From Synergistaceae bacterium (lineage in GTDB: Bacteria; Synergistota; Synergistia; Synergistales; Aminobacteriaceae), in contig JAIRYN010000060.1 of assembly GCA_031267575.1 (NCBI GenBank), positions 1 to 36,436 of the forward strand: 36,436 nt of DNA, given 5' to 3'. Each line of letters starts with the position of its first letter. The stretch's first letter is position 1. A program made the position numbers and the translations under genes. Below, in pieces: positions 1-36,436 of this stretch. The notes beneath the pieces were generated by a model. It was not told the origin of the DNA and made no database searches. It saw only the letters and a list, made by a program, of their open reading frames with translations.

Positions 1-117
1 CGCAAAATCGTGCCTGTGCAAAACTTCACTGTCAACGCTACCACAACTGGAGCAAGATGCGCGAGGTGTATTAGTTCCCGACTTGCTTTTTCTTTTCGAG
101 AATAATCTATCAAACAC
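1..117 (-). CDS. 5' part of a small zinc-ribbon-like protein, cut by the window edge
   Basis: Reading the minus strand, an AGGAGGG Shine-Dalgarno sits 8 nt before a GTG codon at 117-115, and 39 codons stay open to the window edge. The peptide begins MFDRLFSKRKSKSG, has a basic Ser/Lys-rich N-terminus, and then a CSSCGS motif at residues 22-27 that resembles half of a zinc ribbon. The second Cys pair would lie outside the window, so the fold is not proven. A terminator hairpin lies just upstream (152-201), so the gene either has its own promoter or is read through from the leader. No function is assigned; family unknown. Confidence 0.5.
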   Translation of the reverse strand, partial: MFDRLFSKRKSKSGTNTPRASCSSCGSVDSEVLHRHDFA

Positions 118-144
118 GAAATCCGCCCTCCTAAGCTTGAACAA

Positions 145-366
145 TTACGATAAAAAAACGGCCTCGTTAAGGCACGTGAATACACGCCCAAACGAAGCCG
201 CAATCGTTATTGTATCAAAGAGAAAAAGAACTTTTAAGAATTGAAGAAATTGTTGCTTGTTGCTTGTTGCTTGTTGCTTGTTGCTTGTTGCTTGTTGCTT
301 GTTGCTTGTTGCTTGTTGCTTGTTTATTATATCCGATTTTACGTGAAAAACAAGCGTTGAAATCAT
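145..366 (-). CDS. Possible 73-aa peptide containing a heptad-repeat tract
   Basis: An ATG at 366-364 follows a well-placed AGGAGA. The reading frame encodes a short hydrophobic start (MISTLVFHVK), three and a half copies of a seven-residue Gln/Lys/Ser-rich repeat made by the DNA heptamer, and a Leu/Phe-rich tail. The last third overlaps the terminator hairpin, which is unusual for a real gene, so this may instead be a non-coding leader RNA. A TTG 14 codons upstream (408) is a less likely start. No homology is recognised. Confidence 0.3.
   Translation of the reverse strand: MISTLVFHVKSDIINKQQATSNKQQATSNKQQATSNKQQFLQFLKVLFLFDTITIAASFGRVFTCLNEAVFLS
152..201 (-). terminator. Rho-independent terminator or attenuator on the minus strand
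   Basis: On the minus strand GCGGCTTCGTT (from 201) pairs with AACGAGGCCG (to about 159), with one G-U pair. There is further pairing inside (GGCGTG with CACGTGCC) and a run of seven T follows. It separates the repeat-bearing leader from the zinc-ribbon-like gene at 117, so it may end the leader transcript or attenuate that gene. Confidence 0.7.
252..321. repeat. Ten perfect tandem copies of a 7-bp unit (GTTGCTT)
   Basis: Ten uninterrupted copies of GTTGCTT run from 252 to 321, followed by a partial copy. Because 7 is not a multiple of 3, gain or loss of one unit shifts any reading frame crossing the tract. All three minus-strand frames through the tract are open and encode the same cyclic heptapeptide. 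Perfect arrays like this are prone to slippage and often phase-variable. Confidence 0.97.
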
Positions 367-546
367 GATTTTCTCTCCTAGATTAACCCAACCAAAACCT
401 TGGCTCAAAATTTAGAATTCTAATTTTCTCCACCAATACATTTTATATTTTATACCACATTTTACATCAGAGAGCAAATAATACACGGTCACGTCATCTT
501 GTTCTCCGAGATCAGGCCAATGAGCTGGATGAGGTGATGAGATAGC

Positions 547-744
547 GTGGCAGTCATCATCAGGCCACGCGGAAGTTGCTCCTTGGCCTTACCCGCAACG
601 GAGGAGAGGGTAGAACAGCGCCTGGAAATCCTTCAGGCTGTGGAAGGAAAAGTGGAAGGGAAAAATGTACAAAACCTCATTCAGGCCCTGGCGAAACATA
701 TTGATTTCAACAACACGGTCTACGCCTGTCGCGCGGGATATTAG
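547..744 (+). pseudogene. Unrecognised 65-codon frame, probably gene debris
   Basis: A GTG-started frame ends at 744 and encodes a charged stretch rich in Glu/Val/Gln followed by FNNTVYACRAGY. It has no clear ribosome site, and a stop (538-540) lies three codons before the GTG. A second short open stretch ends in a neighbouring frame at about 543 (DQANELDEVMR then stop). The combination suggests the degraded C-terminal end of a lost gene, but no family is recognised. It could also be a small real gene. Confidence 0.25.
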
Positions 745-781
745 GTCCTCGGCTCTTCTTTGTTCTAAAATTTTCTTCCCG

Positions 782-846
782 TTGACTTGTTTTAATCTTC
801 ATTATAGTATATGAGTATAAAATGATTTTTTGACGTTTGCTATAAT
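782..846 (+). promoter_or_regulatory. Candidate promoter region for the LarA-like gene
   Basis: TTGACT at 782-787 is followed after 17 bp by TAGTAT (805-810), or after 15 bp by TATAGT (803-808). A separate perfect TATAAT lies at 841-846, with TTGACG only 5 bp before it. Either could serve the gene starting at 873-921. Assignment is by consensus match only. Confidence 0.4.
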
Positions 847-872
847 ACTACATGCGAAAACAATGAAAACAA

Positions 873-2222
873 TTGAACGACCTGATATCGACTCGAAATC
901 ACGCGAAAGTGGGTGGTATATTGAAGTACGGTATCCCTTACGGGCGTTCCCAGCTTTTTTTCGAAGTCCCTCAAGAATCTATCGCTTTTAATGGCGAAAT
1001 GACCCGATTGCCAGCTCTTGCTGATTTTGAGCGAGCTCTGCGGTACGCTCTGGACCACCCGATCGAAACACCCGCGCTCAAGGAACTGGTGCGTGACAAA
1101 GAAAACATCCTCTTTTTAGTCGAGGATGCCACGCGTAATACTCCTCTCAATAAAATTATTCCTATCGTCACGGGTTACCTCAATCGGAACGGAGTCCCCG
1201 ACGACGCCATAAGCTTTTTGACGGCTCCCGGAACGCATCGCGTCATGACCGAGTGGGAAATCAAAGAAAAACTCGGCGTGGAAACGGTACGCCGCTTTAA
1301 AATATATCAGCACAACGCCTCCGTCTCAGAGGACATCGCAGATCTAGGAGCGGTGAAGTTGCGTTCGCAGATACCCGTTCGCATTCCCGTACATGTCAAC
1401 CGCCGTGCCCTCTCTGCGGATCTGCTGATCGGGCTGGGCAGCATCGTGCCGCACAGCGATGCCGGCTTTTCGGGGGGAGCCAAAATCCTCCAGCCCGGCG
1501 TCTGCGACTTTGTAACGACCTCCGCGACTCACGCCGCGGCCGCTTTGTGCCCCGACATTCCTCTGGGTATGGTGGAGGGAAACCCCTGCCGGGAGGGAAT
1601 TGAGGCTGTCGCCCGGAAGATCGGTCTTTCCTTCATCCTGAACGTCGTCCAAAATTACGAGGGTGAATCTGCCGGTGTCTTCGCGGGAGATTTTATAAAG
1701 GCTCATCGCGCCGGCGTCGCCTTATCCCGGTTGTCTTTCAGCGTGGACGTTCCTCGACTCGCGGATATCGTCATCGTTAGCTCCTCTCCCGCCGATATGG
1801 ATTACTGGCAGGCAAACAAGGCCTTGAGCTGCGCGTATTTTACCGTCAAGAAAGGCGGGACGATCATCTTTGCCGCTCCCTGCCATGAAGGTCTAGCGCA
1901 CAATCATCCCCGTTTTCGCGAATGGTTGGCGCTCCCTCTTTCCGAGGTCTTGAAGCGGCTGCGCTCCACCAGTCCGGAAGACACCGAGGCCGACGTGGTT
2001 TCCGCCGTCTTGGCGGTCTGCAACTGCCGCGTTCGAGATAAGGCGCACATTTTCTTCGTGGGGGAAGGATTGACGAACGAAGATCTTAGGGCGCTGAAAT
2101 ACAAGCGCATCGCGACCGTTCAGCAAGCTCTCGACGAGGCATTACGGGAAAAGCCGGATGCCCTTGTTGGAATTTTGCCCAAAGGTGGGATTTCTCTGCC
2201 AAGAGTTCGCGATGCGACATGA
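873..2222 (+). CDS. larA-like: LarA-family nickel-dependent racemase homologue (DUF2088)
   Basis: This matches the lactate racemase family, which uses the nickel-pincer nucleotide to racemise 2-hydroxyacids. The key residues are present with correct spacing. In the longest frame these are DATR (85-88), GTHR with His122, VPH with His194, AGFSGGAK with Lys204, and His220. The 10- and 26-residue spacings equal those of His174, Lys184 and His200 in Lactobacillus LarA. Length (about 430-450 aa) is typical. The start is uncertain. TTG at 873 gives the longest frame but has no ribosome site, while TTG at 921 (MKYGIPYG, GGTGG just upstream) aligns better with the family. No larB, larC or larE lies in the window, so the cofactor must be made elsewhere. 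Substrate cannot be told from sequence; the following TRAP transporter suggests a carboxylate. Confidence 0.85.
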   Translation: MNDLISTRNHAKVGGILKYGIPYGRSQLFFEVPQESIAFNGEMTRLPALADFERALRYALDHPIETPALKELVRDKENILFLVEDATRNTPLNKIIPIVTGYLNRNGVPDDAISFLTAPGTHRVMTEWEIKEKLGVETVRRFKIYQHNASVSEDIADLGAVKLRSQIPVRIPVHVNRRALSADLLIGLGSIVPHSDAGFSGGAKILQPGVCDFVTTSATHAAAALCPDIPLGMVEGNPCREGIEAVARKIGLSFILNVVQNYEGESAGVFAGDFIKAHRAGVALSRLSFSVDVPRLADIVIVSSSPADMDYWQANKALSCAYFTVKKGGTIIFAAPCHEGLAHNHPRFREWLALPLSEVLKRLRSTSPEDTEADVVSAVLAVCNCRVRDKAHIFFVGEGLTNEDLRALKYKRIATVQQALDEALREKPDALVGILPKGGISLPRVRDAT

Positions 2223-2950
2223 AAAAATTCTAAAAATCTAGAGTTTGAGTCAGAGAGGGTCATCGTATAGCATAGAGATAAATAATTTATTTATACTTAA
2301 TTTATTATATATTAATTTATATCAAACTCCTTTTCTCATTGATATTACGATAGTAGCTTGTTATGTTCCTTTCGCGCTTTGAAAACTGAATATAAGAGGT
2401 TGTTCGGGGAAGTTCCGAACGTAAAATATTCAACGAAAACATCGATATTGAAACCGAAAACCAAAGTTGTATCGATAATCAATTTTTTAAAAAGCGTTTA
2501 TCCGTTGGGTAAACTTTGCAAGATTCAGCTTTTCCTTAGATCATATGGTCTTCGGAATACTATGTGAAATGTATCTGCTAGCTATAAGTAGATATTAATA
2601 TATTCAAAAAATCGGAAATGTGCCTTGCGCCTGACAAAACTCTACGAGATGACCCCGGAAGAGCGCGAACTCGGCATCGGCAAGTGAAGATTTGCAGTGA
2701 AGATTTGTAGTGAAGATTTGCGAGAATAACTTATTGATATTATCTATTTAATATGGTAACGTAACAAATATGAGCATCCGGTTGATTGGGAATATCCATC
2801 TAAAAAATTACGACGGCAAAAGAGGTGAAGCGCTAAGGAACAGATTTGGGAAAGCGACGCAAAAACAGCGATGTTATGAGTGCCGGCGGCTTAGGGTTTA
2901 TTGTATGTGGTAGCGATATTTTGGACAGTGACATTCGAGGAGATAAGATA
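2223..2950 (+). other. A/T-rich intergenic region with a gene remnant and short repeats
   Basis: No convincing gene fills this stretch. A frame at 2358-2567 has no family features and no good ribosome site. A G/C-richer patch ending at 2687 encodes LTKLYEMTPEERELGIGK then stop, and looks like the C-terminal remnant of a lost gene. Directly after it come two and three-quarter copies of a 13-bp unit (TGAAGATTTGCAG; 2685-2720). The dctP promoter must lie in the last 200 bp, but no strong -35/-10 pair is evident. Confidence 0.5.
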
Positions 2951-3949
2951 ATGAATCGACAGAAGTTTTCTGTATTGTGCGCGATGTGCGTCATGCTTTG
3001 TATTACGGCGTTTCCGGCTGGGGCTGCGGTCGAGTACACGATCAAAGTGGGCTCCATCGTATCGGACTCTCACCCAGACATGGTGATCATGAGGAGTACC
3101 TTTATTCCCTACGTCGAGAGCAAATCTGAGGGCCGGATCAAAGTCGAACTTTATCCGAATGGACAACTCGGCGGAGATCGTGAGCTTACCGAATCGGTAC
3201 AGATGGGCATGCTCCAAGTCGCGCTTCCTGCCACTTCGGTGCTGGCAGGTTTTGATAAGCGATTCCAGGTGTTGGATCTCCCGTTTCTTTTCACGACCCG
3301 TGAGGCCGCTTTTGAGGCTCTGGATGGAGAGCTGGGGGCAAAGCTGAATTCTCTCCTGCCCGACAAGGGCTTCGGTTGTCTCGGATACATCGAAAACGGG
3401 TTCCGGCACATCACCAACAGCAGAAAGCCCATTACACAGCCGGATGACCTGAATGGCCTGAAGCTACGCACCATGGAAAATGCCATGCACATCGCGTTTT
3501 TCAAGCGTCTTGGAGCCAATCCTACACCGATGAGTTTCGGCGAGCTTTATACGGCTCTCCAGCAGGGGACAGTAGACGGGCAAGAAAACCCCTTTACTTT
3601 AATTTACGAATCGAAGTTCTATGAAGTGCAAAAGTATGTCTCGACGACGGGGCACGTTTTTTCCGTTGTTATGTTGCTTTCCAACAAAAAATTCATGGAT
3701 TCCCTACCGGAAGATCTGCGGAAGATCGTCGTCGACGCCGCTGCCGACTTCGTGAAGGAGCACCGCCGGGTCATGCCTCTCTCAGAAGATGCTAATATGG
3801 CGTTTCTAACAGAAAGTGGTATGGCGCTCAACGAGTTGACCCCCGAACAGAAAAAGCCCTTCGTGGAGGCCACCGTTTCGGTTTATCAGGAGTTCGAGAC
3901 CGACTTGACCAAAGAAATCATGGATCTCGCCAAAAAAGCGCAAAAGTAA
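2951..3949 (+). CDS. dctP: TRAP transporter substrate-binding protein (DctP family)
   Basis: This is the periplasmic receptor of a tripartite ATP-independent transporter. It captures a carboxylate-type ligand and delivers it to the DctQM membrane pair. The 332-aa product has a signal peptide (MNRQK, hydrophobic core, AGA cleavage site near residue 24). The mature start YTIKVGSIVSDSHP is typical of DctP, as are LYPNGQLGGDRE and the GLKLRTMEN segment with the ligand-binding Arg. ATG 2951 is chosen over an upstream in-frame start at 2846 because it places a signal peptide at the N-terminus and follows GAGGAG. dctQ and dctM follow in the same direction, separated by a hairpin. Ligand unknown. Confidence 0.95.
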   Translation: MNRQKFSVLCAMCVMLCITAFPAGAAVEYTIKVGSIVSDSHPDMVIMRSTFIPYVESKSEGRIKVELYPNGQLGGDRELTESVQMGMLQVALPATSVLAGFDKRFQVLDLPFLFTTREAAFEALDGELGAKLNSLLPDKGFGCLGYIENGFRHITNSRKPITQPDDLNGLKLRTMENAMHIAFFKRLGANPTPMSFGELYTALQQGTVDGQENPFTLIYESKFYEVQKYVSTTGHVFSVVMLLSNKKFMDSLPEDLRKIVVDAAADFVKEHRRVMPLSEDANMAFLTESGMALNELTPEQKKPFVEATVSVYQEFETDLTKEIMDLAKKAQK

Positions 3950-3972
3950 TCGAAGGCTGTTTGTTGAGGTTT

Positions 3973-4021
3973 CAGGGGATAGTGAGAACTGCGAAGGTAA
4001 CCAAACGAGTTCTGTCCCCTG
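3973..4021 (+). promoter_or_regulatory. Intercistronic hairpin between dctP and dctQ
   Basis: CAGGGGA (3973-3979) pairs with TCCCCTG (4015-4021) and AGAACT (3985-3990) with AGTTCT (4008-4013). A T5 run lies at 4027-4031. It resembles a leaky terminator or an RNA 3'-end stabiliser, which would keep the binding protein more abundant than the membrane subunits. The dctQ ribosome site (GGAGG) lies just beyond. Confidence 0.7.
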
Positions 4022-4051
4022 CAAAGTTTTTATTTTGCGGAGGCTCTCGGA

Positions 4052-4561
4052 ATGACGCTCAAGAAATTTCTGGATAACTTTGAAGAGTATTTTGTGGTTT
4101 GGACGATGGCGTTGATGACGATTGTCGTCTTTTGCCAAGTCGTCATGCGGTACGTCTTCAGCAACTCCCTTTCCTGGAGCGATGAATTCGCGAGGTTCAT
4201 CTTCCTGTGGCTTTCGTGGGTGGGTGCCAGCTATGCTGTGAAAGAGCGCGGCCATTTCCGGGTCGAGATGTTCGCCAACCTCCTGAAGGGGCGGTACAGG
4301 ACAAGATTCGAGTTGCTGATTCTGGTGATCTGGTTTGGTTTTTCTGTCACCATGGTCTGGCTTGGGACGCGGCTTATATTCTTTCTCATAGAAACGGGTC
4401 AAATTTCGGCCGCCATGCAAATCCCCATGTCGTGGGTTTACGCGTCGGTTCCTGCGGGGTGTGCCTTAATGGCTATTCGGCTGGTTGTGGAAATGATCAA
4501 AATCCTGAGAAACCCGGACGACGTTCCTGAAGAAGCCTCGGCGAATAGGGGAACTTTGTGA
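4052..4561 (+). CDS. dctQ: TRAP transporter small membrane subunit (DctQ family)
   Basis: This 169-aa inner-membrane protein is the small permease partner of DctM. Four hydrophobic segments are visible (about residues 15-37, 48-68, 88-110 and 128-148). The family signatures RYVFSNSLSWSDEFARFIFLW and GASYAVKERGHFRVE are present. ATG 4052 has GGAGG 8 nt upstream. The stop TGA overlaps the ATG of dctM by one base, which suggests translational coupling. It is the second gene of the dctPQM operon. Confidence 0.95.
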   Translation: MTLKKFLDNFEEYFVVWTMALMTIVVFCQVVMRYVFSNSLSWSDEFARFIFLWLSWVGASYAVKERGHFRVEMFANLLKGRYRTRFELLILVIWFGFSVTMVWLGTRLIFFLIETGQISAAMQIPMSWVYASVPAGCALMAIRLVVEMIKILRNPDDVPEEASANRGTL

Positions 4562-5841
4562 TGGAAGCCATTCTTCTGTTCTCGACGCTTATCGTCCTCA
4601 TCGCTCTCAGTGTTCCGATCGGTATCACTCTGGGGCTTTCCACACTGATTTGTATTGCCTTTACGTCGGACATTCCTCTCATGATGCTCGCGCAAAAGTC
4701 CGTGACGGGGCTTGACTCTTTTCCTCTGCTGGCCATCCCATTCTTTATTCTGGCCGGGGCGCTGATGTGCAATGGCGGTATCTCGCGGCGCCTCGTCAAT
4801 TTGGCGGAAAGCTTGGTTGGGTTCATCACCGGCGGGCTTGCCATGGTCACGGTACTCGCCTGTATGTTTTTTGCCGCTATTTCCGGTTCTGGACCTGCCA
4901 CGGTCTCGGCTATCGGGTCGTTTATGATTCCCTCAATGAAAGATCGTAAATACCACGGAGACTTCGCGGCAGCGATCACGGCGGCGGCTGGAACCATTGG
5001 CGTCATCATCCCGCCGAGTATTCCCTTCGTGATCTATTGTATCGTTGCCCAGACCTCCATTGGAGACCTGTTTATCGCGGGCATCGTCCCCGGCATCATC
5101 ATCGGCATAGCCTTAATGCTCGTCTGCTATTTGACGGCCAAAAAACGCCGCTACCTCAGTTCCACCGAGCCACCCACCTTCAGAGCGGTTCTCAAGGCCC
5201 TGCGAGAGGCCATATGGGCGCTTATCATTCCGATTATTATTCTGGGCGGTATTTATGGCGGTGTGTTCACTCCGACGGAGGCCGCCGTCGTCGCGGTTGT
5301 GTACTCTATTCTCATCGGAAAATTCGTTTACAAGGAACTGGACTTCAAGACCCTGTACGAGTGCCTACGCACGACCGGACTCATCAACGGAGCGACGGAG
5401 TTCATGATCGGGCTATCCATGGCTTTTGCCAGCTACTTGACCATGGCTCAAATACCGGCTCATATCGGCACGTGGCTCAGGGAGTTTTCCAGCAATCCTG
5501 TCATAATCCTGATGTTCATTAATGTTTTCCTCTTGATTCTCGGCTGTTTCGTGGATAACATCGCGGCTGTGATCATTCTGACGCCCATCCTGCTTCCCGT
5601 GGTCAAGTCCATTGGAGTGGATCCCATCCACTTTGGGCTCATCATTACCGTCAACCTGGCCTGTGGATTCATTTCTCCTCCTTATGGAATAAACCTCTTC
5701 GTGGCGTCGGCGATTTCGGGAGAGAGCATTGAGAAGATCTCCGTAGCCATCATTCCGTCGTTCATCGCAATGATAGCCTGTCTTTTGCTTTTTACCTACT
5801 TCCCCTCGTTCTCTCTCGGATTGCTACATCTGCTGCGATAA
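4561..5841 (+). CDS. dctM: TRAP transporter large membrane subunit (DctM family)
   Basis: This is the ion-coupled transport subunit of the TRAP system, about 426 aa and almost entirely hydrophobic, with roughly a dozen membrane segments. Family signatures include PLLAIPFFILAGALM, GSGPATVSAIGSFMIPSM, GVIIPPSIPFVIY, GVFTPTEAAVVAVVYS and FISPPYGINLFV. ATG 4561 overlaps the dctQ stop by one base; a GTG one codon earlier is also possible. No other transporter gene follows, and the IS remnant begins 82 bp after the stop. Confidence 0.96.
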   Translation: MEAILLFSTLIVLIALSVPIGITLGLSTLICIAFTSDIPLMMLAQKSVTGLDSFPLLAIPFFILAGALMCNGGISRRLVNLAESLVGFITGGLAMVTVLACMFFAAISGSGPATVSAIGSFMIPSMKDRKYHGDFAAAITAAAGTIGVIIPPSIPFVIYCIVAQTSIGDLFIAGIVPGIIIGIALMLVCYLTAKKRRYLSSTEPPTFRAVLKALREAIWALIIPIIILGGIYGGVFTPTEAAVVAVVYSILIGKFVYKELDFKTLYECLRTTGLINGATEFMIGLSMAFASYLTMAQIPAHIGTWLREFSSNPVIILMFINVFLLILGCFVDNIAAVIILTPILLPVVKSIGVDPIHFGLIITVNLACGFISPPYGINLFVASAISGESIEKISVAIIPSFIAMIACLLLFTYFPSFSLGLLHLLR

Positions 5842-6039
5842 GCACGATTATAGATTCCGGGCCGACTCAAAATGATTTTGAACCGGGTTCGCTTTGTCAT
5901 ATAAGGCGTCAGCTTACGATAAAGCGATTCTCATCCAACGGCTTTAGCCGTTGGATGAGAATCGCAACGCCGCTGTTGGCAGCGTTTGTTTTGTATTTGG
6001 TTCCTTGCCTTATGTCTACTTTAATGTTAAATTTCTTTC

Positions 6040-6190
6040 ATGACTTATCAACGATGGATTCATTCGAACACATCTGTGTTCAATATTGACTAGCATCTTA
6101 TCTGGCGTCCCAAATATCGGCGCAAGGTGCTTGTTGGTGATGTAGAAATCCGACTCAAAGAACTTTTAGGAGAAAAGATTGAGTCGCCTC
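6040..6190 (+). pseudogene. tnpA: tnpA fragment: IS200-type Y1 transposase N-terminus with a nonsense codon
   Basis: From ATG 6040 the frame reads MTYQRWIHSNTSVFNID, then TAG, then HLIWRPKYRRKVLVGDVEIRL. The family normally has a Tyr before HLVWCPKYRRKVL, so a Tyr codon has become a stop. After about residue 48 (GEKIE) similarity to TnpA ends and TnpB-like sequence begins, so the HUH-Tyr catalytic portion is deleted. A triplicated 11-bp unit (ACCTACTATGC, 6200-6229) marks the junction. The gene is dead. Confidence 0.8.
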
Positions 6191-6780
6191 TTTCTATGCA
6201 CCTACTATGTACCTACTATGCACCTATGCACCGGGCTTCAGGTAAGCTCAAGAAATTTTCGCGAGAACTCAGCCATAAGAGACGAGGAAGCAAGAATTAT
6301 AAGAAAGCAAAGCTTGCTCTAGCCAGAACGCACAGGACAATCGCTAATCAACGTAGAGACTATCACTACAAACTGGCGCTTGAGTTCGCACGGTGGTATG
6401 CATCCATCTTCGTCGAGGACTTGAAGTCGAGGACTTGAACGTGAAAGCTATGCAACGCATGTGGGGTCGTAAAATATCTGATTTGGGACACGCTCAATTT
6501 CTCGGTATTCTTTTATGGGAGATGTACAAGAACGGCAATCATGGAACAAAAATCAAATGGAACAAAAATCGACAGGTTCTATCCTTCGTCAAAAACCTGT
6601 TCGTCCTGTTTTGATGTTCTTCCTGAGTTACCGCTGTCCGTCTGTGGCTGGACGTGTCCGAGATGTGGGGCGAAACACGACCGGGATATCAATGCGGCTG
6701 TAAATATTCTCAGAGTGGGGGCATCCACTCTTAAAGGAAAAGACGTAAGACCGGTTTCAGTTGGCTGTCTTTGTCGATCT
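6190..6780 (+). pseudogene. tnpB: tnpB fragment, frameshifted RNA-guided nuclease-like protein
   Basis: TnpB/OrfB signatures are spread over three frames: KLKKFSRELSHKRRGSKNY, VEDLNVKAMQRM, then FYPSSKTCSSC and CPRCGAKHDRDINAAVNIL (zinc ribbon and the last catalytic Asp region). Two tandem duplications cause the frame changes: 14 bp at 6412-6439 and 16 bp at 6541-6570. Removing them restores one continuous frame. The natural stop after GCLCRS is also lost through a 13-bp duplication (6778-6803). The N-terminal half is missing. It is not functional as a protein, although the 3' end could still yield an omega-RNA-like transcript. Confidence 0.88.
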
Positions 6781-6863
6781 TACAATCCCATCTTACAATC
6801 CCATGACTTTAGTCGTGGGAGTATGCCAAGCTTAACTTACTTACTTGCGCTTGAATAATCAAT

Positions 6864-6889
6864 TGAATGATCAATCAATTGATCATTCA
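6864..6889. promoter_or_regulatory. Perfect 12-bp inverted repeat upstream of the BREX island
   Basis: TGAATGATCAAT, a CA spacer, then ATTGATCATTCA form an exact palindrome. It lies between the IS right end and the island promoter, about 54 bp before the candidate -35. Such symmetry suits a dimeric repressor or activator. The BREX first gene, which may contain winged-helix domains, is a candidate binder, but this is inference. Confidence 0.5.
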
Positions 6890-6942
6890 TGCCAATTCCC
6901 GATGCGTTTGTCCTATGCCAAGCCCTAACTGTTTTTGCTTTT

Positions 6943-6968
6943 TTGACAATCGCGCCGTATACTATAAA
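6943..6968 (+). promoter_or_regulatory. Candidate promoter of the BREX operon
   Basis: A perfect TTGACA at 6943-6948 is followed by TATAAA at 6963-6968. The 14-bp spacer is shorter than the usual 16-18, so a regulator may be needed or another -10 used. The first gene starts at 7011, and no other promoter-like sequence is obvious within the island, where genes abut or overlap. Confidence 0.45.
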
Positions 6969-7010
6969 AGACATTAGAGCAAAAGACGATAAAAATGGAG
7001 AGAAAGAGAA

Positions 7011-8456
7011 ATGAACTTTGAATGCAAGCCTAAACGAGAGAATCGCTTCATTTCTCGAGTTGAAAAGCAAAAGCCAGTGGGAGAGAGAGTGAAGTCTATT
7101 GTCTTATCTTTATTAGAAGAACACTTTCCGAACGGCATACGTCCATACTCTGTCATCGATATAAATAAACTGAAAAGATACTATCGTAAGGCAGGTGAAA
7201 TTATTCCTCCGGATATGGACATATCTTCACTCTTGCAAGCTATCGGTATCTGGCACAGTGAGAAGATATTTGCCATTTCTCACAACAGTGAAAAAGGTCT
7301 TATAGGATTGCTCGAACGCCTTATTGCCGAGGGTAACCGATTATTTTACTATGATGAATTTTATGACGCCCACTCCGACTTTTTGCGAGAGGCGCGCATA
7401 TTCTCGTCAGATCTGTTAAAGACGATGTTATCGCATGTATTTCCGCTTTTACGCTATTCAAAAAATTATTTTTCAACAGAAAGCAATGTGACTGTGGAAT
7501 CCGAGGTATCGCGTTGCTATAAATCAGCAATTTACCTGTCATATGAGCAACTGAAAGCAAAATTGCCTTATGTGCCGCTCGAAAAAATCAAACAGGCGTT
7601 GGCGCAAAACAACGATTTTTTGTGGGTGTATCCAGGTATTTATATCCATACAAAAAAAATGGAATTTGACGAGTCCGAGCGCTATGCCACGGAGGCTAAA
7701 GTTGAGACTGAAATAGTTGAACACGGATATGCTTCTCTCGCCTTGCTCGACGTTCCAAATAGCCTCGAACTCAATCCCGAACTGTCAAAAACAGCTGTCA
7801 AGAATGGCTTGTTTCAACTTTTCCTTGCTGATCGCTACGAAAAGCGCGGTAATATTATCACACCGAAAGGCAAGCCGCTTAATTCCGTCGCCATATTTGA
7901 GCACTACTGCCTGACACATGACCATCTGACGTTGGATGAACTCTCCGCCTTAGAAAAGGACATCAATGGTAGCGTCCACAGCCAGGCGTTGCTTGTCGCC
8001 TATGACGTCATGGTGCGCGTGGATAAGGATGATTTTGTTGCCGATGCCGAAATCGACTTTGACGTCGAAACCACGGACAACGCGCTGGGCTTGTTTATCC
8101 ATACGGATGTTATTCCGCTTCGAACCGTAACGAGTTTCACTTCTTTCCCATACATCGAGGGTTATCGATGGAATCTGTTTCTGCTCGAAAGCTATTGCAG
8201 GCGGTTCAGTCAGCAATTCCAATATCAATGCCTAGTGATCAACAGCAGGAACGTCGGGGCAATTTTTCGGGAATCCGCGAGATTCGCCGACTATACCGAT
8301 GTGCTTGCTTTCGCCGCGGCAAACGCGGATGTGGAATTAAGGGAAAAAGAAGTCGGCGACTTTCTGTTCGACAGCGGTTACGTTGCAGCGAGAACGGCAA
8401 ACACGATTGCAAAAGTCACCGCGAAAGCACGAATCATAAGGGAAAGAAGAGTTTAG
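7011..8456 (+). CDS. First gene of the BREX island, unrecognised 481-aa protein with possible winged-helix domains
   Basis: ATG 7011 lies 10 nt after GGAG and the stop is 4 bp before brxP, so it is cotranscribed with the BREX genes. The product is soluble, with no signal peptide or membrane segment. Two stretches look like winged-helix DNA-binding units: about residues 40-92 (IRPYSVIDINKLKRYYRKAG to KIFAIS) and about 173-215 (YLSYEQLKAKLPYVPLEKIK to YPGIYIHT). The C-terminal half is mixed alpha/beta with a hydrophobic core (GYRWNLFLLESYCRRFSQQF). I do not recognise a named family. Position suggests a regulator or a recognition factor of this BREX subtype; both are guesses. Confidence 0.75.
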   Translation: MNFECKPKRENRFISRVEKQKPVGERVKSIVLSLLEEHFPNGIRPYSVIDINKLKRYYRKAGEIIPPDMDISSLLQAIGIWHSEKIFAISHNSEKGLIGLLERLIAEGNRLFYYDEFYDAHSDFLREARIFSSDLLKTMLSHVFPLLRYSKNYFSTESNVTVESEVSRCYKSAIYLSYEQLKAKLPYVPLEKIKQALAQNNDFLWVYPGIYIHTKKMEFDESERYATEAKVETEIVEHGYASLALLDVPNSLELNPELSKTAVKNGLFQLFLADRYEKRGNIITPKGKPLNSVAIFEHYCLTHDHLTLDELSALEKDINGSVHSQALLVAYDVMVRVDKDDFVADAEIDFDVETTDNALGLFIHTDVIPLRTVTSFTSFPYIEGYRWNLFLLESYCRRFSQQFQYQCLVINSRNVGAIFRESARFADYTDVLAFAAANADVELREKEVGDFLFDSGYVAARTANTIAKVTAKARIIRERRV

Positions 8457-8460
8457 AACA

Positions 8461-10830
8461 ATGTACGCATACACGCACGACGCGCAAACGGGTGGTTTGT
8501 TTCTCAATGATAGCACCCCATTGTTTTCCAAAGAGCCGCGCCCGGTGTATTACCGTGAACTCGATATTCTCGGTTTCAACGCGCATTGGAAATATGAGCA
8601 GCAAGACGAATTGCCCTATATGTGGGCGGAGGCGAATTGCTACTGGTACCGCGGACGTTTAGTGGTAAAAACCAGGGGAGGTTCTCTTTACACCGCGCCG
8701 GCATTGGAGTTTGTACTTGACGCTGACGGCGAGCGCGTTCTGCCGGACGGCGAAACGCTCTCTCCCGTCGACATAACCGCGATGATCGAGAAAAACCGTG
8801 AGCTGCTCGAAGTCATAGAACAAGTCACGGTGAAGAAGATATTTGACGTATATAAACGTTACCGCAAGAAACTGGATTGTTTCCACGTCGCCTTTTCGGG
8901 GGGTAAGGACAGCATGGTTTTGCTTGAACTCGTGAAGAAGGCATTGCCGAAGAGTGGTTTCGTCGTCGTGTTTAGCGATACGGGCATGGAGTTTCCCGAC
9001 ACATATGACGTTATCGATAAGATTGAGGAGCAGTGCCGTGCCGACGAAATAGAATTTTACCGCGCGGCGTCGCGTTTCAAGCCGGAGGAAAGTTGGCGAC
9101 TTTTCGGGCCGCCCTCGCGTGTGCTGCGTTGGTGCTGCTCCGTGCACAAATCCGCGCCGCAAACGCTGAAACTTCGGGAAGTGTTGGGCAAGTCCGAGTA
9201 TACAGGTATGGTTTTTGTCGGCGTTCGTTCACACGAAAGCGTAAAGCGGGATGAGCAATTAACGCAAAAAGAAATTAAGTATCAAAACCCCGACGAACTT
9301 GCATATATTGACTCTTATGACAAAATAAAGGGCCAAAGGGCTACGAAATCTATTTATGAATGGACATCGGCCGAAGTATGGCTTTATATATTCGCGAAAG
9401 GTCTGTTCATAAACGAAGCCTATAAAAAAGGAAGCGCGCGCGTAGGTTGTTTGTGCTGTCCTATGGGTAGTTCAAAAGCGGACTATTTTCAATACGTCAA
9501 TTACGCCGATGAGGTGGACAAGTTTACTCGCCTGATAAGCCTATCGAACGGACGCGAAAATATATCCGCTGAAGAATACGTCAGCAACGGTGGGTGGAAC
9601 GCAAGGAAGAACGGTCGCTTTTTGAAAGACAATCGACGGTGTTATTCCGAGATAACGGCAAACGGTTTGATTACCATCGAAGTGAACGAGCCGAAAACAG
9701 GCTGGTGTGAGTGGATAAAGACCCTTGGCGACTTAACATCGAACGGTAACAGGTATACGCTGGACTATGACGGTAAGTCAACTTCGTTTGAAGTCAAGAA
9801 GACCAATAAGTGTGGATATATCGTGACGTTGCCGGAACAGGTCGCAAGGGATAGCCCTGAATTCGGGAAACTATTCAGATATGTATTCCGAAAAGCCGCA
9901 TATTGCGTAAAATGTGCTACGTGCCAAGCGAACTGCAGGCAAGGTTGTATCTCTTTTAGCAAGGATGTCAAAGTAGAGGGTTGTATCCATTGCCATGAAT
10001 GTCATGACTTAATCGCCGGTTGCCTTGCCTATGATTCGTTAAAAATTCCAAACGGAGAAGGCGAAAAAATGGAAAAAGCAATTAACTGCTTTAGCAATCA
10101 CGCACCAAAAACGGACTGGTTTATCGGATTTTTTGGAAAGAAGAATGACTATCTTTCAAACAACACGTTGGGACCAGTTCAAAGAACGAAATTCAAACGC
10201 TTCTTGAAAGACGCGGGGCTTTTGGAGAGTGATCATTTTAGCGATTTCGCCGAAAGGCTTTCTTCTATTGGTTGGGACAGTGAGGTGGGGCTTGGGTTGT
10301 TGCTTGTCAACATCGCCTATAACCCACAGGTGGAATGGTACATCAAAAACCTCGACATCGGGCATGTTTATCCAAGAAAATCGATAGAGGATATGTTGAC
10401 GGCTATCGGGCAGAGCAAAGACAATATCGACAGCATAATACCGTCATTTAAGCGTCTCTGCGAACTCCCGTTCGGCACGAAGCTGAACTTCGGCACCGTC
10501 ACCGAAAAAAGACGGCAGATTGAAACGCTTGCCCGCAACAAATCCACACTCAAAGATAACCGTGTCGTCCTCTATTCGCTGTATAAGTTCGCGGAAGCCT
10601 GTGAAGGGTATTATCAATTTACGCTCACGCGTCTGCTTGATCACACGGTTGAATCCGCTGGTATCAGCCCCACGCGGATTTTTGGCTTCGATCGCGATGA
10701 AATGGAACGTTTCTTGAACGGATTATCCGCGAAGTACCCCGATTTTATCAACGCCGCGTTTACGCACGACCTCGATAAAATCACCCTTCGTGAGGATAAA
10801 ACATCTATAGATGTACTGACCCTGTTTTGA
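8461..10830 (+). CDS. brxP: BrxP: PAPS-reductase-like BREX type 4 protein with DUF4007 domain
   Basis: This 789-aa protein is the hallmark of type 4 BREX. An N-terminal region (1-135) precedes a PAPS-reductase/PP-loop domain with SGGKDS at 146-151, FSDTGMEFPDTY (171-182), RWCCSVHK (223-230), GVRSHES and the VGCLCCPMGSS cluster (328-338). DndC of DNA phosphorothioation shares this fold. A Cys-rich segment then resembles a ferredoxin-type double cluster (Cys482, 485, 488, 492, 496, 508, 511, 514, 521). From about residue 538 the sequence fits DUF4007 (FSNHAPKTDWFIGFFGK). The stop is 14 bp before the brxC ATG. The fold suggests activation or transfer of sulfur onto a nucleotide, perhaps DNA; that chemistry is inferred. 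Confidence 0.9.
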   Translation: MYAYTHDAQTGGLFLNDSTPLFSKEPRPVYYRELDILGFNAHWKYEQQDELPYMWAEANCYWYRGRLVVKTRGGSLYTAPALEFVLDADGERVLPDGETLSPVDITAMIEKNRELLEVIEQVTVKKIFDVYKRYRKKLDCFHVAFSGGKDSMVLLELVKKALPKSGFVVVFSDTGMEFPDTYDVIDKIEEQCRADEIEFYRAASRFKPEESWRLFGPPSRVLRWCCSVHKSAPQTLKLREVLGKSEYTGMVFVGVRSHESVKRDEQLTQKEIKYQNPDELAYIDSYDKIKGQRATKSIYEWTSAEVWLYIFAKGLFINEAYKKGSARVGCLCCPMGSSKADYFQYVNYADEVDKFTRLISLSNGRENISAEEYVSNGGWNARKNGRFLKDNRRCYSEITANGLITIEVNEPKTGWCEWIKTLGDLTSNGNRYTLDYDGKSTSFEVKKTNKCGYIVTLPEQVARDSPEFGKLFRYVFRKAAYCVKCATCQANCRQGCISFSKDVKVEGCIHCHECHDLIAGCLAYDSLKIPNGEGEKMEKAINCFSNHAPKTDWFIGFFGKKNDYLSNNTLGPVQRTKFKRFLKDAGLLESDHFSDFAERLSSIGWDSEVGLGLLLVNIAYNPQVEWYIKNLDIGHVYPRKSIEDMLTAIGQSKDNIDSIIPSFKRLCELPFGTKLNFGTVTEKRRQIETLARNKSTLKDNRVVLYSLYKFAEACEGYYQFTLTRLLDHTVESAGISPTRIFGFDRDEMERFLNGLSAKYPDFINAAFTHDLDKITLREDKTSIDVLTLF

Positions 10831-10844
10831 GGAGGAGCGACGCG

Positions 10845-13800
10845 ATGAATAAATACAGAGAGTATTTCGAGATAGATGAGGAATATTTCCCGGAAATCAA
10901 CGAATCGTCTATCAAGGCTGGCGTTGACTGGCGAAAGACTTTTCCACACAAGACGTTTATCGACCTCCTCAAGGCGACCGAGCGTATGCTGGCCCGTGCC
11001 ACCAACAACGACAAGAAAAGCATATGGGTCGAGGGCGCGTTTGGCACAGGCAAATCCCGAGTTGTCTGGACGCTGAAGAACTTACTCGACTGCTCCGAGG
11101 ACAAACTCAAGGCTTATTTTGCCGAATATCCCGATCTCCAAAAGCAGCCTGACTTGCTTAACAAACTTCTCGGCCACAAACAGGGGAAAATCGTAACGGC
11201 ATACCGTTACGCCTCCGGCAGTATCGACGGTGACCGCGCGCTTATCAGGACGGTATACGAAAGCGTGACAAAGGCTCTTCGTAACGCTGGCGTCGCGTAC
11301 AAAGGCGAGAACACTCTTCGCGGCGGCATCGCGACGTGGCTTTCCGACGAAGTTCATAAGGATTTCTTCAATAAATTGATATTAAAAGCAGAGTACAGAG
11401 GACTGGGCAGCTTTGCCGGGAAAACAGTCGAGGACATTATTGCGAGATTGAATAATCTCAACGCCGAAGTTGACGCCTTGATCAACGATATTTTCATTGT
11501 GGCCAACAAAGAGGGCATAACCGCGCTTTCCACAAGTATGGATGATCTCATTGCCTGGCTCACTGACGTCATCGATCAAAACAACCTCAAAGCAATCGTC
11601 CTCGTTTGGGATGAATTTTCAGCATACTTCAAGAAAAACCACACATCACTCGACGAGTTTCAGAAGCTTGCGGAATTTTCCAACTTCAAACCATTTTATT
11701 TAATGATCGTAACACATCAATCCGGCAGTATCTTCAGCGATACTGACCAGACGGGGAAAATTATTCGTGATCGCTTTGTCCGCAAAAATATAGAATTGCC
11801 CGATTCCATCGCGTTCGACCTCATCAAACATGCGTTGAAAGTGAAAGAAGCGGCAAAAGGTATATGGGACGGACTTGCTGACGACCTAAATGACCGCGTT
11901 AAGTTTTCGCGGCAAGAGGTATCGAATGCTGTACAAGTACATGAGGACGTGTTGAAAGGAATGCTGCCGATTCACCCGTTCGCGGCGCTGCTCCTCAAGA
12001 ACATATCGAGCGCCTTCGCTTCCAATCAGCGTAGTATGTTCAACTTTATCAAGAACGCCGAAACGGAAAACCTACAGGCGTTCCAGTGGTTTATCAACAA
12101 ATACAGTCCCGATGACGCCGATATTCTCACCATCGATTTCCTCTGGAACTTCTTTTATGAAAAAGGCACGGACGAGTATGGCGCCGGAGTCGGCAGAATC
12201 AACCTCGACTCCATGATCCGTGTTATCCTTGACACCTTTTCTCAAAACGAGGGCAGATTGAGTACGGAGGAAAAGCGCGTCCTCAAGACCGTGTTGATGA
12301 TGCAAGCCATCAATCAGAAACTCCAGGGCAGCATAGAATTATTCTCGACGACCGACCGGAATATCGACTGGGCATTTGAGGGCACAGACTTAGAAGACTA
12401 CCGCGCGGTCAATCTCGTTAAGAAATTAGTCGAGGACGGTATTCTATATGACAAACCTATGGGCGGAGGCAAAACTCAATACGCTGCCGCCGCCGTTTCC
12501 GGCGACCCAGCGCAGATCGACGCCATAAAAAAGCGACTTGTTAATGAAACAAAAACCTGGTCATTGGTGTCGAGCGGAGACCTTGCTTCCGCGCTTTTCC
12601 TCACACCCCCGCTTCGTTGTCGTTATAACGTTACGCCTATAACCGTCGAGAATTTCACCGTTATCATCAACAAAATCGCCAACGGGCCGTCGACGCACAA
12701 AATACGCGCCGTGTTGTCCTTTGCCCGCGGCGATGAGGAACGGAATAAAATCCGCGGACTTATCAGGGCTATAATGAAAGATGAACATTATGATGAACGT
12801 TATAAAGACCTTGTTTTTGTTGACGCTTCCACGGTTCTGGGACAAGAGTGTTTTGAGCGATGGGTTGAGTGCGCCGCGAATGAAGAATATTGGAGGCCGA
12901 AAGATGGTAAACTCGCCGACGAAATGTCCCGCAACGTGAAAGCGATACTTGAGGATTGGCGGACAAAAGTCGCCGGCGGTTTGTTTACCGTTTATTCGGA
13001 GTTCGCGAAAACAGGCGAGCCGTATGGAAGCGCTTCCGCCGTTCTCACAGCGTTGTCAAATATGGTTATCAAAAAATATCCGTTGTCCTTCGACAACGCC
13101 AAAGTTAGCGATCAAATGTTTAGTGCGTCGAATTTTCAGGCTGGTGCGAAATGCGGCATCTTGCAGACATGTGGAGGTGTGTTCCAACAATCCTTTGTGG
13201 CGTCGCTTATGCAGGGTGCATGGCTGACAGAAAAATACTGGGAGTCCGCGCCTACGCTTCCTCTTTCAAAGCTGAAACAGAAAGTTGACGACCAGATAAA
13301 AACCGCTTTTAATCGCAATGGGCAGATTGCGATCAGCGAGGTCTTTGACGCGCTGATGAAGAAGGGCTTTATGCCGTGCAACCTGTACGCCCTTTTGACG
13401 GGCTTCCTGCTGAAGGAATACGCTAATGATCCTTATCGTTACAGCGACGGCGATACCGGCGGCAGAATGAATGCCGAGAAATTGGCGGAAATTGTCAGCG
13501 AGTACATCAAACATAAAAATACGCCTATCCTGCGTTACAAGGAAAAATTTATCGAGGTGATGACCAAAGAGCAGATGGCTTTTGCGGACTTAGCGAAGGT
13601 CGTTTTCAGGATTTCCGACCACATATCTGTTGAACAAATAGCTGGCCATGTCCGATCCAAATTGAAAGAGCTGGGGTATCCAATTTGGTGTTTCAAAGAA
13701 ATAGACAACTACGGATTAGAGGATTTCATCGATAAATTCGCTGCGCTTGCCAATCCGAATAACGTCGGGGGCAGCGTAGCGACAATCGCGGCGGCAATCG

Positions 13801-15014
13801 GCAAAATGGCGCGCGAGACGCCGACAGCGGCGGGTAACCTCTTCGCGCTTCTTGACAGAGATAACGCACAGAAAGCGATGGAAGAATTTTTATCGTCCTT
13901 TGAAAATGGCGATCTCCCGACATTGGCCGCTGAAATAGGCGTTACGGACGTATTGCTTGACGTGAAACGCCAAGTAGGATCAGGCGAGGCGTTATGGCTT
14001 TGGGATCAAGAAACGGGCGAAGAAGAAATCCGTAAGTTGCTTACGGATTACAAAATCGTCGCCGCAAGCAACCGCATCAATACGAAGACGGCATCGCTTG
14101 CCGCTTGCCTACAAGAATGGAGAGAGAAAACCAAGTTTATAAAAATCCCCAGTTCGGCTCTCCTTACAGAAGCCCCCGTGCTTAAAACGTTCTTTCAAAT
14201 CTTGCGTGATATTGCCGCAAGTGGAGAACTGCCGTATGACAAGAGAGGAACTTTTCTCAAGGACATTGAAAACAATGCCGATGCGTTCACGAACTTTTTT
14301 GTATCGAAGACAGAGATTTTCAAGAGCGTTTATTCTTTCCACTTGAACGGATTCAGTGACAGCGAGATTGAGACGTTGTATTCAAAGCTGCCGATGACTT
14401 CTTTCACGGCTGACAAATTTGAGTGCGAAAGGAATGTCGCGGCGCTCGCCGAAAAGATGCGGAGCGAACAAGGAAAATACAAGCTGCATCAATTGTGGGA
14501 AGAAAAGACTTCATCGAAAACGCCTAAAGAATGGTCAAGCAAGAACAAGACGCCTATCTTTGCTCTTGTGCCCATCGACCTTCAAAGTGATGCCCGTCGG
14601 GTGTTTGACACGATTAACAGAAACAATCCCGAAGATAAGGACGTCAGGTTCGCGTTTGAATTTTTACAAACGAAAGCGGCGCTTCTTGCGGATCTGTCCA
14701 ACGAGACAAAAATCGACGCGGCATTTATGCATAATATTGTAGGAAAATTTGTCGTGGTACTGCCAAATGCCGAAGAAGTGCGCTCCAGACTTGAAAATGT
14801 CGTACCGTCAGACCATTATGACTGGTATGGCAATCCAGCAGTGCAGCGGCAAGTCGAGAAATTTGCTCAGGCTCGATATAATCAGAATGGAAGTGAAAAA
14901 GCTCTCGAAAGAATCGAAAAGATGGACGCCCGTAAAGCGAAAGAATACCTTAAGAGATTGATCAAGGATAATATAAATGTAGGAATTGAAATTATATCGG
15001 AAGAAGGAAACTAG
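10845..15014 (+). CDS. brxC: BrxC/PglY-family large ATPase of the BREX system
   Basis: The 1389-aa product has a P-loop GAFGTGKS at residues 64-71 and a Walker B-like strand IVLVWDEF at 251-258, as in BrxC/PglY ATPases of about 1200-1400 aa. The C-terminal two-thirds is helical without recognisable catalytic motifs. ATG 10845 is chosen because GAGGAGG stands 10 bp upstream; an in-frame TTG at 10827 overlaps the brxP stop and is less likely. The stop is followed after 2 bp by pglZ. BrxC is a core component of all BREX types and probably assembles as a multimer with PglZ and the modification module. Confidence 0.92.
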   Translation: MNKYREYFEIDEEYFPEINESSIKAGVDWRKTFPHKTFIDLLKATERMLARATNNDKKSIWVEGAFGTGKSRVVWTLKNLLDCSEDKLKAYFAEYPDLQKQPDLLNKLLGHKQGKIVTAYRYASGSIDGDRALIRTVYESVTKALRNAGVAYKGENTLRGGIATWLSDEVHKDFFNKLILKAEYRGLGSFAGKTVEDIIARLNNLNAEVDALINDIFIVANKEGITALSTSMDDLIAWLTDVIDQNNLKAIVLVWDEFSAYFKKNHTSLDEFQKLAEFSNFKPFYLMIVTHQSGSIFSDTDQTGKIIRDRFVRKNIELPDSIAFDLIKHALKVKEAAKGIWDGLADDLNDRVKFSRQEVSNAVQVHEDVLKGMLPIHPFAALLLKNISSAFASNQRSMFNFIKNAETENLQAFQWFINKYSPDDADILTIDFLWNFFYEKGTDEYGAGVGRINLDSMIRVILDTFSQNEGRLSTEEKRVLKTVLMMQAINQKLQGSIELFSTTDRNIDWAFEGTDLEDYRAVNLVKKLVEDGILYDKPMGGGKTQYAAAAVSGDPAQIDAIKKRLVNETKTWSLVSSGDLASALFLTPPLRCRYNVTPITVENFTVIINKIANGPSTHKIRAVLSFARGDEERNKIRGLIRAIMKDEHYDERYKDLVFVDASTVLGQECFERWVECAANEEYWRPKDGKLADEMSRNVKAILEDWRTKVAGGLFTVYSEFAKTGEPYGSASAVLTALSNMVIKKYPLSFDNAKVSDQMFSASNFQAGAKCGILQTCGGVFQQSFVASLMQGAWLTEKYWESAPTLPLSKLKQKVDDQIKTAFNRNGQIAISEVFDALMKKGFMPCNLYALLTGFLLKEYANDPYRYSDGDTGGRMNAEKLAEIVSEYIKHKNTPILRYKEKFIEVMTKEQMAFADLAKVVFRISDHISVEQIAGHVRSKLKELGYPIWCFKEIDNYGLEDFIDKFAALANPNNVGGSVATIAAAIGKMARETPTAAGNLFALLDRDNAQKAMEEFLSSFENGDLPTLAAEIGVTDVLLDVKRQVGSGEALWLWDQETGEEEIRKLLTDYKIVAASNRINTKTASLAACLQEWREKTKFIKIPSSALLTEAPVLKTFFQILRDIAASGELPYDKRGTFLKDIENNADAFTNFFVSKTEIFKSVYSFHLNGFSDSEIETLYSKLPMTSFTADKFECERNVAALAEKMRSEQGKYKLHQLWEEKTSSKTPKEWSSKNKTPIFALVPIDLQSDARRVFDTINRNNPEDKDVRFAFEFLQTKAALLADLSNETKIDAAFMHNIVGKFVVVLPNAEEVRSRLENVVPSDHYDWYGNPAVQRQVEKFAQARYNQNGSEKALERIEKMDARKAKEYLKRLIKDNINVGIEIISEEGN

Positions 15015-15016
15015 GC

Positions 15017-17155
15017 GTGAAAACCGTATCGGCGGAATCTGCTCTCGTAAATGTACGCAAATATCTGGAGAACGATGTCGTTACGCCGTTTGTCGTCGTC
15101 GTTGACGACAACGACGAATATTCCGACATTTTGAACGGCCTTAACACGCTTGCGTCATTACGCGTCAGCGACTATTGCGCCAAGAATGATTCATACCCGG
15201 ATCTTGACGCGCTTTGTGGCTGCATCTCCACGGTCACACAAAAATCGCTCCTGCTTGGATTGGGAGAAAGCGTCTCGTTCAGCGGCGATGAAGATGTTAT
15301 AGGAAAAATCAAGGACTTGACGCTTGCTGCAAAAGTAGTTGTTGTCTGCCGTGGGGTCCGCTCTACTGTGAATAGTCTTTGCGCGGATGACAAAAAATTT
15401 GACGGCAGGAGGATATGCTTTCTGAAATCAGGAGTAAACTATGAAATTATAAAATTCCCACCTTCACTTGAGGTGACGGCAATAAGCGGGTTCAAAGAAC
15501 TGCTTTGCCGTTTAGAAAACGGGGGAAGCGGCGCCTTGTATGTTAAAACCTCTTTGCCTCTTAACAACACCAAAGAGATTTGTTCAGCGTATGAAGCGAT
15601 TCGGCAAATAGAACCCACCTTTATGGTTGAGCAAGCTTGTCTGCCGGACAATCTTTGGACGAAATTTCTTGCCGATAGAAACCTCGAAGGATTCGACCTT
15701 TTTCATTGGCGCAGTTTTCTCAAACTGAAACTGGAACCGCCAACGAACGTATATCTTAAACACGTTGCGGACACATCCACCGGCTATAGCGCGTATAAAA
15801 AACGAGTTTTCTGCGCGCTGTTGGACTTTGCGACGAGCGACAAGCAGTTTTCTGAAATGTACACCGCCCGGAAAACCTTATTAAAGGATGTCAGGGACAG
15901 CGATATTGCTGAATATATTGCAGAAACGCAGGTCAAAGACAGTGACCGAATCTATTATTTGACTGACAATACGAAGGCAGAACGGCAAGCCGTCATTAAA
16001 TCCTTGAAGGACGTTATAGTCATTCCTGATGCCCTAAAAGATATATGCCCCGCATTGTATGATTATCTCTGCGATTTTTCATTCACGGGAGAGAAAGGCG
16101 CGTTGCTTTCCTGCTATTTTGCGGAGTATAAGCGTCTAAAGCTCACTAATAGACTCACGCCGGAATTCCATCAACAAGTGCTGGATTTAGCTATTGACGG
16201 AAGCCGTCCGTATAACAGCTTGAAAACGCGCGGAGCGGTTCTCGACAACCTTGGCAAGGAAAACACGGCATTATACTGGATCGATGCGCTTGGCGTGGAA
16301 TACCTTGGCTACATTCAAAGCCGTGCGAGTGTTCTCGGATTGAAAATTATGATTCACGTTGTCCGCGCCAATCTTCCGACCATTACGTCTTTTAACAATG
16401 ACTTTTATGAGGCATGGATCGGCGATAAAGCGCAGACTAAAGCTTTGGATAAAATCAAACATGAAGGCGAACAAGGTTTCGACTATCAAACGATAAAAAC
16501 TCCCGTTTATTTGGCGGAAGAACTTCGTATAATCGACGATGCTCTGGATTGGGCAAAAACAAAGCTCACCGGGAAAAATGCGGATAAGGTGGTTCTTATC
16601 TCCGACCACGGCGCGAGTCGTCTCGCTGTCACTAATGAACAAGAATGCAAATGGGAAATGACGTCTAAAGGCGAACATTCAGGACGTTGCTGTCCTTGCA
16701 ACGAAGCAGATGTAAAATCTGAATACGCCACTGAAGAGAACGGCTTCTGGGTTCTTGCCAACTACGACCGTTTCAAAGGCGGCCGCAAAGCAAGCATTGA
16801 AGTTCACGGCGGGGCAACTCTTGAAGAGGTCGTTATCCCGCTTATCGAAATTGAATTGTTCGATACTAAAATTGAGGTGAGCAACACCACGCCTGTAACT
16901 ACTGCGAGTTACAAGAAAAACGCTGAAATCATACTTTTCAGTAAGAGTGCATTAAATAACGTCTCTATCCAAGTTATCGGGCGACGGTACTACGCGGAAA
17001 CAATCGGCAATAACAAGCACAAGGTAACATTCTCCGATATAAAAAGGTCTGGAAAACACGTCGCCGACGTATTCGAGGGAGATAGCTTAATCGGGAAGGT
17101 AGAGTTTGAAATCCAACGCGAAAGCGGAAAAACAAACGACTCCGACTGGTTTTAA
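15017..17155 (+). CDS. pglZ: PglZ, alkaline-phosphatase-fold BREX core protein
   Basis: PglZ is the marker protein of BREX, a predicted metallo-phosphatase/phosphodiesterase of the alkaline phosphatase superfamily. In this 712-aa protein the family motifs are YWIDALGVEYL (from residue 420) and LISDHGASRLAV (from 527), with Asp and His as likely metal ligands. The conserved GEHSGRCC segment (552-559) is also present. The GTG start at 15017 lies 2 bp after the brxC stop and has a weak ribosome site (GGAAAC upstream), so coupling to brxC is likely. The N-terminal half is unmatched, as is common in the family. Confidence 0.92.
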   Translation: MKTVSAESALVNVRKYLENDVVTPFVVVVDDNDEYSDILNGLNTLASLRVSDYCAKNDSYPDLDALCGCISTVTQKSLLLGLGESVSFSGDEDVIGKIKDLTLAAKVVVVCRGVRSTVNSLCADDKKFDGRRICFLKSGVNYEIIKFPPSLEVTAISGFKELLCRLENGGSGALYVKTSLPLNNTKEICSAYEAIRQIEPTFMVEQACLPDNLWTKFLADRNLEGFDLFHWRSFLKLKLEPPTNVYLKHVADTSTGYSAYKKRVFCALLDFATSDKQFSEMYTARKTLLKDVRDSDIAEYIAETQVKDSDRIYYLTDNTKAERQAVIKSLKDVIVIPDALKDICPALYDYLCDFSFTGEKGALLSCYFAEYKRLKLTNRLTPEFHQQVLDLAIDGSRPYNSLKTRGAVLDNLGKENTALYWIDALGVEYLGYIQSRASVLGLKIMIHVVRANLPTITSFNNDFYEAWIGDKAQTKALDKIKHEGEQGFDYQTIKTPVYLAEELRIIDDALDWAKTKLTGKNADKVVLISDHGASRLAVTNEQECKWEMTSKGEHSGRCCPCNEADVKSEYATEENGFWVLANYDRFKGGRKASIEVHGGATLEEVVIPLIEIELFDTKIEVSNTTPVTTASYKKNAEIILFSKSALNNVSIQVIGRRYYAETIGNNKHKVTFSDIKRSGKHVADVFEGDSLIGKVEFEIQRESGKTNDSDWF

Positions 17156-17170
17156 TGGGGGAGATTTATT

Positions 17171-18634
17171 ATGATTGGTAAGTTGAAAAACTGCTTTGAC
17201 GAAATGGTTGTCTACAAAGACTTAAAGACGAGCAATTTTTTCTCTGCGCTAAGTCTTCCCTCGTTTATGCGCGACTGGCTCCTCCGTCGATTTGAAGATG
17301 AGTCCGGCATGTTCAGCGAGGATGAGCTAGCATCGTTTGTCCGCGAGTTTATTCCACACAGAGAAGACTGGACGGCAATCAAGAATCGTATCATCAAGGA
17401 AAATGAGCAGGTAAAATTACTGGCGAAGATTTCCGTGGATATCGACATCCGCACTGGCGAGGTGTCGTTTGCGCTGCCCGACTTTGGCTTGACGACAAAA
17501 CAGACCGTTATCGAGGATTCGGTTTGGAATTCTTGCAAACAGGAACTTGTCAAAGGACGCGAGGTATGGGGTATGCTTGAACTCGGTTATCGTCTGCCGG
17601 ATGACAGTGTAACACCTAAGTTGCCTGGGAAGATACGTCTCGTGAGCTTCAAGAACTTCTGCCCGTACTCAATCGAACTCGATTACTATAAGGATGTTCG
17701 TGGCGAGTTCTCCACCACAGAATGGCTCAATGTGCTTCTTGGTGCGGTGGACTATAACGCAAACGGTTATAAAAACGAAGAGGAAAAGCTGACTATACTG
17801 ACGCGTCTATTGCCCTTCACGGAGAAGCGACTGAACCTTATCGAACTCGCCCCGAAGGGAACGGGAAAGTCGTATCTGTTTGGGCGGGTCAGCCGTTTCG
17901 GATGGCTGTCGAGCGGTGGTGTAATGAGCCGCGCTAAGATGTTTTACGACATCTCCAAACAAACAGAGGGGCTCGTGTCCGGTAACGATTTTATCACGCT
18001 TGATGAGGTCCAGACCATATCCTTTACGGATGTCGACGAAATGAGAGCCGCGTTGAAAGGGTATCTTGAATCCGGGGTGTATACCGTGGGCAATTATGAG
18101 GGTGTTGCCGACGCGGGCGTTATTCTTTGCGGCAATATATCGAAAGCAACAATGGACAACGATGGTACGACAAATATGTTCGAGGAACTTCCAGCCGTAT
18201 TCCACGAGTCCGCGCTCATAGAACGTTTCCACGGTTTCATCAAAGGATGGCATATTCCACGCATGAATGACGACCTGAAAATATCTGGGTGGGCATTGAA
18301 CTCGGAATATTTCTGCGCTATACTCCATGAACTTCGTAACGATGTTACCTATCGCGCTGTGGTGGATAAATTGGTGAACGTACCCGAAGCCGCGGATACT
18401 CGCGATACGGAGGCGATCAAACGAATTGCTACCGCCTACTTGAAATTGCTGTTCCCGAACGCGCGAAAAGCGGAAGACATAGCGACTCGCGATTTCAATC
18501 GTTATTGTTTGCGACGCGCCTGCGCTATGCGCGCCACAATCAAAATGCAGTTGGGGATACTCGATTTGGAATACCAAGGCAAGGATATACCGCAATTTAC
18601 AGTCAACGAGGTGAACAGCAGTGAAACAAACTGA
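17171..18634 (+). CDS. brxL: BrxL, Lon-like AAA+ protein of the BREX system (short form)
   Basis: The 487-aa product begins MIGKLKNCFDEMVVYKDL, as BrxL proteins do. It carries a Walker A APKGTGKS (227-234), a Walker B FITLDEVQ (274-281) and the SRAKMFYD/KGYLESG region typical of BrxL AAA+ domains. It ends soon after the ATPase and lacks the C-terminal Lon-type protease domain found in the roughly 670-aa BrxL of type 1 BREX. This short form is usual for type 4. ATG 17171 follows GGGGGAG. The last 14 bp overlap the next small gene. Confidence 0.9.
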   Translation: MIGKLKNCFDEMVVYKDLKTSNFFSALSLPSFMRDWLLRRFEDESGMFSEDELASFVREFIPHREDWTAIKNRIIKENEQVKLLAKISVDIDIRTGEVSFALPDFGLTTKQTVIEDSVWNSCKQELVKGREVWGMLELGYRLPDDSVTPKLPGKIRLVSFKNFCPYSIELDYYKDVRGEFSTTEWLNVLLGAVDYNANGYKNEEEKLTILTRLLPFTEKRLNLIELAPKGTGKSYLFGRVSRFGWLSSGGVMSRAKMFYDISKQTEGLVSGNDFITLDEVQTISFTDVDEMRAALKGYLESGVYTVGNYEGVADAGVILCGNISKATMDNDGTTNMFEELPAVFHESALIERFHGFIKGWHIPRMNDDLKISGWALNSEYFCAILHELRNDVTYRAVVDKLVNVPEAADTRDTEAIKRIATAYLKLLFPNARKAEDIATRDFNRYCLRRACAMRATIKMQLGILDLEYQGKDIPQFTVNEVNSSETN

Positions 18635-18830
18635 AAACATGGATTGCTTTGTTTGCGGCAAAAAACGACTCTCCAAGAATGAAATCGGGTTGAACAAGAA
18701 AATGATTGGGCGGGGAGTGAAACAGTTTTACTGTTTGACCTGTTTCGCTGAATATTACGGCGTTACTTCGGAGGAGCTGCTCGCTAAAACAGAAGATTTT
18801 AAGTTGCAAGGATGCGTGCTATTCGAATGA
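18621..18830 (+). CDS. Small 69-aa zinc-finger-like protein at the end of the BREX operon
   Basis: A GTG at 18621 overlaps the end of brxL by 14 bp, so translation is probably coupled. The product has CFVCGKKRLSK (Cys10 and Cys13) and YCLTCFAEYYG (Cys38 and Cys41), giving a CxxC-x24-CxxC zinc-binding layout, followed by a short acidic tail. The clean frame, overlap and Cys spacing support a real gene. Function is unknown; possibilities are a DNA- or protein-binding accessory of the BREX complex or a regulator. The IS remnant begins about 85 bp downstream. Confidence 0.7.
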   Translation: MKQTENMDCFVCGKKRLSKNEIGLNKKMIGRGVKQFYCLTCFAEYYGVTSEELLAKTEDFKLQGCVLFE

Positions 18831-18834
18831 CAAA

Positions 18835-18860
18835 GGCAACCTATAATGGCAATCTATAAT
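18835..18860. repeat. 13-bp tandem duplication after the BREX operon
   Basis: GGCAACCTATAAT (18835-18847) is followed directly by GGCAATCTATAAT (18848-18860), with one mismatch. It lies just after the small zinc-finger gene. Confidence 0.85.
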
Positions 18861-18914
18861 TCAACACAAATACGCTCATGCTTTACCGTGACCACGCAAA
18901 ACAAGGACTATACC

Positions 18915-19185
18915 TTAACTTACTCCCACGACTAAAGTTGTGGGAGCCTAAGATCGACAAAGACAGCCGGCTGAAACCGGTCTTACGTCTTCTCCTTTAA
19001 GAGTGGATGCCACCACTCTGAGAATATTTACAACTACATTAATATCCCGGTCGTGTTCCGCCCCGCATCTTGCGTCGATAAGCCATAAAAGAAGTTTAAC
19101 ATAAAATAACATAAAAGTAGACATATTAGACATATGGCAAGAAATCCAATACAAAACAAACGCTACCGTTGGATGAGAATCGCTT
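18915..19185 (-). mobile_element. Deleted IS200/IS605-type remnant, right copy, inverted relative to the left one
   Basis: Read on the minus strand, it begins with a left-end sequence matching the left copy (CGATTCTCATCCAACGG, then AGCGTTTGTTTTGTATT). It has lost the second hairpin arm and nearly all coding sequence, and ends with a tnpB C-terminus and the right-end hairpin at 18923-18946 (CTCCCAC...GTGGGAG). Two short tandem duplications (19097-19116 and 19119-19135) sit at the deletion junction. It could only move in trans. Confidence 0.82.
18948..19075 (-). pseudogene. tnpB: tnpB C-terminal fragment
   Basis: The minus strand encodes RCGAEHDRDINVVVNILRVVASTLKG and then GCLCRS before a TAG stop at 18948. 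This is nearly the same as the end of the left tnpB copy, which has lost its stop. Only the second half of the zinc ribbon and the final Asp region remain. The sequence upstream of it is not TnpB-like, so the gene is truncated. Confidence 0.85.
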
Positions 19186-19214
19186 TAACGTAAAACATCT
19201 TCTTCGGCTATAAT
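19185..19214 (+). promoter_or_regulatory. Candidate promoter for the QueG-related gene
   Basis: TATAAT at 19209-19214 is perfect, with TTAACG at 19185-19190 18 bp upstream. The -35 lies in or against the end of the inverted IS remnant, so the IS may supply part of this promoter. A GGGGGA ribosome site and the GTG start follow. Confidence 0.55.
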
Positions 19215-19248
19215 ACTACTCGGAATAACACAAAAGGGGGATACAAGC

Positions 19249-20115
19249 GTGAAGACGCTGGACGCGAAAGTTCTTTTCGATTCGATATGCGACGAGGTCA
19301 ACCGTTTTTTGAAAAAAGATCCGAGCAATGTCATGGGGGGGACGCCGGGGAACGAGCCGATTTGGGCAGCTCCGCTTTTAGGCGTGGCGCGAGGCGACGA
19401 TCCGATCTTCGAGACGTTCAGGGAGACGGTGGACCCGCGGCATTGGAGCCCGATCGACGCCTTTGTGGCGGGAGGGTACGAGGGCGTTTCTGCCAATGAG
19501 CTTTCGGTCGTGTCCTGGGTATTGCCTCATACTGCCGCCACCCGAAAGGAGAACGCCCCACAAAAAGAATGGCCTTCCGAGCGCTGGGTGCGCAGCCGTG
19601 TTTTCGGCGAAACGGCAAACATGAAACTGAGAGACCACATGGTGGCATTTCTGAAAAATCTGGGGCGCGACGCCGTATCTCCCATGCGCCTGGAGGGCTG
19701 GACGGAACTGCGGTCGGATCGTTACGTCTTCGCGTCCAACTGGTCGGAGCGCCATGTGGCCCACGCCTGCGGACTGGGGACCTTCGGGCTTTGCGATGGG
19801 CTGATCACCCCCGTAGGCAAGTCAGTCCGCATTGGTTCGCTTGTGTTGCGAGCTCGACTGGAGCCCACCCCTCGCCCCTACACGCGCCACGACGAGTACT
19901 GTTCCTTCAAAACAAAAGGCAATTGCGGTGCCTGCATCAAACGCTGCCCTATTGGAGCTCTATCCGAACAGGGCCACGATAAAATCCGTTGCCGTACTTA
20001 TCTGAACGAAAAAACAGCTCCTTATGTTATGGAAAACTTCAAGTTCGAGGGCTACGGCTGCGGCCTTTGTCAGACGGGAGTCCCCTGTGCATCGAGCATA
20101 CCGAAACTGAACTAG
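19249..20115 (+). CDS. QueG-related double [4Fe-4S] cluster protein
   Basis: The 288-aa soluble protein has a C-terminal double-cluster domain: CSFKTKGNCGACIKRCP (about 222-238), a Cys at about 252, then CGLCQTGVPC. This is the pattern of the iron-sulfur domain of epoxyqueuosine reductase (COG1600). The middle section with ASNWSERHVAHACGLGTFG also fits that family, where GxGxxG-like segments precede the clusters. It is shorter than QueG (about 370 aa), and I cannot confirm cobalamin-binding residues. It is better called QueG-related than QueG; a corrinoid or other reductase role is possible. GTG 19249 follows GGGGGA. It appears monocistronic. Confidence 0.65.
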   Translation: MKTLDAKVLFDSICDEVNRFLKKDPSNVMGGTPGNEPIWAAPLLGVARGDDPIFETFRETVDPRHWSPIDAFVAGGYEGVSANELSVVSWVLPHTAATRKENAPQKEWPSERWVRSRVFGETANMKLRDHMVAFLKNLGRDAVSPMRLEGWTELRSDRYVFASNWSERHVAHACGLGTFGLCDGLITPVGKSVRIGSLVLRARLEPTPRPYTRHDEYCSFKTKGNCGACIKRCPIGALSEQGHDKIRCRTYLNEKTAPYVMENFKFEGYGCGLCQTGVPCASSIPKLN

Positions 20116-20208
20116 GTACGATTGGGGCTTGGTATCCTGTGTCCGTTGTTCACGGAATAACTCTCAGTCGCCATTGAAAAGGAATATTATTCAGAACTGG
20201 ATTTTGCG

Positions 20209-20241
20209 CCTCTTCTGAGATACACTGTATCGCAGAAGAGG
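20209..20241. promoter_or_regulatory. Extended palindrome overlapping the antitoxin promoter and ribosome site
   Basis: CCTCTTCTG and GATAC pair with GTATC and CAGAAGAGG around a 3-nt centre, with a single A/G mismatch. TTGCGC at about 20205 and TGTATC at about 20227 make a possible -35/-10 pair (16 bp spacer), which the palindrome covers. Its 3' arm overlaps the GAGGTG ribosome site of the ATG at 20251. It is probably the operator bound by the RelB-YafQ complex, by analogy with other relBE-type loci. Confidence 0.6.
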
Positions 20242-20264
20242 TGATATGAGATGCTGTCAACAAC

Positions 20265-20296
20265 GATGATTCACGTCAGAGATGATTCACGTCAGA
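20265..20296. repeat. 16-bp perfect tandem duplication at the antitoxin start
   Basis: GATGATTCACGTCAGA occurs at 20265-20280 and again at 20281-20296. Removing one copy would join the ATG at 20251, which has a proper ribosome site, in frame to the antitoxin. With the duplication, that ATG now opens only an 18-codon frame ending at 20304. Confidence 0.97.
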
Positions 20297-20554
20297 ATGG
20301 ATGAAAACGTCAAGGCGCAAGCGGTAGAGGCGTTGTCCGATATGGGGTTCTCTTTGTCGGATGCCGTGCGAGTTTTTTTGACGAGGGTCGCCCTTGAGAA
20401 ACAATTCCCCTTTATTCTCAAATCGCCTAATGTTGAAACGATTGCCGCCATGAAGGAAGCCGATGAAATAATTGAAATAATCAAGACAAAGCGCGCACGG
20501 TTTGGGAGCGCTGACGAAATGTTCGATGACCTCGAAAAGAATCTCTGCCGATAA
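20282..20554 (+). CDS. relB: RelB/DinJ-family antitoxin
   Basis: This 90-aa protein has the ribbon-helix-helix N-terminus of RelB/DinJ antitoxins (MIHVRMDENVKAQAVEALSDMGFSLSDAVRVFL), which binds operator DNA. A C-terminal part would wrap and neutralise the toxin. The present start, ATG 20282, lies in the second copy of a 16-bp duplication and has no ribosome site of its own. The ancestral start was probably 20251 (five more residues plus MIHVR). Translation may depend on reinitiation from the decoy frame 20251-20304. The toxin gene overlaps its 3' end by 29 bp. Confidence 0.88.
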   Translation: MIHVRMDENVKAQAVEALSDMGFSLSDAVRVFLTRVALEKQFPFILKSPNVETIAAMKEADEIIEIIKTKRARFGSADEMFDDLEKNLCR

Positions 20555-20858
20555 ACGCGCACATCTTCCATTAATCCCGGAATACACGAGGGCATTTTCA
20601 AAAGACTGGGAGCGCTTATCTATGCCAGGACGATATGATATAAATAGGCTCAAGGAAGTTATGCTGTCATTGATTGGCAATAATGGCCCACTACCGCCCG
20701 AGTGGTTAGATCATCAACTGTCTGGCGATTGGAATATGCATCGCGACTGCCATATGGGTGGCGACTTTCTGCTTATATATAGGGTCAATGTACCAGAGAA
20801 ACCTGGCAAAATCGTATTTGTGCGAGCCGGAACACATTCTGAACTATACCTGAGGTGA
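20526..20858 (+). CDS. yafQ: YafQ/RelE-family mRNA interferase toxin
   Basis: The product (about 110 aa from ATG 20526) shows YafQ features: YTRAFSKDWERLSMPGRYDINRLKEVM, GPLPPEWLDHQLSGDW, then RDCHMGGDFLLIYRV and a C-terminal FVRAGTHSELY. The His residues of HxLxG/RDCH and the terminal TGTHSELF-like motif are those implicated in ribosome-dependent mRNA cleavage. The start overlaps the antitoxin by 29 bp, as is usual for coupled expression. An upstream in-frame TTG (20502) is unlikely. The toxin looks intact, so antitoxin supply matters despite the altered relB start. Confidence 0.88.
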   Translation: MTSKRISADKRAHLPLIPEYTRAFSKDWERLSMPGRYDINRLKEVMLSLIGNNGPLPPEWLDHQLSGDWNMHRDCHMGGDFLLIYRVNVPEKPGKIVFVRAGTHSELYLR

Positions 20859-21027
20859 CGATAATCGATCTACAAAGCGTGCCCTAAAAAAACAAAACAA
20901 GTCATTCCTTGCAAGGAAAGGACTAATGAATATTTTGCAACTCAGTGTCGCTAATTTAATGCCCTGTTAATCTCTTGACTTCCAATTTAGGCGATGTTAG
21001 CATGTCATTAATGAAATAAAGGAATAC

Positions 21028-21100
21028 TTTCTTGTATAAGTTCATCAATTTGGGATGAACGTTTCTACCGGACGACCTAATCGTTTTAGGCTACAGGAAA
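21028..21100 (+). ncRNA. Purine riboswitch aptamer, guanine class
   Basis: P1 is TTTCTTGTA (21028-21036) with TACAGGAAA (21092-21100): nine pairs, one of them G-U. TAA follows. P2 is GTTCATC with GATGAAC (7 of 7), with L2 AATTTGG. The invariant GTTTCTACC lies at 21061-21069. P3 is GGACGA/TCGTTT with two G-U pairs, and L3 includes CCTAA, whose CC can pair with the L2 GG. The base before P1' is C (21091, equivalent to C74 in xpt), which specifies guanine-type ligands; adenine riboswitches have U. It lies 155 bp before guanine deaminase. I could not fix a terminator or SD-masking helix in the expression platform. Confidence 0.92.
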
Positions 21101-21254
21101 ACAGATTGCCGACTGAAAGGTGGGTAAGATGCTTTTTGTGGTCTAGAATATTTTGCGACCTTATCGTAAGTTTGTTAAAAAGCGCCGAAGTCCCTCCGTT
21201 TCCACAACAACAGAAAGAAACACGAATCTATAGGAATGGGGTGTGAGAGGAGGA

Positions 21255-22544
21255 ATGTCTCAAAATAGTTTCGTACTGAAGGGAAATGTTTGTTACAGTA
21301 AGGACGCGCAAACAATGGAATGCGTGAAAAACGGCTATGTGATATGCGTGGGCGGAGTTTCGCAAGGCGTGTTTCGACAACTTCCAGATAAGTATACAAC
21401 CTTGGAATTGCGCGACTACGGCGATAAACTCATTCTGCCGGGATTGGTAGATCTCCACGTACACGCGCCGCAACACCCATTTAGGACGTTCGGTATGGAT
21501 CTGGAACTCATCGACTGGCTGAACACTCATACTTTTACCGAGGAAGCAAAATACAAAGATCTCGACTATGCCGCAAAAGCGTACCGGATTTTTGTGGAAG
21601 AAGAGTTGAAAGGCCCCAACACACGTATTTGCGCGTTTGCGACGATTCATGCCGACGCGACCTTGTTGCTGATGGACATAATGGAAAAATCGGGCCTTGT
21701 CAGTTTTATCGGCAAGGTCAATATGGATCGCAACAGCCCTCCGAGTTTACAGGAAACGGACGCTGTCGCTTCGGCGCGGGACACCGTCCATTGGATTGAG
21801 GAAAGCGCTCGTCGCTACAAAAACACAAAACCTATCTTAACTCCACGATTTATTCCCTCCTGTAGTGACGAACTGATGACAAAACTCCATGGCATCCAAA
21901 AGCAATATGATTTACCGGTCCAGTCACATTTATCCGAAAACATGGGTGAAGTCGAATGGGTCAAACAACTCTGTCCAGATTCCAAGTTTTATGGTGACGC
22001 GTATGACAAATATGGGATGTTTGGAAACGGCGCGTCTACGATTATGGCGCACTGCGTATGGGTTGAAGACGAGGAAACGGAGCTGCTCACGAAGAATCGG
22101 GTATTTGTCGCGCATTGCCCGGAGTCCAACATCAATCTTTCTTCAGGCATCGCGCCGATTCGTCAATTTTTGCGGAAAGGCGTTCCGGTCGGACTGGGCA
22201 GCGACATCGCCGCTGGTACAAAAACTCCCATATTCGACGCGATGGCCTCCGCTATTCGAGTCTCGAAGCTTTACTGGCGCTTGGTCGACTCCAACTCCAG
22301 GCCGCTATCGGTAGAAGAAGCGTTTTATCTTGGGACAGTGGGCGGCGGCGCGTTTTTTGGCAAAGTGGGCAGTTTTGAGAAAGACTTCGAATTTGACGCT
22401 ATTGTCCTCGACGATTCCTCTATAGCGAGGGCCAGGGAACTTACTTTACTGGAAAGAGTCACGCAAATGATCTACCTCTTCGAGCAAAACCATATATTCG
22501 CAAAATATGCGCGCGGACGAAAATTGTACTCAAAAATAGCGTGA
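21255..22544 (+). CDS. guaD: Guanine deaminase
   Basis: This amidohydrolase converts guanine to xanthine and ammonia in the cytoplasm. Motifs are LILPGLVDLHVHAPQ (zinc ligands HxH), VQSHLSENMGEVEW, MAHCVWV and VGLGSDIAAGT (catalytic and metal Asp), with CPESNINLSSG between them. About 429 aa is normal for GuaD. The start is uncertain: ATG 21255 has AGGAGG only 1 nt upstream, and GTG 21243 lies 12 nt earlier with a weak AGGAATGGGG. It is the first gene after the purine riboswitch. The next gene starts 14 bp after its stop, so the product xanthine feeds the xanthine dehydrogenase encoded downstream. Confidence 0.95.
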   Translation: MSQNSFVLKGNVCYSKDAQTMECVKNGYVICVGGVSQGVFRQLPDKYTTLELRDYGDKLILPGLVDLHVHAPQHPFRTFGMDLELIDWLNTHTFTEEAKYKDLDYAAKAYRIFVEEELKGPNTRICAFATIHADATLLLMDIMEKSGLVSFIGKVNMDRNSPPSLQETDAVASARDTVHWIEESARRYKNTKPILTPRFIPSCSDELMTKLHGIQKQYDLPVQSHLSENMGEVEWVKQLCPDSKFYGDAYDKYGMFGNGASTIMAHCVWVEDEETELLTKNRVFVAHCPESNINLSSGIAPIRQFLRKGVPVGLGSDIAAGTKTPIFDAMASAIRVSKLYWRLVDSNSRPLSVEEAFYLGTVGGGAFFGKVGSFEKDFEFDAIVLDDSSIARARELTLLERVTQMIYLFEQNHIFAKYARGRKLYSKIA

Positions 22545-22558
22545 AGGAGTGTCAAGTT

Positions 22559-23902
22559 ATGGCAGACAAAGAATTGCGAAACATTGTGGCGATCGAGAAC
22601 ATCTACAACCTGGACGGACGTGTACCTTTGGGGAAGGCCGTACCCTTTGGCCTGCAACATGTTATGGCTATGTTTCTGCCCAATATAGCCCCCATCATCA
22701 TCATTGCGACGGCCTCCGGACTTGGCACCGCGCAACAAGCCATGTTGATTCAAAACGCGATGGTCGTGGCGGGTATCGCTTCCCTGTTGCAATTGTATCC
22801 TGTTTGGCGCATAGGCGCGAAGCTGCCCATCATCATGGGCGTCAGCTTTACCTTCGTCGCGGTTTTGTGCTCGATTGGCGCTAAATACGGCTACCCCGCC
22901 GTTGTAGGCGCGGTTCTGATCGGCGGTATATTTGAAGGTTGTCTGGGACTGACGGCCACATACTGGCGGCGCATCATCAGCCCGGTCGTATCGGCCACAG
23001 TGGTGACGACCACAGGCATCACGTTGCTCGCCGTGGGCGCGCGTTCTTTTGGCGGCGGCTACAGTCCCGATTTCGGATCTGCCACCAATCTCCTGATCGG
23101 CTCCGTCACTCTGGTGAGTTGTTTGCTGGTCAGTTGCTTCGCCAAGGGATTCTGGAAACAGTTGTCGATATTAGGCGGGTTGATCGTCGGCTATATCTTG
23201 TCCATTCTCCTCGGCAGGGTAGATTTTTCTTTAATTTTGAGCGGTGATATCGTTTCGTTACCTCACCTGCTTCCCTTCACTCCAGAGTTTCACGTCGGCC
23301 CCATTCTCAGCATAGCGGTGATATTCCTGGTGTCGGCCGCGGAAACCATCGGCGATACCTCCGCTATGGTGGCTACCGGATTGAATCGAGACATCACTGA
23401 AAAAGAAATCTCCGGTTCCCTGGGTTGCGACGGCTTCGGCAGCAGCATATCCTCGCTGTTCGGCTGCGCGCCTGTCACCTCTTTCAGCCAAAACGTGGGA
23501 CTGATCGCCATGACCAAAGTGGTCAACCGCTTCACGATCATGACCGGCGCTTTGTGTATGGTGTTGGCGGGGCTGTTTCCGCCTCTCGGCGCCTTTTTCG
23601 CCACTCTGCCCGACGCCGTGTTGGGCGGCTGCACGATCATGATGTTCGGCTCCATCGTCATGGGCGGTGTTCAAATGTTCGGTCGCGACGGTTTCACCCA
23701 ACGCAACGTCACCATCGCGGCCCTGTCCATCGCAATGGGAGTCGGGTTCACAGGAGTGCCGGAAATTTTCAGCATCCTGCCGACAATAGCGCAGGACGTG
23801 TTTGCCAACAACAGCATCGCTCTTTCGTTCATCGTTTCCGTCGTGTTGAATTTAGTTCTGCCTGAAGATATGGAAGTGAAGCGGGTAGAGGCCGAAAAGT
23901 AA
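22559..23902 (+). CDS. NCS2-family purine (xanthine/uric acid) permease
   Basis: This is a 447-aa integral membrane protein of the nucleobase-cation symporter 2 family with about 14 membrane segments. Signatures include the QH pair in FGLQHVMAMF, the substrate-site stretch SAAETIGDTSAM, and SSISSLFGCAPVTSFSQNVGLIAMT. The context (guanine deaminase and xanthine dehydrogenase) points to xanthine, guanine or urate rather than uracil. ATG 22559 is chosen for AAGGAG 9 nt upstream; the longer frame from 22541 overlaps guaD. It is the second gene of the riboswitch-controlled operon. A gap of 45 bp leads to the xanthine dehydrogenase genes. Confidence 0.92.
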   Translation: MADKELRNIVAIENIYNLDGRVPLGKAVPFGLQHVMAMFLPNIAPIIIIATASGLGTAQQAMLIQNAMVVAGIASLLQLYPVWRIGAKLPIIMGVSFTFVAVLCSIGAKYGYPAVVGAVLIGGIFEGCLGLTATYWRRIISPVVSATVVTTTGITLLAVGARSFGGGYSPDFGSATNLLIGSVTLVSCLLVSCFAKGFWKQLSILGGLIVGYILSILLGRVDFSLILSGDIVSLPHLLPFTPEFHVGPILSIAVIFLVSAAETIGDTSAMVATGLNRDITEKEISGSLGCDGFGSSISSLFGCAPVTSFSQNVGLIAMTKVVNRFTIMTGALCMVLAGLFPPLGAFFATLPDAVLGGCTIMMFGSIVMGGVQMFGRDGFTQRNVTIAALSIAMGVGFTGVPEIFSILPTIAQDVFANNSIALSFIVSVVLNLVLPEDMEVKRVEAEK

Positions 23903-23947
23903 AGCCCGCGAGGTAACTGAAATTCCGAATGAATGGAGTGGTGTGTG

Positions 23948-26326
23948 ATGTCGAAGCTCGATAAGCCGGAGACGGAGGGGTCAGAGGCTTTCAAATTGAT
24001 CGGCAAGCCCTTGGCGCGTCTCGACGGCTTGGAAAAGGTCACGGGCAAGGCTCTGTTTGTCGCGGATCTGGAGATTCCAGACGTTTGGCTGGCAGGGGTG
24101 TTGCGCTCGCCGGTGGCGGCGGGAAGGCTCAAAGGTATTGCGAAGGACCCCCATTTCGACTGGAGCAAGGTGACGGTGGTCACGGCGGAGGACCTGCCTG
24201 GCCCCAACGCGGTCTCAATGGTGAGGGACGACTACGAGGTCTTCGCCAAAGACAGGATCAGCTTCGCCACCCAAGCGCTGGCCGCAGTAGCCGCGCCGGA
24301 CCGAGAAACCTTGGATAAGGCCCTTGCCAGTCTGAAAGCCGACGTGCTTCCAGAGGCGCCCATTTTGACTCTGGAGGATTCGATCAAGGCCGAAACCGTC
24401 ATCTGGGGAACGAAGAACGTGATCGACGAGTTTCGCGTTCAGCGGGGAGACATGGAGAAGGGTTTCGCGGAAGCCGACGTCATCGTGGAGGGGACGTACC
24501 GCACGCCCTACCAAGAACACGTTTACTTGGAAACCCAGGGTATGGTGGCCTGGCCGAAGGCGGATGGCGCGATCGTCGAGGGCTCTATGCAGTGTCCTTA
24601 CTACGTCCACGGCGCTTTGGCCAAGGCGTTGGCTATCGACACAAAGAACGTGACGGTGCGCCAGAGCGTCACGGGAGGCGGTTTTGGGGGCAAGGAGGAC
24701 TACCCCTCGGTAATGGCCATTTGGGTGGCATTGCTGGCCAATACCTGCGGTCATCCGGTTAAGCTGGTTTACGACAGGAGCGAGGACCTTCTGGTTTCCA
24801 CAAAACGTCATCCCTCCAAGGTTTATCATAAAACGGGCGTCAAGCGCGACGGAACCATCACGGCAATGGAGGTGGATATTCTGTTGGACGGAGGCGCGGC
24901 CACCACCATGAGCAAGGTGGTCCTGTCCCGTTCTATTTTGCATTGTACATGCGGTTACAAGGTCCTCAACGCCAATCTTCACGCGCGGGCCATGGCAACG
25001 AACTCTCCGCCCAACGGGGCTTTTCGGGGATTCGGCGCGCCCCAGAGCATTTTCGCTATGGAGCGTCAAATGGACAAGATCGCCTTTACCTTGGGGATGG
25101 ACCCGCTCTCCGTGCGATTGAAAAACGTTCTCCGTCGAGGGGATTCCTTCCCTTATGGGCAGGTGATGGACGAGGGGGTCTTTGCCGCCGAGGTCCTTGA
25201 GGACGTGGCGGAACGGCTGGGCTATCGGGAAAAGCGGAAACGATACGCAGAACAGACGGGCCACGTTCGCCGGGGCATCGGTTTGTCGTTGTGTCTTCAT
25301 GGTGGGGGGTTCACCGGCAGCGGCGAAGACAACATGGGAACGAAGGTCGAGGTCGAGGTTGTGCCTGGGGGCGTGGTGGAGGTTCTGGGCAGCAGCACGG
25401 ACATGGGACAGGGAGCGTCCACGGTGTTGCCCATGATCGCGGCCGAAGCCCTCTCGTTGCCTCTGAGCAAGGTGCGCTATCCCCGTCCCGACACGTCCAG
25501 ATCCCCCAACAGCGGACCGACCGTCGCCTCCCGCACGACAATGTACGTGGGCATGGTGGTGCGGGACGCCTCCCTGAATTTACTCGCAAAATTGAAAGCC
25601 TATGTTGAAGAAACTCATGGCGGCCCCGTTTCCTATAAAGAAGGAATTTTCTACGATTACGATGGAGAAGTCAAAATCATGGACTTCGACGAGGCTGCCT
25701 CACGGTGGTTCAAGGGAAAAGATGAAAAAGGCGAAAAAGGCAAAAAAGACCGCTTGCTCGGTGTCGCGAGCTACAAGCCCGACGCGTCCGCGGCCTGGGA
25801 TGACGAAAAATACCAAGGCCACGCTTACAAAGGATACGCTTGGATGGCCCAAGCGGTGGAGGTCGAGGTGAACTGCGATACCTACGAGGTCACGCCCATA
25901 GACTCCGCCGTGGCCGTAGAGCTTGGCCGAGCCATCAACCCGGCGCAAATCGTGGGGCAGATCGAGGGCGGGGTGTTGCAGTCCTATGGCTGGAGCACCA
26001 TCGAGGACCTTACCCTCACGCCGGAGGGGAAATACAGCACAGGACACCTGAACGCCTATTTGGTCCCCACGACGCTCGACACGCCTCATTTCGAGGTGCG
26101 GATCTTCGAGGATCCCTGTGCCGTGGGGCCCTACGGGGCCAAGGGCATAGGCGAGCTGCCAATGGACGGCGGAGCTCCCGCCGTGGCCGCGGCTGTGGAG
26201 AACGCCCTGGGCGTCGAGGCGATCGTGGACAAGGTGCCGCTCACGGGGGAGGAGTTGCACCGTTTGATGAGCATCCAGATGAGCATCCAATTGATGAGCA
26301 TCCAACCCAAGGGGGCGTCGCTATGA
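23948..26326 (+). CDS. Xanthine dehydrogenase, molybdopterin-binding large subunit
   Basis: This 792-aa protein belongs to the molybdenum hydroxylase family. Motifs are an N-terminal KVTGKALFVADL, TGGGFGGKEDYPS (Moco loop), NGAFRGFGAPQ, STDMGQGASTVLP and the catalytic-Glu segment GAKGIGELPMDGG near the C-terminus. With the fused FAD/2Fe-2S subunit it would hydroxylate xanthine or hypoxanthine; exact substrate residues were not verified. ATG 23948 has GGAG 9 nt upstream. The stop overlaps the next ATG (ATGA). The extreme C-terminus carries a repeated MSIQ made by triplicated 12-bp DNA (26267-26305), absent from typical family members, so it probably arose by slippage. Confidence 0.92.
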   Translation: MSKLDKPETEGSEAFKLIGKPLARLDGLEKVTGKALFVADLEIPDVWLAGVLRSPVAAGRLKGIAKDPHFDWSKVTVVTAEDLPGPNAVSMVRDDYEVFAKDRISFATQALAAVAAPDRETLDKALASLKADVLPEAPILTLEDSIKAETVIWGTKNVIDEFRVQRGDMEKGFAEADVIVEGTYRTPYQEHVYLETQGMVAWPKADGAIVEGSMQCPYYVHGALAKALAIDTKNVTVRQSVTGGGFGGKEDYPSVMAIWVALLANTCGHPVKLVYDRSEDLLVSTKRHPSKVYHKTGVKRDGTITAMEVDILLDGGAATTMSKVVLSRSILHCTCGYKVLNANLHARAMATNSPPNGAFRGFGAPQSIFAMERQMDKIAFTLGMDPLSVRLKNVLRRGDSFPYGQVMDEGVFAAEVLEDVAERLGYREKRKRYAEQTGHVRRGIGLSLCLHGGGFTGSGEDNMGTKVEVEVVPGGVVEVLGSSTDMGQGASTVLPMIAAEALSLPLSKVRYPRPDTSRSPNSGPTVASRTTMYVGMVVRDASLNLLAKLKAYVEETHGGPVSYKEGIFYDYDGEVKIMDFDEAASRWFKGKDEKGEKGKKDRLLGVASYKPDASAAWDDEKYQGHAYKGYAWMAQAVEVEVNCDTYEVTPIDSAVAVELGRAINPAQIVGQIEGGVLQSYGWSTIEDLTLTPEGKYSTGHLNAYLVPTTLDTPHFEVRIFEDPCAVGPYGAKGIGELPMDGGAPAVAAAVENALGVEAIVDKVPLTGEELHRLMSIQMSIQLMSIQPKGASL
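26267..26305. repeat. Three copies of a 12-bp unit at the 3' end of the large-subunit gene
   Basis: ATGAGCATCCAG/A occurs at 26267-26278, 26279-26290 and 26294-26305, the last after an extra TTG. All shifts are multiples of three, so the frame survives and the protein gains repeated MSIQ. Confidence 0.95.
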
Positions 26327-27729
26327 AAATCGAACTCACGGTCAACGGGTCGCTGAGAACGGCCGAGGTCCACCCTATGACGCGGCTCCTGGACCTTTTG
26401 CGCGACGATATGCATTTGAAGGGCTGCAAAGAGGGATGCGGCGAGGGGGAGTGTGGGGCCTGTTCCATCATCATGGACGGTCGTTTGGTCAACGCCTGTA
26501 TGGTCCCCTCCTTGCAGGCCGCGGGGTCCCAAATTCTTACCATCGAGGGGCTGGGAACCATGGAAAACCCCGACGCGCTGCAAACCGCCTTTGTGGAAGA
26601 AGGAGCCGTTCATTGCGGTTTTTGTACTCCAGGCATGATCATGGCGACCAGGGATTTGTTGCAGCGAAACGCGAAACCCTCCCTGGACGAGGTACGAGTG
26701 GCTCTGTCGGGCAACCTGTGTCGTTGCACAGGATACAATCGCATCTATGCCGCAGTCGAAAGCGCCGTTCAAAAGGGTTACAACCCCCAGTGGGAGGGTC
26801 TTTTATCGGATGAGAAAGCGGATGAGGAAGCCTCACGAAAAACGCGGGAAACGCGCCCAGAGTTTTCCAGCGCTGAAAAAGGCCGTTTTTTCAGCCCCAG
26901 CTCTTTGCGGGAGGCTCTAGAGATTTTATCGGACCAACCGAGCGCGCTGTTGCTGGCGGGTGGCACGGATATCGGCCCGGATATTAAAAACGGCAAGCTG
27001 GAGGTCAGCGGCGCGATGGACATCTTCGGCTTGAAGGAGCTGAAGGTCATTGAGCGCCGAAAAAATGAGGGAGGCCAGGACGATTGCATTTGCATCGGGG
27101 CCTGTGTCGCGGACGCGGAGATGGCGGAAAACCCCTTGGTCATCGAGTTTCTCCCCGCTTTGATGGAAGCCGCGCTTCGGAGCGCCGGCCCGGCGGTTCG
27201 CAACCGGGCCACTATGGGGGGAAACGTCTGCACGGCCTCCGGAGCCGCGGACCTGCCCGTCGCGCTTCTGGCCTTGGGGGGACGGGTGCGGCTCCAAAGC
27301 AAGAGCGGCGAGCGCGTCCTGGACGTGGAGAAGTTTATTAAAGGATACCGGAAAACGGACCTTCAACCGGGCGAATTGTTACGGGAATTCATTGTTCCCA
27401 TGCCAGAGCCTGGGGCGCAGAAATTTTACAAGCGGGGTTCGCGGGCGGCTCTAACCCTTTCACGCGCCTCTCTGGCCTTTGTGGCTGGTGTGGAAGAGAA
27501 CAACGGAAAAAAGACGATCACCAGCTTCCGCGCCGCTGCGGGAAGCATGTCTCCGATCCCCACGCGATTGCGGAGGCTCGAATCCGTGCTGACTGGTCAA
27601 TTTCTCACTTCTGAGCTGATCTTAAAGGCGGTGGAGACAATCAAGAGCGAATTGAACCCGCGCAAATCCGCCGCGTACCGTAAGGACCTGGCGGGGAATT
27701 TGACGCGGCGTTTTCTGGAGAATTTGTAA
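26323..27729 (+). CDS. Xanthine dehydrogenase, fused [2Fe-2S] and FAD subunit
   Basis: The 468-aa protein joins two electron-transfer modules normally encoded separately in many bacteria. Residues 1-155 hold the two [2Fe-2S] clusters: CKEGCGEGECGAC and CGFCTPGMIM with LSGNLCRCTGY. After a charged linker (about 165-190) comes the FAD domain with LLAGGTDIGPDIKNG, RNRATMGGNVCTASGAADLP and a C-terminal CO-dehydrogenase-flavoprotein-like part. It passes electrons from the Moco subunit to NAD or another acceptor. ATG 26323 overlaps the previous stop by 4 bp. A longer open frame extends upstream but is a shadow of the large-subunit gene. Confidence 0.93.
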   Translation: MKIELTVNGSLRTAEVHPMTRLLDLLRDDMHLKGCKEGCGEGECGACSIIMDGRLVNACMVPSLQAAGSQILTIEGLGTMENPDALQTAFVEEGAVHCGFCTPGMIMATRDLLQRNAKPSLDEVRVALSGNLCRCTGYNRIYAAVESAVQKGYNPQWEGLLSDEKADEEASRKTRETRPEFSSAEKGRFFSPSSLREALEILSDQPSALLLAGGTDIGPDIKNGKLEVSGAMDIFGLKELKVIERRKNEGGQDDCICIGACVADAEMAENPLVIEFLPALMEAALRSAGPAVRNRATMGGNVCTASGAADLPVALLALGGRVRLQSKSGERVLDVEKFIKGYRKTDLQPGELLREFIVPMPEPGAQKFYKRGSRAALTLSRASLAFVAGVEENNGKKTITSFRAAAGSMSPIPTRLRRLESVLTGQFLTSELILKAVETIKSELNPRKSAAYRKDLAGNLTRRFLENL

Positions 27730-27769
27730 CCGTCACCTTCACGTTATCATCTGCGTTAGGTACTAAATA

Positions 27770-27796
27770 CGAATCCCCGGTTTTGCCGGGGATTCG
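27770..27796. terminator. Terminator-like hairpin ending the purine operon
   Basis: CGAATCCCCGG (27770-27780), loop TTTTG, then CCGGGGATTCG (27786-27796) form a perfect 11-bp stem, 41 bp after the stop. The following T-tract is weak (TGTTTGTGG), so termination efficiency is uncertain. Confidence 0.75.
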
Positions 27797-27845
27797 TGTT
27801 TGTGGCTGAAGGCGTAGCTTTTGGCGGCCTAGGCCATCTATGACA

Positions 27846-27908
27846 AAAATGATATATCACAATGCTATTTTCATCCCTTCGCAAATTTATCTATTTTTTT
27901 AAGATAAT
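27846..27908 (+). promoter_or_regulatory. Conserved upstream element, copy A (before rnfC)
   Basis: About 63 bp matching 36122-36184 without gaps, including ATGCTATTTTCAT, CCTTCGCA and an A/T-rich tail. It ends about 118 bp before rnfC. The rest of the 27797-28025 gap is A/T-rich with a lone TATAAT at 27959-27964 and no clear -35. Confidence 0.6.
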
Positions 27909-28025
27909 ACGTAAGTAAGTTGTGTAGGGAAGTAGGGGGTAAACTACGCAGCTCAGAATATAATAATTTCAATATGGCTAGAAAACTAGAAAATGAAATG
28001 AGAGAGGGGCTGGGAGGGATTGAGT

Positions 28026-29411
28026 ATGTTCCAATCACTCACTTTTAGGGGTGGAGTACATCCACCGGGTAGTAAGGAAATTACGGCGAATAAAGAAATA
28101 GAGGCCTTGCATCCTCGCGGTGATCTCGTCTACCCAATGTCGCAGCACATCGGAGCGCCTTGTGTTTCGCTCGTGAAAAAAGGCGACAAAGTTTTATCCG
28201 GGCAGAAAATAGCGGACTCAGAGGCATTCGTCTCCGCTCCGGTATTGTCATCTGTCTCTGGGACTGTAAAGGACATCGGGATGAGGATGACGATACCGGG
28301 AAGTTTCGAACCCTGCGTGATCGTTGAAAATGACGGGCTCTTCAAGTGCGGCTCGGCTCTGTCTCCTCACGAGGATTTCCATTTGTTGGAGCCTAAAGAG
28401 TGCGTTAAAATCATTCGCGAAGCGGGAATTGTCGGTATGGGTGGAGCAACCTTCCCGACTCATGTTAAACTCTCGCCGCCGCCTGGAAAAAACATCCGGT
28501 GGGTCATTGTCAACGGCGTTGAGTGCGAACCGTTTCTCAATTGCGATAACCGACTGATGCTTGAGCGACCGGAGCCCATTCTAGGAGGCTTAGAGATATG
28601 TCTGCGCCTTTTCCCGGAAGCCGAGGGAGTCATCGCCATAGAAGCCAACAAGCCGGAAGCCATTGAACGGATGCAAAAAGAAAACTTCGGGCGAGAACTT
28701 CCGCCAAGCGGTAAAAGTATCCGTATCATGCCTCATGAGGTGAAATATCCTCAGGGCGCGGAAAAAATGCTGATCTACACGGTGACGGGACGGGAAATTC
28801 CTCCCGGTACTCTTCCGGCGGATGTGGGCTGCCTGGTGCTCAATGTTCAAACCTTATTTCATATCTGGATGGCAGTCATCGAGGGCATTCCGGTCATGGA
28901 GCGTATCGTCTCCGTAACTGGAGACGCCGTGGCGAAGCCCGGAAACTTTCTCGTTCCGTTGGGGATCTCCGTGCGTGAACTCATCGACGCGGCCGGAGGG
29001 TTCACCGAAGAGCCCGCGAAGCTCCTGTCCGGCGGGCCGATGATGGGGCTCTCCATGAGGTCACTTGATGTTCCCGTCACGAAGGGGACGTCCGGTATCC
29101 TCGCTCTCACAGCGCGGTCTGCGCCGCAATTGGAGGAGTCGAACTGTATCCGCTGTGCTCGATGCGTCGATGCCTGCCCCATGGGACTGGTTCCGTCCTC
29201 GCTCGACCGTGCCGCGAGATTGCGAGACTATGTGGAATTTGAGGCGATGGGTGGGATGAATTGCATCGAATGCGGAAGCTGCACCTACAGGTGTCCCGCG
29301 AGACGATATCTCACCCAGACATGTAGAAACGGCAAAGCTGGGGTGACGGTTGCTCGCAAAAGAGCAGAAGAAGTGAAAAAAACAGCGGAAAGAACAGGTG
29401 AAACGAAGTGA
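28026..29411 (+). CDS. rnfC: Rnf complex subunit RnfC
   Basis: RnfC is the peripheral subunit that exchanges electrons with NAD through FMN and two [4Fe-4S] clusters. The 461-aa protein has GIVGMGGATFPTHVKL (flavin/NADH region), GVECEPFLNCDNRLM and the cluster pairs CIRCARCVDACPMGL and CIECGSCTYRCPARR near the C-terminus. ATG 28026 follows GGGAGGG by 7-8 nt; a TTG two codons earlier is less likely. Its last bases overlap the GTG of rnfD. It heads the operon rnfCDGEAB-apbE, the order known from Clostridia-type and Synergistota-type Rnf. Confidence 0.96.
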   Translation: MFQSLTFRGGVHPPGSKEITANKEIEALHPRGDLVYPMSQHIGAPCVSLVKKGDKVLSGQKIADSEAFVSAPVLSSVSGTVKDIGMRMTIPGSFEPCVIVENDGLFKCGSALSPHEDFHLLEPKECVKIIREAGIVGMGGATFPTHVKLSPPPGKNIRWVIVNGVECEPFLNCDNRLMLERPEPILGGLEICLRLFPEAEGVIAIEANKPEAIERMQKENFGRELPPSGKSIRIMPHEVKYPQGAEKMLIYTVTGREIPPGTLPADVGCLVLNVQTLFHIWMAVIEGIPVMERIVSVTGDAVAKPGNFLVPLGISVRELIDAAGGFTEEPAKLLSGGPMMGLSMRSLDVPVTKGTSGILALTARSAPQLEESNCIRCARCVDACPMGLVPSSLDRAARLRDYVEFEAMGGMNCIECGSCTYRCPARRYLTQTCRNGKAGVTVARKRAEEVKKTAERTGETK

Positions 29412-30364
29412 GTCGTCTGCTTGTGGTTGCAAGTTCGCCACATATACGATCTGAAATGGATACGGCGCGGATCATGAGCTGGGTGCTGATTGCGCTGGCG
29501 CCGGCCGGGCTTGCCGGAGTTTTTTTCTTGGGCGCGCGTTCGATTCTAGTCGCCGCAGTCTGTGTCATCTCTTGCGTGGTGGTTGAGGCCGTTTGGCAAA
29601 AGCTTTCGAAGCAGAAAATCACCGTGTCAGACTTGTCCGCCGCTGTGACGGGGCTGCTTCTCGCCTACAACGTTCCACCCACGATTCCCCTGTGGATGGT
29701 GGTGTGCGGTTCCGCCTTCGCTATGATCATCGTTAAACATTTCTTCGGCGGGTTGGGACAGAATATCGTGAATCCGGCTCTGGCAGGGCGCGTGATGATG
29801 CTTATCTGTTGGCCCGTCGCCATGACTACCTGGACCCTGCACGGGGTCAGCGGTCCTACACCGCTCGCGCTTCTCAAGGGCGTTGATGGCATTAGTGGGG
29901 CTACGGCGCTACCGTCCCTTATGGACGTCTTGATTGGTAACACCGGGGGCTGTATCGGCGAGATATCCGCTTTGGCTTTACTCCTCGGTGGCGGCGTCCT
30001 GTTTTTCAAGGGCATCATCTCATGGAGAATTCCCGTTACGTATATCGCCACAGTCGCGGCCATGTCCGCGGTCTTCGGACGCTCGGGTGGTCCATTATTT
30101 GAAATTATGACCGGCGGTCTGATGCTAGGGGCCATTTTTATGGCGACGGACTACACGACAAGCCCCATGACACCCAAAGGCCAGTTCATATTCGCTTTTG
30201 GCTGCGGATTGCTCACCGCGCTAATCCGAACTTTCGGAGGATACCCGGAGGGCGTGTCCTACTCTATTTTAATTATGAACACTATCGTTCCGATTATCGA
30301 TAGGATGACGGCGCCACGTATTTTTGGTGAGTTTAGGGAGGCAAAAAAATATGGCAGCAAGTGA
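29408..30364 (+). CDS. rnfD: Rnf complex membrane subunit RnfD
   Basis: The 318-aa membrane protein carries covalently bound FMN. The flavinylation motif DGISGAT is at residues 160-166, with Thr166 the expected attachment site. Other signatures are HFFGGLGQNIVNPALAGRVM and MATDYTTSPMTPKGQ. About nine or ten membrane segments are visible. GTG 29408 overlaps the rnfC stop by 4 bp. The rnfG start lies inside its 3' end (14-bp overlap). ApbE, encoded six genes downstream, would attach the flavin. Confidence 0.96.
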   Translation: MSRLLVVASSPHIRSEMDTARIMSWVLIALAPAGLAGVFFLGARSILVAAVCVISCVVVEAVWQKLSKQKITVSDLSAAVTGLLLAYNVPPTIPLWMVVCGSAFAMIIVKHFFGGLGQNIVNPALAGRVMMLICWPVAMTTWTLHGVSGPTPLALLKGVDGISGATALPSLMDVLIGNTGGCIGEISALALLLGGGVLFFKGIISWRIPVTYIATVAAMSAVFGRSGGPLFEIMTGGLMLGAIFMATDYTTSPMTPKGQFIFAFGCGLLTALIRTFGGYPEGVSYSILIMNTIVPIIDRMTAPRIFGEFREAKKYGSK

Positions 30365-31037
30365 CGGGCAGGCGTTGTCTTTCAACGATGGCGAGACTGA
30401 AAACAGAGCTGAAAACAAAAAGAAAATTCTCCGGCTGGGGTTGATTCTTTTCACTGTCGCCGCTATAACAGGCATCATTCTGGGAATCGTTTACCAAATC
30501 ACGCTTGAACCAATACGTGAGACACAGGAGCGGCTTCGCGGCGCGGCGCTGTCTGGAGCGCTTCCAGAGGCGAAGTCGTTCTCGCTGGTCGAGATCGTGC
30601 CGGACGCGGACCCGATGATCGTAGACGTGCAAGAAGCCTTGGACGGAGACCAGTTAGTGGGATACTGTCTGACGTTAACGTCCAAAGGATACGGCGGGCC
30701 GCTCGAAATTGTCGTCGGAATCACGGAGACGGGGAAGCTTCGGGCTATTCGTATTCTCAGCCATTCCGAAACGCCGGGGCTGGGTGCAAAGGCTCCGCTC
30801 CCAGTCTTTTCAGGCCAGTACGAGAACCGGGAGGCGGAGAAGCTGATCCTCGTGAAGACCGCGCCTGAGAGAGACAATGAAGTGCAGGCCATATCGGGGG
30901 CGACTATTACCTCAACCGCCGTAACAGACGGAGTGAACGCCGCTTTAGACTATTGGAGGAATCACCTCAAAACAACCTTGCGGGAAGGAACTGAAGACGA
31001 AGAGGAAGAGGAAGGAACTGAAGATGAACCCTTTTAA
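30351..31037 (+). CDS. rnfG: Rnf complex flavoprotein subunit RnfG
   Basis: RnfG has one N-terminal membrane anchor (about residues 28-50) and an extracytoplasmic FMN domain. The flavinylation motif AISGATIT holds Thr186 as the likely FMN site. GLGAKAPLPVFSGQY is also family-typical. The 228-aa protein ends in an unusually acidic tail (EGTEDEEEEEGTEDEPF) created by a 27-bp partial duplication. That tail's purine-rich DNA also contains the AGGAAGGA ribosome site of rnfE. ATG 30351 follows GGGAGG and overlaps rnfD by 14 bp; its own end overlaps rnfE by 14 bp. Confidence 0.95.
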   Translation: MAASDGQALSFNDGETENRAENKKKILRLGLILFTVAAITGIILGIVYQITLEPIRETQERLRGAALSGALPEAKSFSLVEIVPDADPMIVDVQEALDGDQLVGYCLTLTSKGYGGPLEIVVGITETGKLRAIRILSHSETPGLGAKAPLPVFSGQYENREAEKLILVKTAPERDNEVQAISGATITSTAVTDGVNAALDYWRNHLKTTLREGTEDEEEEEGTEDEPF

Positions 31038-31704
31038 AATTATCAAAAACGGCATCATCGACGAGAGTCCAACGCTGGTGCAGTGTATCGGGTTGTGCCC
31101 TACTCTGGCGGTCTCCACTAACGCCACCAACGGGGTCGGTATGGGACTAGCGGCGGCAGCGGTTCTGATCGGCTCGAACATGGCCGTGTCGGCCCTACGT
31201 AAATTCGTTCCAAACGAGATTCGCATTCCCATCTTCATCGTGTTGATTGCGGGTTTCGTCACGGTAGTCCAGCTCTTGATTTCCGGGTTCGCCCCGGAAT
31301 TGGACAAGTCTCTGGGGATATTCATCCCGCTCATCGTGGTTAACTGCATCATTTTGGCACGTGCGGAGGCGTTTGCGTTCAAAAACGGAGTAATCGCCTC
31401 ATTTTTCGATGGTATTGGAATGGGGTTAGGCTTCACTTTCGCCCTGACGTTGATCGGCGCTGTACGAGAATTTCTCGGTAATGGTACGATCTTCGATATC
31501 GTGTTGACCCCAATGGGCTACCAGCCAGCGTTACTTGTCATCCTCGCTCCGGGAGGTTTCATCACTCTGGGAATCTTCATGGCCATTTTCCGCTTCCTCC
31601 GAAATCGGGCCGCGGAGAAAAAAGGCGCTGTTCCCCCCGATGACGCTTTGTGCTCCGCCTGTGGCGCGTGTGCCGCGTGCGGCAAGGCCGAAGAAAAGGC
31701 TTAG
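31024..31704 (+). CDS. rnfE: Rnf complex membrane subunit RnfE with a Cys-rich C-terminal tail
   Basis: This 226-aa, six-segment membrane protein pairs with RnfA. Cys residues in QCIGLCPTLAVST and VVNCIILARAEAF match those that share an intramembrane iron-sulfur cluster between the two paralogous subunits. After the last membrane segment (about residue 195) comes a soluble tail with CSACGACAACGK. This four-Cys motif could bind a metal or cluster and is not a standard part of shorter RnfE proteins that I know. The start overlaps rnfG by 14 bp. The stop is 9 bp before rnfA. Confidence 0.95.
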   Translation: MNPFKIIKNGIIDESPTLVQCIGLCPTLAVSTNATNGVGMGLAAAAVLIGSNMAVSALRKFVPNEIRIPIFIVLIAGFVTVVQLLISGFAPELDKSLGIFIPLIVVNCIILARAEAFAFKNGVIASFFDGIGMGLGFTFALTLIGAVREFLGNGTIFDIVLTPMGYQPALLVILAPGGFITLGIFMAIFRFLRNRAAEKKGAVPPDDALCSACGACAACGKAEEKA

Positions 31705-31713
31705 GGAAGAGCT

Positions 31714-32292
31714 ATGGATTTGCTCTGGATATTGCTCGGCTCGATGTTCGTCAACAACATCATTTTTTCGCGCTTCCTCGGTTGTTGCCCGTTTTTGGGG
31801 GTATCGACCAAGACAGACACGGCGAAGGGCATGGGCGTAGCTGTTATTTTTGTGCTGGTCTTGGCCGCCGTCATGACATGGCTCGCTTTCCACATGGTGC
31901 TTGTCCCACTGGGACTGGAGTACCTCTACACTCTGTCGTTTATCCTGATCATCGCGGCTCTGGTTCAGTTCGTGGAACTGGTTCTGAAGAAGATCAATCC
32001 GGTGTTGTATAAATCTCTGGGGATATTTCTGCCTCTAATCACGACAAACTGCGCAGTTCTGGGCGTCGCCGTCATCAACATGAACGAGAACTACACGCTG
32101 GCCGAATCCGTTGTGAACGCGCTCGGTTCATCAATGGGCTTTCTTCTGGCGCTTCTTTTGATGTCTGGCATTCGGGAACGTATCGATCGCAACACGAACG
32201 TCCCTCAATGTCTTCAGGGTTTGCCAATCGCGCTCGTCACCGCTGGGTTAATGTCGATGGCCTTCATGGGGTTCGCGGGAATCATCAAGTAA
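31714..32292 (+). CDS. rnfA: Rnf complex membrane subunit RnfA
   Basis: The 192-aa, six-segment membrane protein is homologous to RnfE. FSRFLGCCPFLGVST and ITTNCAVLGVAVIN contain the conserved Cys residues expected to hold the shared intramembrane cluster on the electron path across the membrane. ATG 31714 has GGGAAGAG upstream. The final codons and stop are duplicated: a 14-bp unit starting at 32281 repeats at 32295, immediately after the stop, so the protein is unaffected. Confidence 0.96.
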   Translation: MDLLWILLGSMFVNNIIFSRFLGCCPFLGVSTKTDTAKGMGVAVIFVLVLAAVMTWLAFHMVLVPLGLEYLYTLSFILIIAALVQFVELVLKKINPVLYKSLGIFLPLITTNCAVLGVAVINMNENYTLAESVVNALGSSMGFLLALLLMSGIRERIDRNTNVPQCLQGLPIALVTAGLMSMAFMGFAGIIK

Positions 32293-32328
32293 AAATCATC
32301 AAGTACCTGAAATATAGGAGGTGGCGGT

Positions 32329-33156
32329 GTGATTTCAATCGAGGGGGTCCTTTGGCCCACCGTCGTGATGGGCGTTCTGGGATTAGTGTTCGGGGCATTG
32401 CTCGCGTTCGCCTCGATAAAATTTTTTGTGAAGACGGACGAGAGAGTTTCGATGATCCGAGAAATACTGCCAGGGGCGAACTGCGGAGGTTGCGGCTATC
32501 CTGGCTGTGACGGTTACGCCAATGGAGTGGTCAATGAGGGAGCCAAAATGAATCTCTGCGCCGCCGGAGGCCCAGTGGTGGCGCAAAAGATAGCGGAGAT
32601 CATGGGAGTTACGGTGGAGCAAGAGGACTCCACGCCATTACGCGCGGTTCTACGATGCGCGGGTTCTCCTCGCTCTTCGGCCCGCAACGTAGTCTACGAC
32701 GGAATACAGGACTGCCGATCAGCGGCGGTTCTGCCGGGTGGTTCACCCAATGCCTGTCCATTCAGCTGCATGGGGTTGGGGACGTGCGTCAAGGTCTGTC
32801 CTTTCGGCGCAATGTCCATTGTCGACGGGCTTGCCTCCATTGACCCGAAAAAATGTGTTGGCTGCGGCGCGTGTATTTCGGCCTGTCCTAAGTCTGTCTT
32901 GACTTTGGCGCCGAACACATCGGTGGCATGGGTTACCTGTAACTCGAAATGGAAGGGGCCGGACGTAAAGAAAGTCTGCTCCGTCGGGTGTATTGGGTGT
33001 TCCCTCTGTGCCAGGGTCTGTCCGGAGAAGGCGATCGCCGTGGATGGAAATCTGGCTGTGATCGACTTTGCAAAATGTACCGGTTGCGGCATGTGCATGG
33101 CTAAATGCCCTGCGGGATGCATCAACGCCCCTGTACCCATCGCCAAGGCCGTCTGA
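32329..33156 (+). CDS. rnfB: Rnf complex ferredoxin-accepting subunit RnfB
   Basis: RnfB accepts electrons from reduced ferredoxin. The 275-aa protein has an N-terminal membrane anchor (about 6-29), then the LPGANCGGCGYPGCDGYA [4Fe-4S] motif. Several ferredoxin-type clusters follow: CMGLGTCVKVCP, CVGCGACISACP, CIGCSLCARVCP and CTGCGMCMAKCP. GTG 32329 is preceded by a very strong AGGAGGTGG, which supports this start. The stop lies 4 bp before apbE. It is the last of the six Rnf structural genes. Confidence 0.96.
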   Translation: MISIEGVLWPTVVMGVLGLVFGALLAFASIKFFVKTDERVSMIREILPGANCGGCGYPGCDGYANGVVNEGAKMNLCAAGGPVVAQKIAEIMGVTVEQEDSTPLRAVLRCAGSPRSSARNVVYDGIQDCRSAAVLPGGSPNACPFSCMGLGTCVKVCPFGAMSIVDGLASIDPKKCVGCGACISACPKSVLTLAPNTSVAWVTCNSKWKGPDVKKVCSVGCIGCSLCARVCPEKAIAVDGNLAVIDFAKCTGCGMCMAKCPAGCINAPVPIAKAV

Positions 33157-33160
33157 GACA

Positions 33161-34291
33161 ATGGCCAGTTTTTTCCGGTTCTGGTCTGCTCTTAAAATTT
33201 TCTTTTGCTGTGTCGCCGTTTTTGCTGTTGCGGAGTTCGTTTATCTGAACAGAAGCGCGTCAGCTCCCATTGTACTTGAACGCTCTGGACTGGGCATGAA
33301 CACTTTGATGACGCTTTCCGTCGAGGCGCCGCGAAAAATGGGAGAGGAAGTTTTGGACGCGTCTTTTTCCCTGTTGAGTACTTTGGATGGTGCCTTGTCT
33401 CGGTATAAAGTAAGTTCGGACATCTCGAACATCAACGCCGCGTCGGGCGTTTCCACTGTGCAGGTAGGCAAAGAGACCGTCGCTGTTTTGAGCATCGCCA
33501 AGGAGATCGCGGAAAAAACCGGTGGCTATTTCGACCCCACCGTGGGACCACTAACCGACCTCTGGCGCATTCTTGCAAAGGACAATCACTGGGATTTTCC
33601 CTCCGAAGACCAGGTCTCGGTTGCTCGTGCTCTTGTCGATTATCGTGAACTCATTATATCTAGGGACAGTTCTCTTTCGCCGGAGGACTCGGCCCTCATC
33701 CGCCTGAATTTGGCAGGAGCGGCGTTGGATCTTGGAGGTATCGCTAAGGGTTATGCGGCGGACCAAGTCGCTGATCTCTGCAAAGCTCAGGGTATTCGCT
33801 CCGCGATGATCGACCTTGGAGGCAATCTGATGATTTTAGGACCCCGAATGGGGGAATCCCCTTGGAGGATCGGTATTCGGCATCCCTTGAAAAACCGGGC
33901 GGAGGACAGAGCTGTTATTTGTACGTTAGAGTTCGAACTTACCTCAGGTGAGATGATTTCCCTTTCCACCTCCGGCTCTTACGAGCGTTTTCGGGAGATT
34001 GACGGCAAGAGGTTGTCGCACGTGTTCGATCCGCGCACCGGCTTTCCCGTCGAAACGTCCTTGCTCTCTGTCTCTGTGCTTGACTCTTGCTCGGCGAAAG
34101 CTGACGCTCTGTCCACGGCCTTTCTGGTGATGGGCGAAGAGAAGGCACGAGAGGTCCTTTCTTCGAGTTTCCCGTCCACGGAGGCTGTCTTCCTTTACCT
34201 TGGACCGAACGAGAAAATAACGGCAAGTCTCACTCAAGGACTGCGAAAGTATCTGAAGTTCATGGATACTGAAACGGTTTTCGAGAGATAG
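33161..34291 (+). CDS. apbE: FAD:protein FMN transferase (ApbE family)
   Basis: ApbE transfers FMN from FAD to Thr residues of flavinylation motifs, here almost certainly those of RnfD and RnfG encoded just upstream. The 376-aa protein has a hydrophobic N-terminal anchor (about 8-28), so it acts outside the cytoplasmic membrane. Motifs are GGYFDPTVGPL, ALDLGGIAKGYAADQV, MIDLGGNL, SHVFDPRTGFPVE and the metal-binding segment CSAKADALSTAFLVMG. ATG 33161, 4 bp after rnfB, is chosen; the longer frame from 33068 lies within rnfB. It ends the Rnf operon; no clear terminator follows. Confidence 0.94.
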   Translation: MASFFRFWSALKIFFCCVAVFAVAEFVYLNRSASAPIVLERSGLGMNTLMTLSVEAPRKMGEEVLDASFSLLSTLDGALSRYKVSSDISNINAASGVSTVQVGKETVAVLSIAKEIAEKTGGYFDPTVGPLTDLWRILAKDNHWDFPSEDQVSVARALVDYRELIISRDSSLSPEDSALIRLNLAGAALDLGGIAKGYAADQVADLCKAQGIRSAMIDLGGNLMILGPRMGESPWRIGIRHPLKNRAEDRAVICTLEFELTSGEMISLSTSGSYERFREIDGKRLSHVFDPRTGFPVETSLLSVSVLDSCSAKADALSTAFLVMGEEKAREVLSSSFPSTEAVFLYLGPNEKITASLTQGLRKYLKFMDTETVFER

Positions 34292-34339
34292 ATGATTCTC
34301 TGGAAGCCGCTGAGACACGCGAGCTACGGCGCCGCGATG

Positions 34340-34476
34340 ATAAGTATATAATAAGTATATAAACTGTAACGAATAGCCGTACATGTGATCTGGGGATTCA
34401 TAAACTACGTTCTACGTTAAAGACGCAAGGATAAAGATGTAAGGATAAAGATGCAAGGATAAAGATGCAAGGAGGC
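34340..34476. repeat. Two short tandem repeat tracts in the apbE-citS gap
   Basis: ATAAGTATATA is repeated exactly at 34340-34350 and 34351-34361. A 14-bp unit, GCAAGGATAAAGAT, occurs at 34425-34438, 34439-34452 (one change) and 34453-34466, with a partial fourth copy to about 34476. The 34292-34625 gap otherwise shows no gene, and no clear promoter was found. Confidence 0.95.
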
Positions 34477-34625
34477 AAGAGCAAAATGAAACGATAATCA
34501 ATCATCTACGAGAAATCGATAAACAGTGTAAAGTGTAAGACGTTAATGATTTTACAAGCGGAACCGGATGTACGTGGTTTCGACAGATGAGTAGCGTCGT
34601 GTGGAAGAAAAAAGGGGAGGTTCTT

Positions 34626-35969
34626 ATGAGCACAGCATCGGAAAATGCAGGTATTCAAAAAAGAACATCATTTCAACTTTATGGTTTGCCCTGGTCTTTC
34701 TTTACCATTTTTGCGGTTATGATTTTAGCGGCGGTCTATCTGGGTAAGCTGCCCAAGGGCATGATTGGAGCGTTCCCCCTGATGATCGTCCTTGGGACGG
34801 TCTTTGGCGTTATCGGGGATAAATTGCCTTTCGTGAGCACCTTTCTGGGAGGCGGCGCCATTGTCATCATTTTCGGTTCCGCGGCGCTGAATACATTTAA
34901 ACTTCTACCCGAAGCGGCAATCAATATCATGCACGATTTCGAAGTGGCGGAGGGCTTCCTGGATTTCTATATCGCGTCGCTTATCACCGGGTCTATCATG
35001 GGAATGAACCGGAAGCTCCTCATTAAAGCAGCTATCCGTTACCTCCCGGCCATACTGGGAGGGCTTCTCATCGCCATTATCTTGGGGGGCGTTGTGGGCG
35101 CTGTCAGCGGATATGGCGCCTCGCAGGCGATTCTCTTCATTACTATCCCAATCATGGGAGGTGGTATGGGGGCAGGGGCGGTTCCTCTATCGAGGATCTT
35201 CGGTGAAACCTTAGGACGGGACCCAGCGGAGATGATCAATATGATGATCCCTGCAGTAGCCCTGGGCAACGCCTTGTCCATTGTAGCGGGGGGTCTCTTG
35301 AAGCGATTGGGGAAGGCAATACCCAGCTTGACCGGGGGAACTGGTGTAAACGCGCAGCTAATGCAGCTCAAAGGAGCGGAAGCCGCCAAGGAATTGGCGA
35401 TCGATCCCGCATACCAAAAAGCCCGAGATAGTATTGATTTGGCTCAGATGGGGGCGGGGCTTTTCATCGCCACAACCTTTTTTGCTTTCGGCGCGATTGT
35501 CAACAAATTTATCCCCGCTATTCACAGTTATGCGTGGATGATCATCTCTGTTGCCGCGGTTAAAGCCCTGGGACTGGTCCCCCAGAAATTCGAGATCTGT
35601 TGTTATCAGTGGTTCCAATTTGTGGCGAACAATCTTACCGGTGTACTTCTGGTGGGGATTGGCATTGCCTACACCGACCTGGAACAAATTGCCCAGGCAT
35701 TTTCATTTCAATACATTTTATTGGTGTTCGTTACTGTCCTGGGGGCCGTCTTAGGGGCTGGCATGGTTGGTAAATTAGTGGGTTTCTTCCCCATTGATTC
35801 AGCGATTACAGCGGGACTTTGCATGTCCAACATGGGAGGAACCGGGGATGTGGCGGTCCTTTCCGCGGCGGATCGCATGGAACTGATGCCTTTCGCTCAG
35901 ATTTCGTCCCGGATCGGAGGGGCCTTCATCCTTATCCTTTCGAGTATTCTGTTACAGATCATAAGCTAA
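34626..35969 (+). CDS. 2-hydroxycarboxylate transporter, CitS family sodium symporter
   Basis: The 447-aa membrane protein belongs to the 2HCT family (citrate, malate or related 2-hydroxycarboxylates with Na+ or H+). The two family fingerprints are present: PIMGGGMGAGAVPLS in the first half and CMSNMGGTGDVAVLSAADRM followed by LMPFAQISSRIGG at the end, whose Arg binds the carboxylate in CitS. ATG 34626 follows GGGGAGG by 6 nt; an in-frame ATG at 34587 is less likely. A hairpin follows the gene, then a remnant of a second copy and fumC, which suggests malate/citrate-to-fumarate metabolism. Substrate is not settled. Confidence 0.93.
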   Translation: MSTASENAGIQKRTSFQLYGLPWSFFTIFAVMILAAVYLGKLPKGMIGAFPLMIVLGTVFGVIGDKLPFVSTFLGGGAIVIIFGSAALNTFKLLPEAAINIMHDFEVAEGFLDFYIASLITGSIMGMNRKLLIKAAIRYLPAILGGLLIAIILGGVVGAVSGYGASQAILFITIPIMGGGMGAGAVPLSRIFGETLGRDPAEMINMMIPAVALGNALSIVAGGLLKRLGKAIPSLTGGTGVNAQLMQLKGAEAAKELAIDPAYQKARDSIDLAQMGAGLFIATTFFAFGAIVNKFIPAIHSYAWMIISVAAVKALGLVPQKFEICCYQWFQFVANNLTGVLLVGIGIAYTDLEQIAQAFSFQYILLVFVTVLGAVLGAGMVGKLVGFFPIDSAITAGLCMSNMGGTGDVAVLSAADRMELMPFAQISSRIGGAFILILSSILLQIIS

Positions 35970-35981
35970 CGGTAAAGCGTT

Positions 35982-36003
35982 CAAGCTCAGGGCAAGCTCA
36001 GGG
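35982..36003. repeat. 11-bp perfect tandem duplication
   Basis: CAAGCTCAGGG at 35982-35992 is repeated at 35993-36003; the second copy forms the 5' arm of the downstream terminator-like hairpin. Confidence 0.95.
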
Positions 36004-36018
36004 GGCCTCCTTGAGCTT
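35994..36018 (+). terminator. Terminator-like hairpin after the CitS-family gene
   Basis: AAGCTCA (35994-36000) pairs with TGAGCTT (36012-36018), extended inward by G-C and G-T pairs, followed by an A/T-rich stretch (TAATATTAAT) rather than a pure T run. It lies 25 bp after the stop. Confidence 0.6.
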
Positions 36019-36068
36019 TAATATTAATAATTAATATTAATAATATTGATAATAAAGAAGACGTTCTT

Positions 36069-36128
36069 ATGAACTCAGTATCGGAAAATGCGGGGATTCA
36101 AAAAAGGACATCATCCAGCATAAAATGA
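36069..36128 (+). pseudogene. Truncated 5' copy of the CitS-family gene
   Basis: An ATG with the same TTCTT context opens a 20-codon frame (MNSVSENAGIQKRTSSSIK then stop). It closely copies the N-terminus of the transporter at 34626 (MSTASENAGIQKRTSFQ), both in DNA and protein. Homology ends abruptly at about 36115, where the conserved upstream element of fumC begins. It is the stub left after duplication and deletion of a second transporter gene. Confidence 0.85.
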
Positions 36129-36184
36129 TATATTGATATGCTATTTTCATGCCTTCGCAGATTGATTTATTTTCTCATAATAAT
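36122..36184 (+). promoter_or_regulatory. Conserved upstream element, copy B (before fumC)
   Basis: It aligns without gaps to 27846-27908 (before rnfC), with about four-fifths of positions identical by eye, including ATGCTATTTTCAT and CCTTCGCA. It ends about 53 bp before the fumC start. It may be a shared promoter/operator or a copy of a small repeat element. Confidence 0.6.
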
Positions 36185-36236
36185 TAGTAGAGAACCTACA
36201 TGTAAAATAAATAATATCAAAATGGAGGGAAATCAT

Positions 36237-36436
36237 ATGGAATATCGCATTGAAAAAGATTCTTTAGGCGAAGTCCGTGTCCCTGTGGATAAACACTGGG
36301 GAGCGCAAACTCAGCGAAGTCTCGAAAATTTCAAAATCGGAATCGAAAAAATACCGGTAGAAAGCATCTATGCTTTTGCTCTGATGAAAAAAGGTTGTGC
36401 CCTGGCCAACAAACGCCTCGGTGTTTTGGATCCTGC
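36237..36436 (+). CDS. fumC: Class II fumarate hydratase, N-terminal part, cut by the window edge
   Basis: ATG 36237 follows TGGAGGGA by 7 nt. The 66 visible residues ([35 protein letters not shown], then ...[26 protein letters not shown]) match the N-terminus of iron-independent fumarase FumC almost residue for residue. FumC interconverts fumarate and malate. The GEVRVP and [10 protein letters not shown] signatures separate it from aspartase, which shares the fold. The catalytic residues lie beyond the window. Its position after a 2-hydroxycarboxylate symporter fits uptake and conversion of malate. Confidence 0.93.

Follow-up and report, generated by a model that had tools for sequence, protein, structure and literature searches.

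The operon and its flanks

In the 36,436-nucleotide stretch of Synergistaceae DNA analysed here (contig JAIRYN010000060.1; hereafter the window), six co-directional genes occupy positions 7011-18830 of the forward (+) strand in the order X-brxP-brxC-pglZ-brxL-zf. The first gene of the operon, X (7011-8456), encodes a 481 aa protein with approximately six predicted winged helices in series. It is followed by brxP (8461-10830), encoding a PP-loop, PAPS-reductase-like sulfurtransferase, and brxC (10827-15014), encoding an ATPase of 1395 aa when read from the TTG at 10827 (an alternative ATG lies at 10845). Downstream are pglZ (15017-17155), which encodes a BREX-4 type protein of the alkaline phosphatase fold, brxL (17171-18634), whose product joins a BrxL N-terminal domain to an AAA+ ATPase, and zf (18621-18830), which encodes a 69 aa zinc-ribbon protein from a GTG start. 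The genes abut or overlap throughout, as the initial annotation had described: X and brxP are 4 bp apart, brxP and brxC approximately 14 bp (or they overlap by 4 bp with the TTG start), brxC and pglZ 2 bp and pglZ and brxL 15 bp, and zf overlaps brxL by 14 bp. That annotation named a complete island of brxP-brxC-pglZ-brxL. The four core genes are indeed complete and lie in this order on a single strand, but for this lineage a four-gene system is not the complete one: the coordinates given also span two genes absent from the text of that annotation, X and zf, and both are conserved members of the operon.

Profile searches place BrxP, BrxC, PglZ and BrxL in BREX type 4. BrxP, in the place of PglX, matches the PADLOC model PDLC02510 over 788 of 789 residues (E 1.4e-243), the short BrxP model PDLC02511 over residues 542-787, and Pfam PF01507 (E 2.9e-27). 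Its SGGKDS motif, the cysteines C225, C226, C330 and C333, and the eight cysteines of a double ferredoxin-type region are invariant or nearly so across 70 homologues, and its C-terminal region is of the DUF4007 type, which has been linked to SspB (PMC12839542). BrxC matches PDLC02485 (BrxC-PglY) over its full length (1124 bits) and has the Walker motifs GAFGTGKS and VLVWDE. PglZ scores 400 bits against the NCBIfam model NF033445, 'BREX-4 system phosphatase PglZ' (cut-off 140), and comparison with homologues shows its metal-site residues to be kept (D423, T457, D478, H482, D530, H531 and H597). BrxL matches TIGR02688 (388 bits, cut-off 329), PF13337 (5.9e-108) and PF20442 (3.5e-30), and carries the motifs APKGTGKS and FITLDE; the ATPase and phosphatase motifs are thus intact, as had been claimed. 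The window BrxL is a short form in which Pfam and NCBIfam models found no Lon protease domain, and since it matches the N-terminal and ATPase models only, the name 'Lon protease' does not fit it.

No window ORF of at least 200 aa bears the N/DPPY motif of N6-methyltransferases, and the only methyltransferase motif in the BREX-4 loci compared was one DPPF within an X gene. Two Eco57I-family matches lie on other contigs of the genome; the one inspected shows a weak likeness to MAD2. Given the profile matches, the intact motifs and the absence of a methyltransferase motif in the window, the initial annotation was correct, and 7011-18830 is, judged by its sequence, an intact BREX type 4 operon without a PglX-type methyltransferase. 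The operon belongs to BREX type 4 of the phosphorothioating, not the methylating, kind, which is a type already known.

The primary paper on BREX-4 phosphorothioation is reportedly that of Yuan et al. (Nat Commun 2026;17:1717). Two papers (PMC12839542; PMC11931770) both rest on Yuan et al. for this activity. In type 4 BREX, which is recorded in 457 taxa, DNA phosphorothioation replaces methylation (PMC12839542, Rakesh and Krishnan 2026). The components given are BrxC, PAPS reductase, DUF4007, PglZ and BrxL, and a small zinc-finger protein is also mentioned (PMC12839542). BREX-4 is described as brxPCZL (PMC11931770; PMC12707154), and brxPCZL is counted as one of three families for phosphorothioate (PT) synthesis (PMC11931770). 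The sulfur mark put forward in the initial annotation is therefore supported but established knowledge (PMC12839542; PMC11931770). Its description of type 4 as the rarest BREX type finds no support, given the count of 457 taxa and the term 'limited' for types 5 and 6 (PMC12839542). Phosphorothioation by BREX-4 is taken here from this literature, which concerns other BREX-4 hosts.

The window operon shares with published BREX type 4 its four core proteins, their order, the lack of PglX and the zinc-finger protein (PMC12839542), but it adds X, has a BrxC longer than that of X-less BREX-4 and holds no desulfurase gene inside the island. With BREX type 1 (BrxA, BrxB, BrxC, PglX, PglZ, BrxL) it has the BrxC, PglZ and BrxL machinery in common, but it lacks the PglX methyltransferase and its BrxL lacks a Lon domain match. 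BrxP resembles SspD and BrxC resembles SspC, with weak scores of at most 60 bits; these were the only signs of an Ssp system (SspB, SspC and SspD with SspE or SspFGH), and the window has PglZ and BrxL instead of the SspE or SspFGH effectors. BrxP is also a PP-loop enzyme of the DndC superfamily like those of Dnd/Pbe systems, but it scores 35.9 bits against the DndC model TIGR03183 (cut-off 290.4), which places it outside Dnd, and no DndB, DndD or DndE match was found among the window proteins scanned.

The operon is flanked by remnants of a tnpB element. On the left is a decayed IS200/IS605 element (5914-6830, + strand) with OrfB_IS605 and TnpB matches in two broken ORFs, and on the right is a second, more deleted copy (18914-19193, - strand) that forms an inverted repeat with it. 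The arms 6661-6790 and 18941-19070 are 90% complementary, and the arms 5914-5941 and 19166-19193 are 96% complementary; both copies have their right ends toward the operon. This arrangement suggests a mobile history, without pointing to a mechanism. Further to the right, a gene pair at 20282-20858 resembles, by eye, a RelB/DinJ-type antitoxin followed by a RelE/YafQ-type toxin. A purine riboswitch (21012-21113; Rfam RF00167, 57 bits) lies just 5' of a gene for a guanine-deaminase-like amidohydrolase (21243-22544).

Co-occurrence of X and zf with brxP

The apparently new point at this locus is gene X; the BREX-4 operon itself is ordinary in kind and intact. The window X protein has no match among Pfam, PADLOC, NCBIfam or PHROG models, a sequence search of the PDB with the X core was also empty, and no counterpart of X is among the BREX-4 components described in the available text of PMC12839542 and PMC11931770. 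Relatives of the window BrxP were sought in GTDB genomes, which gave a main set of 58 loci, and in 53 of these a profile search found X 5' of brxP. In four of the five remaining loci the contig stops no more than 174 bases from brxP; the last one, L049, has a divergent X by profile-profile comparison (hhalign), so that all 54 assessable loci have X or a divergent X. As this search was seeded with the window BrxP, two further samples were drawn with the PADLOC BrxP model. X precedes six of the eight assessable brxP genes in a Clostridia sample (391 genomes) and seven of eight, two of them divergent, in the phylum of the window (188 genomes). Five IMG/VR contigs were found with X as query, and in each brxP adjoins X. 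The X family was thus recovered independently from genomes and from IMG/VR contigs, with the window X (P0001) standing as the first row of alignment A1 and matching its profile, and the pairing with brxP spans bacterial phyla and one archaeon. A second BREX-4 locus in the Flexilinea flocculi genome (L113) is divergent and encodes a separate X of 1176 aa.

One record was set aside as a possible phage-borne X system. MT835511.1 (L187), deposited in GenBank as 'Bacteriophage sp.', holds a complete X-type BREX-4 and a desulfurase amid chromosomal-looking genes. As the record is marked unverified and its neighbouring genes read as chromosomal, it is no evidence of a phage-borne system and is probably a bacterial fragment.

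Of 70 BrxP sequences placed in a tree, 61 fall in the window clade, and X is present in all 57 of these that can be assessed. Among the other nine rows, one has X, two have a divergent X, one has an unrelated ORF of 464 aa and five are X-less (L114, L116, L138, L139 and L145); the five form one branch with support of 97. X presence also tracks a longer BrxC, by a comparison with three X-less sequences only: these BrxC proteins are 1120-1189 aa long and lack most of what corresponds to residues 1075-1395 of the window BrxC, those of X systems being approximately 200-275 aa longer. The system with the unrelated upstream ORF (L134) retains a long BrxC. On present sequences, BREX-4 falls into two lineages, one bearing X and a long BrxC, the other lacking X and having a short BrxC.

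The zinc-ribbon gene is similarly constant, being found in all 43 main-set loci with a readable brxL end; in one (L024) it has been relocated to the front of the operon, and where X is divergent its place is between pglZ and brxL. Its cysteines (a CxxC near the N-terminus, a second CxxC and a further C) are conserved in 41 sequences. A cysteine desulfurase gene occurs in 29 loci, as a rule at the operon end, beside zf or brxL, and is reported to accompany type 4 BREX in 56% of taxa (PMC12839542). There is none in the window, and a NifS above the curated cut-off is encoded on another contig of the same genome.

Fold, modules and relatives of X

An AlphaFold2 model of the X core, built on an alignment of 51 cores, has a mean pLDDT of 92.4 and a repeated helix-strand-helix-helix-strand-strand pattern, and predicts with high confidence a series of approximately six winged helices. 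In Foldseek the PDB entries that match best, among them UFL1, the SelB C-terminus and Dcc1, are built of winged helices in series, and no viral model matched the structure at E 0.001.

X proteins range from 450 to 1660 aa. More than 60 residues, and up to 1179, precede the core in 35 of 41 intact relatives, and these N-terminal regions are built from modules, up to five in tandem, that are shuffled into 16 architectures among the 41 proteins. The turnover is seen among close relatives, with cores that are 70-78% identical preceded by modules 'ab' (L012), 'c' (L013), 'bc' (L015), 'b' (L059) or none (L018). The window X is a bare core, one of the few without N-terminal modules. By profile match, the modules with recognisable kin are DNA-binding types: a Cro/C1 HTH module in L019 (HTH_26, 1.8e-19), three HARE-HTH modules in L051 (4.2e-27), and two RNAP alpha-CTD modules (RNA_pol_A_CTD, 3.1e-16) with a sigma region 4 (Sigma70_r4, 3.4e-7) in L113. 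An integrase SAM-like match (Phage_int_SAM) is weak, occurring in eight of 32 module copies with a best value of 3.8e-4, and modules c and d gave weak or chance matches only in Pfam, PADLOC, NCBIfam, PHROGs and the PDB. Comparison with PDB sequences gave no support to module d as a sulfur-binding (PT-reader) domain. Matches to module a within the X core were set aside, probably being profile drift.

Weaker relatives of X are present in Clostridia beyond BREX-4. In one genome (L185, 5945-17302) a 1334 aa relative lies directly before genes for PbeA, PbeC/DndD, DndB and DndC, a link to the Dnd/Pbe systems that places a putative X-type protein beside another phosphorothioation system. In three further genomes (L173, L184 and L186) X relatives adjoin PDC-M33, a candidate defence system of PADLOC, the PADLOC names for this neighbourhood coming from a scan of L184 only. 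In several Clostridia (L175-L181), relatives of approximately 400-920 aa also have ordinary chromosomal genes as neighbours. In one BREX-4 lineage, X is a conserved and modular subunit that probably binds DNA.

A proposed role for X in target recognition

The conservation of X is an observation, whereas its function is a proposal: X may be the DNA-recognition subunit of this branch of BREX-4. Sulfur would be supplied by the NifS-family cysteine desulfurase encoded elsewhere in the genome. BrxP, through its PP-loop and Fe-S regions and its DNA-binding C-terminal region, would then act with BrxC and X to place phosphorothioate at particular host DNA sites, and unmarked phage DNA would be stopped by the BrxC, PglZ and BrxL machinery, in which PglZ is the likely metal-dependent effector. 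X may dock on the long C-terminus of BrxC and provide or tune the recognition of DNA targets, as a counterpart of the recognition domain of PglX in methylating BREX. Phosphorothioation in itself does not require X, given that some BREX-4 systems lack the gene and presumably function. As the window X has no modules, any recognition by this protein must come from its winged-helix core. Serial winged helices can also serve as protein or RNA scaffolds, as in UFL1 and SelB, and the distant relatives beside ordinary chromosomal genes in Clostridia likewise count against a recognition role. Taken as a whole, a phosphorothioating BREX-4 with X as its target-recognition subunit is the best explanation and a reasonably probable one. 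More tentative, though still plausible, is a swappable form of it, in which X docks on BrxC, the N-terminal modules set the sequences that are phosphorothioated or attacked, and relatives of X serve other phosphorothioation or defence systems.

Fast turnover of modules on a conserved scaffold also fits an arms race, and X could instead be a phage sensor that detects DNA, RNA or proteins of the phage through its shuffled modules and triggers the effector, with BrxP and BrxC setting the modification sites. BrxP is kept in X-less systems, the RNAP alpha-CTD and sigma region 4 modules could mimic phage-bound host factors, and X relatives adjoin other defence clusters (PDC-M33 and Pbe/Dnd). A sensor is nevertheless somewhat unlikely, given that the modules with known kin are DNA-binding types and that the window X is module-free in an operon that looks intact. 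The position of X as first gene, its richness in winged helices and the HTH_26 or sigma-like modules of its homologues would suit a transcriptional regulator, or an operon-linked DNA-binding protein outside the defence complex. Such a role is improbable, as a regulator would not be expected to have a length of 450-1660 aa and as many as five modules in tandem, to accompany brxP wherever the clade can be assessed, in bacteria of different phyla and in an archaeon, or to track a longer BrxC.

The published descriptions of BREX-4 as brxPCZL (PMC11931770; PMC12707154) and the five X-less systems would agree with a plain four-gene system in which X and zf are passengers. This is very improbable, since essentially all assessable members of the window clade have kept both genes, which argues that they are not mere passengers.

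The available portions of the papers cited do not explain the choice of sites for sulfur marking by BREX-4, or how the system distinguishes phage DNA from that of its host. The presence of a conserved subunit whose DNA-binding modules are interchangeable makes the question testable, and the split between X-bearing and X-less systems has to be borne in mind when findings from one model system are carried over to another. If the swappable form is true, X would be an HsdS-like specificity part that is unrelated to HsdS.
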